Part shown: positions 1 to 61,754 of the stretch, one piece after another | Numbering within the stretch: position 1 is the stretch's first letter | Layout of the letters: each line of letters opens with the position of its first letter | NCBI GenBank assembly: GCA_021325595.1 | Contig: JAJPGX010000028.1 | Location: 1 to 61,754 of the forward strand | Length of the DNA stretch: 61,754 nt | Reading direction: 5' to 3' | Source of the DNA: Nitrososphaerota archaeon | GTDB taxonomy: Archaea > Thermoproteota > Nitrososphaeria > Nitrososphaerales > Nitrosopumilaceae | Program-made: the position numbers and the translations under genes | Notes under the pieces: model-generated | What the model saw: only the letters and a program-made list of their open reading frames with translations | Told to the model about the DNA's origin: nothing | The model's database searches: none

Positions 1-2
1 AA

Positions 3-140
3 GGCCTGTATTGGATGGGAAAGAAGAAGATCAGGGCAGTAATCGATTCAGAATACAGTTTTGAAAATGCCGCAGAAGCACACACAAAGATGTTGACCGG
101 TAAGGGATTGTTTGGGAAGATATTGTTAAAACCAAGCTGA
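3..140 (+). CDS. C-terminus of a zinc-type dehydrogenase/quinone oxidoreductase (partial)
   Basis: An open frame enters from the left edge and stops at 138-140. The 45 visible residues end in FGKILLKPS, the typical C-terminal strand of medium-chain dehydrogenase/reductase (MDR) proteins. The next gene ends in FGKILLTP, and the preceding helix (ENAAEAHTKM) matches the same position there (GHVAKGFEMM). This is therefore most likely a tandem paralogue of the next gene. The catalytic and cofactor domains lie outside the window, so the substrate cannot be judged. Confidence 0.75.
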   Translation, partial: GLYWMGKKKIRAVIDSEYSFENAAEAHTKMLTGKGLFGKILLKPS

Positions 141-304
141 GTATTTTTAGATTAAGTACCGGACTATGCAAAAACCCAAGCAGAGCTTTGAATACCTACT
201 TTCATTTAATATGCTAGAAACTGAAGTTGATATTCGTGTAGCAAAACAATGTAAGACAAAGTAAACTTAAACTAGATATGATGCAGATAACAAACCTCTA
301 AAAT

Positions 305-1354
305 ATGAAAGCTGCAGTGTTTCGTGAGATAGGTAGAGAACCTTCTAAACTTTTGAAGATTGAAGATATAGAGACTCCGAAGATAAAACCAAATGAGGTC
401 TTGGTAAGAATAGAATCAACTGCGTACAATTATGATGATCTCTGGGCACTTTATGGATACCCTATAAAGGTTCCAATGCCACACATCTCAGGCAGTGACG
501 CGGCCGGTACTGTGATGGAAGTTGGAGAAGATGTCACAAAATTCCAGACTGGCGATAGGGTGGTCATACACCCAAATCTTAGCTGTCGGGTATGTAATGC
601 ATGCAATTCTGGAAGAGAATACGATTGTGATGATAGACTTGTTTGGGGATACCAAACAGGACCTCTGTGGGGAGGATTTTCGCAGTATACACATATGCCT
701 GATACCAACCTCGTAAAGATCCCAGACAATCTCTCGTTTAAAGAGGCTGCTGCAATTGCCATGGTCGGTATGACATCATGGCATATGCTAGTTGGAAGGG
801 CAAAGATCCAGCCTAGACAGACAGTTTTAGTCATGGGTGGAGCCAGCGGTATCGGCATGGCAGCAATCCAGATTGCAAAGATTTTCAATTGTACAGTTAT
901 CGCAACTGCAGGCAATAAAGAAAAAATTGAAAAATGTTATTCGCTAGGAGCAGATTTTGTTGTCAACCATAGATCTGAATACTGGGATAGAAAGGTCAGA
1001 GAGATAACTAATAGATCTGGAATCGACGTGGTAATTGAACATATAGGCAAGACTCATTTTCCGACAGAGATTAGGCTTCTAAGAAAAGGCGGCACTCTTG
1101 TATCTACAGGTGCTACCACGGGCTATGATTCTACAATAGATCTGAGATATCTTTTCTTCAAAGGCATAAACATTCTAGGATCTACGCAAGGAACAAAAGC
1201 TGAGCTTGAAGAAGTAGTATATTGGACTAGCAAAGGAAAGATCAAGCCCCTAATAGATACAATTTTGCCTTTTGGTCATGTTGCTAAAGGGTTTGAGATG
1301 ATGAAAACAGGAGATCATTTTGGAAAGATACTCTTAACCCCTCAAAAGATATGA
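305..1354 (+). CDS. MDR-family zinc-containing dehydrogenase (quinone oxidoreductase-like)
   Basis: This 349-residue protein has the two MDR domains: an N-terminal GroES-like domain and a Rossmann domain with the NAD(P) motif GGASGIG at about 178-184. The structural zinc lobe is complete (Cys94, Cys97, Cys100, Cys108). The catalytic-zinc positions are not: the first ligand region reads AYNYDD with no Cys, and the usual GHE motif is replaced by GSDAAG at 63-68. It therefore looks like a quinone or enone reductase that keeps only structural zinc, not a classical alcohol dehydrogenase. It follows a truncated paralogue by about 160 bases. The substrate is unknown. Confidence 0.8.
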   Translation: MKAAVFREIGREPSKLLKIEDIETPKIKPNEVLVRIESTAYNYDDLWALYGYPIKVPMPHISGSDAAGTVMEVGEDVTKFQTGDRVVIHPNLSCRVCNACNSGREYDCDDRLVWGYQTGPLWGGFSQYTHMPDTNLVKIPDNLSFKEAAAIAMVGMTSWHMLVGRAKIQPRQTVLVMGGASGIGMAAIQIAKIFNCTVIATAGNKEKIEKCYSLGADFVVNHRSEYWDRKVREITNRSGIDVVIEHIGKTHFPTEIRLLRKGGTLVSTGATTGYDSTIDLRYLFFKGINILGSTQGTKAELEEVVYWTSKGKIKPLIDTILPFGHVAKGFEMMKTGDHFGKILLTPQKI

Positions 1355-1456
1355 TAATCAGAACTAGAATACAACAGTTAATGACAAAAGGTAATTTCTA
1401 AATGTATTGAATGGGAAGATTTACAACTACTTTTTATTATACGAAATTGAGGTATA

Positions 1457-2005
1457 GTGAAAAATACTAAAGACGATCATACAAAGAAAAAAACCGAGAC
1501 AATTACTTTTAGATTATTGTCAAAACTGGTTGAGGATTTGAAGAAGGAAGCAGAGTTAGAGAAGATCAATCTCAACGCATTTGTTTCCAAGATACTCTCA
1601 GGTCACATGAAATGGGGCAGATATGAAAGAAAGGTAGGACTCTTACCAATGACAAAACCATTTGTGAAAGATGCCATAAATCGTATGACTGAAGAAGAAA
1701 TTGTAAATCTAGCAAATAAAATAGAAAAGGATGATTTTACAAACATTCTAGTCTTCACAAAGGGAGATCAAGGCATCGATGAATTTATCGAGATATTGCA
1801 TTCTTGGTTAAATGTGGCATATATGCAACACTATATAGAAAAAGGAAATGACTCGTTCCATTTTACAATCCAACATGACCTTGGAAAAAAATGGTCATTA
1901 TATGTCAAGACAATGATATCAGAACTTGCCCATGATGTACTGGGAAAAAAGATCCAGATCAAGACCACGGACAGTATCGTCTCCCTTGTATTTCCCTTGG
2001 ACTGA
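1457..2005 (+). CDS. Conserved hypothetical protein with ribbon-helix-helix-like N-terminus
   Basis: The protein has 182 residues and a GTG start preceded by a GAGG sequence 6 bases upstream. Residues about 14-50 (TITFRLLSKLVEDL, then a helix and KINLNAFVSKIL) look like a ribbon-helix-helix or CopG-type fold, which would suggest DNA binding. The remainder, rich in acidic and aromatic residues (FHFTIQHDLGKKWSLYV), resembles a small alpha/beta sensing domain, but I do not recognise it. It stands alone between a dehydrogenase and a tRNA gene. A transcriptional regulator is an inference from the N-terminus only. Confidence 0.6.
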   Translation: MKNTKDDHTKKKTETITFRLLSKLVEDLKKEAELEKINLNAFVSKILSGHMKWGRYERKVGLLPMTKPFVKDAINRMTEEEIVNLANKIEKDDFTNILVFTKGDQGIDEFIEILHSWLNVAYMQHYIEKGNDSFHFTIQHDLGKKWSLYVKTMISELAHDVLGKKIQIKTTDSIVSLVFPLD

Positions 2006-2339
2006 TTCCTTGATAGTTATTGTAATTTCAGTTCAATACCATAACATATAGAAAAATCTAATGGAAAACTAAATTTTTAAAAATTGAAATCTCTTCAATA
2101 AATGGAATTAAAATTGAAATTCATATGAAATGAATTCGTAAATTGTACCAGATTGTATCCTTGTCCCTCTACTTGTTCTTTTAAAATGGGGGGATGTTAA
2201 ACTTGTTCACAAGATCTCCTTCTGGTGCTGATTTGATCTTAAATTTCAGAACAAAATTTCTAAATTCAATTAATGTGGACTTGCATAGGGTGAGATCTTT
2301 CAGAATTTCAGGAACCACAAATAGAACAATATTGTTAGG
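2006..2339. other. Intergenic stretch, no confident gene
   Basis: The first half is AT-rich. On the minus strand an open frame from a GTG at 2316-2318 to a TAA at 2181-2183 encodes 45 residues with a protein-like composition (for example KDLTLCKS and KSAPEGDLVNKF), directly 3' of the tRNA-Arg gene. It could be a small gene or the tail of a decayed one. With no promoter or recognisable family I do not call it a gene. Confidence 0.4.
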
Positions 2340-2414
2340 AGGGCCCGGAGGGATTCGAACCCCCGACCTGGTGGTCCGAAGCCACCCGCACTATCCGGGC
2401 TGTGCTACGGGTCC
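2340..2414 (-). tRNA. tRNA-Arg (anticodon TCG)
   Basis: The reverse strand folds as a cloverleaf. The acceptor is GGACCCG against CGGGCCC, the D stem GCAC/GTGC, the anticodon stem GGTGG/CCACC with loop CTTCGGA (anticodon TCG), and the T arm is GGGGG-TTCGAAT-CCCTC. The variable loop has 5 bases and the discriminator is T. There is no intron and no encoded CCA. Position 3:70 is an A-C mismatch in an otherwise perfect acceptor stem. Confidence 0.93.
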
Positions 2415-2457
2415 AATCAAGTAAGAATTTAACAGGGCTAAATATCTGTCTAGATAA

Positions 2458-3630
2458 TTGAAAATCTCACAAAGAGTATCGGGTGTAGAATATGCTATTC
2501 GTGATATAGCACTTGAGGCAAGAAAACTCCAAAAAGAAGGCAGACAAATAACCTACCTGAATATAGGAGACCCTCTCCAATATGGATTTCAGCCCCCTGA
2601 AAATGTAAAACAAGCACTATCAAGGGCTGTTAAGGAAGGACAGAACTATTATGCAGCTTCTGAAGGTCTGCCAGAACTAAGAGATGCTATTGCAAAAAAA
2701 GAGAAAGCAAAAGGATTGCAAGTCTCAGAAGATGATATTCTAGTCACTAACGGTGTATCAGAAGGTCTTGAAATGATAACTGCCTCTATTGTAGAACCTG
2801 GAGATGAAGTTCTAATTCCTGGGCCATATTATCCACCGTACGCATCTTATGTAAGACTATTTGGTGGCAAACCGATAGAATTTTCTGTTGACTTGCAAAA
2901 TTCGACACCAGATCTTGATGATATAAGATCAAAGATCACAAAAAAGACTGTTGCAATATGTCTTATCAGCCCAAATAATCCAACTGGAGCAGTCTTTAGT
3001 GAAAAATCATTAAAAGATTTGATAGATATTGCAAATGAGCATAACCTCTACATCATTTGTGATGAAATTTATGATCAAATAGTATTTGATGAAAAATTTA
3101 CTGGTATAGGCAAAGTCTGTGGTGATTCTCCTGTAATTTTGCTCAATGGATTTTCCAAAGTACACCTAATGTCTGGATGGAGAATAGGGTACATTGCATT
3201 TAATCAATCAAACAAACTTGAATTATTACGTGAAAATGTACCAAAATTAGCTAGGGTCAGAATTGCAACAAATCTTCCAGTACAATATGCTGCATTGGAA
3301 TCACTTCAAGGTCCTCAAGATTATATCAATAAATTTGTTTTTGACCTCAAAAGAAGAAGAGACTATACCATCAAGAGATTAAATGGCATGAATGGAATAA
3401 GTTGTTCTAATCCAAAAGGTGCATTTTATGCATTCCCGAAAATAGAAAATAACAAATTCAAATCTGATAAAGAATTTGTAATCGAACTTTTGAAGTCAAA
3501 AGGAGTTTTAACTGTGCACGGTTCTGGATTTGGTGTCAAATATGGCACTGGTCATTTCCGTATGGTATTCTTACCAGAGATCCCTGTATTGGAACAAGCT
3601 CTTGACAAAATCGAAGAATTTGTTGCCTAG
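2458..3630 (+). CDS. PLP-dependent class I aminotransferase (alanine/aspartate type)
   Basis: The 390-residue protein has a TTG start and the fold-type I class I/II aminotransferase signature. SPNNPTG (Asn174) and CDEIYD (Asp202, Tyr205) contact PLP. GFSKVHLMSGWRIG supplies the Schiff-base lysine Lys234 and Arg242. The N-terminus (NIGDP) matches archaeal alanine/aspartate aminotransferases of the AlaT/AspC group, which move amino groups between amino acids and 2-oxoglutarate or pyruvate. Exact substrate preference cannot be read from sequence. It ends four bases before the stop of the convergent next gene. Confidence 0.85.
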   Translation: MKISQRVSGVEYAIRDIALEARKLQKEGRQITYLNIGDPLQYGFQPPENVKQALSRAVKEGQNYYAASEGLPELRDAIAKKEKAKGLQVSEDDILVTNGVSEGLEMITASIVEPGDEVLIPGPYYPPYASYVRLFGGKPIEFSVDLQNSTPDLDDIRSKITKKTVAICLISPNNPTGAVFSEKSLKDLIDIANEHNLYIICDEIYDQIVFDEKFTGIGKVCGDSPVILLNGFSKVHLMSGWRIGYIAFNQSNKLELLRENVPKLARVRIATNLPVQYAALESLQGPQDYINKFVFDLKRRRDYTIKRLNGMNGISCSNPKGAFYAFPKIENNKFKSDKEFVIELLKSKGVLTVHGSGFGVKYGTGHFRMVFLPEIPVLEQALDKIEEFVA

Positions 3631-4019
3631 TATTTCCAATTGGTGACTTTCTTTGGCGTTATCTCAATGATGCAATCCGTATCTGATAACAATTGTTGAG
3701 CCGACTTGTTTTGTAAACTTGAAAAATATCTGCGAAGAATTTTTTTTGCAATTGACTTTACTTTTGTTTTTTCTACTATTAATTTGGCTCTTCCTACTCC
3801 CATGACGCCTATTATGTCTGGTGAATTAATGCCAACATCAACACAGTATGCTACTTTGGGATTTTTTTTGATATTTTTTGCCTTTTGTGTTTCTGTGTTT
3901 GTTCCTATGTAGATCTTATCATTTTGATACAAATACCAAACAGGAACTATGTGTGGATTGCCAGTCTTGTCAATTGTGGCAAGTCTGAGAATTTTCTGGG
4001 AATTGAGAAATTTACTCAT
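3627..4019 (-). CDS. Pyridoxamine 5'-phosphate oxidase-like / F420-binding split-barrel protein
   Basis: This 130-residue protein has the split beta-barrel pattern of the PPOX/F420-dependent reductase family: LRLATIDKTGNPHIVPVWY, then IYIGTNTETQKAKNIKKNPKVAY. Members bind FMN or F420 and reduce small molecules, or serve as flavin-binding proteins. An F420:NADP oxidoreductase-like gene lies 240 bases upstream on the same strand, which favours F420, but that is inference. It overlaps the next minus-strand gene start by eight bases, suggesting co-transcription with the small membrane protein. Confidence 0.7.
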   Translation of the reverse strand: MSKFLNSQKILRLATIDKTGNPHIVPVWYLYQNDKIYIGTNTETQKAKNIKKNPKVAYCVDVGINSPDIIGVMGVGRAKLIVEKTKVKSIAKKILRRYFSSLQNKSAQQLLSDTDCIIEITPKKVTNWKY

Positions 4020-4233
4020 ACGTTTCTCCTTTCAACCCCAAAATCATTAAAAAACCACCAATGCCACACATGGCTACTGATATTTTTTCACTAGTTATCT
4101 CTTGTGAAGTAAGAAAGTCAACCATAAAATCAGGACCCCATATTGCCAAATCTCTTAAAAACACAATTGCTGCAACCACTAGAAACAATATTCCCATGGC
4201 TGTAAACCAGTTTTTTCTTCTAACAGTTCCCAT
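4012..4233 (-). CDS. Small two-helix membrane protein, unknown function
   Basis: The 73-residue protein has two hydrophobic segments, roughly residues 11-27 (AMGILFLVVAAIVFL) and 50-66 (ISVAMCGIGGFLMILGL), with a basic N-terminus (RRKNW). It sits between the F420-type reductase and the PPOX-like gene and overlaps the latter by eight bases, so it is probably in the same transcript. I do not recognise the family. Confidence 0.6.
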   Translation of the reverse strand: MGTVRRKNWFTAMGILFLVVAAIVFLRDLAIWGPDFMVDFLTSQEITSEKISVAMCGIGGFLMILGLKGETYE

Positions 4234-4254
4234 GTATTGGGTCGTATGAGGTGA

Positions 4255-4926
4255 TTAAATTATCTTTATACCAGGATTTTTCATCTTGTTTTTTATCATT
4301 GCATTAAGAAGTATTGGTGTTGCAGTTTCTGCCAAATATGACAAGGACCCAGGACCCAATAAAATTGGTCGTAGGTTCTTTATCTCTTTTATCAATTCAT
4401 TTACTATATTGATGGAACTGTCATTGTCTCCACAGACAAATATGTCTGAGTCCAATACCAATTTCGGATCCAATAGTTTTTTTTCTGAAATTGTATGAAA
4501 CGCAGAAACCAAATTTGATTTATTTCTCATGTATTTCTGTACAAGTTCAAACGCAGAGGGTTTTTTGTCCTTGAAAGATATGAACTCAAATCCAGCATCA
4601 GTCTTGGTCAACGGCACTATGGGTGAAATGACTACGCACTCATCTTTAGTGTTTGGTAACAACTGAGAGCATATTGCATCTATGTTCTCATATGGAATTG
4701 ACAGTACCAGAACATCGCTTTCTTTTGCTACAGCGAGATTATCCTTTCCAATTATTTTTCCTTTGAAACTGCCATATTCTTTTGATGCAAGAGATGCATA
4801 TTCCTTTGCAGCCTCATCTGCTTTTGTTGCCTCTCTTGATCCTATCATTACATCATGATTTTGGCACCATCTTATTGCAAAACCTTTTCCCATTCCTCCA
4901 GTGCCTCCAATTATTCCAATTTTCAT
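4255..4926 (-). CDS. F420-dependent NADP oxidoreductase-like protein (NPDG family)
   Basis: The 223-residue protein starts with a Rossmann dinucleotide motif (IIGGTGGMGKGFA, residues 5-17) and follows the F420:NADP+ reductase pattern: IGSREATKADEAA, a SIPYEN segment, SPIVPL, and the C-terminal GPGSLSYLAETATPILL helix. This cytoplasmic enzyme exchanges hydride between F420H2 and NADP+. The length matches the archaeal Fno family. Its neighbours on the same strand are a small membrane protein and a PPOX/F420-type protein, so an F420-linked redox module is plausible. Confidence 0.8.
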   Translation of the reverse strand: MKIGIIGGTGGMGKGFAIRWCQNHDVMIGSREATKADEAAKEYASLASKEYGSFKGKIIGKDNLAVAKESDVLVLSIPYENIDAICSQLLPNTKDECVVISPIVPLTKTDAGFEFISFKDKKPSAFELVQKYMRNKSNLVSAFHTISEKKLLDPKLVLDSDIFVCGDNDSSINIVNELIKEIKNLRPILLGPGSLSYLAETATPILLNAMIKNKMKNPGIKII

Positions 4927-4980
4927 GAAATCAACACTGGTAATGTTATTATTATCTTTATTTAATGTGTAATTTGGTTA

Positions 4981-5601
4981 TTGTCCACTCTCTTTTTCTT
5001 ACGTCATGGTCAAGCTAAAAATAATGTAGAAAGAATTCTAGCAGGACGTACCAGTGGTTATCCGCTTACCGATGTTGGAATAAAACAGGCAGAAAATATT
5101 GGTAATTTTATCAAACCTCTAAAAATATCCAGAATATATTGCAGTCCAATTGAAAGAGCGGAACACACAGCAAAAATAGTTGCAAAAAAATCTGGCCTGG
5201 AAGCAATCATTGACGAAAGACTGACTGAAATTGATATGGGCGATTTTACAGGCATGCACTATGATACAATGTTTTCAAAGTATGGTAACATATTTTTAAA
5301 ATTCTATGAAGGGCATCCAATTGTAGAAAAAAATGGAATAGAGACATTTGCAAATGTAAAAAAACGCGTCTTAGATATGGTTGATTACTGCTCAAGAAAG
5401 CACAAAGGTGAAAACATAATGTTTGTGACCCATATGGATCCAATCAAGTCTGTGTTATCTGCTACTTTACAATTAAGACCGGAGTCATTGTATGAGCTTA
5501 TTATCAGAAACGCATCGCTTACAATATTAAAAAATGAGCAACCCAATCTTTCAATGGTTGCAATAAATTCTATGGATGCTGAAAGATATTCTCAAGAGTA
5601 A
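4981..5601 (+). CDS. Histidine phosphatase (phosphoglycerate mutase-like)
   Basis: The 206-residue protein has a TTG start, with the catalytic RHG motif at residues 8-10 (LFFLRHGQAKNN), CSPIERAEHTA supplying the second phosphate-binding Arg, EIDMGDF with the general acid, and the second His in VTHMDPI. This is the histidine phosphatase branch 1 fold. Such proteins may be cofactor-dependent phosphoglycerate mutases, or phosphatases acting on sugar phosphates or alpha-ribazole phosphate. The sequence does not decide the substrate. The next gene begins 20 bases downstream. Confidence 0.8.
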   Translation: MSTLFFLRHGQAKNNVERILAGRTSGYPLTDVGIKQAENIGNFIKPLKISRIYCSPIERAEHTAKIVAKKSGLEAIIDERLTEIDMGDFTGMHYDTMFSKYGNIFLKFYEGHPIVEKNGIETFANVKKRVLDMVDYCSRKHKGENIMFVTHMDPIKSVLSATLQLRPESLYELIIRNASLTILKNEQPNLSMVAINSMDAERYSQE

Positions 5602-5621
5602 GATATCCAATTTTCTAACAT

Positions 5622-6668
5622 GTGACAAGTTTCACATGGAACAGAACCAATATCTATGGGTTAGCAAAAACAATCATTAGATTGAAACTACTGTTATCTG
5701 GTTTATTGCTAGTAGTGTTGCTTGGCAGCTTATTCATTCAAGCTTATGCGTTGGAACTCTCAACTGATGGTAAAGTGTATTCGGAAGGACAACCACTTTT
5801 GGTATATGGTAAGGCAACACCAAATGAACCTGTGATTGTTCGATTATTTGCTCCTGATGGTACCATTAAACAGTTCAATCAAATCTCTGCTGACAGCAAT
5901 GGTGATTTTAGTCAGATATTGATCAGATGGCCTAATGCTACAACAAACTATCCATACGGAACATATTCAGTAGAAGCTATAGCTACAAAAGAAAATGGAA
6001 TCTCAAAAAAAATTGATATAGAATTTACCTCGTCTTCTTCACTAATACAAGTACCTGTCAAAAGAAATGTAGTGGTATCAGTCTACGCACCGCAAACCGC
6101 AGCTATTAATCAAACATTTAGAATTTTTGTTCAGGTGACAAGTGATGGCACATTAGTTTCAGGAGATCCATCAGATTTATTGAACACATCTCACGTTCAC
6201 ATGCCAGATGGAAGCGTAGTTAATCTTTCCAATTCCTTTAAAGTTCTTCATCAAGGACTATACTATACAGACTTTACTCCTATGCAAGAAGGAACATACG
6301 TATTTCATATCACTGTTCTCAGTCGGGGCACAGTATCTAACGGATCGGTTGCTACTCTAGTATTAAAGCAAAGCATAGAGGGAATCTCAGATCAGATCAT
6401 AAAACTAAATTCCGTCTTAGATTCTACCTCTCAAGAACTGGATAAATTAAAATCTGAAATTGAAGGGTTTGGGCAGGTAATGAACAGCAGTCAACACTCT
6501 ATCACTAAAGCAAATCAGGATATAAACAAAAGTGTAACATCAATGTCAGAATCTGTTAGTAATATGGAGTCTGTATCTCTTCAACTAAATTCTCTATTGC
6601 TTCCTGTTGTTGCTCTGATAGGAATTATTATCGCACTGCAAATAACAATTCTTGCTAGGCGACGATAA
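5622..6668 (+). CDS. Secreted, C-terminally anchored surface protein with Ig-like domains
   Basis: The 348-residue protein (GTG start) has an N-terminal hydrophobic signal at about residues 22-42 preceded by basic residues. Two beta-rich Ig-like domains follow, at about 45-135 (GQPLLVYGKATPNEPVIVRL) and 145-250. Residues about 258-320 form a heptad-like coiled coil (LDSTSQELDKLKSEIEG, SMSESVSNMESVS). The C-terminal membrane helix (LLLPVVALIGIIIALQI) ends in RRR. It should face outward and be held in the membrane. It ends five bases before the giant subtilisin gene, so the two are almost certainly co-transcribed; a role as partner or tether of the protease is inference. Confidence 0.7.
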   Translation: MTSFTWNRTNIYGLAKTIIRLKLLLSGLLLVVLLGSLFIQAYALELSTDGKVYSEGQPLLVYGKATPNEPVIVRLFAPDGTIKQFNQISADSNGDFSQILIRWPNATTNYPYGTYSVEAIATKENGISKKIDIEFTSSSSLIQVPVKRNVVVSVYAPQTAAINQTFRIFVQVTSDGTLVSGDPSDLLNTSHVHMPDGSVVNLSNSFKVLHQGLYYTDFTPMQEGTYVFHITVLSRGTVSNGSVATLVLKQSIEGISDQIIKLNSVLDSTSQELDKLKSEIEGFGQVMNSSQHSITKANQDINKSVTSMSESVSNMESVSLQLNSLLLPVVALIGIIIALQITILARRR

Positions 6669-6673
6669 ATCCA

Positions 6674-9600
6674 ATGGTAAAAAAATCAATCACTCTGTAC
6701 AGAAAAGGACTTTTTCTATTTGGAATCTTGGTTTTATCATTACTGCCAAAACCAGTAGCAGGCTCATTTGATGTAGATTTACCTCATACAACTCATAATT
6801 ATATCGCTACTGCATCAGCATTGATCACTTTTCCGGAAACTACAAATGAAAATATCCAAAAACGATACATCGTATATGGTTCAGGTTCAATATCCAACAT
6901 AATTTCACAATCCAACAAAATAATCTATGGTGCGGATTCAAATCATGGTTCACTTGCTGTGGGATTGTTCAGTCAGGATCAAATATTGAGTTTACAATCA
7001 AACGGTTATAACATAATGGAGGATCTCCCTTTAGAATTTGATTCTGTAAAATCAAATGTTGCTCCAGGTGACATTACACGAATAGATACAATACTTGGCT
7101 CATACTATCCAAGCCACAAATACGGATTTACAGGAAATGGAATAAAGATAGGAATAGTTGATACCGGAACTGATTTTTCAAACCCTGATATGCAAGATGC
7201 AGTAGCACGCGATAAAAATAACATTCCTGTCATGATTGATGCAGATGGACAAGGCCTAGTCCTGACAAATGCCACTTTTCTTGCAAACATTGATGCTAAA
7301 GGTACAATACAAAACTACACAAAACATATTCCAAAAAATTTCACCTCATCAGTTTATGTAAACTCGAAAGGAGTATTTCTTAATCTACAAAACAGTGGAA
7401 AGGGTACGTCTGTACAGGTCTATAACTCGTTATATCCAAAAGGTGGAATACCTGTGTTAAACGGAACTGTATACAATGATTACAAGATTGGCAATGATCC
7501 AAGACACTTTATTATTTCAAAGAGTGGTGTTTATCACTTTGGGATGGTTTACGAAAGCGTTACGGTGGGAACCATCTCAAGATTACTTTTGGTTCCAGTT
7601 CTGGTGATAGATTCTAACAAAGCAGGCTTGTATGATACCATAATACCTGACATGTCAGATTCGTGGAAAGATTTTATTAGATTTGATCAAACTGTAACGT
7701 CAAATTTTGATTATGATTTTACTGATGAAGCTCCAATTACACTAGGAAATGGAAAAGAACATCTGGTTTACGATTCAAATCGAGATGGAAAAGCTGACTT
7801 TAGTGCAGGTATGGTAGGTGCGCATGTTCTTGATGTATATGGTGTGATAACTAATTCTTCACTATTAGACAAAAAAAATGGAGCGATAAATGGTACATTG
7901 CTTCCACCTCTTGATCCAAAAGGGAACTTTTTTGGTTTAATGTATGATTTTGGAGGCCATGGTACCGCAACTGCCAGTTCTATTGTTTCTACTGGCAAAG
8001 AAACATATGATATTTTTGGTAATTCCACACAATATCATCTACATGGAATTGCGCCCAGTGCCAAGATTGTTCCAATCAAAGCTCTATGGCTAGGTGACGC
8101 AATTTATGGATGGATGTGGGCAGCAGGATTTGATCAAGAAAATAATCACTGGAAATTTTCTGGACAACCTCGAGTCGATATTTTATCAAACAGTTGGGGA
8201 ATCTCAACTTTTCCTGTGCTAGGTTCTGTACCAGGACTAGATATGCAATCAATATTGCTTAGTGCTCTTAACATACCGCATTCACTTGATGTGAATTATC
8301 CAGGTGTTCTTGTTGTTAGTAGTGCAGGAAATGCTGGCCCAGGATATGGAACTCTTGGTACGCCAGATGCTGCACCGTTTGGTTTGACTGTAGGTGCAAC
8401 AACTGATAACGTCTTTGTTGGTTATGGACCATTCAAAAATCAACCTCGGTTTGGTAATAGTACTTTCTATTATGGTGATGTGTCTGGGTTTTCAAGTAAA
8501 GGACCGTCTCTGGTAGGTGATCCAAAACCTGATCTGATGGGTATAGGAGAATATAGCTATACCCCAGTATCAGTTACAACATTTACCAAAAATAATACTG
8601 GTTCTTTTGGATTGTTTGGGGGTACAAGTCTTGCTGCACCTTTGGTTGCTGGTTCTGCAGCAGTCCTAATGCAGGCTATGCAAGAAAATCACTTACCATA
8701 TAATCCATTTACTATCAAAAACATCTTGATGTCTACTGCGACTGATTTGAACAATGATCCATACACACAAGGTTCAGGTATGGTAAACATGACATCTGCA
8801 ATTAATTTCGTTGAAGGAAAAGATGATGTCTTTGTTGTTTACAATGATGCAACATATTCTAATACAAAGAAAGTATTAGATCCTGCAATACGTGCAATAA
8901 ATTCATCTTCTTTTGGTTTGCAAAGATTTCAATTTACTAACACTTCATTACCAGATACACCCTGGTTTGCAGGCAGACTAATTCCAGGTGAAAGAAGTAC
9001 TGCTGTATTTACAGTAGTAAATCCAACAAATCATACAATTAATCTTCAAGTATCTCCTGAAAATTTAGAACTCATTAAAACTGATACATATGATGGAATC
9101 ACTGAACCAAGGATCAAAGACTCGTTAATCCAAAAATCTGACACGTATAGACCAAACTACATTCCTCTTGAAAATGTAAAAAACTATACAAGTCTAGGGA
9201 CATTCTTTGAAAAATCCAAGCCAATCCCAAATGATGCTCAATTAATGATACTTGATCTCAACTTCCCATTCTCACAATTCATGAATTCTTCCTCTAAAAA
9301 ATACGCAGATGACATGAAAATCTCCTCATTGTATCTTTATGATTGGAACAACAAAAACAACAGTACTATTCCTTCCTATCTTGATCTTTCACTTGTTAAT
9401 CGTGGTGGTTCTTGGGGCACTGTACAAGAAGTACGGGTCTCTGATCCTTTGTCCAAGATAAAACATACTCCAGTAGTTGGGATTTATCCTGTTCCAACTA
9501 GATATTCATATTGGACAGGTGATACCAAACAAAATTCAACATCAATAAACTATACCATAACTGCAAGTTATTACAAAAAATCACCTTGGAATGATGTTTG

Positions 9601-10921
9601 GCTGAATTCAAATAATATTGAAGTGCCTTCACATGGTACAAGCAAGATTACTGCTACTGTTATAGTTCCATCAGATCAGAATCCTGGACTGTATCAAGGA
9701 TTCATTACATTCAAAGGAAAATTACACAGCGTTAATGTTCCAGTGTCATATGCGGTATTAAAAAAATTACAACCTAAAGACCTGCCTACTGTTATCACTG
9801 GTTCAAACGGTGACACACTTTTTGGAAATGGATACATTAGCGGTGGTTTTGACATGTCAAATAGATATAATGCAGGAGATTGGCGTGAATATTATTTTGA
9901 TGTAACAGATAAATCAATAAATTCACTTGCAATGAATCTTTCATGGAAGGATCCTAACACAAATCTCTCAGTTTTTGTAATTGATCCTCAGGGAAGAATA
10001 ATTCAAACAAACGTGCCTGCGGGTGTTTTGGGAGAATTCCAAGGGTGGCCAACTGGTGACTGGCTTGGTCCTAGCTCACCATTTAGTGAGGGTGGAGGAT
10101 TTTATCCAGTGAAAAATAAAAATTCCACATCCACCTTATTGTATGCTCCAATAAATGAAACAGGAGTATATTCAGTTCTTGTTCATACCACACTCTATGG
10201 AGGAAACTCTATCACTGAGCCAATCACAATAGCAACAAAGTTCTCCACAATCCTGCCGCAAGAATCTGCACCTCAACTAAATGTAGACATTCCTTTATTT
10301 ATCAATGGCACTTACAAAATTAACCCAATTGTAATTGGCAACGAGATACAAACAGCTCAATATTCTCTAGATGGTGAACAGCCAAAATCAATCAACTCTG
10401 TGCAATTATCTGAATCACTAAAACATCTCTCCGAAGGAGAACATGATATAAAATTCGTGGTAACAGACAGTGTAGGTCATGTAATGTCAAAGGAATTCAA
10501 ATTTTTACTAGACAACACCCCGCCTGTAATTGCCTTCAAATCACCAAAAAATGGAAGTACCATTTCAGGAATGGTTGATATAAACATAGGAATTGAAGAA
10601 GAAAACCCAGCACAAAAAAATTGGTTGGTTGTAAAAACTCCAAAACAATTTTTCTATGACAATGATTCAATTCCATGGGACACAAGAACCTTAAATGATG
10701 GTCAATATTCTGTAGAGGCAACTGCCACCGACAAGTCTGGAAATGTATCAATAGAGCATATTATAGTAAATATTGATAATTCTAATCCAACGGCTGCAAT
10801 TTTTGCTAATAATGGCGATCAGAATTTTCCAACTTTGCTTGCTATTGTGATTGGAATTATAATTGCAGCTTCAGTATCTGTTATTACTTTTAAAAAATTC
10901 AAAATTTCCAGCAAAAGTTAG
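6674..10921 (+). CDS. Giant cell-surface subtilisin-family (S8) serine protease
   Basis: The 1415-residue protein has a signal helix at about 10-30 (LFLFGILVLSLLP). The S8 catalytic triad is visible: Asp163 in GIVDTGTD, His429 in GGHGTATAS and Ser652 in GGTSLAAP, with the oxyanion Asn553 in SSAGNAG. A roughly 265-residue insertion separates Asp from His, as in pyrolysin and tripeptidyl-peptidase II-like enzymes. The C-terminal half is beta-rich (Ig/bacterial surface-type modules; the last reads NTPPVIAFKSPKNGSTISG). It ends with a membrane helix at about 1385-1405 followed by Lys-rich residues. It is probably an ectoenzyme tethered at the pseudoperiplasmic face, translated with the anchored protein just upstream. 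Confidence 0.88.
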   Translation: MVKKSITLYRKGLFLFGILVLSLLPKPVAGSFDVDLPHTTHNYIATASALITFPETTNENIQKRYIVYGSGSISNIISQSNKIIYGADSNHGSLAVGLFSQDQILSLQSNGYNIMEDLPLEFDSVKSNVAPGDITRIDTILGSYYPSHKYGFTGNGIKIGIVDTGTDFSNPDMQDAVARDKNNIPVMIDADGQGLVLTNATFLANIDAKGTIQNYTKHIPKNFTSSVYVNSKGVFLNLQNSGKGTSVQVYNSLYPKGGIPVLNGTVYNDYKIGNDPRHFIISKSGVYHFGMVYESVTVGTISRLLLVPVLVIDSNKAGLYDTIIPDMSDSWKDFIRFDQTVTSNFDYDFTDEAPITLGNGKEHLVYDSNRDGKADFSAGMVGAHVLDVYGVITNSSLLDKKNGAINGTLLPPLDPKGNFFGLMYDFGGHGTATASSIVSTGKETYDIFGNSTQYHLHGIAPSAKIVPIKALWLGDAIYGWMWAAGFDQENNHWKFSGQPRVDILSNSWGISTFPVLGSVPGLDMQSILLSALNIPHSLDVNYPGVLVVSSAGNAGPGYGTLGTPDAAPFGLTVGATTDNVFVGYGPFKNQPRFGNSTFYYGDVSGFSSKGPSLVGDPKPDLMGIGEYSYTPVSVTTFTKNNTGSFGLFGGTSLAAPLVAGSAAVLMQAMQENHLPYNPFTIKNILMSTATDLNNDPYTQGSGMVNMTSAINFVEGKDDVFVVYNDATYSNTKKVLDPAIRAINSSSFGLQRFQFTNTSLPDTPWFAGRLIPGERSTAVFTVVNPTNHTINLQVSPENLELIKTDTYDGITEPRIKDSLIQKSDTYRPNYIPLENVKNYTSLGTFFEKSKPIPNDAQLMILDLNFPFSQFMNSSSKKYADDMKISSLYLYDWNNKNNSTIPSYLDLSLVNRGGSWGTVQEVRVSDPLSKIKHTPVVGIYPVPTRYSYWTGDTKQNSTSINYTITASYYKKSPWNDVWLNSNNIEVPSHGTSKITATVIVPSDQNPGLYQGFITFKGKLHSVNVPVSYAVLKKLQPKDLPTVITGSNGDTLFGNGYISGGFDMSNRYNAGDWREYYFDVTDKSINSLAMNLSWKDPNTNLSVFVIDPQGRIIQTNVPAGVLGEFQGWPTGDWLGPSSPFSEGGGFYPVKNKNSTSTLLYAPINETGVYSVLVHTTLYGGNSITEPITIATKFSTILPQESAPQLNVDIPLFINGTYKINPIVIGNEIQTAQYSLDGEQPKSINSVQLSESLKHLSEGEHDIKFVVTDSVGHVMSKEFKFLLDNTPPVIAFKSPKNGSTISGMVDINIGIEEENPAQKNWLVVKTPKQFFYDNDSIPWDTRTLNDGQYSVEATATDKSGNVSIEHIIVNIDNSNPTAAIFANNGDQNFPTLLAIVIGIIIAASVSVITFKKFKISSKS

Positions 10922-10927
10922 ACAAGG

Positions 10928-10934
10928 TTTATAT
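10928..10934 (+). promoter_or_regulatory. TATA box of the Rieske/cytochrome b unit
   Basis: TTTATAT lies about 30 bases before the ATG at 10961, directly after the stop of the protease gene. The spacing places the transcription start at or within a few bases of the start codon, so the message would be leaderless. This is inferred from spacing; no transcript data were used. Confidence 0.6.
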
Positions 10935-10960
10935 GCAATTTTTCAAGAAACGAGCTTTGG

Positions 10961-11569
10961 ATGTCTGAGCAAGATTCTGCTAAAGGTACATTATCAAGAC
11001 GTGATTTTCTCAAACTACTTGGTGCCGCTGGTGTGGGATTGACATTTACACCATTTGTGCCTTGGGGAAAATTCATGCCAAATCCTTCAAACGCTGCTCT
11101 GGAACGAGTCCAAGTAATATTACCTGATGGAACTCAGGCAAACACCAAGACATTTCCAACTAATCACTCTGAAGTTATTACTTATCCATCAACAGGAGAT
11201 CCAGTTCTTGATCAAGAGGCATTTAGAAAATGGCAATTTATCAGATTACCACCAGAACTTGGTGGAGATAAAAATGATGTTAGTGCTTTTCGTGTTTACA
11301 GCATGGTTTGTTTGCATTTGTGGTGCTTGTGGAAATACTGGCCGCAAGAAGGTAGAAAAAGAGGAGAATGTCCATGTCATGGAAGTATGTACAATCCTCT
11401 AAATGGAAAAGCCTTTGCAGGTCCTGCATCTCTTCAAGCTGCACCGTCAAACGTATTACCAACTCTTTATCTTGAAGCAGACAATGACGCAAATCTTTGG
11501 ATTAAACCAGCTGTATGGAACGTCAATGAGAATGGAATAGTGGGATATGGTCGTTTCCTTAAAACGTAG
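10961..11569 (+). CDS. Rieske iron-sulfur protein of the quinol:plastocyanin oxidoreductase
   Basis: This 202-residue protein begins with a twin-arginine signal (SRRDFLKLL, residues 12-20) and a hydrophobic helix, so it is exported folded and anchored. The 2Fe-2S ligands are Cys117, His119, Cys137 and His140 in the boxes CLHLWC and CPCHGS; Cys122 and Cys139 would form the stabilising disulfide. It should take electrons from quinol at the outer side of cytochrome b and pass them to plastocyanin in the ammonia-oxidation chain. Its last 23 bases overlap the cytochrome b gene, indicating translational coupling. Confidence 0.92.
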   Translation: MSEQDSAKGTLSRRDFLKLLGAAGVGLTFTPFVPWGKFMPNPSNAALERVQVILPDGTQANTKTFPTNHSEVITYPSTGDPVLDQEAFRKWQFIRLPPELGGDKNDVSAFRVYSMVCLHLWCLWKYWPQEGRKRGECPCHGSMYNPLNGKAFAGPASLQAAPSNVLPTLYLEADNDANLWIKPAVWNVNENGIVGYGRFLKT

Positions 11570-12989
11570 AACAGGTCTAGCAGACTTTTTCTACTGGATC
11601 TGGGATGGACTAGAACGAACTGTATTTTTAGGAACCAAGTTTTCTTTTCCTGCTAGATTTGTAAGTCCATTTGGATTCCTTGGAATGCTAACTTTCGTAG
11701 TATTCATCATCCTTGGAATATCTGGAGCACTTTTGATGTTTTACTATCAACCAATATTGGATAGAGCTTGGGACAGTGTAGCCAAAATTAATGACACAGT
11801 TCCATACGGATTCATGATAAGGAACATACATTATCACGCATCTAATGCAATGGTACTACTTGCAGTCCTTCACATGTATTATCAATACTTTAGCGGTAGA
11901 TACAAAATAAGAAATGAAATAATTTGGGTAACAGGAGTTGTTTTAGGTACAGTAACAATTCTTGAAGCATTCACTGGATACGATATTATATTTAGCGAAC
12001 GAGCCGAACTTGCAATCAGTATAGCTGCATCGCTGACTAATTCCATGCCAGTAGTTGGACCAACAATACGTGATGCAATGTTTGGATCAGGATTTGCAGA
12101 CTTTGTCTTAAGATTCTATACACTGCACGTGTTTATTCTTCCAATAGTGATGCTTGGATTGATGGCAGTACACATGCCAAGATTTTTGGTATTTGATGTA
12201 CCTATGGTTATGGCAATTTCAGGAGCGATATTCCTTACAGGTGGTGTCTTTCCAGTGGATCTGGGCTCAAAGTTTGAACCTACGGTGCCTCCTGGCATTA
12301 CTGTGCCTGAATGGTATCTTACAGGAATCTACGCATTCTTGAGGACACAATATGACAAATTTGTAACAGGGGTGTTATGGCCAGGTGTATTCATTGTAGC
12401 TATTGCAATGACTCCTTTCATAGATAGATACAAGAAATTCTCTTGGAAAGACAGACCAATAATTACAGCTTTTGGTATCACAGGAATTGCTCAAGTCATG
12501 GTAACCACCTATTGGGGATTCTACATTACTCCAGACACTACCAAACCACTTGTAGCAAGACTCGTAATTGATCCTATCTTTTTCTATCTTGTAATGTTAT
12601 TATTAGTTCCAATTGGCTTTGGTTTTTCTTATATGATGATACTTTTAGCCAAAGAATCAGAAAGAAAAGCAAAATTAGCTGCATCAAAGAGTCCACACAA
12701 ACCATCTGTATCACCAATTAACTTTTCAGGAAAGTGGATAAACTGGCTAATAGTTGGTCTGCTAGTTTTCCAAGTCTACCTTAACATTGCAGCATATAAT
12801 GCAGCGCTATCAGGAATGAAGAACTTCTCTCTATTCTTGACAGGTTTGATTCTGATGGTCTTTGCAGGTATGTTCCATCTATACAGACACGGACTAAATG
12901 AGGCCAAAAAGGCACCAACGCCTCCACCAACATCTACTGAACCACCAAAACAACTTCCAGAAGAATCAGGAAAATTACCACCATCATAA
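11547..12989 (+). CDS. Cytochrome b of the complex III-like quinol oxidase
   Basis: The 480-residue polytopic protein combines the cytochrome b N-terminal four-helix haem domain and the subunit IV-like C-terminal domain. Probable haem-ligating histidines are in HYHASNAM and AVLHMYY (helix B) and in TLHVF and AVHMPRF (helix D). The conserved quinol-site PEWY is present at residues about 252-255. The C-terminal tail is proline-rich and hydrophilic (TPPPTSTEPPK). It accepts electrons from quinol and works with the Rieske protein upstream and the plastocyanin gene downstream. The ATG at 11547 lies inside the Rieske gene. Confidence 0.92.
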   Translation: MVVSLKRRTGLADFFYWIWDGLERTVFLGTKFSFPARFVSPFGFLGMLTFVVFIILGISGALLMFYYQPILDRAWDSVAKINDTVPYGFMIRNIHYHASNAMVLLAVLHMYYQYFSGRYKIRNEIIWVTGVVLGTVTILEAFTGYDIIFSERAELAISIAASLTNSMPVVGPTIRDAMFGSGFADFVLRFYTLHVFILPIVMLGLMAVHMPRFLVFDVPMVMAISGAIFLTGGVFPVDLGSKFEPTVPPGITVPEWYLTGIYAFLRTQYDKFVTGVLWPGVFIVAIAMTPFIDRYKKFSWKDRPIITAFGITGIAQVMVTTYWGFYITPDTTKPLVARLVIDPIFFYLVMLLLVPIGFGFSYMMILLAKESERKAKLAASKSPHKPSVSPINFSGKWINWLIVGLLVFQVYLNIAAYNAALSGMKNFSLFLTGLILMVFAGMFHLYRHGLNEAKKAPTPPPTSTEPPKQLPEESGKLPPS

Positions 12990-13034
12990 TTAGATCTTTA
13001 TCCGGTATTTTTCCCAGAAGTATTTTTGTATAGC

Positions 13035-13042
13035 TTTATAAG
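13035..13042 (+). promoter_or_regulatory. TATA box of the plastocyanin gene
   Basis: TTTATAAG sits about 28 bases before the TTG start at 13067. This predicts a separate, leaderless transcript for the plastocyanin in addition to read-through from cytochrome b. Confidence 0.6.
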
Positions 13043-13066
13043 TCTAGTAAAAAAATCAACGACTAG

Positions 13067-13537
13067 TTGAGCCTACCAACCTCAAGTCATGCATATGGCA
13101 TAGGATTAATTGCGGTAGTGATTGGTGCTGCAGTTGGTATATCTTACTATCAACTCTACTATATTCCAGAACTTAACGCAAAACCAATAATTCCAGAGAA
13201 AGTACTCAAGCCAGGAGATACTACAACAATTACTATAGTGCCGGGAGCAGAAAATCCTTCACAAGAACAAAACTTTGTACCAAAGAAAGTCAAGGTTCAG
13301 CTTGGAGTGAATAATCTAGTAATATGGAAGAATACTGGTGATACTCCACATACGGTAACGCCTGACAAGCCATTCAAGGACCAATACAGTGATGCTTTTG
13401 GTAGTCCTGGAGTGATAAAACCAGGTCAAACATATAAATTTCTATTTACACAGGAAGCAACAGTTCCATATCATTGTGAACCTCATCCGTGGATGAAAGG
13501 CGAGATCACAATAGAGCACGGTGCCCTTACTTCATAG
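13067..13537 (+). CDS. Membrane-anchored plastocyanin-like blue copper protein (first copy)
   Basis: The 156-residue protein starts at TTG, supported by the TATA position and by the paralogue at 27936, which has the same start. An N-terminal uncleaved helix (about residues 10-30) anchors a single cupredoxin domain. The type 1 copper ligands are His95 (TPHTV), Cys137, His140 and Met143 in YHCEPHPWMKG. It should carry electrons from the Rieske/cytochrome b complex to the terminal oxidase or to other copper proteins outside the membrane. It sits 77 bases after cytochrome b. Confidence 0.9.
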   Translation: MSLPTSSHAYGIGLIAVVIGAAVGISYYQLYYIPELNAKPIIPEKVLKPGDTTTITIVPGAENPSQEQNFVPKKVKVQLGVNNLVIWKNTGDTPHTVTPDKPFKDQYSDAFGSPGVIKPGQTYKFLFTQEATVPYHCEPHPWMKGEITIEHGALTS

Positions 13538-13542
13538 AATAA

Positions 13543-13893
13543 CTACGGAACTAATTTTGCAAAAAGTATTGCACTTTCTATTTCCTTATGTTCTTGTATG
13601 ATTGACGCTCTGAACTTTACATCATGAGCTTCTTTTGGTTCAAACTCTATTGACGCTGTAAATTCCGCAGAATTTTGAGGCATGTCGTTTTTGTTTATGA
13701 ATAATCTTGAAAGATTCTGTGAGATCGTTTTGTTATTGTAAGAACGATAAATGATTAATTGATTGGAATCTAATATCTGGGTATTTACAACCACGCCATC
13801 ATATCTGCCGGGATAGTTAACTTGTATCTTTCCTTTGATGATTTCATGTGGCTTGAAATTAATGTTTTCAATCTTTAACTCAATGTCTTTCAT
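13543..13893 (-). CDS. Hypothetical beta-sandwich protein
   Basis: The 116-residue protein has no signal peptide or membrane segment and alternates short strands (DIELKIENINFKPHEIIKGKIQVNY, then a C-terminal FRASIIQEHKEIESAI strand pair). The opening phrase resembles arrestin-like or other regulatory beta-sandwich proteins, but I do not recognise a family. It is convergent with the plastocyanin gene, six bases apart. Confidence 0.55.
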   Translation of the reverse strand: MKDIELKIENINFKPHEIIKGKIQVNYPGRYDGVVVNTQILDSNQLIIYRSYNNKTISQNLSRLFINKNDMPQNSAEFTASIEFEPKEAHDVKFRASIIQEHKEIESAILFAKLVP

Positions 13894-14149
13894 GTTGATT
13901 GATTTAGAAAATTAAGATAATTAAATCGTAAGGAAACCAAATCTAACAACAAGCAGACCAGAAGGTCTTCATTCAATCAGTTCTAGTGTACACACAATTT
14001 TTGATTTTTTATTAAATTATTGTGTATTTGTTAATAACGATAATTTTGTAATTACAAAGCTTTCTTGATTTTTTATTTTAATATTGTAAACGTATATTAT
14101 TTAGATCCATATAGTTATAAAATAAAAACACCAATTGTTACATGGTAAA

Positions 14150-14377
14150 ATGGAAAAAGACATAACAGATGTAAAGTTGGAACATGACCATTGGAAAGCA
14201 GCAGATCCACGTATTAGTGGACATAAATGGGAGGCAATCAACGAACCATCTGAAATGAGGGTACATACAATAGACGGAAAACTGGTAAAATTGAAATTCT
14301 TTAAAGGGTCGATAGTTCAAATAATTTCGAAAAAAATAACCTACAATGCTATTGATGTTGCTGAAGGAACATTATGA
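14150..14377 (+). CDS. Small hypothetical protein
   Basis: The frame is open from an ATG at 14135, but the ATG at 14150 (MEKDITDV) is the likelier start because the candidate TATA sequence TTATAAAAT ends near 14124, about 26-30 bases upstream. The product has 75 residues, is acidic at the N-terminus and beta-rich at the C-terminus (GKLVKLKFFKGSIVQII). It is probably cytoplasmic. I do not recognise it. Confidence 0.45.
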   Translation: MEKDITDVKLEHDHWKAADPRISGHKWEAINEPSEMRVHTIDGKLVKLKFFKGSIVQIISKKITYNAIDVAEGTL

Positions 14378-14831
14378 CAGTGACCTTACACCCACTGCTG
14401 ACATCAAATTGTCATCTATTTCTTAATACTACATATGTGATATTTTCGTAGACAATACAGAATACTGATCATTATTACTACTCAGAAAGTAACAAAGAGC
14501 AATAGAATAGCTGTTGCCAAATTATCTGATGTTGAATTATGTCTCTGTATAATAAAGAAATTATAATGTAGATGGCTGTAATTGAACATACTCTTAGAGT
14601 AAGTTCAGTAGTAAGAGTTACCATAAAAGAACCATGAGTTCAAGCTTAATGAATAGGCCGTATCAGATATGATGGCAAATATTCTGAAAGTCTAGATGTG
14701 TACAGTGCCAAGACAAATAAAGCGATTGTTTTGATTTTAAGCATTATTGACTGATCTATCATTATGTAAAAATCAAATACGAATCCAAATAACTTAAGGT
14801 TCGCACAGGATTTCTTCCAAGGACTATATAA
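14378..14831. other. Gene-poor AT-rich stretch
   Basis: Both strands are broken by frequent stop codons, and I find no tRNA, repeat or transposase trace. It may be a decayed region between the small gene at 14150 and the zinc-finger microprotein. I see nothing functional in it. Confidence 0.5.
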
Positions 14832-14948
14832 TCAACTAAAATGGTCCAAACCTCTAGGCGTTGGTTTCGTGTGTTTTCTTAAAATGTGAAGCTCCAAGCC
14901 TTCTCTTGAATAAAATTCCAGTTTGCACTCCTTGCAGGTTAATGGCAT
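14832..14948 (-). CDS. 38-residue single C2H2 zinc-finger microprotein
   Basis: Reading the minus strand from the ATG at 14946-14948 to the TGA at 14832-14834 gives a 38-residue protein with a textbook C2H2 finger: Cys5-x2-Cys8-x12-His21-x4-His26, with the core Phe12 and Leu18 (TCKECKLEFYSREGLELHI). A short basic tail follows (KHTKPTPRG). The spacing and core residues make chance unlikely, although the gene is very short. It could bind nucleic acid or protein. Two other finger proteins lie at 26671 and 29111. Confidence 0.65.
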   Translation of the reverse strand: MPLTCKECKLEFYSREGLELHILRKHTKPTPRGLDHFS

Positions 14949-14975
14949 AATGATGACTGTCCAAGTTTTGATTTA

Positions 14976-15182
14976 ATGGAATTGATTGAAACACAGCTGA
15001 CTTGCAGTAAAGAGTCAGACTCTTACCAGTTCATACTCACAAGAATTCCCGCACTAGACAATATTCCTACTGGCACTGAATCTCATCCGGGTAAATATGA
15101 TTCACACTTAGTAACATATGTTCTGGAACAACTAGATAACTTACTAAATCACAGGTATGCGCCTTTGTTCAAATCGCTGTAG
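14976..15182 (+). CDS. Doubtful small open reading frame
   Basis: A 68-residue frame with ordinary amino-acid composition and no recognisable motif lies between the zinc-finger microprotein (divergent) and a tRNA. It has no clear promoter. It may be a real small protein or a remnant; I keep it only as a possibility. Confidence 0.22.
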   Translation: MELIETQLTCSKESDSYQFILTRIPALDNIPTGTESHPGKYDSHLVTYVLEQLDNLLNHRYAPLFKSL

Positions 15183-15203
15183 ATCCCATTAAAACAGATT
15201 AAA

Positions 15204-15278
15204 CGGGCCCGAAGGGCTTCGATCCCTTGACCACTGGATTAGAAGTCCAGCACTCTATCCATGCTGAGCTACAGGCCC
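15204..15278 (-). tRNA. tRNA-Arg (anticodon TCT)
   Basis: The minus strand gives acceptor GGGCCTG/CGGGCCC (one G-T pair), D stem GCTC/GAGT, anticodon stem CTGGA/TCCAG with loop CTTCTAA (anticodon TCT), a short variable loop and a T arm with loop ATCGAAG. The discriminator is G. There is no intron and no encoded CCA. Confidence 0.93.
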
Positions 15279-15313
15279 AAATATCGGGCACTGAGTAACC
15301 ATATTAAGGGTTT

Positions 15314-16159
15314 TTACAACCAGTTTTTTTCGTTAAGCTCTCTTTCCATTTTGAATAAAAATTGTTGTGCATATCCAGCATATGGGCCAAAATAATTTAC
15401 AATTTCTTTGTGAAGTTCTTCATATTTTTTTTCTGTTAAAGGTTTCTCATTAACATCATTAAAAATTTTTGAATAATATTTTAATAAAATTCGTTGTGAC
15501 CATCTGTCGATGGGAAATGCATCTAATTTATCTAATGAAAATAAAAGAATACAATCTGCAATTTTATTGCCTATTCCATAAACGGTTCTTAGTTTTTCTA
15601 AGGATGATTGATAATCCATCTTCTTTAAGGATTCAAGGTCTAATCTACCAGTATCTACCATCTTTGCTGCATCTCTTACATATTTGGCTCTAAAACCCAA
15701 CCTACAATCTAAAAGCTGTTTTATTGATGCTGTTGCAAGTTTTTCAGGAGTTGGGAAAGTAAAACATTCATGTTTGTTAAATTCAGTTTTTTCTCCAAAT
15801 TTTTTACAAATATTTGTTAGCATCAACTTGATATTTCTGATTGAAGCATTTGATGAACAAATAAAAGAGATGTAACACTGGAAAGCATCTTGCCTAATTA
15901 GTCTCAAACCCGGAAAGTGCATTATTGCAGAATTAACTATTTTGTCTTTTCTTATTCTTGATAATATTTTTTCCATGTTATCATCTTCTCTGAAAAAATA
16001 ACCCTCTTTTCCAGAAGATGATATTATTTGAGAGTCCTGTTGGGCAACAATAATCTCTTGGCCATTTACTCCTATCCATTCCTCCTCGATCTTATTCCAT
16101 AAAAATACTTGACCGCTGTTTATTGTATGTTCTAGATTTATTTTGAATTTGGCATGCAT
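15314..16159 (-). CDS. ogg: 8-oxoguanine DNA glycosylase/AP lyase (OGG1-like)
   Basis: The 281-residue protein has an OGG-type N-terminal domain (SGQVFLWN) and the helix-hairpin-helix/GPD motif of base-excision glycosylases: VYGIGNKIADCILLF with the Schiff-base Lys199, followed by AFPIDRW with the catalytic Asp218. It removes 8-oxoguanine and can nick the strand. The arrangement with a full N-terminal domain fits archaeal Ogg1 rather than the shorter Ogg2/AGOG families. It starts one base after the stop of the beta-CASP nuclease gene, so the two share a transcript. Confidence 0.85.
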   Translation of the reverse strand: MHAKFKINLEHTINSGQVFLWNKIEEEWIGVNGQEIIVAQQDSQIISSSGKEGYFFREDDNMEKILSRIRKDKIVNSAIMHFPGLRLIRQDAFQCYISFICSSNASIRNIKLMLTNICKKFGEKTEFNKHECFTFPTPEKLATASIKQLLDCRLGFRAKYVRDAAKMVDTGRLDLESLKKMDYQSSLEKLRTVYGIGNKIADCILLFSLDKLDAFPIDRWSQRILLKYYSKIFNDVNEKPLTEKKYEELHKEIVNYFGPYAGYAQQFLFKMERELNEKNWL

Positions 16160-16160
16160 A

Positions 16161-17417
16161 TTATACAGTAATTAATTCACCAGCATCTGGTGCGTGTGCC
16201 TTAAAACCAAACCTCTCATAAATCTCTTGAGCAAACTTTGTACATGATTCATTATCTCCATGAATGGTGAGAACTTTGGGATTTCCTTTCAACTTTTTTA
16301 GTAACTCAAATAATGATGTTCTGTCTGCATGACCTGAAAATTCAAACTGTCTTACTTCAGCTTCTGCTTTTACATCTTTCCCCTTTGTGTTGATTTTACC
16401 AGTTTCCAACAGTTTTCTACCTGGTGTTCCTTCACCTTGATAGGAAACTAAAGCTATTCCATTCTTTTTATCTAATGCAAGATGTTGTAAGTAGAAAACT
16501 GCAGAGCCACCAACTAACATACCAGCAGGAGATATTATGACAGAAGGTTCGCCCAAAACATGCTTTCTTTCTTTTTCTCCTTTTATCCAAAGTGCCTGAT
16601 GAATAGAATCTGCAAACACTTTTGGATCTCGTAGATATTCTGGATATTGGAGCATTATTTCATTTACCTTAACTGCCATTCCATCCATGACAACTCGGTG
16701 CTTAAAATTGGCATTTTTTAGAACACAGGCTATCTCTTGAGATCTTTCAACTGAAAATGCTGGCACAAAAAGTGAGCCTTTTCTATCCAGTACTTCATAA
16801 GCAAACTCAATAAATTTCTCTTCTGATTCTGTGCGTGGCATCTGATCAGTCTGTGAGTAAGTACTTTCTGTGATTACAAGATCTACCTCCCCAAAATCTA
16901 AATCTGCCTCTCTTAGCATACGGGAGCCTCTAGGATTGATATCTGAGGTATAGAACAATCTCTTATTTTCAGACTCTACCAAAACTGAAGCCCCACCTAC
17001 CACATGACCTGACTCTAGAAGCTGAAATGAAGAATTACCGCGTTCAACTTTTTGCCTATACCCAATTTCCCTTGAATGCATCATCATCTTGGTTAAACTA
17101 GACATGTCAAAAGGAAGAGTTTTTCTTTCTAATCTTAACATATCCTCAATTAGTAATCTTGAAAGATCAAAAGTTGGGGCGGTGGCATAGACATCTGTGC
17201 TGCCTTTTGTAAAAAGTGCAGGTACATTACCTGAGTGATCCAGATGAGCATGGGTAATAACCGCGGCATTGATTTGATGAGGATCCACCTCTAGGGGGTA
17301 AAGAGGTTCTTTACCCAATTCTACGCCATAATCTAAAAGAAAACTTATTCCATCACAATTTATCTGAAACGCAGACCTGCCAACCTCTTTGGCAGCGCCT
17401 AACACTTTAACTTGCAA
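16161..17417 (-). CDS. Metallo-beta-lactamase/beta-CASP ribonuclease
   Basis: The 418-residue protein has the MBL zinc motif THAHLDHSGN (His56, His58, Asp60, His61), the beta-CASP segment, and the distal motifs SGHADR and IHGDNES. It has no N-terminal KH domains, so it corresponds to the shorter archaeal CPSF-like group rather than the KH-containing aCPSF1. Such proteins process or degrade RNA 5' to 3'. The Ogg gene follows after one base. There is no membrane or export signal. Confidence 0.85.
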   Translation of the reverse strand: MQVKVLGAAKEVGRSAFQINCDGISFLLDYGVELGKEPLYPLEVDPHQINAAVITHAHLDHSGNVPALFTKGSTDVYATAPTFDLSRLLIEDMLRLERKTLPFDMSSLTKMMMHSREIGYRQKVERGNSSFQLLESGHVVGGASVLVESENKRLFYTSDINPRGSRMLREADLDFGEVDLVITESTYSQTDQMPRTESEEKFIEFAYEVLDRKGSLFVPAFSVERSQEIACVLKNANFKHRVVMDGMAVKVNEIMLQYPEYLRDPKVFADSIHQALWIKGEKERKHVLGEPSVIISPAGMLVGGSAVFYLQHLALDKKNGIALVSYQGEGTPGRKLLETGKINTKGKDVKAEAEVRQFEFSGHADRTSLFELLKKLKGNPKVLTIHGDNESCTKFAQEIYERFGFKAHAPDAGELITV

Positions 17418-17534
17418 GAATTCAAAATTTTTTTAGAGCCCCTTTAAACCTTTAGAGTCCAGATCGATAGATCCATAGTACTACACGTAGAATTTACAAA
17501 AGACTTAATTAGATCAATAAAAAATGATCCGAGT

Positions 17535-17756
17535 ATGGGTAGAACCTTTGAACAATGGTGGAGCACAATCCCAAAAGACCTTAGAGACAAAGTTCGACGA
17601 GGCGACGAGGGAAACAAACCATTATTGAACCAAATAAATTGGATTTGGGTTCACAATATGATGAATCAAAAAGGAGATCTGAATCCTACATCGGCAGAAT
17701 TGCTAGACTGGGTAACATCAGGCCAGATCGAGGCAATGCGCCAAATAAAGAAGTAA
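17535..17756 (+). CDS. Conserved small protein, unknown function
   Basis: The 73-residue soluble protein is rich in Trp and charged residues (RTFEQWWSTIP, NQINWIWVHNMMNQ) and appears helical. It begins with an ATG after AATGATCCGAGT; the context resembles a leaderless gene. The composition looks like a well-conserved housekeeping protein, but I cannot name it. It precedes the ferredoxin gene by about 120 bases. Confidence 0.6.
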   Translation: MGRTFEQWWSTIPKDLRDKVRRGDEGNKPLLNQINWIWVHNMMNQKGDLNPTSAELLDWVTSGQIEAMRQIKK

Positions 17757-17840
17757 AAATTTCAAATTATACTTTCTTTTTGTTTTTATTTTATTTTCAA
17801 GTTCAAAATAATTCTATAACTCCGTTATGGATTTTGCAGA

Positions 17841-17848
17841 TGGTTTAA
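17841..17848 (+). promoter_or_regulatory. TATA box of the ferredoxin gene
   Basis: The sequence GGTTTAAATAGC contains TTTAAATA about 33 bases upstream of the ATG at 17878. The predicted transcript has a leader of only a few bases. Confidence 0.55.
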
Positions 17849-17877
17849 ATAGCAAACGATGACTGATCAAAAACAGA

Positions 17878-18180
17878 ATGCCAATAGCAATTCTTCCAGA
17901 CGTTGATGAGCAAAGATGTATAGGCTGTGCACTATGTGTAGAGATCTGTACTTCTCTTGGCCCAGACGTTCTTCGTGTTAAACCAGTAGATGGTTGGAAG
18001 AGAGGTAAAGCATTTGTCTTTTACCCAGAGAGATGCATCTCAGACGGTGCATGCATCGGTGTTTGCCCAACAAAGGCAATCTTCTGGATGAGACCAATGA
18101 CATACACACCTGGTCAACCAGTACCTCTCCACAAGAACGGTGTATTCGTAAAAGGTTGGGCAGAAGACGCTGCACTTTAA
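17878..18180 (+). CDS. Bacterial/archaeal-type dicluster ferredoxin
   Basis: The 100-residue soluble protein has a first cluster motif Cys14-x2-Cys17-x2-Cys20-x3-Cys24. The second motif reads Cys53-x2-Asp56-x2-Cys59-x3-Cys63-Pro. Asp replaces one of the eight usual cysteines, so the second cluster is either a 3Fe-4S or an Asp-ligated 4Fe-4S cluster. It likely transfers low-potential electrons to 2-oxoacid or other oxidoreductases. Codon usage is clean and it has its own promoter and T-rich terminator, which suggests high expression. Confidence 0.88.
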   Translation: MPIAILPDVDEQRCIGCALCVEICTSLGPDVLRVKPVDGWKRGKAFVFYPERCISDGACIGVCPTKAIFWMRPMTYTPGQPVPLHKNGVFVKGWAEDAAL

Positions 18181-18198
18181 GCGAAATCGCTCTTCCAC

Positions 18199-18213
18199 TT
18201 TTTATTATTTTTT
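18199..18213 (+). terminator. T-rich terminator after the ferredoxin gene
   Basis: Runs TTTTT and TTTTTT with little interruption begin 18 bases after the ferredoxin stop, a typical archaeal intrinsic termination signal. It overlaps the 3' end of the convergent tgtA gene. Confidence 0.5.
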
Positions 18214-19719
18214 AAGATTGAAAAATTTGATTTTTATTTTTGACATTTTTGAGTAATGCTTTAGAAATTCTGTATTTGCTGCATAAACATTTCTGAATTT
18301 GTTATGCTTGAAAAATAAATTCCATGTCTTGGCAAATTCTGGAAAGTCATCTGCATTATGATAAATATCTGATGTAACATAATGTGCTGCCGGGAACACA
18401 TCCGATAGTTCCAATGGGATGATTCCAAGAAATGGGCTGTACTGGCAGAATTGTATATTCTCAATATCTTTTTTGTATCTCTTTTTTAGTGTACTATACT
18501 CGTTTGATAGGTAAAATGGTCTTGTCCCACCATCTGGAATAATGACAAGTGTGTTTTTCTTAGTTTTGAATTTGCGTACTATTGAATGAAACCTTGTAAC
18601 CTCTGGTCTAAACTGGTCCTCTTTTGTAAAGAGAAAAATAGCATTTTCCTTAAAACGAGGTGTCCCGTTGGCAAAAAATGCATTATTCCTACTAAACACA
18701 GGCATTGTTTCAAATAATTTGGGATGGGCACGTAACTTTCTTAACGTATACTCCCATAACCTGCCTTCATTTATGGCCTGCTTGACTCTATCTACCTCCG
18801 ACTTTATTGAATACAAATTATGAAGTGCAAGGCCGTTAATTCGTTCCTCCCTATCTTGTGTCAATAGCTCTTTTGGTTTGAACCTCCTACATACCTCACA
18901 ATTACATGAAAAATATGAAATTTCTTTGAGATGGCTAGTTCCTTCCTCCATTATGTATCTATCATGCTTAGCATAGAGCATGTATGAGGCAGAATCAAAG
19001 GTATCACATCCTAGCGCTACAGCAAGAGGTATGGTAAGAGGATGACCGGCTCCAAAAAGATGCAGAGGGATAAAATCTGGCATCTCTTTTTTTGCCGTAA
19101 TTATCATATTTGCTAGCAGTTTGTATTGATATGACTCCATAAATTCTACTGGGCTTCCAAGTGCAAGCATTTGAAAACCATCTTTGACCAGAGTTCTTGT
19201 AGATTTTTTTACTAGATCCGAGTACTCGCTACCTTGTATTGGTCCTATCCATAGCTGGCCGTTATCGACTCGTGCATCAAGTGTTTCTTTTGAAATTTTT
19301 AAAGTGTGATTAACATATTCTATTGCTTTTTTCTTTGAAAGACCTAAACCTGTTGGTCTGTCAAGTGGAATTGCAATATCTGTCATAATCCCCTTTTCAA
19401 ATTCTAATATCTTTTTGTAGTCTACATCAATATCTCCATATTCTAAAACCTGATAACCGCCAGAATCAGTCATTATGGCTCCATCATAATCTATAATTTT
19501 GTGTATTCCTTTCTGTATTGCCTCGTCCCCATAACGTTTTAGCGTAATGTATGCATTAGTTATCACCAAATCAAATCCCATTTCGCGCATCTTTTTTGCT
19601 GGTATTGATTGTATTACTGGATGAATTACTGGTACATATGCTGGTGTCTCTACCTTAGCATGATTTGTATGTATGATTCCTATTCTTCCAGCAAGATCTG
19701 ATTTTTTTATTTCAAACAT
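18205..19719 (-). CDS. tgtA: Archaeosine tRNA-guanine transglycosylase
   Basis: The 504-residue protein inserts preQ0 at G15 of archaeal tRNAs. The catalytic domain shows the nucleophile and base-binding segments (MTDSGGYQ; IPLDRPTG), the substrate pocket LALGSPVE, and a zinc site in NCEVCRRF with further ligands upstream. A C-terminal C1/C2-like region follows from about residue 330. It is shorter than full archaeal enzymes that end in a PUA domain, and I see no PUA-like sequence. The next upstream gene on the same strand is an AK6-type kinase. Confidence 0.88.
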   Translation of the reverse strand: MFEIKKSDLAGRIGIIHTNHAKVETPAYVPVIHPVIQSIPAKKMREMGFDLVITNAYITLKRYGDEAIQKGIHKIIDYDGAIMTDSGGYQVLEYGDIDVDYKKILEFEKGIMTDIAIPLDRPTGLGLSKKKAIEYVNHTLKISKETLDARVDNGQLWIGPIQGSEYSDLVKKSTRTLVKDGFQMLALGSPVEFMESYQYKLLANMIITAKKEMPDFIPLHLFGAGHPLTIPLAVALGCDTFDSASYMLYAKHDRYIMEEGTSHLKEISYFSCNCEVCRRFKPKELLTQDREERINGLALHNLYSIKSEVDRVKQAINEGRLWEYTLRKLRAHPKLFETMPVFSRNNAFFANGTPRFKENAIFLFTKEDQFRPEVTRFHSIVRKFKTKKNTLVIIPDGGTRPFYLSNEYSTLKKRYKKDIENIQFCQYSPFLGIIPLELSDVFPAAHYVTSDIYHNADDFPEFAKTWNLFFKHNKFRNVYAANTEFLKHYSKMSKIKIKFFNLKK

Positions 19720-19753
19720 TTCATAATTTGATTTAATATAACACTATTTGAAC

Positions 19754-20305
19754 CTAGTAAGAAAAGAATCTCTTCATGTCTCCTTTTTTCATGACTAGTT
19801 GTAGCCAGTCAACAGTTTCTTCTGTTCTTTTTTTGCCCCTGAATATATCTTCCACTTTTTTTACAATTGAGGAAACTGATCTGTTGGTTGTATCTACCTG
19901 AAATGTTTTTTTCTTTCCAAACTCTCTCAGTGCATCATAATAAATTACTCCCAAAATTTCACTTCCTAGATTTTCAAGTGCCTTTTTTTCTGTGTACTGT
20001 CTTTTTTTGTATACTGATTGTAATTTGTATGGATTGCGTCTTAATACTATGATACTTTCCACATTTTTAGACGAGACCGCATATGGTGCTAGATGACCCA
20101 CTAGCAAAGAATTTTTATTTATTTTTTTATCTATTATCTTTCTTAGTTTTTCAACATCTACATCAAACGTTTTATTTTTTTTCTTAAAGATCCCTTCTTT
20201 TTTTGCTACCAAATTGATATCTACTAGATCAATTCCTATTTTTTTTGAAATTATCTTTGCAATGGTGTGTTTTCCAGTTCCAGGATTTCCAGTTATTACC
20301 TTCAA
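19754..20305 (-). CDS. AK6/Fap7-type adenylate kinase, ribosome biogenesis factor
   Basis: The 183-residue P-loop protein has Walker A GNPGTGKHT at 6-14, a GHLAPY motif and a VLRRNPYKL region typical of archaeal AK6/Fap7. In archaea and eukaryotes this family is linked to 18S/16S maturation with uS11. It is on the same strand as tgtA, 34 bases upstream, consistent with a shared transcript. Confidence 0.8.
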   Translation of the reverse strand: MKVITGNPGTGKHTIAKIISKKIGIDLVDINLVAKKEGIFKKKNKTFDVDVEKLRKIIDKKINKNSLLVGHLAPYAVSSKNVESIIVLRRNPYKLQSVYKKRQYTEKKALENLGSEILGVIYYDALREFGKKKTFQVDTTNRSVSSIVKKVEDIFRGKKRTEETVDWLQLVMKKGDMKRFFSY

Positions 20306-20378
20306 TGCAACACTTCATAACAAGGAAGATTAAACATTTTTGGAATACTAATAAGAGCATCTCTATGACAGTTTTTTT

Positions 20379-21572
20379 ATGCAAATCGGGTTGTTAGGAA
20401 AAACCAACGTGGGAAAATCTACCTTCTTTTCTGCAGCAACTCAAACAACAGCTCAGATAGGAAACTATCCATTTACTACAATTGAACCAAATATTGGAAT
20501 TGCTTATGTCAAAAGTGAGTGTGCATGCAAACATTTCGGTATAAGTCACAATAATCAAATGTGTATCAATGGTACTCGATACATCCCAATAAAATTAATC
20601 GATGTAGCAGGGCTTGTTCCAGGAGCACATGAAGGAAAAGGGCTTGGAAATAAATTCTTAGATGATGCAAGACAAGCCGAGGTGTTAATACATGTAATAG
20701 ACGCTTCTGGTTCAACTGACATACAAGGACAACCAGTCCCAATTGGAACTCATGACCCATTAGAAGATGTAAAATTTGTAGAACACGAGTTTGATCAGTG
20801 GATGAAACAAATCCTCCAAAGAGAATGGCAAAAACTTTCAAGAGAGTTAGAAAGTAAAAGTGGAAAAATAATACATGCAATTTCACAAAGGTTTAGTGGA
20901 CTTGGAATTGATGAATATGATATTGAACTAGTGCTACACAACTTGAATCTTCACACGAAGAAACCTCAAGACTGGAGTGACTCTGATCTACTTTCATTTG
21001 TACAAAATCTTAGAAAAAGAACACGTCCTATTGTTATTGCCGCAAACAAAACTGATCTTTGCAATGATTTGAATATTATAAATGAACTAAAAAAAACACA
21101 TCATGTGATACCATGTAGTGCAGAAACAGAACTTCTTTTAAGAAAAGCCGCAAAAAACAATATCATAGAATACTTACCTGGGCAAAAGACCTTTAAAATA
21201 AAAACAGGGATTACCATTAGTCCACAACAACAAAAAGCTCTTGAGCTTGCAGAAAAAATAATCTCCAAATTGGGTGGAACGGGAGTTCAGCAAATATTGG
21301 ATTTTGCGTGCTTTGATCTCTTGAAATTAATCACAGTGTATCCAGTAGAAGATGAAACAAAACTATCAAACAAAAATGGTGATATTTTACCAGACGTAAA
21401 ACTATTGCGACAGGGCTCTACTGCAAAAGATCTTGCCCAATCAATCCATGCTGATCTTGCTAAGGGATTTCTCTTTGCTATAGATGCAAAAACAAAGCAA
21501 AGAATAGGAGTCGAACATAAGCTCAAAAATGGAGATGTCATAAAAATAGTCTCAAGTCTAAGTAGGGGATAA
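20379..21572 (+). CDS. Obg-like/YchF-type GTPase with TGS domain
   Basis: The 397-residue protein has the G1 motif GKTNVGKST (7-15), a switch region NYPFTTIEPN, G3 DVAGLVPGAHEGKG, and NKTD for G4. The C-terminal region ends in the TGS fold (HADLAKGFLFAIDAK, then KNGDVIKIVSS). It belongs to the archaeal/eukaryotic branch of Obg-HflX GTPases that interact with ribosomes. The kae1 start codon follows three bases after the stop, so the two genes are coupled. Confidence 0.88.
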   Translation: MQIGLLGKTNVGKSTFFSAATQTTAQIGNYPFTTIEPNIGIAYVKSECACKHFGISHNNQMCINGTRYIPIKLIDVAGLVPGAHEGKGLGNKFLDDARQAEVLIHVIDASGSTDIQGQPVPIGTHDPLEDVKFVEHEFDQWMKQILQREWQKLSRELESKSGKIIHAISQRFSGLGIDEYDIELVLHNLNLHTKKPQDWSDSDLLSFVQNLRKRTRPIVIAANKTDLCNDLNIINELKKTHHVIPCSAETELLLRKAAKNNIIEYLPGQKTFKIKTGITISPQQQKALELAEKIISKLGGTGVQQILDFACFDLLKLITVYPVEDETKLSNKNGDILPDVKLLRQGSTAKDLAQSIHADLAKGFLFAIDAKTKQRIGVEHKLKNGDVIKIVSSLSRG

Positions 21573-21575
21573 AAT

Positions 21576-22559
21576 GTGTTAAGTTTGGGTATTGAAAGCA
21601 CAGCTCATACATTTTCTTGTGCGATTATTGAAAAAAAAGGAAAGCAAGTAAAGATCCTCTCTGACGTAAGAAGGATCTATAGACCTCCTGAAGGACAAGG
21701 AATACACCCAAGAGAAGCCTCTAGACATCATGCAGAAAACTCACCTCAAGTTCTCGCTGACTGTCTCCAAAAAGCTAATGTGAAAATTGATGAACTTGAT
21801 ATTATATCATATGCAGCAGGCCCAGGACTAGGTCCTTGTTTAAGAATTGGCGCAGTGGTGGCTCGCTCTTTGGCATCATATTACGATATTCCGATTTATC
21901 CCGTAAATCATGCACTGGGACATATAGAACTTGGAAAGATGTTAACTGGAGCAAAAGATCCTCTGGTACTTTTGGTATCTGGGGGTCACACTATGATACT
22001 TGCCTTTCTTTCAGGAAAATGGCGTGTCTTTGGTGAAACATTAGATATAACACTTGGGCAATTACTGGACCAAATTGGGAGATATGCAGGATTTGCATCA
22101 CCCTGTGGACCTAAAATAGAAGAGCTTGCATCCCAGTCGTCAAACTATCTATCATTACCATATGTTGTAAAAGGCAACGATGTATCATTTTCTGGTATAC
22201 TATCTGCCACAAAAAGAATAATTCCAAAAGGACTTGAAGATGCATGTTTTTCATTACAAGAAACCGCTTTCTCCATGATAGGTGAGGCAGTAGAAAGAGC
22301 GTTATCATTTACAGGAAAAAAAGAACTTTTGATTGTTGGTGGAGTTGCCGCAAACAAAAGATTGTCTGAAATACTTCAAAGTATATGTAAAAGACACAGC
22401 TGTAAGTTCTTTGTGGCACCAAAAGAATATGCAGGAGATTGTGGTTCCCAAATATCTTGGCTTGGATTGTTAGAGTCAACAGTAAAGTCTGGTGAAAAAA
22501 TGGAAAATACTTTTGTCAAACAATCTTGGAGATTAGATACAGTGAATATCCTTTATTGA
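21576..22559 (+). CDS. kae1: KEOPS subunit Kae1, tRNA threonylcarbamoyltransferase
   Basis: The 327-residue ASKHA-fold protein with a GTG start forms t6A37 on ANN-decoding tRNAs within KEOPS. Metal-binding histidines are visible in HHAENSP and NHALGHIE, the nucleotide site in LLVSGGHTMIL and GGVAANKR. The Bud32 kinase gene lies 400 bases downstream with one convergent gene between. It overlaps the end of the latter by seven bases. Confidence 0.93.
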   Translation: MLSLGIESTAHTFSCAIIEKKGKQVKILSDVRRIYRPPEGQGIHPREASRHHAENSPQVLADCLQKANVKIDELDIISYAAGPGLGPCLRIGAVVARSLASYYDIPIYPVNHALGHIELGKMLTGAKDPLVLLVSGGHTMILAFLSGKWRVFGETLDITLGQLLDQIGRYAGFASPCGPKIEELASQSSNYLSLPYVVKGNDVSFSGILSATKRIIPKGLEDACFSLQETAFSMIGEAVERALSFTGKKELLIVGGVAANKRLSEILQSICKRHSCKFFVAPKEYAGDCGSQISWLGLLESTVKSGEKMENTFVKQSWRLDTVNILY

Positions 22560-22879
22560 GGTGAATACTTTGATATGGCGTCTTTTAGCTCTTTTTCCCA
22601 TTTTCCATTGCTATATACACCAAACTTGTAGGTTTTCTCGCCTTCGTCTGTCTTGATCTTGATTCTGATTTTTTTGATGAGCCATCCTTCCTTTGCAACC
22701 TCTATAATCTGATCTAATTTTGCCTCAAGAACTGTTTTTCCAAACTTTTTTGAAAAATCAAGTATTCTTCCCTCTGTCTTGTCAAAAGCTAATCTCAAGT
22801 TTGTTAACGTGAGAATGCCAGCTCCAAGTGAATCTTCTGAACAATCTTCTTGTAGCAGTCGTTTCTCATTAGGTTCCAT
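22553..22879 (-). CDS. Small PH/GRAM-like domain protein
   Basis: The 108-residue soluble protein begins with an acidic stretch and then alternates strands in the order expected of a PH/GRAM domain (GAGILTLTNLRLAFDKTEG, then IRIKIKTDEGEKTYKFGVY) ending in a C-terminal helix. It lies on the opposite strand between kae1 and bud32, so it is not part of the KEOPS transcript. Assignment rests on pattern only; function unknown. Confidence 0.55.
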   Translation of the reverse strand: MEPNEKRLLQEDCSEDSLGAGILTLTNLRLAFDKTEGRILDFSKKFGKTVLEAKLDQIIEVAKEGWLIKKIRIKIKTDEGEKTYKFGVYSNGKWEKELKDAISKYSPQ

Positions 22880-22963
22880 ATTATCACGTCATAATCCTGT
22901 GTTATAATAGTATAATGGGGTTTAGTAAATTTGAAACTGCACTGAAACTTAAATTATGATCAA

Positions 22964-23599
22964 ATGAGCACCAACTTGTTGAGACTACTCAAGAAGGGTG
23001 CGGAAGCAGACATATTCATTACATCATGGAATGAAAAAAAAGCAATACTCAAAGTACGAAAGAAAAAAGAGTATAGAAACGAGATACTTGATGCTAGACT
23101 ACGAACATTGCGAACAATAAGAGAGGGAAAGATGATTCACGAGGCAAAGAAATTTGGAGTAACAACACCGATTGTCTATTTTGTAGATCCAAAAAAATGT
23201 GAAATTTATCTACAATTTATAGATGGTAGGCTGGTACGAGATCTTCCAAAAAAATCAATAATCAAAAAATGCAAAGATATTGGAAACATAGTTGGCACAC
23301 TTCATAAAAATGGTCTTATGCACGGTGATCTTACCACTTCGAATTTTATTTTATCACCAAAGGGATTGGTGCTACTTGATTTTGGTCTTGCGCAAAGAGC
23401 AAACCAGATAGAAGACTATGCTATTGATTTACGTCTTTTCAAAGAGGTTCTCAATAGTGCACATGCTGACATATTTCATGAGGCGTGGAATTCATTCTTG
23501 CAAGGCTATGAAAAGATATTAGGTAAAACCATGACAAATAAGATAATCTCACATGTACAAATAATTGAAAAAAGAGGGAGATACGCTAATGTCATCTGA
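22964..23599 (+). CDS. bud32: KEOPS kinase Bud32
   Basis: The 211-residue atypical kinase has a catalytic loop HGDLTTSNF and a metal-binding DFGLA. It is a stand-alone Bud32, not the Kae1-Bud32 fusion seen in some archaea. It acts as an ATPase in t6A synthesis. Its last 11 bases overlap the chosen start of the next gene, an NTP pyrophosphatase. Confidence 0.9.
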   Translation: MSTNLLRLLKKGAEADIFITSWNEKKAILKVRKKKEYRNEILDARLRTLRTIREGKMIHEAKKFGVTTPIVYFVDPKKCEIYLQFIDGRLVRDLPKKSIIKKCKDIGNIVGTLHKNGLMHGDLTTSNFILSPKGLVLLDFGLAQRANQIEDYAIDLRLFKEVLNSAHADIFHEAWNSFLQGYEKILGKTMTNKIISHVQIIEKRGRYANVI

Positions 23600-24149
23600 T
23601 ATCTTTTTTGCAAGCTCAAATAAGAACAAGTATGCAGAAGCTAGAGAGATTCTTGAGGACTTTGGAGTTAAGCTAACATTTCTAAAATGTAAATTGGAAG
23701 AAATCCAGTCAGATTCTCTTGAGAATATTGCTATGCACAAGGCATTGCAAGCCTTCTCTATCTGTTCACAACCAGTAATTGTAGAAGATGATGGTCTTTT
23801 CATAGACTCGCTAAATGGATTTCCAGGACCTTACTCGTCATTTGTACTTGAAACCATAGGAAATAAAGGCATTTTGAAGCTTTTATCAAAACAAAGATCT
23901 GCCAACTTCAGATCAGTTATTGCTTTTTGTGAAAAAATAGACAAAGTTAGTCTTTTTGATGCAAATGTCAGAGGTAAGATATCAAGAAAAGAACAAGGAA
24001 GAAGATGGGGGTTTGATCCAATCTTTATTCCACAGGGAAAAAATAAAACTTACTCTTTGCTTGATGATAAAAATAAAATCTCACATAGGTACGTATCTCT
24101 TGAAAAATTTGCTAATTGGTACTTGCATAAGCGGAAATCCAACGATTAG
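23589..24149 (+). CDS. RdgB/HAM1-type non-canonical NTP pyrophosphatase
   Basis: I choose the ATG at 23589 (MSSDIFFASSNKNK), preceded by GAGGGAGA, over the longer TTG frame at 23565. The 186-residue protein shows the substrate motif SSNKNKYAEA, the catalytic EDDGLFID and FDPIFIP of the ITPase family. It hydrolyses dITP, XTP and similar damaged nucleotides. Bud32 overlaps it by 11 bases. Its end overlaps the convergent taw1 by 38 bases. Confidence 0.88.
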   Translation: MSSDIFFASSNKNKYAEAREILEDFGVKLTFLKCKLEEIQSDSLENIAMHKALQAFSICSQPVIVEDDGLFIDSLNGFPGPYSSFVLETIGNKGILKLLSKQRSANFRSVIAFCEKIDKVSLFDANVRGKISRKEQGRRWGFDPIFIPQGKNKTYSLLDDKNKISHRYVSLEKFANWYLHKRKSND

Positions 24150-25137
24150 TAAATCGTTTTTGGTTTTGAAGTACAACAATTCTTGACATTTCACTTTCAT
24201 CCATTACTAAATAAATCCCACTCTGTCTGGCAAGTTCCTTTGCAAAATGTCTTACTTCTGTGATATTTAATACGTTTGAAAATTCCAATCTATTGGTTGA
24301 TCTACCTACGTGCATGTATGATTTTATTTCAATAAAATGCGCGTTTCCATTTTTTATCATTTCTGCATATTTTGGAATTAATTCATCACTACAGTTATAA
24401 CCTTTAATCAACGTGAATCTTAATACAGTTCTCGTATCTAGTCTTGATAGTATCTTAAGACTTGAATTCCATCTTTCCCATGCATCCTTGTACTTTGGTC
24501 TGTTTACTAGTTCAAAAATTTCTCTGTTTGGAGCATTGGTAGACAAATATATCTGAGTAGGAAGGGCATTTTCATTTTTTAGCCTCTCCAACATTTCTGG
24601 TTCTTGCCCGTTTGTTACCAAAAAGATTGATTTTGTAGTGGCAAGTCCCCTTAGATATTTTATAAGATCAGGTAATTGTGGATACATTGTGGGTTCGCCT
24701 GAGAGCGATATTGCATAATGACTTGGAAGTAAAGATTCATCTAGCTTTGTTTTATCGCTTCGTGGATCGCCATAATGACCCATTATCAGTTTTCTTCGTT
24801 CTTCCATCAAACTAGTTACAATTACTTCTGGAGGGGCTACTTTTTCTGGCGACATTTTCATTGCACTATAAAATTCCATTGGTCTCCAGCAGTACACGCA
24901 TCTATTTTCACAAAACATTCCAGCAGGAGAAAATTCCATGCATCTATGAGTTGAAATTCCATAGAACTTGTGTTTGTAACAATCTCCGTCATTTTTGAAC
25001 GACTTTTTTGTCCAATGACATAGTTCTACAGTTCCATGATCTGAAACTCCATATTTTGCATTCTTTAACTGGCTGAGAATCATTGGTTTTATTTGAATAA
25101 ATTCCTGTGTATCTATTGATTCTCCTGAACAACTCAT
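24112..25137 (-). CDS. taw1: Taw1, tRNA 4-demethylwyosine synthase (radical SAM)
   Basis: The 341-residue radical SAM protein has the cluster motif Cys76-x3-Cys80-x2-Cys83 (CENRCVYCWRP), with further cysteines (Cys40, Cys53, Cys66) available for the second 4Fe-4S cluster. It makes the tricyclic imG-14 base at tRNA-Phe G37 from N1-methylguanosine and pyruvate. SGEPTMYPQL and LSTNAPNREIF are characteristic of TYW1/Taw1. It has no flavodoxin domain, as is usual in archaea. Confidence 0.9.
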   Translation of the reverse strand: MSCSGESIDTQEFIQIKPMILSQLKNAKYGVSDHGTVELCHWTKKSFKNDGDCYKHKFYGISTHRCMEFSPAGMFCENRCVYCWRPMEFYSAMKMSPEKVAPPEVIVTSLMEERRKLIMGHYGDPRSDKTKLDESLLPSHYAISLSGEPTMYPQLPDLIKYLRGLATTKSIFLVTNGQEPEMLERLKNENALPTQIYLSTNAPNREIFELVNRPKYKDAWERWNSSLKILSRLDTRTVLRFTLIKGYNCSDELIPKYAEMIKNGNAHFIEIKSYMHVGRSTNRLEFSNVLNITEVRHFAKELARQSGIYLVMDESEMSRIVVLQNQKRFTNRWISAYASTN

Positions 25138-25168
25138 GTGTCAAATTTTGTGTATGTTTTAATTAAAT

Positions 25169-25300
25169 CTAAGGGGACAATGTTGAAACACATGGTGCGT
25201 TTTCCATAGGAATACATAGGATGTGTCCAAGGTATAACATGCTGTAAAAAACAACAGCTGCGGTAATTCCCATTGAGAGATACCAATTTCTCCACTTCAT
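25169..25300 (-). CDS. Possible 43-residue membrane protein
   Basis: From the ATG at 25298-25300 to the TAG at 25169-25171 the minus strand encodes 43 residues: a basic, Trp-rich start (MKWRNWY), one hydrophobic helix (GITAAVVFYSMLYLGHIL) and a short tail with two Cys. The frame stays open upstream and is rich in Arg/Lys (VIRRKFISNKKRIRH), so an earlier non-ATG start is possible. The positive-inside pattern makes it a plausible single-span membrane protein. No family is recognised. Confidence 0.45.
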   Translation of the reverse strand: MKWRNWYLSMGITAAVVFYSMLYLGHILCIPMENAPCVSTLSP

Positions 25301-25424
25301 GTGGCGAATTCTTTTTTTGTTGCTAATAAACTTACGCCTGATTACCAGATCATTTTCATAGTTTTAGACTGGAATAAATCTGAACACAAAACTATCTTAT
25401 AGGACATGTTGACTATCATCGACA

Positions 25425-26477
25425 ATGGATGCTGCCAGAATTGTTAAGATAAAAGAACCACTTGAGATCCAATCTCTTGAAACTCCAAAACCTAGAGGTT
25501 CCCAAGTTCTCATTAAAGTAGAATCAGCTGGTGTTTGTCATAGTGATATACATCTATGGGATGGTGGATACGAAGGAATTGGAGGACAGATTATAAAAAC
25601 AACTGATCGAGGTGTAAAATATCCATTAACCCCCGGGCATGAGGTAGCAGGAGTTGTAGAGAGTATGGGTGAAGAAGTAGAGGGATTTGCAAAAAATGAC
25701 AAAATACTTGTCTTTCCTTGGATAGGTGAAGGTCTATGCCCTGCTTGCAGAATAGGTGAAGAAAATCTCTGTGATAAACCACGCTCTTTAGGAGTTTACA
25801 ATGACGGTGGATATGCAGAATATGTTCTTGTCCCTCACTACAAATACCTTGCAAGAATAAATGAATTAGATACTGATACTAGTGCACCTCTATCATGCTC
25901 TGCTCTGACAGCTTATGGCGCAATTAAGAATGCTCATCTTAAACCAGCTGATAATGTAGTAATTGTAGGAGCAGGAGGGCTTGGCCTAATGGGAATTCAA
26001 TTGGCAAAAGCAATTAGCGGAGCAAGAATTATTTCCTTAGACGTTAACGATGATAAATTAAAAGTAGCAAAACAAAGCGGTGCTGACTTTACTGTTAATT
26101 CCTCCAAGGTGGATCCCGTAAAAGCTATAATGGAATTAACAGGAAATCTTGGTGTGGATGCTGTGATTGATTTTGTAAATGCCAGCAAGACAGTAGAAAC
26201 CGATATGCAAATGCTCAGAAGAAGAGCACGTGTTGTTCTAGTAGGTCTGTTCGGTGGCGCATTGCAACTAAATCTTGTAACCATGCCAACAAGAGCATAC
26301 AAGCTGATAGGATCATACACGGGTTCTATGACAGATATGATTGAACTAATTTCATTGGCTCAGAGAGGAGTAATCAAACCAGTTATCTCAAACAAGTTTA
26401 AACTCAATCAAGCCACTGAAGCCTTGACAATGCTAAAAGAAGGGAAAATCATTGGTAGGGGCGTTATTAATCCTTAA
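25425..26477 (+). CDS. Zinc-dependent alcohol dehydrogenase (MDR family)
   Basis: The 350-residue protein has the catalytic zinc ligands (Cys38 in GVCHSD, His72-Glu73 in PGHEVAG) and a Rossmann motif GAGGLGLMG. The structural zinc lobe CPACRIGEENLC retains three cysteines (105, 108, 116), with a short deletion removing the usual third one. It should oxidise an alcohol or reduce an aldehyde with NAD(P). It is a different MDR subgroup from the gene at 305, which lacks catalytic zinc. It is monocistronic, with a tRNA downstream. Confidence 0.85.
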   Translation: MDAARIVKIKEPLEIQSLETPKPRGSQVLIKVESAGVCHSDIHLWDGGYEGIGGQIIKTTDRGVKYPLTPGHEVAGVVESMGEEVEGFAKNDKILVFPWIGEGLCPACRIGEENLCDKPRSLGVYNDGGYAEYVLVPHYKYLARINELDTDTSAPLSCSALTAYGAIKNAHLKPADNVVIVGAGGLGLMGIQLAKAISGARIISLDVNDDKLKVAKQSGADFTVNSSKVDPVKAIMELTGNLGVDAVIDFVNASKTVETDMQMLRRRARVVLVGLFGGALQLNLVTMPTRAYKLIGSYTGSMTDMIELISLAQRGVIKPVISNKFKLNQATEALTMLKEGKIIGRGVINP

Positions 26478-26564
26478 AATGCGGATTGAATACAAATAGG
26501 TACTACAAATTTAGACTAGTTTAGTTAAGATTAATACTGGATTGAAAAGGATTTTCCTTCATGT

Positions 26565-26637
26565 GGCCCTTGTAGTACAGTGGCGAGTATAGGGGACTGT
26601 GGATCCCCGGACAGGGGTTCGATTCCCCTCAAGGGCC
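26565..26637 (+). tRNA. tRNA-His (anticodon GTG)
   Basis: Acceptor GCCCTTG pairs with CAAGGGC. The preceding base G (26565) is the encoded G-1 opposite the discriminator C73 at 26637, the identity pair of histidine tRNA. The anticodon loop is CTGTGGA (GTG), and the T arm AGGGG-TTCGATT-CCCCT is intact. No intron, no encoded CCA. Confidence 0.95.
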
Positions 26638-26642
26638 TTTTT
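26638..26642 (+). terminator. Oligo-T terminator of tRNA-His
   Basis: Five T residues follow the last base of the tRNA directly, a usual archaeal tRNA termination signal. Confidence 0.5.
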
Positions 26643-26670
26643 ACTAATTATGGTCCTACGTCTAGAATAT

Positions 26671-26961
26671 TCAAAAGTTATCGCTAAAGTTTCTTGTATG
26701 CTTGTCTATTTCATCTTGGGGGGAAGGTGTTTTGTTTTCATGCTTGTGTTCTGATTTGTGGATACGTTTTTCCATTTTTTCTTCGTGTTCTTTTCTTGCA
26801 TGATGAAGTCTATCTGCCTCATGAATGAACTCTTTTCCACATTCTGAACACTTTACAATGGTATGATGGTGATCATGTCTTGCATGATTTATCAATTCTT
26901 CATACTTTGAAAACTTTGAATTGCATTTTTCACACTTGAACTTACTGCCAAAAAATTTCAT
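26671..26961 (-). CDS. Two-finger C2H2 zinc-finger protein
   Basis: The 96-residue protein has two C2H2 fingers: FKCEKCNSKFSKYEELINHAR and VKCSECGKEFIHEADRLHHAR, each with Cys-x2-Cys, a Phe/Leu core and the His pair (x4-5 spacing). A charged His/Lys/Glu-rich tail follows. Small finger proteins of this kind are frequent in Thaumarchaeota and may bind DNA or proteins. Two other finger genes lie in this window (14832, 29111). Confidence 0.8.
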   Translation of the reverse strand: MKFFGSKFKCEKCNSKFSKYEELINHARHDHHHTIVKCSECGKEFIHEADRLHHARKEHEEKMEKRIHKSEHKHENKTPSPQDEIDKHTRNFSDNF

Positions 26962-27083
26962 ATTTAGGAAAGGTTATAGCTGGATGGATAAGAATGTTGC
27001 ATATGATATAGTGAACCTTATGGTATTCTAACTGTGACAAAACCATAATACAAGTTCAAATATTTCAGAGTGCATAATATTAC

Positions 27084-27680
27084 ATGATATCAATATCTCG
27101 TCATGAGATATATGGTAAAGCCAGAGCAGGATCTGTAGCAGGAATTGCAGGTGGATTTGCTCTCCTAGTGTCGTTCTTTGGAATAGATGCAAGCTTGAAT
27201 CTTCCCCCAGGAAGCTTCTACATGATGATAGGGCTTGCAGTAGGATTCCATGGAATGTCGGCAATAGTCTTTGGTGGATTGATACACATGCTTACAGCAG
27301 CTACAATCGGAGCAGTTTTCTGCATGTGTTCTATATTGCATCCAATACTAAATCTAAGAAGCATATGGAAGGGAATATTTGCAGGAGGAGTAACGGGACT
27401 AGAAGTCTATGCGATATTTTTCTTGCCAATAACCTTGTACATCATGATCCCAACCATTGATTCAGTTATAGGACAAAGTCTTGTATCAGAACAGGAACGC
27501 CTTGCAGTAACTGTCATCAAAGCACACTTGGATACAATAATCTGGGGGGCTCTTATTCTCCATGTCATCTATGGTGCAGTGATGGGATTTTTTGTGGGCA
27601 TGGTTGTGCATGACGACTACAAGAAAATGCCGAAAAAGAGTCTGTTTGACCTCGAATCAGAATCTATGCCTGCAACATAG
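27084..27680 (+). CDS. Multi-pass membrane protein, unknown function
   Basis: The 198-residue protein has about five hydrophobic helices (SVAGIAGGFALLVSFF; FYMMIGLAVGFHG; GLIHMLTAATIGAVF; GGVTGLEVYAIFFLPITLYIM; IIWGALILHVIYGAVMGFFVG), glycine-rich like small transporters, and a charged cytoplasmic C-terminus. I do not recognise the family. It precedes the second plastocyanin gene by 255 bases on the same strand, with no motif shared with electron-transfer proteins. Confidence 0.65.
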   Translation: MISISRHEIYGKARAGSVAGIAGGFALLVSFFGIDASLNLPPGSFYMMIGLAVGFHGMSAIVFGGLIHMLTAATIGAVFCMCSILHPILNLRSIWKGIFAGGVTGLEVYAIFFLPITLYIMIPTIDSVIGQSLVSEQERLAVTVIKAHLDTIIWGALILHVIYGAVMGFFVGMVVHDDYKKMPKKSLFDLESESMPAT

Positions 27681-27935
27681 ATTCTCATTATTTTTTGTTG
27701 TTTTTGAGTTTTAATCAGAATAGTGGATGATTTTTAATACATTATGACATCGTTTTTCTACTAATTTGAAATTTATATGGAAACGCAAATCCAAAAATAT
27801 AAACTTCATTTTGTAATCATAGAACAAATATTTTGATATTTTGCAGTTTGCAAGAAATTGAATTGTTGGTATGAAAATCAGGTGGCGAGAATCGTCCCTA
27901 GTTTTTTAAGAATGAAATAATGTAAATCGAGCAAA

Positions 27936-28403
27936 TTGAGCTTACCAACTTCAAGTCATGCATATGGAATAGGATTGATTACAGTAATAGTCGGTGCTGC
28001 AGTTGGTATATCATACTATCAACTTTATTTCTTGCCTGAATATAACACAAAACCACATGTAAATCAAAAAATTCTAGAGCCAGGTCAGAAAACTACTATA
28101 AATATTGTTGAAGGTTCTGTAAACCAAGACCAACCACAAAACTTTCTACCAAAGACGCAAACAATCCAACTGGGAGTAAACAATCTGGTGGTATGGAAAA
28201 ATGATGACAACGCTGTTCATTATGTGACTCCTGTAAAACCATTCAAGGATCTATATAGTGGGGATTTTGGTTCTGATGCAATAAAGTCTGGTAAAACCTA
28301 TACTTTCCTGTTTACACAAGAAGGAAAAATACCATACTACTGCAAAGTACATCCGTGGATGAAGGGCGAGATAGACATAGAACATGGATCTCTAACATCA
28401 TAA
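27936..28403 (+). CDS. Membrane-anchored plastocyanin-like blue copper protein (second copy)
   Basis: The 155-residue protein with a TTG start is a clear paralogue of the copper protein at 13067. The first 15 residues are identical and the whole anchor nearly so. Copper ligands are His95, Cys136, His139 and Met142 (YYCKVHPWMKG), all retained. The middle differs strongly, including the region next to His95 (AVHYVT rather than TPHTV), which could shift redox potential or partner. A T-rich AT element (TTTTTAAG, 27903-27910) is a plausible TATA box about 29 bases upstream. It stands alone, away from the Rieske/cytochrome b genes. Confidence 0.88.
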   Translation: MSLPTSSHAYGIGLITVIVGAAVGISYYQLYFLPEYNTKPHVNQKILEPGQKTTINIVEGSVNQDQPQNFLPKTQTIQLGVNNLVVWKNDDNAVHYVTPVKPFKDLYSGDFGSDAIKSGKTYTFLFTQEGKIPYYCKVHPWMKGEIDIEHGSLTS

Positions 28404-28464
28404 ATCAGATTAGCTAAATTTTTGTAAAATAGGATTTGTAACCAAGTACTTGATTAGTTAGACA

Positions 28465-28881
28465 TTATTGCAAAAATTTAGGTATTTTTCTTACTATATG
28501 TGATACCGATATCCTTCCAGGACCTAGTACCATAACAGTACACAAAATTGCAAGTGCTAGAAGTTCAAGTTCAACTCCACCATTGCCAGAAAACGATGAC
28601 ATTTTCTTAACATAAATTATTGCGCCTAACATGTCAATTGCAAGCAGTGCACTTGATATTCTTGTCAGAATTCCAGCAATGAGAAACGCACCACCTATTA
28701 ATTCAAGCAATCCAACAGGAAGAGCAAGTTCTGAAGGTAGATTATGGCTCGAAAGAAATCCCAAAAACCCACTGCCAAATTTTGGCTGGCTATGTACTAT
28801 GAATAAAATTCCCACCACAACTCGTAATCCAATGTGACTCAAGTCGTGCAGTATACTAGTTCTAAGCGTAGATTCTGTCAT
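28465..28881 (-). CDS. DoxX-family membrane protein
   Basis: The 138-residue protein has about four membrane helices with the DoxX signature (LRVVVGILFIVHSQPKFGSG, then LPSELALPVGLLELIGGAFLIAG). Family members associate with quinone- or thiosulfate-linked redox reactions, but the exact role here is unknown. It is convergent with the second plastocyanin, 60 bases apart. Confidence 0.75.
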   Translation of the reverse strand: MTESTLRTSILHDLSHIGLRVVVGILFIVHSQPKFGSGFLGFLSSHNLPSELALPVGLLELIGGAFLIAGILTRISSALLAIDMLGAIIYVKKMSSFSGNGGVELELLALAILCTVMVLGPGRISVSHIVRKIPKFLQ

Positions 28882-29083
28882 ATACCAAACAATATGTGAC
28901 TGCTTAAAAAATATCTTGTGATTACCATCATTGAAAACTCAAATATGCTTTTTGTGTTTTGATTTGCTTTAAATTAATTGTATTAAATAGAAAAGATTTG
29001 GTAAAAAGGATCTCTAGAATCCAGCATGTAATAAGGAGAGTAAAAACGTCTTGAACAAGAATATTACAAACACAATTAATGGT

Positions 29084-29111
29084 ACAGGATCTTTGTTTAT
29101 ATAGATCCTGT
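29084..29111 (-). terminator. Hairpin at the 3' end of the zinc-finger gene
   Basis: ACAGGATCT at 29084-29092 is a perfect inverted repeat of AGATCCTGT at 29103-29111, a 9-bp stem with a 10-base loop. It touches the stop codon of the minus-strand gene that ends at 29111. A terminator or RNA-stability element is inferred; no long T run follows. Confidence 0.35.
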
Positions 29112-29440
29112 CACAAAAGTTGAATTCCATGTGCTCTTCTGTGCACTAGTAATTCTTCTTCACTTGATACCACATATCCGCACATTTCACATCTCAGAAA
29201 ACCAAAATCTTCAATTGGTACTTCCTTGGATATCAAAAAAGTTTTGGAGTCAATTTTACGTATGCTATACTCAGTCCTGTTGTTATCCTTGAGAAAGGAT
29301 CCTAGAATCTTCTCCACATCAGATGCGTCTAACATAACAGATGATTCTTCTGTTTCTACATCGTATTGATGCTTCTTTAGATAGTTTTGCAGCTCTGACG
29401 CCATATCACTATCCCCTGCGCAGTCTATGGTTATCATCAT
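29111..29440 (-). CDS. Hypothetical protein with C-terminal zinc finger
   Basis: The 109-residue protein has an alpha/beta N-terminal part (residues 1-75; MMITIDCAGDSDMASELQNY) and a C-terminal C2H2-type finger, CEMCGYVVSSEEELLVHRRAH, with Cys-x2-Cys and the His pair. It may be a DNA- or RNA-binding regulator. A 9-bp hairpin begins at its stop codon. Confidence 0.65.
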   Translation of the reverse strand: MMITIDCAGDSDMASELQNYLKKHQYDVETEESSVMLDASDVEKILGSFLKDNNRTEYSIRKIDSKTFLISKEVPIEDFGFLRCEMCGYVVSSEEELLVHRRAHGIQLL

Positions 29441-29567
29441 GTTATTTTATGAGAACCACATGAGCAATATGTATTGCTGGAAATACATTTGGCTAGAAAA
29501 TTATTGTCATCTTGTTGCTTGATTGCCTTTTTTGTAGCTTGATGACTGAAAAGTCTTCTAATGCGAT

Positions 29568-29918
29568 TTAGAATATGCCAAATTTACTTGATTCCATTTC
29601 CTCTTTTATGGCAAGCTTGACCTTTACATTTCTCTGTACTACCTTATCATTTAACCATGTTAGAAACTTGTGGTCAAGGCCCTTGCCTTTTACCTTCTCA
29701 AAGTCTGGCCCCATTTGTTCTGAAAGCCTTTTCACAAGTGACCGATTCACACAAACTACGTAAAAATGCCAACCAAAAGCAAATTCAGAATCTGTTACTA
29801 TGAAGTCATTTTCGCCGTGAACCATTTGTTCTAGGTTCCTTAATGTGTTGATGATAGCTTTACTAGAATTTTCATAATCTGTGGCAGATACATTGATGTT
29901 GATTCTTTCTTGAATCAT
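29568..29918 (-). CDS. Hypothetical protein
   Basis: The 116-residue soluble alpha/beta protein opens with an amphipathic strand-helix pattern (ERININVSATDYENSSKAIIN) and has a C-terminal lysine-rich helix. No signal peptide, no metal motif. I do not recognise it. It lies upstream of the zinc-finger gene and downstream of the DOT1-like gene on the same strand, with gaps that suggest separate transcripts. Confidence 0.55.
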   Translation of the reverse strand: MIQERININVSATDYENSSKAIINTLRNLEQMVHGENDFIVTDSEFAFGWHFYVVCVNRSLVKRLSEQMGPDFEKVKGKGLDHKFLTWLNDKVVQRNVKVKLAIKEEMESSKFGIF

Positions 29919-29957
29919 AATTTTCTATATGTCATATGCAAATAAAAGCATGACTAG

Positions 29958-30731
29958 TCATAGAATCTTTTTGTCCAGCAGATGTTCTACTTCTATATTA
30001 AAAAAAGTCTTGAGAATCCCCATATAGCTCTTGACAGGATCAGGTATATCATTTCCACATGCAATTCCTAAATTCTTTGCATTTATCCAAATTACCAATG
30101 TTTGAAGTATGGTAAGGAACCTATCACTATTGGAATCCTTGGAGCCTATTGCCTTTGTATATCTCTCTGCAAACTCCCATGCAACAACAAAATCAATACA
30201 ATCAGTTTCAAATATTGCAAGAGTTTGTTCTTTTAGGTCCTTTGCTTTTTTAAATGGAAAAATATTCAAAATATAGGGAAAGCTAACTTTGTCAGGAATG
30301 CAACCTAGGAGCGGCCCCCAGATAGTAATTACTTTGCAACCTTCTCTCAAGTTTGCAAATTTTGATAGCATTTTTTCATTTATTTTTTCATCAGAAAACC
30401 AATACAGTATCACACTTGCATTACTCAAATCTGAATTCAAAATGTCTTGACAAATAAATTCACTATTCGTAAGATGCTTTTCATCTGACATTTGTCTAGC
30501 TTTTATTATTTTATCTTGATTATTATCTATCCCAACTGCCTTTTTGACTTTAAATTCATCAAGTGCAATCATTACACTTTTTCCTCTGCCACATCCTAAA
30601 TGATAAAAAATATCATCTCTTGTTAATCCAGCAAATCTGAATATGTCACGTAAAGTATCTTCTCGTAATTCTACTTCCTCCCCACTAATAATGGAATCTG
30701 GAAGTGATGCCAGATATTCTTCTATTTTCAT
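29958..30731 (-). CDS. Class I SAM methyltransferase, DOT1-like
   Basis: The 257-residue protein has the SAM-binding motif I at about 42-51 (FYHLGCGRGKS) preceded by an LREDTLRDIFRFAGL helix, and an acidic motif II (AVGIDNNQDK). The combination resembles DOT1-type lysine methyltransferases and the archaeal aKMT4 group. A target protein lysine, such as on chromatin proteins, is an inference from family resemblance. The C-terminal half is not recognised. It is followed on the same strand by UPF0147, 26 bases upstream. Confidence 0.7.
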   Translation of the reverse strand: MKIEEYLASLPDSIISGEEVELREDTLRDIFRFAGLTRDDIFYHLGCGRGKSVMIALDEFKVKKAVGIDNNQDKIIKARQMSDEKHLTNSEFICQDILNSDLSNASVILYWFSDEKINEKMLSKFANLREGCKVITIWGPLLGCIPDKVSFPYILNIFPFKKAKDLKEQTLAIFETDCIDFVVAWEFAERYTKAIGSKDSNSDRFLTILQTLVIWINAKNLGIACGNDIPDPVKSYMGILKTFFNIEVEHLLDKKIL

Positions 30732-30757
30732 AACATATTGATAACATTAAACTAAAT

Positions 30758-31030
30758 TTATTCTCTTATTCTTTCCAGTGTAGAAACAGCTTGCCATAAT
30801 GTGACTCTAACATACGATGGCATGTTGGGATCTTGTGTTACATCATCTAATGCACTGATAGCATTTGCGGCTCTCACAGAGACTGAATACTCTTGTTTTT
30901 TCAACTCAACCACAAGATCTGCCAAGCTTTTCTTTATGTTCTTTGGTGTTGATGGATTTGCTACAATTTCTTCTAACGTTTTGATAGCTGCATTGAGAGT
31001 TTCTGCGTTTTGATTATTTTTCTCAGCCAT
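30758..31030 (-). CDS. UPF0147-family protein
   Basis: The helical protein matches UPF0147: ETLNAAIKTLEEIVANPSTP, then a second helix pair and a C-terminal LWQAVSTLERIRE. I start it at the ATG at 31028-31030 (MAEKNNQ), five codons inside the longest frame, because that start leaves the usual 90-residue length. The family is widespread in archaea and of unknown function; it is thought to be linked to translation or RNA processing by neighbourhood only. Confidence 0.8.
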   Translation of the reverse strand: MAEKNNQNAETLNAAIKTLEEIVANPSTPKNIKKSLADLVVELKKQEYSVSVRAANAISALDDVTQDPNMPSYVRVTLWQAVSTLERIRE

Positions 31031-31078
31031 GACACCATTCAAGCTAATGCTAATTGCGTTTCTATTATAAAGTTTGCA

Positions 31079-31387
31079 CTATGCTTCAAGAAAGATATTT
31101 CCTGACTCTATTATCACTTTGTATGACTTCAAATCTTTGATCTTTACTGGAAATGAAGACATTTTGCCTGTTTTGCAATCAAATTCTGCTCCATGCCAAC
31201 CACAAACCACTGTGGAGCCTTTCAAATTACCTTCTGAAAGACTTGCTCCTGCATGAGTGCAAGTATCATCCATGGCAAAATAGTTGCCATCAATATTAGC
31301 TACCAATACGTCTTTTCCATCTGCTGTTATTTTTTGCATCTTCCCTGGAGGGAATTCTTCTACTTTGCCGATAATTATTTTTCCCAT
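31079..31387 (-). CDS. Rieske-type 2Fe-2S ferredoxin
   Basis: The 102-residue soluble protein carries both Rieske boxes: CTHAGASL and CGWHGAEF (Cys-x-His and Cys-x2-His). No Tat signal or anchor is present, unlike the complex III Rieske at 10961, so it is a cytoplasmic ferredoxin of the dioxygenase/nitrite-reductase-small-subunit type. It has no adjacent oxygenase. Its partner is unknown. Confidence 0.85.
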   Translation of the reverse strand: MGKIIIGKVEEFPPGKMQKITADGKDVLVANIDGNYFAMDDTCTHAGASLSEGNLKGSTVVCGWHGAEFDCKTGKMSSFPVKIKDLKSYKVIIESGNIFLEA

Positions 31388-31433
31388 ACGGTATCATCAA
31401 ACATAAATCTATTTTAGTGTTAAATTACCATAT

Positions 31434-32303
31434 TCATACAAATTTTACAGTGTTTTGCAATTTTCCTAATTTCTCTATTTCCATTTCGATTCTATCTCCA
31501 TCTTTTAGGAAAATAGCATCTGGCTTGTTGAGCATTACCCCTGCTGGAGTACCTGTAGAAATTATGTCTCCCTTTTCCAATGTCATTGCCTTACTTAGAA
31601 GTGATACAATTGAGTATACTTGTAAGTGCATATTGGAGGTAGAAGAATTCTGTCTTATCACTCCATTTACTTTTGTAATCATTTTCAGGTTCTGTGGATC
31701 ATCTATTTCATCCGCACTGGTAATCCATGGTCCACATGGAGCAAACGTATCCATGCCTTTTGCTCTAGTGAATTGTTTATCTTTTGCTTGTATGTCTCTT
31801 GCTGAGGCATCGTTTAAGATCATGTATCCGAAAACAGCTTTTTTTGCATCTTCTATGGAAATATTCTTACAGTCTTTACCAATTATTACGGCCAGCTCTA
31901 TTTCATAATCAAGTTTGGATACAAATGATGGACAAAGAATGTCTGAGATAGCTCCATTGAGGGTAGTTCTTGGTTTTATAATTATGGCAGGTTCATCTGG
32001 AGGAACCAAATTTTGTTCTTTTGCATGATCTTTGTAATTGAATGCTAGACAAATTATTTTTGACGGATTCGGAATGGGTGGAAGAAGTTTAAAGTCAGCT
32101 AATTTTTCATTAAAATTTAATTTGGTAATCTTTGATTTTATCTCATCATACCATCCATCAAATAAGAAATCCTTGATACTCTGTGGTATTGGAATACCGG
32201 TTTGAGCAATCATTGCTTCTTTTGTCAGAATCTTGTCACCATTAACAAAAGCATATGTTTCCATATTTTCTCTAAGTAATCTCGCAATCTTCATTTTCTT
32301 CAC
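31434..32303 (-). CDS. Fumarylacetoacetate hydrolase-family protein
   Basis: The 289-residue FAH-fold protein has the metal motif KLDYEIELAVIIGK (Glu ligands) and the segments ASARDIQ and STGTPAGV. Family members cleave C-C bonds or hydrate/decarboxylate dicarboxylates. The substrate cannot be deduced. The GTG at 32303 overlaps the gltX stop codon (GTGA); an ATG at 32294 is an alternative. It lies at the tail of the long leftward rpoN-gltX run. Confidence 0.8.
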   Translation of the reverse strand: MKKMKIARLLRENMETYAFVNGDKILTKEAMIAQTGIPIPQSIKDFLFDGWYDEIKSKITKLNFNEKLADFKLLPPIPNPSKIICLAFNYKDHAKEQNLVPPDEPAIIIKPRTTLNGAISDILCPSFVSKLDYEIELAVIIGKDCKNISIEDAKKAVFGYMILNDASARDIQAKDKQFTRAKGMDTFAPCGPWITSADEIDDPQNLKMITKVNGVIRQNSSTSNMHLQVYSIVSLLSKAMTLEKGDIISTGTPAGVMLNKPDAIFLKDGDRIEMEIEKLGKLQNTVKFV

Positions 32304-34006
32304 TTATGTGTGTATATCACTTGATTCGCAGAATCTTTTCTGCAATATCCGTATCTTACGAACTGGATTTCTGTACCCACATTTAACTCTAAGTAGTAAG
32401 GCTCAGTTAATGCTTGCTTTATTTCTAGACTGTTTTCATTAAATTCATCATTTACAAAAAGTATCTTTGGTATTACAACCTCTATGCTTACTGCGTTGTT
32501 GGTTGAAATCCATTGGACTTTTGGGATTCCAGCTTTATAGTCTGTACCAATTATTTCTCCATGAATATCTGAACTAACTTTGGTTATACGAATGTTGTAT
32601 AATTCTAAAAGTCTGACCTCATCTCCAACTTTCAAATTCTCTGCATCTTGTCTAGATATATAAAAAGTTCCATCCACTCTCACTTTTCTTTTTCCCATAT
32701 CTTTTTGTGGGTGGTTGGGTATCTCAATCTCAGTCATAGTGTTATTTGAGACAAGTAATTTTACTGGATCAAAAACAATGAACAGCCTAATGCTGGCAGG
32801 ATCTATGATTTTTCGATTAAAAGATTCCAATGTTTCAAATGGCGCAAAAGTATCTGATTTTGTAAAACTTAAAGAAAGAACAAATTTTCTGATGGCCTCT
32901 GGAACAATTCCCCTTCTACGTAATGCCTCCAGAGTGGGAAGTCTAGGATCATCATATCCTGATACACGTCCATCCTGAACAAGTGGTTTGAGTGCTCTCT
33001 TTGAAACCGGCATTCCCTCAAATTCTAATCTTGAAAACTCTAACATCCTCGGTTTTCTCATATTTAATTTGTCTAAAATTGTGTAATAGAGCTCATTTCT
33101 CAACTCATACTCTTTTGTTCTAAAAGCATGGGTAATTCCATCTATGCTATCTTCTATAGCTACTGCAAAGTCGTAATTAGGCCAGATTCTATACTTATCT
33201 TTGTGTATAGGGTGTGGCTCATCAATAATTCTAAGTAATGTGGGATCTCGCATAACAGTATTTTCTGAATGCATGTCACCTCGAAATCTTACTATTGCTT
33301 CTCCCTGCTTGTATTTTTTAGACATATTTTCCCAGCGTTTAATGTTCTGAGATTTATCTCCTGCATTACACTTGCATGGACGCATTTCACGTCTGTTTAT
33401 ACTAATGGTCTCTTTTTCACAAGTGCATACATATGCATATTCATTTTCTAATAATTCCTCAGCTTTTTTGTAAAGAAGCTCCATGTCATCCGAAGTATTT
33501 TTTACTCTGTCATATTTTACACCCAACCAATCAAGTCCTACCTTTATAGCTGCATAATATTCTAATCTCTCATTTTCCGGATTTGTATCATCAAATCTTA
33601 AAATTAATTTTCCACCATACATTTTTGCATATTCTTCATCAATTATTGATGCTTTAGCATGACCTATGTGTGGATAACCATTTGGTTCTGGAGGGAATCT
33701 GGTTATTACTTTTCCATATTCTGCACCTTCTAATGGTGGCAAGCCTTCCCGTTCTTGTTTTGGTTTTATGACAAGTAAGTCTGGATAACTATTCTCAAGT
33801 TCAGATTTCTGAGCGCTAATCGATATGCTGTTTACTTCAGACACTATCTGTGTGATTAGTGGTATTATCTCTTTAATTCTGGAGCGTAATTCAGGTCTTG
33901 TTCCAACTACCTTTGAAATTATTGTATCATTTCTTGTTTTTCCATCGTGTTCAGATGCATTAAGAAGGGCAATTCCACGTATTATCCCTTTTATCTCTTC
34001 ATCCAA
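32300..34006 (-). CDS. gltX: Archaeal glutamyl-tRNA synthetase
   Basis: The 568-residue class Ib synthetase has a PPEPNGYPHIGHAK ATP motif (HIGH-type) and a VSKR KMSKS-equivalent. The long N-terminal extension and beta-barrel C-terminal anticodon domain are of the archaeal/eukaryotic GlxRS type. A CTCEKETIS...CKC zinc-ligand region is visible. It probably charges tRNA-Glu, and possibly tRNA-Gln if an amidotransferase exists elsewhere. It begins directly after idsA ends. Confidence 0.9.
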   Translation of the reverse strand: MDEEIKGIIRGIALLNASEHDGKTRNDTIISKVVGTRPELRSRIKEIIPLITQIVSEVNSISISAQKSELENSYPDLLVIKPKQEREGLPPLEGAEYGKVITRFPPEPNGYPHIGHAKASIIDEEYAKMYGGKLILRFDDTNPENERLEYYAAIKVGLDWLGVKYDRVKNTSDDMELLYKKAEELLENEYAYVCTCEKETISINRREMRPCKCNAGDKSQNIKRWENMSKKYKQGEAIVRFRGDMHSENTVMRDPTLLRIIDEPHPIHKDKYRIWPNYDFAVAIEDSIDGITHAFRTKEYELRNELYYTILDKLNMRKPRMLEFSRLEFEGMPVSKRALKPLVQDGRVSGYDDPRLPTLEALRRRGIVPEAIRKFVLSLSFTKSDTFAPFETLESFNRKIIDPASIRLFIVFDPVKLLVSNNTMTEIEIPNHPQKDMGKRKVRVDGTFYISRQDAENLKVGDEVRLLELYNIRITKVSSDIHGEIIGTDYKAGIPKVQWISTNNAVSIEVVIPKILFVNDEFNENSLEIKQALTEPYYLELNVGTEIQFVRYGYCRKDSANQVIYTHK

Positions 34007-34987
34007 TTACAGACTCCTCTCTACAACAAAATCCAATAAGGAGAGTAGTTCAGTTTTCCCATCAGAGTCATAAACTGATATCGCTTTTCTGGCCATGTTA
34101 GAGTGATAAGATGCTTTCTGTCTGATGATCCTATCTATTCCAAGAGAAGATATAGTTGCAACTGCTTTTTCAACATCGTTTCTAGTTGCAGAATTGTTTC
34201 CAAATGCTTTTAGGATGTTTTTTTTCTCTTGACCTCTTGCCTTCTTAAGGGCCATTAAAATAGGCAATGATTTTTTTCCTTCACGTATGTCATTACCAAC
34301 AGGCTTTTTCGTAACTTTAGGATCACCTATTACGCCAATTAAATCATCAATTATCTGAAAAGCAATTCCTAAATTTTTGCCAAATGTTGATAATCTCTTG
34401 ATATCTTTAGTTGTTTTACCTGCTGAAATTGTTCCCATTGCACATGATGCAATAAAAAGTGATGATGTTTTTTTCTCTATCATGTTGATGTATTGAGTTT
34501 CTGTAGGTATCTTTTTTGATTTTGCCATGCTTATGTCCAAAACTTGCCCCTCGCAAACATCTGTGCATGCTTTTGCTAAACTGGCTACAAGTAACAATCC
34601 AATACCTTTTGATGCACCCAGATAGGAATGTGAAATAGTCTCAAATGCTTTTGAGAAAAGCAAATCGCCTGCCAAGATTCCAACTGGAATACCAAATTTT
34701 ATGTGTACGGTTGGAACTCCATGTCGTACCTCATCATTATCCATTATATCATCATGAACCAGAGTAAAATTGTGAATCATTTCAATCGATGCTGCTGCAG
34801 GCATAGCTTGTTTTATTGTGCCCCCTACTATCTGGCAACTCTTTATGACCATGTATGGGCGAAGTCTTTTTCCACCATGTTCTATCATGTACCTAGCAGC
34901 TTTGTATAGATCTTGAGGATCACCTCTGAGTCTAGACAAAAGAAATGAATCTATTCTAGCAGTTTTAGAAATTTCATTAATATTCAT
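34007..34987 (-). CDS. idsA: Geranylgeranyl/farnesyl diphosphate synthase
   Basis: This trans-prenyltransferase has both Asp-rich motifs: HDDIMDND (first DDxxD) and DDLIGVIGD (second). I choose the ATG at 34985-34987, which overlaps the IDI stop as ATGA, rather than the longer frame from 35005. The product of 326 residues condenses IPP with allylic diphosphates to give the C20 precursor of archaeal ether lipids. It is embedded in a mevalonate-pathway gene run. Confidence 0.9.
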   Translation of the reverse strand: MNINEISKTARIDSFLLSRLRGDPQDLYKAARYMIEHGGKRLRPYMVIKSCQIVGGTIKQAMPAAASIEMIHNFTLVHDDIMDNDEVRHGVPTVHIKFGIPVGILAGDLLFSKAFETISHSYLGASKGIGLLLVASLAKACTDVCEGQVLDISMAKSKKIPTETQYINMIEKKTSSLFIASCAMGTISAGKTTKDIKRLSTFGKNLGIAFQIIDDLIGVIGDPKVTKKPVGNDIREGKKSLPILMALKKARGQEKKNILKAFGNNSATRNDVEKAVATISSLGIDRIIRQKASYHSNMARKAISVYDSDGKTELLSLLDFVVERSL

Positions 34988-35625
34988 TCTGTTTTTAGCT
35001 CCCATTTGTTATCTGGAAAATGATACTTTAATGACTTTTCAACAATCTCCTTAAAATTATCCGTATTCCAAAGTTTGAGTATGTTTTTGTGTTTCTCGTC
35101 AATATCGTTATTTGATTTTTGCAAAAAATATAATGCCACAAGCATCCAAGGGCAGAAAATTTGCGGTGATTCATTTACTTCTTGCATAAGTTGTTCAAGC
35201 GTAACCCACCTTATCTCTGATATTTCATCCTCAACAAGCTTAATCTTTGAAGGATCATCCAATATGCCTATCAAGGTACCACAAATTTCATTCTCAGAGC
35301 CAATGTTCTTGTATGGTACATGATATTCAAATTTATTCAAATAATCTAGTTTGCAAGTGATTCCTAGTTCTTCAGGTAATCTTCTTTCTCCAGAAGATAC
35401 GTATGTTTCTGATTTTCTTGGATGACTTGCTACAGTTCCATCCCAATCTCCTGGCCAAAGCATCTTGCTTTTACTTCGCTGTGTGAGCAATAGTTTTCCT
35501 TCGTTATTGAAAAGTAATATTGTAAATGCTCTGTGAAGTATTCCATTTGGCAAATGACATTTGACCTTCTCCTCAGTACCAATTGGATTGTCATCTTTAT
35601 CTACCAGAATCAAATATTCTGCCAT
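34984..35625 (-). CDS. idi: Type 1 isopentenyl-diphosphate isomerase (Nudix)
   Basis: I start it at the ATG at 35623-35625, one base after the IPK stop and preceded by GGAG, giving 213 residues. The Nudix fold is clear: GILHRAFTILLFNNEGK, WPGDWDGTVASHP, ERRLPEELGI. The acid pair in ENEIC (Glu111, Glu113) matches E. coli Glu114/Glu116. However, the position of the E. coli catalytic Cys67 is Ala66 here (TVASHP). It should interconvert IPP and DMAPP between IPK and the prenyl synthase. The Ala change deserves an activity test. Confidence 0.82.
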   Translation of the reverse strand: MAEYLILVDKDDNPIGTEEKVKCHLPNGILHRAFTILLFNNEGKLLLTQRSKSKMLWPGDWDGTVASHPRKSETYVSSGERRLPEELGITCKLDYLNKFEYHVPYKNIGSENEICGTLIGILDDPSKIKLVEDEISEIRWVTLEQLMQEVNESPQIFCPWMLVALYFLQKSNNDIDEKHKNILKLWNTDNFKEIVEKSLKYHFPDNKWELKTE

Positions 35626-35626
35626 T

Positions 35627-36367
35627 TTATCTCCTGAATATGGTTCCTTCAAAACCTCTACCATTTATTGCATTTACTATTCGATTTGGGAATTTACCAT
35701 TAACAAAAAATACTTCAATGCCATTTTTAGAAATTACTCTTGCTTCTTGAATCTTTCTTGTCATGCCTCCAGTTACATCCATGGAAACTTTTGTTGTGAT
35801 GGGCTTTTCTGATCTAAATTCACTGACTAGTTTTCTAGTTTTCATATCTGAATATACGCCATCTACATTAGTTGCAAAGATGGCAAGACGTGGTTTAAGT
35901 ATCTTAGATAAGATGCCCATTATTTTATCCCCAGATAGTATGTAGAACTTGTTTTTTCCATACCACATGACGTCACCATACGAGATAGGTATCAATCCAG
36001 AATGTGCAATCTTGGGTATTTCTTTTACTTTTCTTTTTATTGGTTTATCTCCAATCATAAAGTCACTTGGAGGTACACAATATGGATTCAATCCAGATTC
36101 TACAAATGATTTCAATATGATGCTGTTTAACTCCACCATGGAATTTTTTACTAAAGATACTCCCTTACTGTTGTATCTGTCTGGTTTTGTATGCATGTCA
36201 TATTTAACAGACCAATAATGACCAAATGATCCTCCGCCATGTATTATGATCATTGGTTCTTTTACTTTTTTCAGATGTATTGATATATTTCGTATTAAAG
36301 TTTTGTTGGGAGCCAATGGTCTTTCTTTATTTGTTATTATTGAACCCCCAAGCTTTATGAGAATCAT
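35627..36367 (-). CDS. ipk: Isopentenyl phosphate kinase
   Basis: The 246-residue amino-acid-kinase-fold protein begins MILIKLGGSIITNK, then IIHGGGSFGH with the His that contacts isopentenyl phosphate, and ATNVDGVYS, TGGMTRKI for the nucleotide site. It phosphorylates isopentenyl phosphate to IPP in the archaeal modified mevalonate pathway. It lies between mevalonate kinase and IDI in the same gene run. Confidence 0.9.
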   Translation of the reverse strand: MILIKLGGSIITNKERPLAPNKTLIRNISIHLKKVKEPMIIIHGGGSFGHYWSVKYDMHTKPDRYNSKGVSLVKNSMVELNSIILKSFVESGLNPYCVPPSDFMIGDKPIKRKVKEIPKIAHSGLIPISYGDVMWYGKNKFYILSGDKIMGILSKILKPRLAIFATNVDGVYSDMKTRKLVSEFRSEKPITTKVSMDVTGGMTRKIQEARVISKNGIEVFFVNGKFPNRIVNAINGRGFEGTIFRR

Positions 36368-36445
36368 TGATTTTTTACATTGTTATTAACGGTTTTAAAA
36401 AGTATCTTAATTCATTACGTGTATGTTAAATTATATGTTATCAAA

Positions 36446-37399
36446 TCACGTGTAGACCATACCATCATAATCTACTTTTGCAACAAAACAATCTGCAAGT
36501 TTTCTTAAATTGGCAAGAGTAGATTCTGTATTGTTTTTATCAACAAGAGAAATTATACATCCACCTCCTCCAGCTCCAGTTAACTTGGAACCGTAGGCGG
36601 TTTTTGTTGCTTCGTTTATTAGCGTCCTTATTTTTTCGGTCGAAACGCCTATCTGTTCTAATAGTTTTTGATTTTCAGACATTAGCATACCCATTTTTTC
36701 AAGGTTATTTTCTGTGAATGCATGTATGGCATTTTTTATTATTTCATCTTCTTTTGCACATAATTCGTTGAATAAATTCTCATTTTTTTCTTTAAACTTT
36801 TTTACTTGATTTACTATTCTTTGAGTGTTGTGAATTTGTGCAGAATTTGCAATTATCAAATCAAAGTTATTCTTAAATGATAATTCTTGAAATCCACTGG
36901 TTGTATCATATGTGAGGAATCCTCCAAACACAGATACTGCTGAATCTGCACCAGATGTATGTTTGAATATGGTTTTTTCGGCTTCAATAGATTTTTTAAG
37001 TATCTCATTTTTTGATAATTTCTTAAACAATCCATTAACTGATGCAGTGGCAGCTACACATGCTGCAGATGAAGATCCAAGACCTACTCCATGTGGGATT
37101 TCTGACTCTAAAATTAACTCAATTCCTTTATCATGAGAGTTCCTTCTTAGTGCATCATAAGCAATGTAGAAAAATGGTTTTAGAAATTTTGGAGAAATTG
37201 AATCCAAATTGCCTAGTTCATCTAATCTGACCTCTTTATTTCCTAATACCGTTTTTACTATCGCTTTTTTTTCATTTATGAATTGAGAACTAGCTGTAAT
37301 TCGTTTATCAATAGAACATAGTATTGCTTTTGTACCATATACTACAAAATGTTCACCAAAGAGAATTACTTTTCCTGGTGCAGAAGCTATTGATTTCAT
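36446..37399 (-). CDS. mvk: Mevalonate kinase
   Basis: The 317-residue GHMP kinase starts APGKVILFGEHFVVYGT, has the P-loop-like GVGLGSSSAA at 104-113 and the C-terminal GAGGGG motif. It phosphorylates mevalonate. The start overlaps the Memo-family gene's stop by four bases (ATGA), and IPK follows about 80 bases downstream, so the pathway steps are encoded in order. Confidence 0.92.
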   Translation of the reverse strand: MKSIASAPGKVILFGEHFVVYGTKAILCSIDKRITASSQFINEKKAIVKTVLGNKEVRLDELGNLDSISPKFLKPFFYIAYDALRRNSHDKGIELILESEIPHGVGLGSSSAACVAATASVNGLFKKLSKNEILKKSIEAEKTIFKHTSGADSAVSVFGGFLTYDTTSGFQELSFKNNFDLIIANSAQIHNTQRIVNQVKKFKEKNENLFNELCAKEDEIIKNAIHAFTENNLEKMGMLMSENQKLLEQIGVSTEKIRTLINEATKTAYGSKLTGAGGGGCIISLVDKNNTESTLANLRKLADCFVAKVDYDGMVYT

Positions 37400-38232
37400 G
37401 TGAAAACTATCGATGCATATCCGACTACCGAATTCTTGTCTCCAGATATATCGCCACTTGTAGCATATTTTATTAACTCTCCTCTAGTGGCTCCAAGTTG
37501 TTTGCAAGCTTCCATTACAGATGCTATCGCCCCATATCCACATGCTGTAACCTGTTTCTCTTGTAGTATGGTATAAAATCTGTCTATATCTAAAGATAAT
37601 ATTGGTTCTATCAAAGCAGAGTCTTGTTTGTGAGCATAATCATTTGGTTCGTAATGTGTAAAATCTGACGATGCTATTATGATACTTTTTTTGTTCTTTG
37701 CAATTCTTGCAATTGCGGCACCAATGCTTTTAGCCGTTTTGTAACTCTGATCATTTAAAATTATTGGCAAAATTTTGAACTTGTGTGAATAAATCTCTTG
37801 AAGAATAGGAATCTGAACCTCTAAACTATGATCCTTGGAATGAGAAAAAAAATCCAACTCTATGAATTTAGAAATTCTATTGATCTCCATAGCAGATTCT
37901 GTATCAACTTCAATGTCTCCAAGAGGCGTTCTCCATACTGCGTCTTTCATAGTAGCTACATCCGATCCAATTCCCCAGTGATTTGGACCTACGATTATTA
38001 CAAGTTCTGGTTTCAGTCCTGAAATGGCATAGTACGAATTTGCTGCTATTGGTCCTGAATACACATATCCTGCATGTGGACAGATTACACCAAAAATTTT
38101 TTTTTTACTCGTAGTTGGCTGTATCTTTTTTGGACCATAATCATGGAAGAAACAATCTCGTATTGTTTTCTTTAATTCTTGATTTGTTTTTGGATAGAAC
38201 ATGCCAGCAACAGCTGGTGTTCTTATCTGCAT
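37396..38232 (-). CDS. MEMO1-family protein
   Basis: The 278-residue protein begins RTPAVAGMFYP and carries the conserved CPHAGYVYSGP and GPNHWG, followed by SSDFTHYEP and H/C-containing segments (VTACGYG), typical of the MEMO/AmmeMemoRadiSam family related to class III extradiol dioxygenases. Molecular function in archaea is not settled. It sits in the isoprenoid run between S2 and mevalonate kinase, a position conserved in archaea. Confidence 0.85.
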   Translation of the reverse strand: MQIRTPAVAGMFYPKTNQELKKTIRDCFFHDYGPKKIQPTTSKKKIFGVICPHAGYVYSGPIAANSYYAISGLKPELVIIVGPNHWGIGSDVATMKDAVWRTPLGDIEVDTESAMEINRISKFIELDFFSHSKDHSLEVQIPILQEIYSHKFKILPIILNDQSYKTAKSIGAAIARIAKNKKSIIIASSDFTHYEPNDYAHKQDSALIEPILSLDIDRFYTILQEKQVTACGYGAIASVMEACKQLGATRGELIKYATSGDISGDKNSVVGYASIVFT

Positions 38233-38236
38233 TGTT

Positions 38237-38905
38237 TTATTGCCTCTGAGATCTTGATCTTATCTGAGGAGTTCGTTCAACTTCTTCTTCTAATTCTTCC
38301 TCAGTAATTTTTGTCTCAAAGTCGTCAATTTCATATTTCATTGGTTCTTCTTCTTTAAGCTCACCTTTTTGCAGCAAGATCTCTCTTGCTAAGAGCCAAT
38401 ATGTTGCAGCCAGTGATTTTCTGCCTCTGTTATTAGCTGGAATAACTAAATCTACTTTTGAAGTTACGTTATCTGTATTAGATATGGCGATTACGGGAAT
38501 ACCTGCATTGGTAGCTTCAACGATTGCTTGCTCATCCACTTGAGGATCTGATACCAAAACTAATGCTGGTTCCATGTAATATGGCAATAATGGATTTGTA
38601 AGAGTTCCTGGCATGAATCTACCTAGCATTGGTTTAGCTCCAGTTATTTCACAAAACTTCTCTACTGGGGTACTTGCATATTCTCTTCCGGAACATATCA
38701 GAATCTTGGAAATGTCTGATCTATTGATGAACTTTGCAGCTGTTTGAATTCTTGATAATGTCTTTTTACTGTCAATTATGTACAAACCCTCGTTTGTAGC
38801 CCTTGTGATAAATGGAATCATGAATTTAGTTTTTACTTGTGTTCCTACCCTGATGCCAGTAGATAGTACATATTTTTCCATATTGTCGGCTTCTTGTCTA
38901 CTCAT
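38237..38905 (-). CDS. rpsB: 30S ribosomal protein S2 (uS2)
   Basis: The 222-residue protein has the uS2 pattern of archaea: GTQVKTKFMIPFI, LICSGREYASTPV, RFMPGTLTNP and VIPANNRGRKSLA. It ends in an acidic tail (about 190-222). It is on the same strand as enolase and RpoN. Confidence 0.93.
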   Translation of the reverse strand: MSRQEADNMEKYVLSTGIRVGTQVKTKFMIPFITRATNEGLYIIDSKKTLSRIQTAAKFINRSDISKILICSGREYASTPVEKFCEITGAKPMLGRFMPGTLTNPLLPYYMEPALVLVSDPQVDEQAIVEATNAGIPVIAISNTDNVTSKVDLVIPANNRGRKSLAATYWLLAREILLQKGELKEEEPMKYEIDDFETKITEEELEEEVERTPQIRSRSQRQ

Positions 38906-38914
38906 GACGTGTTT

Positions 38915-40153
38915 TTAAATCTCGACCATTCCACGTATTAAATCATACTCTGCAAGTCTAACCAATTCATTCAGTTTGGCTATCCTTTCTCCTCCAACAA
39001 CACCTACCTTAAGCATTTTTGATTTTGTAGCTATGCCAATATGTGATATGTGGGCATCTGTTGATTCACCAGATCTGTGTGATGTAATTATTCCTATCTT
39101 GTTTGTATTTGCCTCACGTGCAAATTCTAATGCGTCATACAAACTTCCTGCTTGATTTACTTTTAATATTGCACCATTACAAGCTTTCAGTTTTACTGCT
39201 TTTTTGAGTATCTTTGTATTGGTCACTAGAAGATCATCTCCAGTAATTAATACATGTGGAAATTTCTTGGTTAATGCCGACATTTCTTCAAACGCCTCCT
39301 CATGTACGGCATCCTCGGCATATACTAGCTTGTATTTTTTTATTATCTCTGAGGCAAAATCAATTTGTTCTTGTGGTGTGTTTTCAAATCCAGCTCGATC
39401 ATAGATGTATTTCTTCTTCTTTTCATTCCATTGTGTAGATGAAGCAAAATCTACTCCAAGTGATACTTCTTTTCCTAATGTGAATCCTAGTTCTTCACAA
39501 GCTTTAGCTGCTACTTCTAAAGCTTGATCATTTTTTAGCTTAGGAGCCCATCCTCCCTCATCTCCTCTGCCGTTTGTAAATGTTGGATCTTTTTTTATCA
39601 AGATTTTACCAAGTTCCTTGTGTACTTCCAAGTTGGTTTCTATTGCATCACGTATTGTCTTTGAACCAGTAGAACATATCAATATCTCCTGAATATCGGG
39701 GGTGCCAGGTCCTGCATGGGCTCCTCCCCCAAGAATGTTTCCTAGGGGAAATGGAAATCTATGATCTGTTTTTTTTGAAAGTAATTTAAACAGAGGAATA
39801 TCTAAGGCTTTTGAAGCAGAATCCACTGCAGCGATTGTTAATGCAAACGCTAAGGAGCCACCTATCTTTGAATAGTTTGGAGTAGAATCCATTTCTCTTA
39901 AAGTATCATGAATTGACTTCAAGTCAGATGAATCAAGATTGTGAAATTTCTTTTCATTATTTTTTAACAATTCTAAACTTTTTTCTGGTTTGTTTTGTGG
40001 AAAGCTAATTGCTTCATGTTTTCCAACACTTGCTCCTGAGGGGGAGCACACCCTTCCTAGGTACTTGTTGTCTGAAATTACATCAATTTCTATGGTTTTG
40101 CTTCCTCTACTGTTGTATAATATACGTCCCTTAATTGAGGTAATCCGCGCCAT
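38915..40153 (-). CDS. eno: Enolase
   Basis: The 412-residue enolase has the metal and catalytic segments GGGAHAGPGTPDIQEI, DEGGWAPK, VYAEDAVHEEAFE, ITGDDLLVTN, and the signature ILKVNQAGSLYDA followed by SHRSGESTDAHISHI. It converts 2-phosphoglycerate to phosphoenolpyruvate. Its start codon is two bases before rpoN's stop on the same transcript, a common archaeal order. Confidence 0.95.
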   Translation of the reverse strand: MARITSIKGRILYNSRGSKTIEIDVISDNKYLGRVCSPSGASVGKHEAISFPQNKPEKSLELLKNNEKKFHNLDSSDLKSIHDTLREMDSTPNYSKIGGSLAFALTIAAVDSASKALDIPLFKLLSKKTDHRFPFPLGNILGGGAHAGPGTPDIQEILICSTGSKTIRDAIETNLEVHKELGKILIKKDPTFTNGRGDEGGWAPKLKNDQALEVAAKACEELGFTLGKEVSLGVDFASSTQWNEKKKKYIYDRAGFENTPQEQIDFASEIIKKYKLVYAEDAVHEEAFEEMSALTKKFPHVLITGDDLLVTNTKILKKAVKLKACNGAILKVNQAGSLYDALEFAREANTNKIGIITSHRSGESTDAHISHIGIATKSKMLKVGVVGGERIAKLNELVRLAEYDLIRGMVEI

Positions 40154-40154
40154 T

Positions 40155-40391
40155 TTATTCTAGCTCGGATCTAACCTCTTGCTCCCTTCTCCTAATTGCT
40201 TCGTAAAACGGAATAACCTGATGAATTGTTTCTACTGATGTTAACATCATTGCTCTACAACAATAACGTTTTAGTCCAAATGAATCAAGTACTTTTGCAG
40301 GATCTTCCCCAGCTTTTACTCTGTTTTGATATTCTTTGTATTTATCAGAAATTAAATTTCCACAAGTAAAACACCTGACAGGAATTAACAC
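40155..40391 (-). CDS. rpoN: RNA polymerase subunit N (Rpb10 homologue)
   Basis: The 78-residue protein has the zinc motif CFTCG and the YCCRAMML box of Rpo10. The GTG start at 40389-40391 is supported by a TATA element centred near 40417, about 25 bases upstream, giving a leaderless transcript. It is the first gene of the leftward run through gltX. A tRNA-Leu gene diverges from the same TATA region. Confidence 0.95.
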   Translation of the reverse strand: MLIPVRCFTCGNLISDKYKEYQNRVKAGEDPAKVLDSFGLKRYCCRAMMLTSVETIHQVIPFYEAIRRREQEVRSELE

Positions 40392-40410
40392 ATTTTAAAA
40401 AAGTAATCAA

Positions 40411-40422
40411 GGCTTATAAAAA
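40411..40422. promoter_or_regulatory. Shared TATA region of rpoN (minus) and tRNA-Leu (plus)
   Basis: GGCTTATAAAAA reads as a TATA box in both directions (CTTATAAAAA forward, TTTTTATAAGCC reverse). Its centre lies about 25 bases from the rpoN start on the minus strand and about 27 bases from the tRNA start on the plus strand. A bidirectional use is inferred from this spacing. Confidence 0.5.
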
Positions 40423-40443
40423 CCATACATGGGTAATGCAAAT

Positions 40444-40528
40444 GCGGGAGTCGCCCAGCCTGGTCAAAGGCGCTAGCTTGAGGGGCTAGTATCTTAGGAT
40501 TTCGAGGGTTCAAATCCCTTCTCCCGCA
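40444..40528 (+). tRNA. tRNA-Leu (anticodon GAG)
   Basis: Acceptor GCGGGAG pairs with CTCCCGC. The anticodon stem CTAGC/GCTAG holds the loop TTGAGGG (anticodon GAG). The long variable arm marks a class II tRNA, and the T arm GAGGG-TTCAAAT-CCCTT is intact. The 3' end is A (discriminator). No intron, no encoded CCA. Confidence 0.95.
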
Positions 40529-40617
40529 CTGACAATCACAAAACAAGACGAAATTGACCTCGTTGATAAAAACAATAGATATCAAGTCTTAACAGAGTAA
40601 TTCTAAACTGCTCCTCA

Positions 40618-41331
40618 ATGAAATTATTTGTAGTGTTATTGACACTTTCAATGATTGTTGTATTATCAGGAATTCAGCCTTCTAACTCTCTTGTATCATA
40701 TCATATGGTTGTTAATGTAAAGCCTGAAAAAACTCCTATTGATACAAACAGTTACCCTGTCATAGTTGGTACAGTAATAGATGAATCAAGTAATCCAATT
40801 TCAAACGCAAAAGTAAAACTTAGTTTTGAAAAACAGGTTGTATATACCACAACTGATGATTCTGGAAATTTCAGATATCAGTCAGCAATTCCCTCCTCTG
40901 ACGCTGGAGCATACATGATAAACGCTGTTGTGTCAAAAGATGGATATGTTACATCTTATGCAAGTTCAACATATTTTGTGAATCCTCCATTACAAACTAC
41001 TGTTCATAAAGTATACAATCTCTTACCAATTGTATCTGGAAATTACACAATGTTTCTTGGTAAAGTAACTCAATGGAATCTAGAAACAACATGCTTTGTA
41101 AAATTTGGCGACGAATACAAGCGATTTCTTAAAACATGTGATCTATATAATATGGAACCAAATGACTTCAAAACTGATCAAAGCGTAATCTCCAGTCTCA
41201 CCGTAATGAAATACAATGATGAGTATCGTTTATTCCCATCAAAAGATTACTATGCTGCAGCAGACTTGGACAATATGACACAACCGCAATATTTGGCAAG
41301 TACTTGGGCAAATTATACGGTTCCAAACTGA
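40618..41331 (+). CDS. Secreted protein with carboxypeptidase-regulatory-like (CarboxypepD_reg) domain
   Basis: The 237-residue protein has a signal peptide at residues 1-25 (LFVVLLTLSMIVVLSG). A beta-rich domain follows (VIVGTVIDESSNPISNAKVKL, with DDSGNFRYQ) typical of carboxypeptidase-regulatory-like folds on archaeal surface proteins. There is no C-terminal anchor. The function is unknown, probably in the cell envelope. Confidence 0.7.
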   Translation: MKLFVVLLTLSMIVVLSGIQPSNSLVSYHMVVNVKPEKTPIDTNSYPVIVGTVIDESSNPISNAKVKLSFEKQVVYTTTDDSGNFRYQSAIPSSDAGAYMINAVVSKDGYVTSYASSTYFVNPPLQTTVHKVYNLLPIVSGNYTMFLGKVTQWNLETTCFVKFGDEYKRFLKTCDLYNMEPNDFKTDQSVISSLTVMKYNDEYRLFPSKDYYAAADLDNMTQPQYLASTWANYTVPN

Positions 41332-41403
41332 TCAATTGTCTATTTTGACTCTATTTTGAAAATATTGGCAAAGTCCTTATTTGACGTGTGTACGAAATTA
41401 TTT

Positions 41404-42054
41404 ATGGAAATAACAGTAAAACAAATGATGCAAATAGAAGAAAATGGGCATCAAATGGGATTTTTTAGAAAATTGATGATGGAAAATGCAGGATCTTCTG
41501 CTGCACGACATATTGTAGAACGATATGACGATTTATCAGCAAAAAATGTAATCATTTTTGCAGGTCTTGGAAATAATGGGGGCGATGCCTTAGTTGTAGC
41601 ACGACATCTAGCAGGTTATGGATGTAGTCCAACCGTAGTACTATTGGGAAATCCCAATAACATAAAAACTGAAGAATCTCGTTCTAATTGGCAAATCTTA
41701 GAAAAAATGAATTCCATAAATTTGATAATTTCATCAGATGCAAACTCTATAAATGTAAAACCAGATATTATTGTAGATGGAATTCTTGGAACTGGAATTT
41801 CTGGAAAAATAAGAGAGCCATACGCTACTGCAATTGATGTTATCAACAAATCATCTGCTTTCAAATTAGCAATTGATGTACCATCTGGATTGGATCCTGA
41901 TACGGGAAGTGTTATTGATAAATGTGTCAAGTCTGATATCACGGTAACTTTTCATAAAATGAAAATCGGAATGCCAAAACGCATAGATTTATGTGGAAAA
42001 ATATATGTTGAAAAAATAGGTATCCCACCAGAAGCTGAGAAGGGTGTTTTATGA
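41404..42054 (+). CDS. nnrE: NAD(P)HX epimerase (YjeF N-terminal domain)
   Basis: I place the start at the ATG at 41404 (MEITVKQM), not at the TTG 48 bases upstream, because YjeF N-domains begin with this strand. The product of 216 residues shows the repair-enzyme motifs MENAGSS, IFAGLGNNGGDALVVARHLAGYG, and IDVPSGLDPDTG. It repairs hydrated NAD(P)H; the dehydratase half is not fused. Stop and start of the following MBL gene overlap by four bases. Confidence 0.85.
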   Translation: MEITVKQMMQIEENGHQMGFFRKLMMENAGSSAARHIVERYDDLSAKNVIIFAGLGNNGGDALVVARHLAGYGCSPTVVLLGNPNNIKTEESRSNWQILEKMNSINLIISSDANSINVKPDIIVDGILGTGISGKIREPYATAIDVINKSSAFKLAIDVPSGLDPDTGSVIDKCVKSDITVTFHKMKIGMPKRIDLCGKIYVEKIGIPPEAEKGVL

Positions 42055-42665
42055 AAGTATATCAACTTGAAGTGGGAAATATGCAGAACTTTACTTATGT
42101 GGTTGAGGATGAGGAAACCCAAGAAGCGATTGTAATAGATCCCTCATGGGAACTAGATCTGGTGATGAAAATTATTGAACAAAATAATTTGAAGATAAAA
42201 TATGTAATAAATACACATCACCATTTTGATCATACTATTGGAAATGATGCAATAGCAAAACATACCAATTCAAAGATCATACAACATTCTGCTTCAACTC
42301 TTAAAAATGACATACAAGTATCACATGGAGACAAAATAAAATTCGGTAAATCAGAACTCACGGTATTTCATACGCCTGGACACTCTAAAGATAGCATGTG
42401 TCTTGTTGGTGACGGAAAAATTTTTTCAGGAGATACACTTTTTGTAGGAAATTGTGGAAGAATAGATCTGCCTGGTGGGAATGGAAAGGAACTCTATCAT
42501 AGTATATTTGATATTATTTCAAAATTAGATGATATGTTGATTATGTATCCTGGACATAATTATGGTAACTCGCCAACTTCAACGATTGGAAAGGAGAAAA
42601 AGACAAATTTTGTGATGCAACCAAGAACTGAAGAAGAATTTTTAGATTTCATGAATAGTGATTAA
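42051..42665 (+). CDS. MBL-fold hydrolase (glyoxalase II-like)
   Basis: The 204-residue protein has the MBL metal motif NTHHHFDHTIG, then FHTPGHSKDS, SGDTLF, and YPGHNY. Its closest pattern is hydroxyacylglutathione hydrolase-like enzymes; the natural thioester is unknown in archaea. ATGA overlap with the upstream epimerase. Confidence 0.8.
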   Translation: MKVYQLEVGNMQNFTYVVEDEETQEAIVIDPSWELDLVMKIIEQNNLKIKYVINTHHHFDHTIGNDAIAKHTNSKIIQHSASTLKNDIQVSHGDKIKFGKSELTVFHTPGHSKDSMCLVGDGKIFSGDTLFVGNCGRIDLPGGNGKELYHSIFDIISKLDDMLIMYPGHNYGNSPTSTIGKEKKTNFVMQPRTEEEFLDFMNSD

Positions 42666-42668
42666 AAT

Positions 42669-43724
42669 TTGGAAGATATTGAATTATTTGGAAATAAACA
42701 AAAAGGAATTGATTTTCTAAATCATACAAAACAGAAAAAATTTACTTTTTCACTGGTTATATCATATACCGCAACATCAGAAATACCTGGCATTACCATT
42801 GCCGGCGAACACCCAGATCTAATAAAGTTCACTAGTCCTGCTGACGCTGAATTCATTCACTATGGTCACTGTAAATCCATATCTGTTATACCAATGACTC
42901 CAGACGGAAAACCAACTCCTGCTTTACTAACAAAAGCAGCGCTTGAGGCAGCTAGTGTTCCTAACATAGTAATTAATGCTGGCAGCAAAATAACTCCAAA
43001 ATTACCGTGTCTTGATTTAGGATTGGATTATGGCAAGAACATATCTCAGGAACCTGCACAGAGTGCAGAGGATGTAAGAAAAGCTGTTGAATATGGAAGA
43101 ATCATTGGTAGATTTCTGGGCGCTACTACTGATTGCCTTGTTATAGGTGAAAGCATTCCAGGAGGTACTACTACTGCTCTTGGTGTACTTGAAGGAATGG
43201 GAGTAAAAGCCCTTGTAAGTAGTAGCATGCCTAAAAATCCGACAGAGCTAAAAATTAACATCATACGAGATGCACTAGAAAGAGTAAATTCAAGTGACCC
43301 GTTTGATATTGTCTCTCAGGTAGGTGATCCGATGATACCTACAGTAGCTGGAATACTAAGTACTGCATCTGATCTTACCCATGTCATATTAGCTGGTGGT
43401 ACACAAATGGCCGCAGTTTTATGTTTTTCAAAAAGTTTAGGCTTTGATGGAAAAAATACGGCAATAGGAACAACATCATATGTTATTAACGATAAATCCG
43501 CAAATTTGATTGATACAGTTGGGACAATTCTTGATATTCCAATACTTGCAGCAAATCTTAAACTTGGAGAATCACAGATCGCAGGTCTTAGATCCTATGC
43601 CGATGGATTTGTAAAAGAAGGAGCGGGAGCTGGTGGTGCATCAATTGCATGCATGCTAAAAACAAAAATTGATACACAAAAACTTCTTGAGTTAACTGAG
43701 ATTGAATATCGTAGAATTACTTGA
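42669..43724 (+). CDS. CobT-like nicotinate-nucleotide phosphoribosyltransferase family protein
   Basis: The 351-residue protein uses a TTG start three bases after the MBL gene. It has the glycine-rich segments ESIPGGTTTALG, NAGSKITPKLPCLDLG, and AGGTQMAA typical of archaeal CobT/TIGR00303 relatives, which activate a lower-ligand base for cobalamin-type cofactors. Archaeal members may differ in substrate from bacterial CobT. Linkage with the B12-type radical SAM protein at 59621 is only suggestive. Confidence 0.75.
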   Translation: MEDIELFGNKQKGIDFLNHTKQKKFTFSLVISYTATSEIPGITIAGEHPDLIKFTSPADAEFIHYGHCKSISVIPMTPDGKPTPALLTKAALEAASVPNIVINAGSKITPKLPCLDLGLDYGKNISQEPAQSAEDVRKAVEYGRIIGRFLGATTDCLVIGESIPGGTTTALGVLEGMGVKALVSSSMPKNPTELKINIIRDALERVNSSDPFDIVSQVGDPMIPTVAGILSTASDLTHVILAGGTQMAAVLCFSKSLGFDGKNTAIGTTSYVINDKSANLIDTVGTILDIPILAANLKLGESQIAGLRSYADGFVKEGAGAGGASIACMLKTKIDTQKLLELTEIEYRRIT

Positions 43725-45477
43725 CAGTCACTGATTTGGCTAGATTTCTTGGATAATCTGGGTCCGCATCTTTTTCTAATGCAGCATAATATGCCAAGAG
43801 TTGTATCGGTACAATCTCGATAAATGGATAGAGTGCTTCATTAATTGCGGGTATCTCAATCCAAAAATCATATGCATCGCTAGGTTTATCGGAGATTCCT
43901 ATCACTTTTGCTCCTCTGGCTTTGATTTCTCTTGCAGACGTTAATGTATCATTATATGTAGAATCGTTTGGATTTATGATTATAACATAAGAATTTGAAT
44001 CCATTAATGCTAATGGTCCATGTTTTAATTCTCCACCAGGAAGTCCTTCTGCATGAATGTATGTTAACTCCTTTAACTTTAGTGACGCTTCAGACGCTAT
44101 TGGATAATGTATTCCTCTACCAAGTACATAGATATCTGACACATCTTTGAATTTTTTGGCTATTTCTTGAATCTTTGAGTCATCAGATAATATTTTCTTG
44201 ATTGATTCTGATATATTATCAAATTCAAGTCCTATGCAACCGCCACATATTTTGTCCACTATTTTATACAATACGGCTAGTTGTGATGTGAAACTCTTAG
44301 TAGCTGCCACTCCTATCTCTGGCCCGCAATTGAGCCCTATTGATATTGCTGACTGCTGTACTAAAGATGATGTCATAATGTTTACAATAGATATTATTTT
44401 TGAGCCAGCATTCTTAGCAAACTTTACTGCTTCTAGAACATCTGCACTCTCTCCACTCTGTGATATTGCAATTAGGATGGATTGAGGCTCAAACATATCT
44501 GGCGAGAATTGTACCTCGCTTGAGATTACTGGTTCTACTTTTATTTTTGCAAATCTTGAAAATAAAAATTTTGCAATAAGTGCAGCATTATAGCTTGTTC
44601 CGCTCCCAGTTATGTATAGACTTCTTGCATGCTTTACAAAATCTGCTGCTAAATCTAATTCGAGCTTTGTATTGTTTGCGGCATTAGCAATTGTCTTTGG
44701 CTGTTCAGAGATTTCTTTTAGTGTAAAATGAGCAAATTCCCCTTTGTATACATCAGCAAATTCTTTTGAAACCTTTGTAATTTGATGTTGTATTGGATTT
44801 CCATCAAAATCAAATATTTTTATTCCCCTTGAATCTATCATAACAAATTCTTTGTTATCTAGATAGATGACCTCGTCAGTATGTTCTACAAATCCGAGCA
44901 CATCACTTGAGATGAAATATCCATCTTTCCCAATTCCTAGTATCAATGGTTCATGCATTCTAGCTGCTGCTAAAGTACCATCTTCAAAAACTGCTACAAA
45001 AGCATAGTTGCCCTTGAGATGATTTACTGTTTCTAATATTGATTTTTTCTTGTCTTTGGTTTTGTCATGATGATATTGAAGAAGATTCGCTATCACTTCA
45101 CTATCTGTTTGGCTCTTGAATGTATACCCTTTCTGTTGCAGGTTCTTCTTCAGTTCATCATAATTGTCAATTATTCCATTGTGTACTATTGCTACCTCTC
45201 CTGCACTAGAGGGATGCGGGTGGGCATTGACATCTGTAACCATTCCGTGTGTTGCCCATCTAGTATGTCCTATGCCTATGTTGCCAGCAAGCTGATCTAG
45301 TTTTGCTTGATTGTTTACTTCTATTACCTTGCCTACTCCTTTTCTCACTACTATTTGATTATCAGAAAATGTTGCAACTCCAACGCTATCATAACCTCTG
45401 TACTCCATACGTTTCAATCCTTTTACTATGATTGGTGCAGCAGGATTAATTCCCAAATACCCTATGATGGAACACAT
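43717..45477 (-). CDS. glmS: Glucosamine-fructose-6-phosphate aminotransferase (isomerising)
   Basis: The 586-residue protein has the N-terminal class II glutaminase (Cys2, GYLG, RMEYRGYDS, GHTRWATHG) and two SIS sugar isomerase domains (TGSGTSYNA; ISQSGESADV; GRGIHYP; ELKHGPLA). It makes glucosamine-6-phosphate from fructose-6-phosphate and glutamine for cell-surface polysaccharide and glycoprotein synthesis. It is convergent with the CobT-like gene. Confidence 0.95.
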   Translation of the reverse strand: MCSIIGYLGINPAAPIIVKGLKRMEYRGYDSVGVATFSDNQIVVRKGVGKVIEVNNQAKLDQLAGNIGIGHTRWATHGMVTDVNAHPHPSSAGEVAIVHNGIIDNYDELKKNLQQKGYTFKSQTDSEVIANLLQYHHDKTKDKKKSILETVNHLKGNYAFVAVFEDGTLAAARMHEPLILGIGKDGYFISSDVLGFVEHTDEVIYLDNKEFVMIDSRGIKIFDFDGNPIQHQITKVSKEFADVYKGEFAHFTLKEISEQPKTIANAANNTKLELDLAADFVKHARSLYITGSGTSYNAALIAKFLFSRFAKIKVEPVISSEVQFSPDMFEPQSILIAISQSGESADVLEAVKFAKNAGSKIISIVNIMTSSLVQQSAISIGLNCGPEIGVAATKSFTSQLAVLYKIVDKICGGCIGLEFDNISESIKKILSDDSKIQEIAKKFKDVSDIYVLGRGIHYPIASEASLKLKELTYIHAEGLPGGELKHGPLALMDSNSYVIIINPNDSTYNDTLTSAREIKARGAKVIGISDKPSDAYDFWIEIPAINEALYPFIEIVPIQLLAYYAALEKDADPDYPRNLAKSVTVK

Positions 45478-45525
45478 ATGAGATCTATTGTGATTTCTCG
45501 ATAAATAACACTTGTGTGTAATTTA

Positions 45526-46068
45526 CTAGTCTTGTTGTTCAGCTTTGACTTCCTGAGGAGGCTGTTGTTCTTGCTTTACCTTTGTAAGGTCCAAGTCTGG
45601 TGATAAACGAACTTGATCTTCTTCTTCAACTGTTACAGTATAGGAGGGAACAGTTATCACTCTCTCTCCGATTAAAACATGACCATGAACAACTGCTTGT
45701 CTTGCCATGTATGGGCTTTTGATCTCAGCTTTTTTCTGAATGACAGTTTGTAATCTACGTGATAACAGATCAGTAACTTTGAGATTAAGAACGTCATCTA
45801 ATGTAGAGTCTTCTTTTACTAGTCCTATTCTAGTTAAAGATCTCATTAAGGTTGGTTCTTTTGTACTCCTTACATCCTGTGTGAGTGCCAACAAAGATCG
45901 TGCTTGATTTCTAATTCTTGAAAGTTCAGTATGTGCTTTCCAAAGTTCTCTTTTATTTTTCAAACCAAAAGTACCAAGTACATACAATTCTTCATTAAGT
46001 AAATCATAATTAAGAGGACGTTTTGGCTTTCTCCACATTTTTCTAGAATTCTTTGGATGATCTCCCAT
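45526..46068 (-). CDS. rps4: 30S ribosomal protein S4 (uS4)
   Basis: The 180-residue protein begins MGDHPKNSRKMWRKPKRPL and has the S4 RNA-binding domain (SRRLQTVIQK, HGHVLIGERVITVPSY), as in archaeal uS4. It ends in a Gln/Glu-rich tail. It is encoded 10 bases downstream of S13 on the same strand; uS11, which often follows, is not in this position here. Confidence 0.95.
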   Translation of the reverse strand: MGDHPKNSRKMWRKPKRPLNYDLLNEELYVLGTFGLKNKRELWKAHTELSRIRNQARSLLALTQDVRSTKEPTLMRSLTRIGLVKEDSTLDDVLNLKVTDLLSRRLQTVIQKKAEIKSPYMARQAVVHGHVLIGERVITVPSYTVTVEEEDQVRLSPDLDLTKVKQEQQPPQEVKAEQQD

Positions 46069-46078
46069 CTTGTCTTAC

Positions 46079-46717
46079 CTACTTCGCCTTCTTTTCTGTT
46101 GCTGCAGGTTTTGCTGCTGGCGCTTTGTCTTTTGTTGGAGCTGCACCAGCTTTTGTAGCTGCTGCACCTGCTGCGGCTGGAGCTGCTGCACCTGCTGCGG
46201 CTGGAGCTGCTGCACCTGCTGCGGCTGGAGCTGCTGCACCTTCTGCGGCTGCACCTGCAGGTAACACTTTTCCTCCTTTACGAACCCCTACAGCACCTCC
46301 TTTTCTTCCAGTGGTGCGTGTTCTCTGTCCACGAACTTTTAATCCATAAGTGTGACGAAATCCTCGCCAGCTATTCATACCTTTTTCACGCTCAATATCA
46401 TTTCTAACATTAAAATCAATATCTGAAGTAATAAGATGTAAATTATTTCCTGAATCAATATCCTTTCTTCTATTTAGAAACCAAGCTGGAATATTTACTG
46501 ATGATGGATTTTTCATGGCTTTTTCTATTTCTTCAACTTGTGATTCCGTAAGAAAACCTACATTGCTATTAGGATTTATCTTCAAAATATCCAAAAGAGA
46601 CTTAGCAAAATTGTAGCCCATCCCTTTTACTTGGCTTATTCCAATTATGGTCTTTTTAGTACCTGGTATGTCTTTACCAGCAATCCTAACTATGTGTCTG
46701 AATTCTTGTGTTGACAA
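46079..46717 (-). CDS. rps13: 30S ribosomal protein S13 (uS13) with Ala-rich repeat extension
   Basis: The 212-residue protein has a normal archaeal uS13 body to about residue 150 ([17 protein letters not shown], ending [18 protein letters not shown]). A 60-residue tail follows, made of GAAAPAAA repeats then Lys/Ala/Pro ([15 protein letters not shown]). The tail is encoded by about four copies of a 24-bp repeat. S4 follows on the same transcript. Confidence 0.92.
46157..46252. repeat. 24-bp tandem repeat inside the S13 gene
   Basis: The unit AGCTGCTGCACCTGCTGCGG+CTGG repeats identically at 46157, 46181 and 46205, with a fourth copy at 46229 carrying two changes. Each unit encodes eight residues (GAAAPAAA) on the minus strand. 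The exact copies point to recent slippage expansion. Confidence 0.9.
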
Positions 46718-46807
46718 GTATTGAAAAATCCCCTATATCCCCGATAAAAACCATGCTAAAATAATAATACTTTAAATCAGATTTACAGACTATTTATCAC
46801 ATCGACC

Positions 46808-48436
46808 ATGGAATTTGAAAATCTTGTAAATCGAAGTTATGGTTCGCAACCAAAATATACAGAGATAATGGCTGGCGTTCCTGAAGACTATAAACAAATC
46901 AAAACACTAAGAGATCTACTTGATGTTAATTACAAGTTAATTGGGGCAAAAGAACAACTTCGAAGGAATCTAATTTCCAAGATAAAGTCAAAGGGCATCA
47001 AATATCGTGGAATAATAGGTTTTGAAGATGATGTTGTACCTGCTCTTGATAGGGCAATTTTATCTTTACATGACATAATTTTAGTGGGACAGATAGGGCA
47101 GGCAAAGACCAGAATAGCTCAATTAATTGCTGAGAATTTACTTTCTCCCATTCCTGTAATACGAGGAAGTATAACAAATGACTGCCCAATGGATCTGCCC
47201 GCAATAGATCTGATCTTTTTACTTGAGGATAAAGAAAATCCAATGTCAATACCAAAATTTTACATTGATGGAAATAGTATGGAAAAAATCCGTAATAACA
47301 AACTTGATACTCCTATTGAGTGGTTAGAAGGAAAAGATAGATTCAAGTATGTTTTAGCAACTCCCGATATTTCTGTCAAGGATCTAGTGGGACAAATAGA
47401 CGCAATAAAAGTTACAAAGAATGGAACTGAAATGTATGAGATTGAATCATATTCTCCTGGACAACTCATGCAAGCAAAACATGGTTTGTTCTGTATTGAT
47501 GAATTACCTGTACTTGATACAAGAAAACAAGTAGCATTACTTTCAGTGTTACAGGAAGGACGATTCACAACTGGAAGTTATCCAGTTGTTTTTGAGCCAA
47601 AGACAGTTTTTTTTGCTACAGCAAATCCAATTGATTATACGCATTCTGGAAAAATAATAGAGCCTCTGTATGATAGACTCAAGAGTCATATTCATACCCA
47701 TTATCCAAAATCATTAAAAGATGAAATGCTAATAATAACACAGGAAGCAAGAATCCAAAAAGCATTCATTCCAATTTTCATGTTGAAAATATTAGCAAGA
47801 ATAGTTCAAGCTGCTAGAATGAGCAATGAAATCAATCAGGACAAAGGTGTAAGTGTCAGAATGGGTATTCATAGCATCGAACTCTTGGTAGGGGAAGCAG
47901 AAAGAACCCGTTCCATATCTCATGATTTACTTGCAATCCCAAGACCATCTGACATTTTTTGCATCAATCAGTCAGTAAAATTTGAACTTGCAGAACTTGA
48001 TGACACTAATGAAAATAGAGAAAAAACGTTGAAAAATCTAATCGCTAATTCTCTGCGTGATACTTCCCTTGAATACATAAAAGACATTGACCCAAATGTC
48101 TTTGAAATGATAAGAAAGGAATTCGCTGGAAAAACATTTCAAGTATCTCAAGGCATTCTTGGTTCAAATTCTATGCAAACATCGTATGATAATCAATTGA
48201 AGAATTTCTCTTCCCTTTCAACTATGATAAATGCTGTATTACAAAAGGTTGAATCTGAACAAGAAGAATTCGTAAAAGATGGGCAAAAATATGAAATTGG
48301 TCAAGACTCTATAGTTATTTCACAGGGTACGCATAATGAGCTAAAAGCAGCCATTACAGAACTTGTGGTGGAAGGATTATGCTGGGTAGAACCTAAAGTC
48401 TTAGAAAAAAGAGAGAGTACTTACGTTGCAGCCTAG
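46808..48436 (+). CDS. MoxR/Mg-chelatase-type AAA+ ATPase
   Basis: The 542-residue AAA+ protein has a Walker A variant GQIGQAKT at 94-101 (Ala before Lys, as in MoxR/RavA and ChlI), Walker B FCIDELP (Asp231, Glu232) and sensor 1 ATANP at 270-274. The last third is a helical region with charged residues. With the following VWA-domain gene it forms a MoxR-VWA or ChlI-ChlD-type pair, used to remodel protein complexes or to insert metal into tetrapyrroles. No CobN/ChlH subunit is nearby. The VWA gene starts inside its last 11 bases. Confidence 0.85.
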   Translation: MEFENLVNRSYGSQPKYTEIMAGVPEDYKQIKTLRDLLDVNYKLIGAKEQLRRNLISKIKSKGIKYRGIIGFEDDVVPALDRAILSLHDIILVGQIGQAKTRIAQLIAENLLSPIPVIRGSITNDCPMDLPAIDLIFLLEDKENPMSIPKFYIDGNSMEKIRNNKLDTPIEWLEGKDRFKYVLATPDISVKDLVGQIDAIKVTKNGTEMYEIESYSPGQLMQAKHGLFCIDELPVLDTRKQVALLSVLQEGRFTTGSYPVVFEPKTVFFATANPIDYTHSGKIIEPLYDRLKSHIHTHYPKSLKDEMLIITQEARIQKAFIPIFMLKILARIVQAARMSNEINQDKGVSVRMGIHSIELLVGEAERTRSISHDLLAIPRPSDIFCINQSVKFELAELDDTNENREKTLKNLIANSLRDTSLEYIKDIDPNVFEMIRKEFAGKTFQVSQGILGSNSMQTSYDNQLKNFSSLSTMINAVLQKVESEQEEFVKDGQKYEIGQDSIVISQGTHNELKAAITELVVEGLCWVEPKVLEKRESTYVAA

Positions 48437-49769
48437 CACAAAAAACTTTGTATATTTTCTTAATAAACAAGAAAATTCCAAGAAGAGCGATACATCACAA
48501 GAATTATCAAATGAAAGATTGAGTCAAATTCTTAAAGCAATAACAAAACAAATTCTAAAAGAAAAGACACCATCACTACAAGAACTAGAACATACGCTTG
48601 AAAACATAACTCAACATGCTTCTCAATCCCAGTCACTCGAAGAAAAGCAGGACGAAATTGATATACACGGTAATACTGAACCTGTGACAAAATATCTACA
48701 AAAATTAGGGTATCTCAAAGATGATAAAAAATGGTTGACGAAAAAAGCCTTCTTTGAATTGGGACAAAAGATGCTACAAGATGTAATAAAAGCAATAAAC
48801 AATGATAATCTAGGGTTTCATGAAACTAAAAATGTAGGTTCAGGCGAAAATGTGCTTGATACTACAAAAAAATTTGAACATGGTGACGATTTCAAAAATC
48901 TGAATATACCACAAACAATTCTGAACAGTATTCAACGAGTAAAATTAAAACAAGGCGCAACTAAATTTCCCATCTCACTAGAACTTGATGATTTTGCAAA
49001 ATTTGAAACCAAAGAAGATGTAAAAGTTGCAGTGGTTTATTGTATTGATCTAAGTTCAACAATGAAATATTCTCTTGGTTCAGGGGAAGGTAGTAGAATA
49101 GAATCTGCAAAAAAAGCACTATGGGCACTATATGTACTAAACAAGAAATTTTTTCCTAATGATTCTATACATATTATAGGATTTGGTTCACTTGCGTCTG
49201 AAATAAAACCATATGATATTCCATATTTGAAGACATATGACGCAAATGATAACTTCTTACATTATACTAATTATCAAGCCGCACTAAGATTGGCTCTCAA
49301 GATATTAAAAAAGGATGGAGCACAAAACAAAAGAATTGTACTAATTACCGATGGGCAACCAAGTGCATGTTTTGTAGACAACGAATCACAGAAAAATACA
49401 ATATTATCTGAAAAACCATATTCCCATTTCTATAAGCCCGATGAAAGTACATTATCAAAACTAGAGACTGAAAAAAACATCAAGTTGTCTAATCCCGAGC
49501 AAGTGGTGTATCTATGTTACAGATATAGACAGGTGGATCCAGTGATTGAATTAAGAACATTACAGGAAGCAAAAAAGTGTAAAAAAGAAGGTATTGAAAT
49601 AGATACAATAATGGTTAGTGAAGAGGCTGAACTACTAAGTTATGTTGAGAGTCTAGAAAAACATCTGAGAGGTAGAGCCTATTACATAAATCCTGAAAAA
49701 ATTGATAGAGTTTTGATAAGTGATTTTATATCTAATAAAAAAAGAGTGCTCAACACTAGACATGGGTGA
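48426..49769 (+). CDS. VWA-domain partner of the MoxR-type ATPase
   Basis: The 447-residue protein has a TTG start inside the preceding gene. Residues 1-190 are helical and charged. The VWA domain has the MIDAS residues Asp208-x-Ser210-x-Thr212 (CIDLSST), a Thr near 281 and Asp309 in LITDGQPS. It probably binds partner proteins in a Mg-dependent way under control of the upstream ATPase. Its stop is followed within six bases by the winged-helix gene. Confidence 0.85.
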   Translation: MQPSTKNFVYFLNKQENSKKSDTSQELSNERLSQILKAITKQILKEKTPSLQELEHTLENITQHASQSQSLEEKQDEIDIHGNTEPVTKYLQKLGYLKDDKKWLTKKAFFELGQKMLQDVIKAINNDNLGFHETKNVGSGENVLDTTKKFEHGDDFKNLNIPQTILNSIQRVKLKQGATKFPISLELDDFAKFETKEDVKVAVVYCIDLSSTMKYSLGSGEGSRIESAKKALWALYVLNKKFFPNDSIHIIGFGSLASEIKPYDIPYLKTYDANDNFLHYTNYQAALRLALKILKKDGAQNKRIVLITDGQPSACFVDNESQKNTILSEKPYSHFYKPDESTLSKLETEKNIKLSNPEQVVYLCYRYRQVDPVIELRTLQEAKKCKKEGIEIDTIMVSEEAELLSYVESLEKHLRGRAYYINPEKIDRVLISDFISNKKRVLNTRHG

Positions 49770-49774
49770 TAAAT

Positions 49775-50086
49775 ATGAGTAATAATTTTGACAGACAAAA
49801 AATGCTTGAAACTCTAGTTAATCCGGATGTTTCCATGATATTGGCAGAGTTGGAAAATGGAGAAAAGGATTCAAACTATCTTGTAGAAAAACTAGGAATC
49901 ACCACAAAGGAGATCGAAGAACGTTTGGCATATGCGATAAAGTATAACTTTGTTGTAATGGTAAATCATGGTGATAAAATTATCTTTAAGGCAGATATGG
50001 AAAAGCTAAATAAAATAATGGAAAATGAAGAGAACTTTGCAAACATCGTAGATGGTTTGACTGAGCTTGATCAGTTTCTTAACTAA
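49775..50086 (+). CDS. Winged-helix-like small protein, third gene of the MoxR operon
   Basis: I choose the ATG at 49775 (MSNNFDRQKM) over the GTG at 49766 that overlaps the previous stop. The 103-residue protein has helices matching a winged helix-turn-helix (VSMILAELENG, YLVEKLGITTKEIEERL, then an IIFKADMEKL wing). It is most likely a DNA-binding regulator or an adaptor of the MoxR-VWA pair. No ligand-binding motif is visible. Confidence 0.65.
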   Translation: MSNNFDRQKMLETLVNPDVSMILAELENGEKDSNYLVEKLGITTKEIEERLAYAIKYNFVVMVNHGDKIIFKADMEKLNKIMENEENFANIVDGLTELDQFLN

Positions 50087-50624
50087 TATTTCTTCTGCGA
50101 TTTCTTATCAGATACATCATACCTATTGCTAATCCGCTCAAGCCGGCTATGAGCACAACAAATCCTACCATATCAATAGTATCTATCCCAACTGGATAAT
50201 ATCCTATGATTCCAAGCACCTGTATTTCCCTGTTTCCGTTGTTTTCTATTTGTAGTTTGTAAGTTCCATTAATTGAAACATTAAAGAAATCTTGAAATGG
50301 ATTTTTTGTAATTGATTTTGTTGTAACATATATTCCATAAGGATCTATTACACTCACTTTTACCTTGTCATCACTTCCAAAATCTGTTACCTGAATTGAA
50401 TAAACTCCTCTGGAATCTTTATTTGGGTCCATGTCTTTTGAAACAACCATCTGGCTTCCAATCGCTAATTTTTGTTCCTGATTAGCAAGATTTTCAACAG
50501 TGAGCTGTGCTTGATACACAGATAAAGCAATACCGATCAATACCAATGCTGTACTTGCTACTAGTATGATCTTTGGATTTGTCACACCTTTCTCAATTTT
50601 TAACCCTAAGTTAAAACTTGCCAA
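50079..50624 (-). CDS. Small envelope protein with two membrane helices
   Basis: The 181-residue protein has a membrane helix near residues 17-38 (PKIILVASTALVLIGIALSV), an outer beta-rich domain (about 40-150; VYSIQVTDFGSDDKVKV) and a C-terminal helix (VGFVVLIAGLSGLAIGMMYL) ending in RNRRR. It is probably a membrane-anchored surface protein. Divergent from the large secreted protein at 50697. Function unknown. Confidence 0.65.
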   Translation of the reverse strand: MASFNLGLKIEKGVTNPKIILVASTALVLIGIALSVYQAQLTVENLANQEQKLAIGSQMVVSKDMDPNKDSRGVYSIQVTDFGSDDKVKVSVIDPYGIYVTTKSITKNPFQDFFNVSINGTYKLQIENNGNREIQVLGIIGYYPVGIDTIDMVGFVVLIAGLSGLAIGMMYLIRNRRRNIS

Positions 50625-50696
50625 CTAGTGAGCAATCTTCTCAAATAAGACAAATTATTCGACAAGATTAATTGCTAGAGAGTATAATATCAAAAA

Positions 50697-53600
50697 GTGC
50701 ACAAAGCACTAATGTTCTTCATCATTCTCTCAATGATCATTCCGCCAACATCTATAGGAAATATCAAAGCATATTCTGATCATCCTAATCTTTTTGTCTC
50801 TGCAGAAAATAGTGTCTTTGATAACCATTTTGCTGGTCCAATGGTGATTGAAGTAATTGTAAAAACAGATAATCATCAATTAGATCAAGCCCAAGGTGAG
50901 CCTGATGTTAATATCAATGGAAGACACTTGCACATGGTACAAAGTACTGATGGTAACTGGTATGCCTTCTTTGCAAATACTGCCGCAGCAAAACAAGCAG
51001 ACCAATTGACCATATCTTCACCTGGTCAGAGTATAGATTTTGGTGTCTTTTGTTCTGGCTCGACGCCTTCTACAGTCTTAGGTGTTGATTTTTCGCAAAC
51101 TGATGGTGTTGCTATACCTGATTCTGCTGGCCTATCAGGAACTACTCAAGGGACTGCAGGCTTTAATTCGTGCTCAGGAAGCCCACTGCCACCCAACAAT
51201 CAAAATAACGTTGTAAGATACGTGCCATCTTTGAACACCAATTCCAATGTGCCCACAGGACAAATTGGAATAAATCCAAACGTTTGGCCTCTTATACAAT
51301 TATTTTCTCTTAGTAATGATGTACAGATAGAATACAATGGAGTTGGAGGTACCCAAGCGGTATCTCTGACCTATTTTGATATTCCCAACATATCTCTACA
51401 ACTAGATAGGACTGGATATCCAGCAGGCTCAGATGTGTTTGCAACAATCAATGATGCTGAATTGAATATTGATCCAACATCTCCCGACTCGTGGACATTT
51501 AATGTGGTCTCTCCTCAAGCTACATTTTATCAAGCATTTGCTGAAGCAGGACATAGTGCCAGCGGTGCTGGGTTTGTAAACTTACTACCGTCTCTTACCA
51601 GCCTTGGTTTCAAAGATAATGGTAATCTACAAATGAATCTAGGAGACGTGGTAAATCTCAAAACAAATTCTTTACAAACAACTACTTCAGTAACGTCCAA
51701 CAGTATAACCTATGGAAAGTTAGTCACTTTTGTTGAAACTGGCCCAAACACAGGAATATTTCAAAGTTCATTAAGCAGTATATCTACAATTGGAATTTTA
51801 CCCAATGCACCTAGATCGCATACTGGAACAATAACATACAACCAACAAAGTGCATCAATTGTATCTGGAACAACTACGGCTAGTCTTTCAGTTGGAACAA
51901 ATCAGGGACAATTTAATCCAGGACAAAAAGAAACAATTACTCTAGTTGATAATGATCAGAATCTAAATGCCGGATTAACTGATGAACTTGATGTATACAA
52001 AAGCTATACAAAAGTACCTACTTTGAAGATTGGAAATCCTATTACACTTAGCACTAGTTCCGATGTTAATTTTTATGTAAACCCTATTGGATTTACAAAT
52101 CCTATTAGTGTACAGTCATCAACTGCATCAGATCCACATTCGGCTAGACTGATGATTGATACTCGTTCCCAACCTGCTACCAGTTTTACAAAAATCACTC
52201 TGAGCTTGGGAGTATCAACACAATCGCTAAAGGATTTGTTTATAGACCCAAGTCAATCAAATTCAGGAGGAACTAACTGGGTCAACTATGATTTGAGATC
52301 TTTTCAAAATCAACTGGGAATAAATTCATTTTCAGGAACCAGCATGACACTATATTTTGGTAGTCTATCAGGAACTTCAGTACAGATTGTTCCACCAGGT
52401 ACAATCACCACTGGAAATGGTATTGTTCAGATACCAAATTCTAATATCGCATCAATAGAAGCGATTCCATCTAATCTGCCTGTGTTTTTAGAAATTAATT
52501 TTGGAACTTCAGGTAATATATCAAATGAAAATGATCTACAACCAATTGTATTTGATCTTTTTTCTTTTGGAAGTAAGAATAACCAACAAATAAACAACGC
52601 TATGTATAGAGCAGAACTACAAGAAACATCTAGTAACTCAGGAATATTTTCTGGTACAATAGAATATGCGATAATTAATCAACTAAACCAATTTGATCCC
52701 TCATTAATCAAAAGTTTGCGCACATTTGGAAGCAATATAAAATTCTTGGCTAATACCCAACTCACAGACAATCAAGGATTGGACTTTTCTATTTTAAGCT
52801 CAGAAGGAGGACAACAAACCACGGTTACATCAAAAAATGATGTACAAACTCATACCGGAATAGTCACTCTGGATTCGTCAAGTTATAGATTAGGTCAACC
52901 TGTTACAATTACAGTAACTGATCCAGATCTTAGTACTGATGCTGATACAATTCAAACGTACACTGCAGTTAATGATCCTGGTTCTCCTGCTGATGACACA
53001 GTGGGTGACAGCGCAGGAAACATACTTTTAGAAGTTTGGATAAAGGGATTTCGATATCATCATTGTACAATTAATGGTGTAACCCATGACGGACTTGCAG
53101 GAACAGGTTTTGCATTAACCGAAACGGCTCCTGGTAGTGGTATATTCAAAGGAATTTTCAAAATGCCCACTCAAATATGTAGTGAGGATGGAGCCAGCCT
53201 GATATCTCCGATTGGTGGAAACGTCCAAGCCTGGTATCATGATTTTAGGGATGATGCTGGGCGTTCTGTGATTATAAGCTCAAAGGTATACACAACAACT
53301 ACATCTAATAATCAATCACCATCAACTTCATCCATAAATGAAAATCCTCAAGTATCAAAAATTCTAAAGTTAACCCAAATCAATAACGATAACGGTTATC
53401 CCATATCTCAAAATCCACATGTAAATCAAAAATTGAATTTCAAGACACTGATCACAAACATTAGCGGAAACGTCCAATCTTTATCATACATCGTTCAGAT
53501 TAAGGATAAAGAAAATAAAGTTGTATTTTTGAAATGGTTAGATGATAGTGTACTACCATCATCAACTAATAATGAATTGATTACTTGGATGCCCACTGAG

Positions 53601-53699
53601 ACTGGAACCTACCACGTAGAAATTTATTTGTGGAATGGCATGAACACGCTTGTACCATTATCTGAAAAACAAGATTACGCAATACAAGTGGAATCATAA
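50697..53699 (+). CDS. Large secreted surface protein, candidate S-layer component
   Basis: The 1000-residue protein (GTG start) has a signal peptide at residues 1-25. The mature part contains beta-rich modules and a repeated motif ET-x3-N/G-S/T-GIF (encoded at 51735, 52623 and 53121), as well as DxTGYPAGSDV and SSYRLGQPVTITVTDPD, which are repeated Ig/calcium-type surface signatures. I recall this pattern from thaumarchaeal S-layer-type proteins, so it may form or bind the S-layer. There is no C-terminal membrane anchor visible. The ORF is divergent from the gene at 50079. Confidence 0.6.
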   Translation: MHKALMFFIILSMIIPPTSIGNIKAYSDHPNLFVSAENSVFDNHFAGPMVIEVIVKTDNHQLDQAQGEPDVNINGRHLHMVQSTDGNWYAFFANTAAAKQADQLTISSPGQSIDFGVFCSGSTPSTVLGVDFSQTDGVAIPDSAGLSGTTQGTAGFNSCSGSPLPPNNQNNVVRYVPSLNTNSNVPTGQIGINPNVWPLIQLFSLSNDVQIEYNGVGGTQAVSLTYFDIPNISLQLDRTGYPAGSDVFATINDAELNIDPTSPDSWTFNVVSPQATFYQAFAEAGHSASGAGFVNLLPSLTSLGFKDNGNLQMNLGDVVNLKTNSLQTTTSVTSNSITYGKLVTFVETGPNTGIFQSSLSSISTIGILPNAPRSHTGTITYNQQSASIVSGTTTASLSVGTNQGQFNPGQKETITLVDNDQNLNAGLTDELDVYKSYTKVPTLKIGNPITLSTSSDVNFYVNPIGFTNPISVQSSTASDPHSARLMIDTRSQPATSFTKITLSLGVSTQSLKDLFIDPSQSNSGGTNWVNYDLRSFQNQLGINSFSGTSMTLYFGSLSGTSVQIVPPGTITTGNGIVQIPNSNIASIEAIPSNLPVFLEINFGTSGNISNENDLQPIVFDLFSFGSKNNQQINNAMYRAELQETSSNSGIFSGTIEYAIINQLNQFDPSLIKSLRTFGSNIKFLANTQLTDNQGLDFSILSSEGGQQTTVTSKNDVQTHTGIVTLDSSSYRLGQPVTITVTDPDLSTDADTIQTYTAVNDPGSPADDTVGDSAGNILLEVWIKGFRYHHCTINGVTHDGLAGTGFALTETAPGSGIFKGIFKMPTQICSEDGASLISPIGGNVQAWYHDFRDDAGRSVIISSKVYTTTTSNNQSPSTSSINENPQVSKILKLTQINNDNGYPISQNPHVNQKLNFKTLITNISGNVQSLSYIVQIKDKENKVVFLKWLDDSVLPSSTNNELITWMPTETGTYHVEIYLWNGMNTLVPLSEKQDYAIQVES

Positions 53700-53710
53700 A
53701 GAAACTGTTT

Positions 53711-54868
53711 CTAAAAGTTGTATTTACTTTTGTATGGTGATACAGCACGTAATTCCTTTACAACTTGTTTTAATACATTAACAGTTTCATCTATTTCTGT
53801 TTCAGTATTTGTTATTCCAACAGTAAGTCTTAATGAACCTGTAATCTGTTCATGAGAAAAACCCATTGCTTTTAGTACATGTGATGCTTTTTGAATTCTA
53901 ACAGAACATGCAGAACCGGTTGATGCAGCAATTTTGTGTTCGTCAAGCTTTATGATGAGATCTTCACCATTTACACCAAGAAAGGTAAAATGCGCATTAT
54001 TTGTAATTCTTTTTTCTGGATGGCCATTGAGTGTAGTATCTGGTATTTCACTTAAGATTCTATTAGATAACTTTGTTGTAAGATTTTTAAAATGAACCAT
54101 ATTTTGTGAAAGATTATCTTTTGCTAATCTACAAGCTGTACCAAACCCAACTATGCTTGCCACATTTTCTGTTCCAGAGCGAAGGCCTTTTTCTTGACCT
54201 CCTCCAAGAATGAGAGGAGATATTTTTACTCCTTTCCTGATATATAGAGCCCCTACGCCTTTGGGACCATTGATTTTATGTGATGATACTGAAAGCAAGT
54301 CCACTCCATCTATTTTTACATCAATGGGAATTTTCCCTACTGCCTGAACAGCATCAGTATGAAACGGTATGTTTTTTTCTTGTGCAATAGTTGCTATTTC
54401 CTTAATGGGTTGAACTGTACCAACCTCATTATTTGCATACATTATAGTAATAAGAGATGTGTCTGTTGTAATCTCCTTTCGTACATCATCTGGATTAACC
54501 ATTCCGTACTTGTCAACTGGAATATATGATACTCTATAGTCTTGTTTTTCTAAAAGTTTACATGGTTCAAGTATTGCATCATGTTCTATGGCTGATGTTA
54601 TTACATGTCTGCCCTTTGATTGTGCTGTGATGCCATGAATTGCAGTGTTGTTTGATTCAGTTCCACCTGAAGTTAGGAAAATTTCTTCAGGGGTTGCGTT
54701 AATTAATGCCGCTATCTGTTTTCTTGCATTTTGAATTGCTACATTTGCAAGTCTGCCATATTTGTGGATTGAAGATGGATTTCCATACTGTTCTTTAAAG
54801 TATGGGATCATTTCTTGAATCACTATGTCATGTACTGGTGTAGATGCAGCGTTATCTAGATAGATCAA
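53711..54868 (-). CDS. Cysteine desulfurase (NifS/IscS type) coupled to larE
   Basis: The 385-residue PLP enzyme has the Schiff-base Lys198 in SSHKINGPKG, NNEVGTVQP and HTDAVQA, and the catalytic Cys321 in STGSACSVR. It releases sulfur from cysteine as a persulfide. Its ATG overlaps the larE stop by four bases (54865-54868), and larE overlaps larC likewise, so all three are translated together. This points to sulfur delivery for LarE, although a general Fe-S role is also possible. No IscU/SufU scaffold is beside it. Confidence 0.92.
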   Translation of the reverse strand: MIYLDNAASTPVHDIVIQEMIPYFKEQYGNPSSIHKYGRLANVAIQNARKQIAALINATPEEIFLTSGGTESNNTAIHGITAQSKGRHVITSAIEHDAILEPCKLLEKQDYRVSYIPVDKYGMVNPDDVRKEITTDTSLITIMYANNEVGTVQPIKEIATIAQEKNIPFHTDAVQAVGKIPIDVKIDGVDLLSVSSHKINGPKGVGALYIRKGVKISPLILGGGQEKGLRSGTENVASIVGFGTACRLAKDNLSQNMVHFKNLTTKLSNRILSEIPDTTLNGHPEKRITNNAHFTFLGVNGEDLIIKLDEHKIAASTGSACSVRIQKASHVLKAMGFSHEQITGSLRLTVGITNTETEIDETVNVLKQVVKELRAVSPYKSKYNF

Positions 54869-55665
54869 TCTGTAATCACATTGAGCTTTCCAGGCTTGTA
54901 TCCTTCCGGATCTATAATTATTGTCTCAAATCCTAGATCTGACATGAATTTCTTTAATATTGTAATTTTTGCATCTTCTTTGATTCTACCTAGTTCATTT
55001 TTTTCCACTTCTATTTTTGCATTATTTCCAAAGTCGCGAACTCTTACCTGTTTTACCCCAAAAAGCTGCTTGACCATCATTTCACTTTTTTCTATTCTGA
55101 CTAATTTTTCAGATGTAACTATAGTGCCCCAAGGAATACGAGAGGCAAGACAAGAGTTTGATGGTCTGTCATATACTGAAAGTCCTACTTTCTTTGCTGT
55201 CTTTCTTACCTCTGATTTAGTAAATCCAACTTCAACTAGAGGGCTGAGTACACCACTGTTTTTCAAAGCAGCTATTCCAGGTCTATATTCGGAAAGGTCG
55301 TCTACATTAGTTCCATCTACAATTATACCGTATTTTTCTCTATTTAACAAATCTAGCAAATGAGTTGCTAATTCTGTTCTACAATGGAAACATCGATTCT
55401 TGTCATTTTTAATAAAATCTGGATTTTCAAGCTCGTTGTATTCTATTACTATGTGCCTAATTCCAATCTCACTACAAATTTTCTTTGCAGATTCCAATTC
55501 CTCCTGTGATAAAGTTTTATAATCTGCCGTGACTGCAGTTGCAGAGTTACCTAAGGAATAATATGCTGCATAAGCAACTAGTGCACTATCTACACCTCCA
55601 GATAACGCAACAAGCACTTTACCTCTTCCATTGAACCAATCTGTAAGATTTTTGATATTTGTCAT
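54865..55665 (-). CDS. larE: LarE, pyridinium-3,5-bisthiocarboxylate mononucleotide sulfur transferase
   Basis: The 266-residue PP-loop protein has the ATP motif SGGVDS at 22-27, a CFHC pair (Cys92, Cys95) and Cys172 in RPSNSCLASRIPWG. LarE adenylates P2CMN and replaces two carboxylate oxygens with sulfur. Cys172 lies in the segment that carries the sacrificial cysteine of L. plantarum LarE. Cys92 and Cys95 with Cys172 could alternatively hold a 4Fe-4S cluster, as in the cluster-dependent LarE type. The overlapping desulfurase favours a catalytic, replenished sulfur source. Overlaps larC and the desulfurase by four bases each. Confidence 0.9.
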   Translation of the reverse strand: MTNIKNLTDWFNGRGKVLVALSGGVDSALVAYAAYYSLGNSATAVTADYKTLSQEELESAKKICSEIGIRHIVIEYNELENPDFIKNDKNRCFHCRTELATHLLDLLNREKYGIIVDGTNVDDLSEYRPGIAALKNSGVLSPLVEVGFTKSEVRKTAKKVGLSVYDRPSNSCLASRIPWGTIVTSEKLVRIEKSEMMVKQLFGVKQVRVRDFGNNAKIEVEKNELGRIKEDAKITILKKFMSDLGFETIIIDPEGYKPGKLNVITD

Positions 55666-56894
55666 TTTGTACCAAGTTTCTGTTTTACTTCGGATGAAAT
55701 TAATTCTGATGCCTCTTTAAATGATATTGATAATGCATCTGCAATCGATTTAATATCGCTTGATTCTACCTTGAAATGCTTGATTATGTCATTATTTTTT
55801 ACTATTTTGCATTTGACAGTAAAGTTTCTTCCAAGAATTGTTATGGGAGTTGAAATGATGACTCTTGGTACTACATAACGACTTGATGTTCTAATTCTTA
55901 CTCCAAGTGTTCCAGTCTCTGAAATTAGTATGTCGATTAGATTATTTACAGACGAAGAATCACAAATTACTGAAACAAGATTGGTGGGGCGACCTTTTTT
56001 TGTTATTGCTGCAGTGACAGTAACGTCTTTTGCACCATTTGACATTAATTTATCAATCATATGACCTATGATTTCTCCAGAAACATCATCTACGTTTGTC
56101 TCAAGGATATGTACAGTGTCTATACCATATTGTTGAATTGACTCTCCTCTTACAATTTTCAGTACATTTGGAAAATCATTGAAATCTTTCTTTCCTGCTC
56201 CATATCCAATAGTCTTTATTTTCATTGGGGGATAAAATTCAGTGCATCTATCGATCAAATTTACTATCAAAGTCGCTCCAGTCGGTGTAGTCAGCTCTTC
56301 TTTTACTTGACCCCCATGAATTATGATTTCTGAATTGCGAAATATTTCTAAAATTGCACTAGCTGGGTTTGAAACTGTGCCGTGCGAAAAACTCAGGCTA
56401 CCTCCACCTACTGCAATTGGCGTAGAAATAATTTCGTCTGCAAAAATACCTAGATCATCAAGTGCTATCGCAGTTCCAATTATGTCTATTGCTGTGTCTA
56501 TGCTTGACGCTTCATGAAAATGTACTGACTCTGTGGACTCACCATGGATTTTTGATTCTGCAAATAATAAAGATCTTACACTCTCTTTTGCAAAAACCTT
56601 GGCAGTATCAGATAATCCAATTTTGTCTGATGACAACAAAATACATTCTTGAATATCTACTCCTTTTCTTTCATGATGTGATTCTTCTATCTCTAAATTT
56701 AGGTACGTTGCTTCAATTCCATGTTTTACGGTTTTTTCAAAATCTATTTTTTTAATCTTTGAACCCCTCAAATAGCTCTCTATAGAATATGCTCCATCTA
56801 TCACCTTTGACTTGTTTGCTCCCATGTTTACTAGTGCGGAAAGCAACATGTCTCCTGAAATTCCAGCAATCTGACCATCTATGACAAGTACCAT
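55662..56894 (-). CDS. larC: LarC, nickel insertion enzyme for the nickel-pincer nucleotide
   Basis: The 410-residue protein is a single continuous LarC (no programmed frameshift as in L. plantarum). Motifs in order: GISGDMLLSA (11-20), VHFHEASSID (His125, His127, Glu128), AVGGGSLSFSHG, EELTTPTGAT (199-208), GYGAGKKDF, LETNVDDVSGE (264-274), and GRPTN (301-305). It uses CTP to insert Ni into the thiolated nucleotide, completing NPN. A TATA box about 29 bases upstream predicts a leaderless transcript. It diverges from the malate dehydrogenase gene. Confidence 0.93.
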   Translation of the reverse strand: MVLVIDGQIAGISGDMLLSALVNMGANKSKVIDGAYSIESYLRGSKIKKIDFEKTVKHGIEATYLNLEIEESHHERKGVDIQECILLSSDKIGLSDTAKVFAKESVRSLLFAESKIHGESTESVHFHEASSIDTAIDIIGTAIALDDLGIFADEIISTPIAVGGGSLSFSHGTVSNPASAILEIFRNSEIIIHGGQVKEELTTPTGATLIVNLIDRCTEFYPPMKIKTIGYGAGKKDFNDFPNVLKIVRGESIQQYGIDTVHILETNVDDVSGEIIGHMIDKLMSNGAKDVTVTAAITKKGRPTNLVSVICDSSSVNNLIDILISETGTLGVRIRTSSRYVVPRVIISTPITILGRNFTVKCKIVKNNDIIKHFKVESSDIKSIADALSISFKEASELISSEVKQKLGTK

Positions 56895-56918
56895 GTGGAT
56901 CTCTAAACCTCATAGAAC

Positions 56919-56929
56919 GCATATAAATT
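56919..56929 (-). promoter_or_regulatory. TATA box of the larC-larE-desulfurase unit
   Basis: On the minus strand GAATTTATATG places TTTATATG about 29 bases before the larC ATG at 56894. The spacing predicts a leaderless message for the whole unit. Confidence 0.55.
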
Positions 56930-57051
56930 CTAATTTTATGGTCATATACATTTAGGACTAAACTACAGGAATCTCTACAGTTGTGATGTTTGCTGGACAC
57001 ATACAAAAATAAAAGATTGATTTGGTATGATTGTATCTGAGTAATAGTGAA

Positions 57052-57060
57052 GTTTAATTA
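57052..57060 (+). promoter_or_regulatory. Candidate TATA box of the malate dehydrogenase gene
   Basis: GTTTAATTA lies about 27 bases upstream of the ATG at 57083. It shares the 190-base divergent interval with the larC promoter. Confidence 0.4.
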
Positions 57061-57082
57061 GAGAATAATTGGACGGCTGTTT

Positions 57083-57997
57083 ATGATCACAATAATTGGA
57101 GCTGGTAAAGTTGGAGGCGCGGCAGTATTGTTTACCGCATTAAGAAAAGTAACAGATGAGATTCTTCTTCTAGATGTTGTTCAAGGTCTTCCACAAGGCG
57201 AGGCGATGGATATCAATCACATGTTGTCTGAAAAAGGAATCGATGTAAATGTTCGAGGTTCTAATGATTATTCTGAAATGAAAGGTTCTGATATTGTTGT
57301 AGTTGTTGCAGGTTCTGGAAGAAAACCAGGAATGACAAGAATGGATCTTCTCAAAGTCAATGCATCAATAGTAAAAGGAGTTGTAGAAAACATCAAAAAA
57401 TATGCAAATGATTCAATGATAATTCCTGTAACAAATCCATTAGATCCAATGACCTATCTCACATACAAGGTTTCAGGATTCCAAAAAAATAGAGTTTTTG
57501 GAATGGGTAACATGCTTGATCTTTCAAGATTTGTACAATTCATACATGAAACTACGGGTTATTCTAGACACTCTATTCGAGCTATGGTAATAGGAGAACA
57601 TGGTGAAAACATGCTTCCTCTGCCAAGATTTTCAACAGTATCTGGAATTTCATTACTGCATCTTCTCCCAAAACAGAAACTAGATGAAATCACACAAGGA
57701 ACAAGACAAATAGCAGCAAAAGTAATAGAATTAAAAGGTGCTACAGTACATGCTCCAGGAAATGCAATTTCAACTATTATTGAGGCAGTCCTACTAGATA
57801 CCAAGCAAGTTATTCCTGTAGCGACATATCTTGATGGAGAATACGGTCACTCTGGAGTGTCAATAGGTGTACCTGCTGTTATAGGTAAAAACGGTGTAGA
57901 AAAAATCATAGAACTGGATCTTGACCTAAACGAAAAAGAATGGTTCAAGAAGGGCGTGGATAGTGTTAAAAACGCAATAGCAAACCTTGAACTTTGA
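57083..57997 (+). CDS. mdh: NAD-dependent malate dehydrogenase
   Basis: The 304-residue LDH/MDH-fold enzyme has GAGKVGG (NAD-binding), Asp31 ending beta-2 which favours NAD over NADP, and the substrate-specificity residue Arg80 in [10 protein letters not shown] (Arg, as in malate dehydrogenase, rather than Gln of lactate dehydrogenase). The catalytic pair is IGEHGEN (His) and NPLDPM. It interconverts malate and oxaloacetate in the 3-hydroxypropionate/4-hydroxybutyrate and TCA reactions. It lies divergently next to larC and directly upstream of larB. Confidence 0.92.
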
Positions 57998-58033
57998 TTA
58001 AATTTTTAACTACACAATAACTCTAGTATACCA

Positions 58034-58810
58034 TTGGATATCACAGACATTCTCCAGTCTCTTGATCTAGGAAAGATTAGTGTGCCTAAGGCAAAAAAAC
58101 TTCTTTCATTATATTCTATTGAAAAAGTAGGAGATTTTGCAAAACTTGATGTTGGGCGCAGATTACGACGTGGCATACCTGAGGTAATATTTGCAGAGAA
58201 AAAAGAATTATCTTATTTAAAAAAAATCATACGTGCAGCATCTTCAAGATCTGATTCTGTTTTGGTTTCTAGAATAAATAAAAAACATTATCAAAATATA
58301 ATCAAATTCTCCCGGAACAATAAACTAAAAGTCAAAGTTGGGAAGAATACTACATCTGTACTTTTTTACAAGAAGCTGCATTCATCGGGAGGAAAGGTTG
58401 GCATACTAGCAGCAGGAACATCCGACATAGGTATTGCAGAAGAATCTAGGCTCATATGTGAAGCCATGGGTTGCGATTGTATATGTAGTTATGATGTAGG
58501 CATTGCAGGAATTCATAGATTATTTCCAATAGTAAAAAAAATCATACAAGAAGATGCGGATGCAATTATCGTAGTAGCTGGAATGGAAGGCGCATTGGCA
58601 TCAGTAGTCTCATCATTGGTTGATATTCCAGTCATAGGAGTTCCATCATCTGTTGGTTATGGATATGGTGGAAATGGAACTGCTGCACTTGCATCTATGC
58701 TACAAAGCTGTACACTAGGGCTTTCGGTTGTAAATATTGATAACGGTATAGGTGCAGGCGCATTTGCGGCTAATATTGCAAATAGAAACAAAAAAAGAAC
58801 TAAGACCTGA
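58034..58810 (+). CDS. larB: LarB, pyridinium-3,5-biscarboxylic acid mononucleotide synthase
   Basis: The 258-residue PurE-like protein with a TTG start shows the LarB signature DFAKLDVGRRLRRGIPEVIFA at 34-54, GILAAGTSDIG, VAGMEGALASV, and the C-terminal NIDNGIGAGAFA. Cys225 (MLQSC) matches the reactive cysteine of L. plantarum LarB. It hydrolyses the AMP part of NaAD and carboxylates the pyridinium ring, the first step of NPN synthesis. It follows malate dehydrogenase by 36 bases; an AT-rich TTTTTAAC at 58004 may be its own TATA box. Its last 11 bases overlap the convergent VIT gene. Confidence 0.93.
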   Translation: MDITDILQSLDLGKISVPKAKKLLSLYSIEKVGDFAKLDVGRRLRRGIPEVIFAEKKELSYLKKIIRAASSRSDSVLVSRINKKHYQNIIKFSRNNKLKVKVGKNTTSVLFYKKLHSSGGKVGILAAGTSDIGIAEESRLICEAMGCDCICSYDVGIAGIHRLFPIVKKIIQEDADAIIVVAGMEGALASVVSSLVDIPVIGVPSSVGYGYGGNGTAALASMLQSCTLGLSVVNIDNGIGAGAFAANIANRNKKRTKT

Positions 58811-59519
58811 TTATTCCTATACTTCCAAGCTCTGAACCAATTCCATAACCTACCATGGCAATTCCGGTTCCAAGACCAGCCATCTCTAATCCACCACGTA
58901 ACATGCTAGTGTTTGCAATTTTTGATTTCATTGCTCCTATGGCAAAAGACGCTGCAAGGCTTGTTCCAATAGCTACTCCAAGTGGAATGTATCCACTTGC
59001 AAAAAAATATGGTATTATGGGTAAGATTCCTCCAACTAGAAAAGCTCCAAACATACGAAATGCGCTTTTTAATGGACTTCCGACTATGTCAAAATTCAAT
59101 TTTAACTCTTCAGTAAGCATTGTATCAAGCCAGACTTTCTTATCTGAAGTTACCTTATCTACAATTCTTTTCAATTCCTCACCGGAAAATCCTTTTGCTT
59201 TGTAAATGTCTTCAATTTCCCGTCTTTCTGCTTCTGGAACATTATCCATTTCCCATTTCTCACGTTCAATCTCTGAATTCAAAATCTGTCTCTGTGATTT
59301 TACTGCAAGATAATTCTGTACAGCCATTGCTTTTGCTCCAGTGAACATTGCTACTATTGCAGCAAGTATTATGATATTAGATGCAACTTCTGCTCCTCCA
59401 ACTCCTGCTACTATTCCAAGTGACGTGTTAATTCCATCACCAAAACCAAAGACAAAATCTCTGATTGAACTGCTCTCCTTCTGGTGTATCTCCTCATGTC
59501 TTGGTTCTATTGTGCTCAT
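58800..59519 (-). CDS. VIT1/CCC1-family divalent metal transporter
   Basis: The 239-residue protein has a first helix with FGDGINTSLGIVAGVGG, a second helix, a charged central domain (EIEREKWEMDNVPEAERREIED, KKVWLDTMLTEE) like the cytoplasmic metal-binding domain of VIT proteins, and three C-terminal helices. The normally conserved GEYVS of helix 2 reads QNYLA here. VIT1/CCC1 proteins export Fe2+ or Mn2+ from the cytoplasm or to vacuoles. Overlapping the convergent larB gene, it could serve nickel or iron; that is inference. Confidence 0.82.
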   Translation of the reverse strand: MSTIEPRHEEIHQKESSSIRDFVFGFGDGINTSLGIVAGVGGAEVASNIIILAAIVAMFTGAKAMAVQNYLAVKSQRQILNSEIEREKWEMDNVPEAERREIEDIYKAKGFSGEELKRIVDKVTSDKKVWLDTMLTEELKLNFDIVGSPLKSAFRMFGAFLVGGILPIIPYFFASGYIPLGVAIGTSLAASFAIGAMKSKIANTSMLRGGLEMAGLGTGIAMVGYGIGSELGSIGIIRS

Positions 59520-59588
59520 TATGTGTGGTATGTGGAACCATCTTATATGTTAACAAAAAATTTCATAATTATGCAATAGGGTAAACGA

Positions 59589-59595
59589 TTTATAT
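59589..59595 (+). promoter_or_regulatory. TATA box of the radical SAM gene
   Basis: GATTTATATC contains TTTATAT about 29 bases upstream of the ATG at 59621. The transcript is probably leaderless. Confidence 0.55.
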
Positions 59596-59620
59596 CATAG
59601 TATAAAAAGAACTAAGGAAG

Positions 59621-61186
59621 ATGGCAGGTAAGAGAATAGTTTTAACTGCAGATCGAAGCCTAATGACAAATTATAGGGGTAATTTTCTTTATGGATTTAT
59701 TGCATGCGGGCCCTATGAAGTGGTACCTGAATGGGTATTTGACAAAGTCTTTTGCCCTCCTGTGGAAACAAATGTTACTACTGGTGAGGCAAAAGTAGCT
59801 CAAGTAGGTTTGCGAAGAGTAGAATCTGCACTTCTACAAGGTTACAAACGTGACGAAGTTTTTATTGCAAATCCTGACTATCTTGAGAAATGTATCGGTC
59901 CAGATACTAAGGTTGTCGGCATAAATGTAATGGATCCGCTTGGTATGGCTCCAGTTACAACTACCATGTCTCCTGAAAAACTATCATACGTTGCAATGAA
60001 ATTCAAAAGAATGTGTGCTAAGGTTATTCAACTTAAGAAGAAATACAATTTCCATGTTGTTGTAGGAGGTAATGGAGCATGGGAGTTAGCAAAAACTGAT
60101 AGGATGAAAATACACGGTTTGGATACTGTGGTAGTTGGAGAAGCAGATGAGCTGGCACTAGATCTTTTCCATGATTTGGAAAAAGGAGACGCACCTGAAC
60201 TGATGCACTGCTTTGTAAAAAACATTCAAAATATTCCAACGATTCAAGGTCCTACTGTTAACTCATTAATTGAAGCTATGCGAGGATGTGGTAGAGGATG
60301 TGACTTTTGTGACGTCAATAAAAGATCAAAGAAAGATCTTCCACTAGCAAGATTACAACAAGAAGCAAAAATTAATCTAGATTATGGTTTTGATTCTGTT
60401 TGGTTGCATTCTGACGAAATGCTTCTTTATGGATGTGATAATCGTGATTTCAGACCTAACTATGATGCTATTATTGAATTATGGAAGGGACTGAAATCTA
60501 TGGGCGCACGTTTTGTGGGAACAACACACATGACATTTTCTGCAGTTTGTGCTGATCCTAAACTCTTGCATGACATGTCTGCAGTAAATGAAATGAGTAA
60601 TGAAAAGTGGCTTGCAACAAATCTGGGAATAGAAACAGTGGCTCCTAGAATGGTCAAAAAACACCTTGGTGTAAAAACAAAACCCTTCTCAACGGATGAG
60701 TGGGGATGGGTAGTAAGAGAAGGCGCAAGGATATTAAATGAAAATCATTGGTTCCCTGCAGCTACGTTGATCATAGGTTGGCCTGATGAAACTCCTGACG
60801 AAACTCAATATACCATAGATCTTATCGAGGATTTCAAACAAACTAACATGAGGGGAATAGTAGCTCCGTTGTTATACCAAGACTTTAACGAGAAAAATTC
60901 GATGCATTTTGGAAATCTTAATGAATCTCAGTTTACATTGTTCTGGAAATGCTGGGAACACAACCTACGAGTTATCAATGATATAATTCCTATAATCCTG
61001 AGAAACAAATCCTATGGACCTGTGATGAAACCAATCATGTTTCTTATGATAAAAGCCGGAACATGGGCAATAATGCGTTACTTGAGAGGTTTATGCAAAG
61101 AATTGTTCAATGGTAAACTTCCAGAAGATATGATGGACAAATACGCAAGGAGCAGATCTGTTAATGCTCCAGCATATACTAAATAG
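59621..61186 (+). CDS. B12-binding-type radical SAM protein, candidate GDGT ring synthase
   Basis: The 521-residue protein has a Cys223-x3-Cys227-x2-Cys230 radical SAM cluster motif (GCGRGCDFC) after an N-terminal cobalamin-binding-like domain (VVGINVMDPLGMAP, then VVVGGNGAWEL and VVVGEADEL). The C-terminal helical part is rich in aromatic residues. The opening VLTADRSLMTNYRGN and the LIIGWPDETPDET box resemble the GrsA/GrsB proteins that introduce cyclopentane rings into archaeal GDGT lipids. If so it acts on membrane tetraether chains. Other B12 radical SAM methyltransferases cannot be excluded. Confidence 0.72.
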   Translation: MAGKRIVLTADRSLMTNYRGNFLYGFIACGPYEVVPEWVFDKVFCPPVETNVTTGEAKVAQVGLRRVESALLQGYKRDEVFIANPDYLEKCIGPDTKVVGINVMDPLGMAPVTTTMSPEKLSYVAMKFKRMCAKVIQLKKKYNFHVVVGGNGAWELAKTDRMKIHGLDTVVVGEADELALDLFHDLEKGDAPELMHCFVKNIQNIPTIQGPTVNSLIEAMRGCGRGCDFCDVNKRSKKDLPLARLQQEAKINLDYGFDSVWLHSDEMLLYGCDNRDFRPNYDAIIELWKGLKSMGARFVGTTHMTFSAVCADPKLLHDMSAVNEMSNEKWLATNLGIETVAPRMVKKHLGVKTKPFSTDEWGWVVREGARILNENHWFPAATLIIGWPDETPDETQYTIDLIEDFKQTNMRGIVAPLLYQDFNEKNSMHFGNLNESQFTLFWKCWEHNLRVINDIIPIILRNKSYGPVMKPIMFLMIKAGTWAIMRYLRGLCKELFNGKLPEDMMDKYARSRSVNAPAYTK

Positions 61187-61517
61187 ATTTTTTTCCTAGT
61201 TCTTTAATTGCGGCATCTGCAATTGTGTTTGTTTTTGGTGTTAGAACAACAAAATAGATCCTGTCTGCCCTTTCTGCTGTATCTACACTTTTGATTTTTT
61301 TCAAATTCAAATCAAATTCAAGTAGTTTTCCATCAAGACTGCCCTTTGTATAGATCATGAGAAATGAATCTCCTGATGTCTGACTAAGTGGAACCATGGA
61401 AAAGATGTATCCTTTGTAAGAACTTATGGGTAACATGTTTTTCATGGGAGGAGCCATAGTTGACATGTAAACAAATATGTCTTCAGGAGAACTAAATTCT
61501 TCAAACTCAAAATTCAT
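61179..61517 (-). CDS. Hypothetical protein
   Basis: The 112-residue soluble protein alternates short beta strands and has a C-terminal helix (DAAIKELGKK). No motif is recognised. It overlaps the radical SAM gene by eight bases at its 3' end on the opposite strand. Confidence 0.55.
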   Translation of the reverse strand: MNFEFEEFSSPEDIFVYMSTMAPPMKNMLPISSYKGYIFSMVPLSQTSGDSFLMIYTKGSLDGKLLEFDLNLKKIKSVDTAERADRIYFVVLTPKTNTIADAAIKELGKKSI

Positions 61518-61667
61518 TATTTGTTATTTGATCCTGTTGTATAATAATCTGTGTTTTTATTTTGCTTTAGTAATTATTGTTGTGACGACTTTTTTCTTGG
61601 AAAATTTTTGTTTGTATACGTCTATGATTAATATTACAAAAAATTTGAAATGAAAAAGTAGAGTGTT

Positions 61668-61754
61668 CTAGTATCTTGGCATTAATCTTAGCCCAGTCTT
61701 TGCTGATACTGCAATAATTGATACTATTGCAATTGCAAGTACTAAAGCTGCGAT
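61668..61754 (-). CDS. C-terminus of a PEFG-CTERM-like surface protein (partial)
   Basis: The minus strand is open from the right edge to a TAG at 61668-61670, giving 28 residues: a hydrophobic helix (ALVLAIAIVSIIAVSA) followed by KTGLRLMPRY. This matches the C-terminal membrane helix and basic end of thaumarchaeal PEFG-CTERM proteins, which are processed by archaeosortase-type enzymes. The PEFG sequence itself would lie just beyond the window edge, so the call is by resemblance of the tail. Confidence 0.65.
   Translation of the reverse strand: MAALVLAIAIVSIIAVSAKTGLRLMPRY

Follow-up and report, generated by a model that had tools for sequence, protein, structure and literature searches.

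Where a cysteine desulfurase gene overlaps larE, as in the contig analyzed here (61,754 nucleotides, referred to in its entirety as the window), two questions arise: whether LarE sacrifices one of its own cysteine sulfurs in each reaction or is reloaded, and whether the neighboring desulfurase is what reloads it. The preliminary description of this DNA had proposed reloading, with the neighbor as the natural sulfur donor. The genes involved (Table 1) form a locus for the synthesis of the nickel-pincer nucleotide (NPN); its host is called an ammonia-oxidizing archaeon (AOA) because AmoA is present in its genome. Within this locus, larC is the first gene of a larC-larE-nifS unit, and the malate dehydrogenase gene (mdh) and larB are divergent from it, mdh lying upstream of larB. 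The unit is probably read as one transcript, since its three genes overlap without any spacer and a candidate TATA box lies ahead of larC. Four-base overlaps had been described at both junctions of larE, and they are indeed present, that of larC and larE being ATGA; the desulfurase, however, begins with TTG (in the context TTGATC), not with the ATG previously assigned to it.

Table 1. Features of the NPN locus, given as positions of the window.
Feature	Position	Strand	Evidence or remark
Cysteine desulfurase, NifS/IscS type, 385 aa, TTG start	53711..54868	-	Pfam Aminotran_5, E 3.3e-85
larE, pyridinium-dicarboxylate mononucleotide sulfur insertase, 266 aa	54865..55665	-	TIGR00268, 264.7 bits (cut-off 150)
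larC (LarC1+LarC2), nickel insertion	55662..56894	-	PF01969, E 1.1e-105; LarC1 and LarC2 above cut-off
Malate dehydrogenase (LDH/MDH family)	57083..57997	+	PF00056/PF02866; NF004863, 373 bits
larB, P2CMN synthase, for the carboxylation/hydrolysis step in NPN synthesis	58034..58810	+	NF033503, 241.6 bits (cut-off 175)
TTGA overlap: nifS TTG start and larE TGA stop	54865..54868	-	Sequence
ATGA overlap: larE ATG start and larC TGA stop	55662..55665	-	Sequence
Putative archaeal TATA box (TTTATAT), ending 26 nt before the larC ATG	56921..56927	-	Sequence inspection
LarE Cys92 codon, predicted cluster ligand	55390..55392	-	Aligns with first Cys of NRCYNCKK in 8cnz
LarE Cys95 codon, predicted cluster ligand	55381..55383	-	Aligns with second Cys of the 8cnz CYNC pair
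LarE Cys172 codon, predicted cluster ligand	55150..55152	-	Aligns with later Cys of 8cnz

Membership of the LarE family is indicated by the TIGR00268 score and by the LarE structures that fill the listed top fold matches of an AlphaFold2 model (mean pLDDT 92.1); mmLarE-[4Fe-4S] is among the best Foldseek matches (8cnz_C, TMq 0.86, rmsd 2.1 Å). Cys92, Cys95 and Cys172, previously put forward as potential cluster ligands, were all located in larE, together with a fourth, non-conserved cysteine (Cys64). That the three might lie near enough to one another to share a cluster has indirect support from the fold match with 8cnz. The three are invariant in 78/78 sampled loci of the class, and Cys92 and Cys95 are also cysteine in 81/81 sequences of a second set, from 80 loci of other genomes; Cys172 formed part of the scan pattern for this set, and its invariance there is not independent, as that of Cys92 and Cys95 is. 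The alignment against cluster-dependent and sacrificial LarE proteins, proposed earlier as a check, matches the three cysteines with those of 8cnz and not with the position of L. plantarum Cys176. The latter corresponds to Ser171, with Cys172 one residue further, an offset also reported for T. maritima LarE (PMC9283937). A sacrificial-type enzyme would carry a cysteine at the Cys176 position and no CXXC; here a serine occupies that position and the CXXC pair is present.

The name of the matching NCBIfam model, “ATP-dependent sacrificial sulfur transferase LarE”, would favor an enzyme losing the sulfur of Cys172 once per reaction, like Cys176 of L. plantarum LarE. Nonetheless, we regard this as highly improbable, given that the model spans both types, that the CXXC-C motif includes the invariant Cys92 and Cys95, and that Cys172 is offset from Cys176. 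Furthermore, T. maritima LarE, which also has CXXC-C (as do most LarE homologues), has been shown to contain a [4Fe-4S] cluster and to retain its cysteine sulfur, in work that made use of the variants C92A, C95A and C172A, and it turns over catalytically with E. coli IscS and cysteine (PMC9283937). Since the name of TIGR00268 is given to cluster-type LarE proteins as well, their automatic annotation is misleading.

On the basis of the CXXC-C motif, the alignment with 8cnz and the biochemistry of the T. maritima enzyme (PMC9283937), LarE of the window can be assigned by homology to the known [4Fe-4S]-dependent, non-sacrificial type, as had been anticipated, and its replenishment is well supported. 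Very probably, Cys92, Cys95 and Cys172 would hold a [4Fe-4S] cluster as in T. maritima; a desulfurase would load sulfide onto the free iron of this cluster ([4Fe-5S] chemistry), and the cluster-bound sulfide would attack adenylylated P2CMN, LarE being reloaded and not consumed. This chemistry is not new, as it is established biochemistry published for T. maritima, and the neighboring desulfurase is not needed to infer it.

As for the desulfurase itself, the catalytic residues attributed to it are in place, namely Lys198 (codon 54275-54277) and Cys321 (codon 53906-53908); among the sampled sequences with residues at these positions, the PLP lysine is invariant in 69/69 and the loop cysteine in 68/68. 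The protein reaches 513.9 bits against TIGR03402 (NifS), below the cut-off of 530.75, and 319.9 bits against the subfamily model NF002806, above its cut-off of 304. It is the only NifS-type gene in the genome of the window at E ≤ 1e-60. The same genome encodes SufS in a suf group composed, by eye, of SufB/SufD-like, Rieske-type, SufS and SufU-like proteins. A class-V aminotransferase (G000:C12) was also considered as a second desulfurase and rejected, its catalytic cysteine being missing by eye.

The arrangement recurs across genomes. Of the 78 sampled loci, 67, spread over four families (f1, f2, f3, and f5), have a NifS-type gene immediately after larE, and the TTGA overlap is identical in all 45 nifS-bearing sampled loci of the window's family; in the other families, where start codons were picked by script, the spacing between larE and nifS goes from overlaps up to 185 bases. 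Two more of the 78 loci (L105 and L106, family f6) have a SufS-type gene after larE, followed in L105 by a scaffold gene. Beyond larC, the sampled loci usually contain mdh and larB, mdh being situated between larC and larB in most AOA loci. Outside AOA, a wide scan found a desulfurase within 4 kb of larE in 3/79 loci (a fourth match is a short fragment), with direct adjacency in none of the 79; two of the three, looked at in detail, contain an isc-like set (L184) and a mnmA-nifS pair (L160). The nifS-larE adjacency is real and conserved in AOA. As a separate observation, L120:2222-4336 (minus strand) encodes a radical-SAM protein, AmmeMemoRadiSam/PflA-like by eye, apparently intein-interrupted with a homing-endonuclease-like stretch.

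Such conservation could be passive: nifS, as the gene of a general desulfurase, would then have kept the place beside larE that it had in the AOA ancestor, without being functionally linked to it. Four-base overlaps are common enough to allow this (exactly four bases in 6/38 same-strand ORF pairs of the window), and the desulfurase is co-absent with a predicted RNA thiolase (see below) rather than with LarE. We nevertheless consider it unlikely: the adjacency persists over four families with changing spacing, and a different type of desulfurase occupies the same place in f6, neither of which would be expected without an advantage of co-expression. The four-base overlap is ordinary by itself; the nifS-larE adjacency exceeds chance.

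At the other extreme, NifS could be the dedicated main donor of LarE, with SufS compensating later in those lineages in which nifS was lost. The direct adjacency and the strict TTGA overlap just described argue for it, together with the SufS-type desulfurase that follows larE instead in f6 and the catalytic turnover of T. maritima LarE with IscS and cysteine (PMC9283937). This reading is possible, but doubtful in our view, as a desulfurase is rarely near larE outside AOA, several apparent losses of NifS have left LarE in place, and the presence of NifS follows that of the predicted RNA thiolase, a PP-loop/NFACT-R protein.

Regarding these losses, 14 of the LarE-bearing sampled genomes have no NifS genome-wide: nine in f1 (G046, G130, G153, G167, G203, G215, G228, G239, and G241), plus every one of the five genomes sampled from genus g28 of f3 (G114, G139, G152, G183, and G238). 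In the six loci inspected (L082, L123, L216, L217, L226, and L227) nifS is missing and larE, larC, mdh and larB are kept, the three LarE cysteines being confirmed in L082 and L123. LarB was found in 13/14 of the NifS-less genomes, the exception being G215 (86% complete), and SufS is above cut-off in 13/14, with only a weaker paralogue found in G114. NifS is dispensable for keeping LarE, since intact lar loci exist without nifS and LarE-bearing genomes without NifS. Several lineages thus appear to have lost nifS and retained larE, a point that is new here and makes the question of which desulfurase feeds LarE testable by species comparison. Raw counts in f1 had also suggested a co-loss of LarE and NifS, which was discarded because the contigs of two of the LarE-negative genomes, G171 and G214, end inside larC (L218, L219), the signal being at least partly an assembly effect. 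In another nifS-less locus of g28 (L037), a peroxiredoxin-like protein follows larE.

What NifS follows is a PP-loop and NFACT-R protein (PF02568, PF18297), the predicted RNA thiolase, located in the window's genome at G000:C4:6131-7129 (L215:1429-2430, minus strand). Among the AOA families, it is absent or fragmentary in 12/14 NifS-less, LarE-bearing genomes vs. 7/164 genomes with both NifS and LarE (Fisher p ~3e-12, with hand-counted tallies from printed tables and genomes treated as unrelated, i.e., with no correction for phylogeny). Genus g9 illustrates both states, as G159 and G212 have NifS and thiolase, and G046, G153, G167, G215, and G228 have neither. The exceptions are G239 and G241, with the thiolase and no NifS, and the seven NifS-bearing genomes without thiolase, some of which are incomplete assemblies. 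Streamlining alone does not explain the co-absence, since genomes as small as 0.8 Mb (G123 and G146) keep both. NifS presence follows the predicted RNA thiolase, not LarE, a correlation that we count among the new points of this work; our reading of it is that NifS would be a shared donor, on which the thiolase depends more than LarE does.

The preliminary assignment of the neighbor as natural sulfur donor is consequently retained only in part: the conserved adjacency favors it, but a dedicated role agrees poorly with the LarE-bearing lineages devoid of NifS and with the link to the thiolase. We moderately favor a shared NifS, co-expressed with LarE and probably able to donate to it, which as the only NifS/IscS-type desulfurase of the cell would also serve the thiolase encoded elsewhere, its NifS-tracking client. 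LarE could in turn obtain its sulfur from a different source, of which SufS would be the simplest, a choice suggested by its presence in these genomes, or possibly from a donor of free sulfide. The adjacency over four families is the counter-point to this sharing, as it suggests a special tie between nifS and larE.

The locus raises a further question, namely which enzyme uses the NPN, as LarA is the only user known. LarA (PF09861) is above cut-off in 18/250 class genomes and in 4/174 AmoA-positive ones (G127, G175, G239, and G241). LarE is found in about 165 of these 174 (~95%), and LarA is missing in 161/165 of the LarE-bearing AmoA-positive genomes (hand counts, with T. maritima as the LarA control genome). 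PF09861 has no match in the genome of the window (99.5% complete), and a LarA profile made from four AOA sequences and one outgroup sequence, run against 17 AOA genomes without a known LarA (the window's included), matched none of them over its full length; weak partial matches (E 5e-6 to 2e-3) occurred in 4/17, none of them the window's genome. A hidden or divergent LarA was accordingly rejected, as Pfam Lar_N and this profile gave only weak partial matches, although homology searches could miss a very divergent homologue. DUF362 (PF04015), of the same Pfam clan as LarA and present in 19/250 class genomes, was rejected as NPN user for the lack of any match in the window's genome. Two side observations concern the distribution of LarA: four genomes of f13 and f11 (G001, G005, G013, and G202) show the reverse situation, with LarA and no strong LarE match, and L047 and L048 (family f7) encode the LarA domain within a ~655-667 aa frame whose N-terminus resembles sugar nucleotidyltransferases (CMP-sugar synthetase type), a possible fusion.

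The occurrence of LarA in several families of the order that lack AmoA, and hardly in AOA, might indicate that AOA lar genes are decaying remnants of a LarA-bearing ancestor. This we find quite improbable, because the persistence of LarE in nearly all AmoA-positive genomes would be unexpected for a decaying pathway, and the sampled reading frames of LarE and LarC, like almost all of those of LarB, are uninterrupted and retain conserved motifs, the genes being kept even in loci that have no nifS. Nearly all AOA apparently conserve the NPN pathway without any known user enzyme, which is new here; in the literature library searched, there was no report on NPN in Thaumarchaeota or on NPN genes without a known user in AOA. 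From this correlation, the use of NPN by a protein other than LarA seems somewhat more probable than its alternatives. Malate metabolism is a lead and no more, since the model that best fits the LarA of G127 is one of a malate racemase family, although the score falls short of the cut-off, and malate dehydrogenase is a constant neighbor.

Overall, the combination of a cluster-type LarE, a shared NifS and an NPN user other than LarA is the best explanation of the locus, and we hold it to be fairly likely. Its widest form, in which nearly all AOA would make NPN for a non-LarA enzyme of core metabolism, possibly malate-linked, with nifS supplying both LarE and the RNA thiolase, has in our estimation about an even chance of being right.

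Among known systems, T. maritima LarE shares with the protein described here the CXXC-C cysteines at 92, 95 and 172, the PP-loop SGGVDS and the one-residue offset from L. plantarum Cys176; on the other hand, its desulfurase genes are distant from larE (PMC9283937), whereas nifS overlaps larE here, and T. maritima possesses LarA, which the window's genome lacks. The M. maripaludis LarE-[4Fe-4S] (PDB 8cnz, 8cp3, and 8cp4) is likewise archaeal, with three aligned cysteines and the close fold match given above, but it is only 30% identical to the present LarE over the structure alignment. L. plantarum LarE (PDB 5udq and others) has the same fold, PP-loop, substrate and reaction, and differs in the lack of a CXXC pair and in the sacrifice of Cys176. 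Finally, larBCE without larA has been described in ~15% of genomes, many of them cyanobacterial, and a non-LarA user has been proposed (mBio 2024, PMC11796402). The AOA share with those cyanobacteria the NPN synthesis genes lacking a LarA homologue; they belong to another domain of life, and their locus adds a conserved neighborhood of malate dehydrogenase and NifS. The result presented here thus extends the cyanobacterial question of an orphan NPN to another large group, with the mdh neighbor as a lead.
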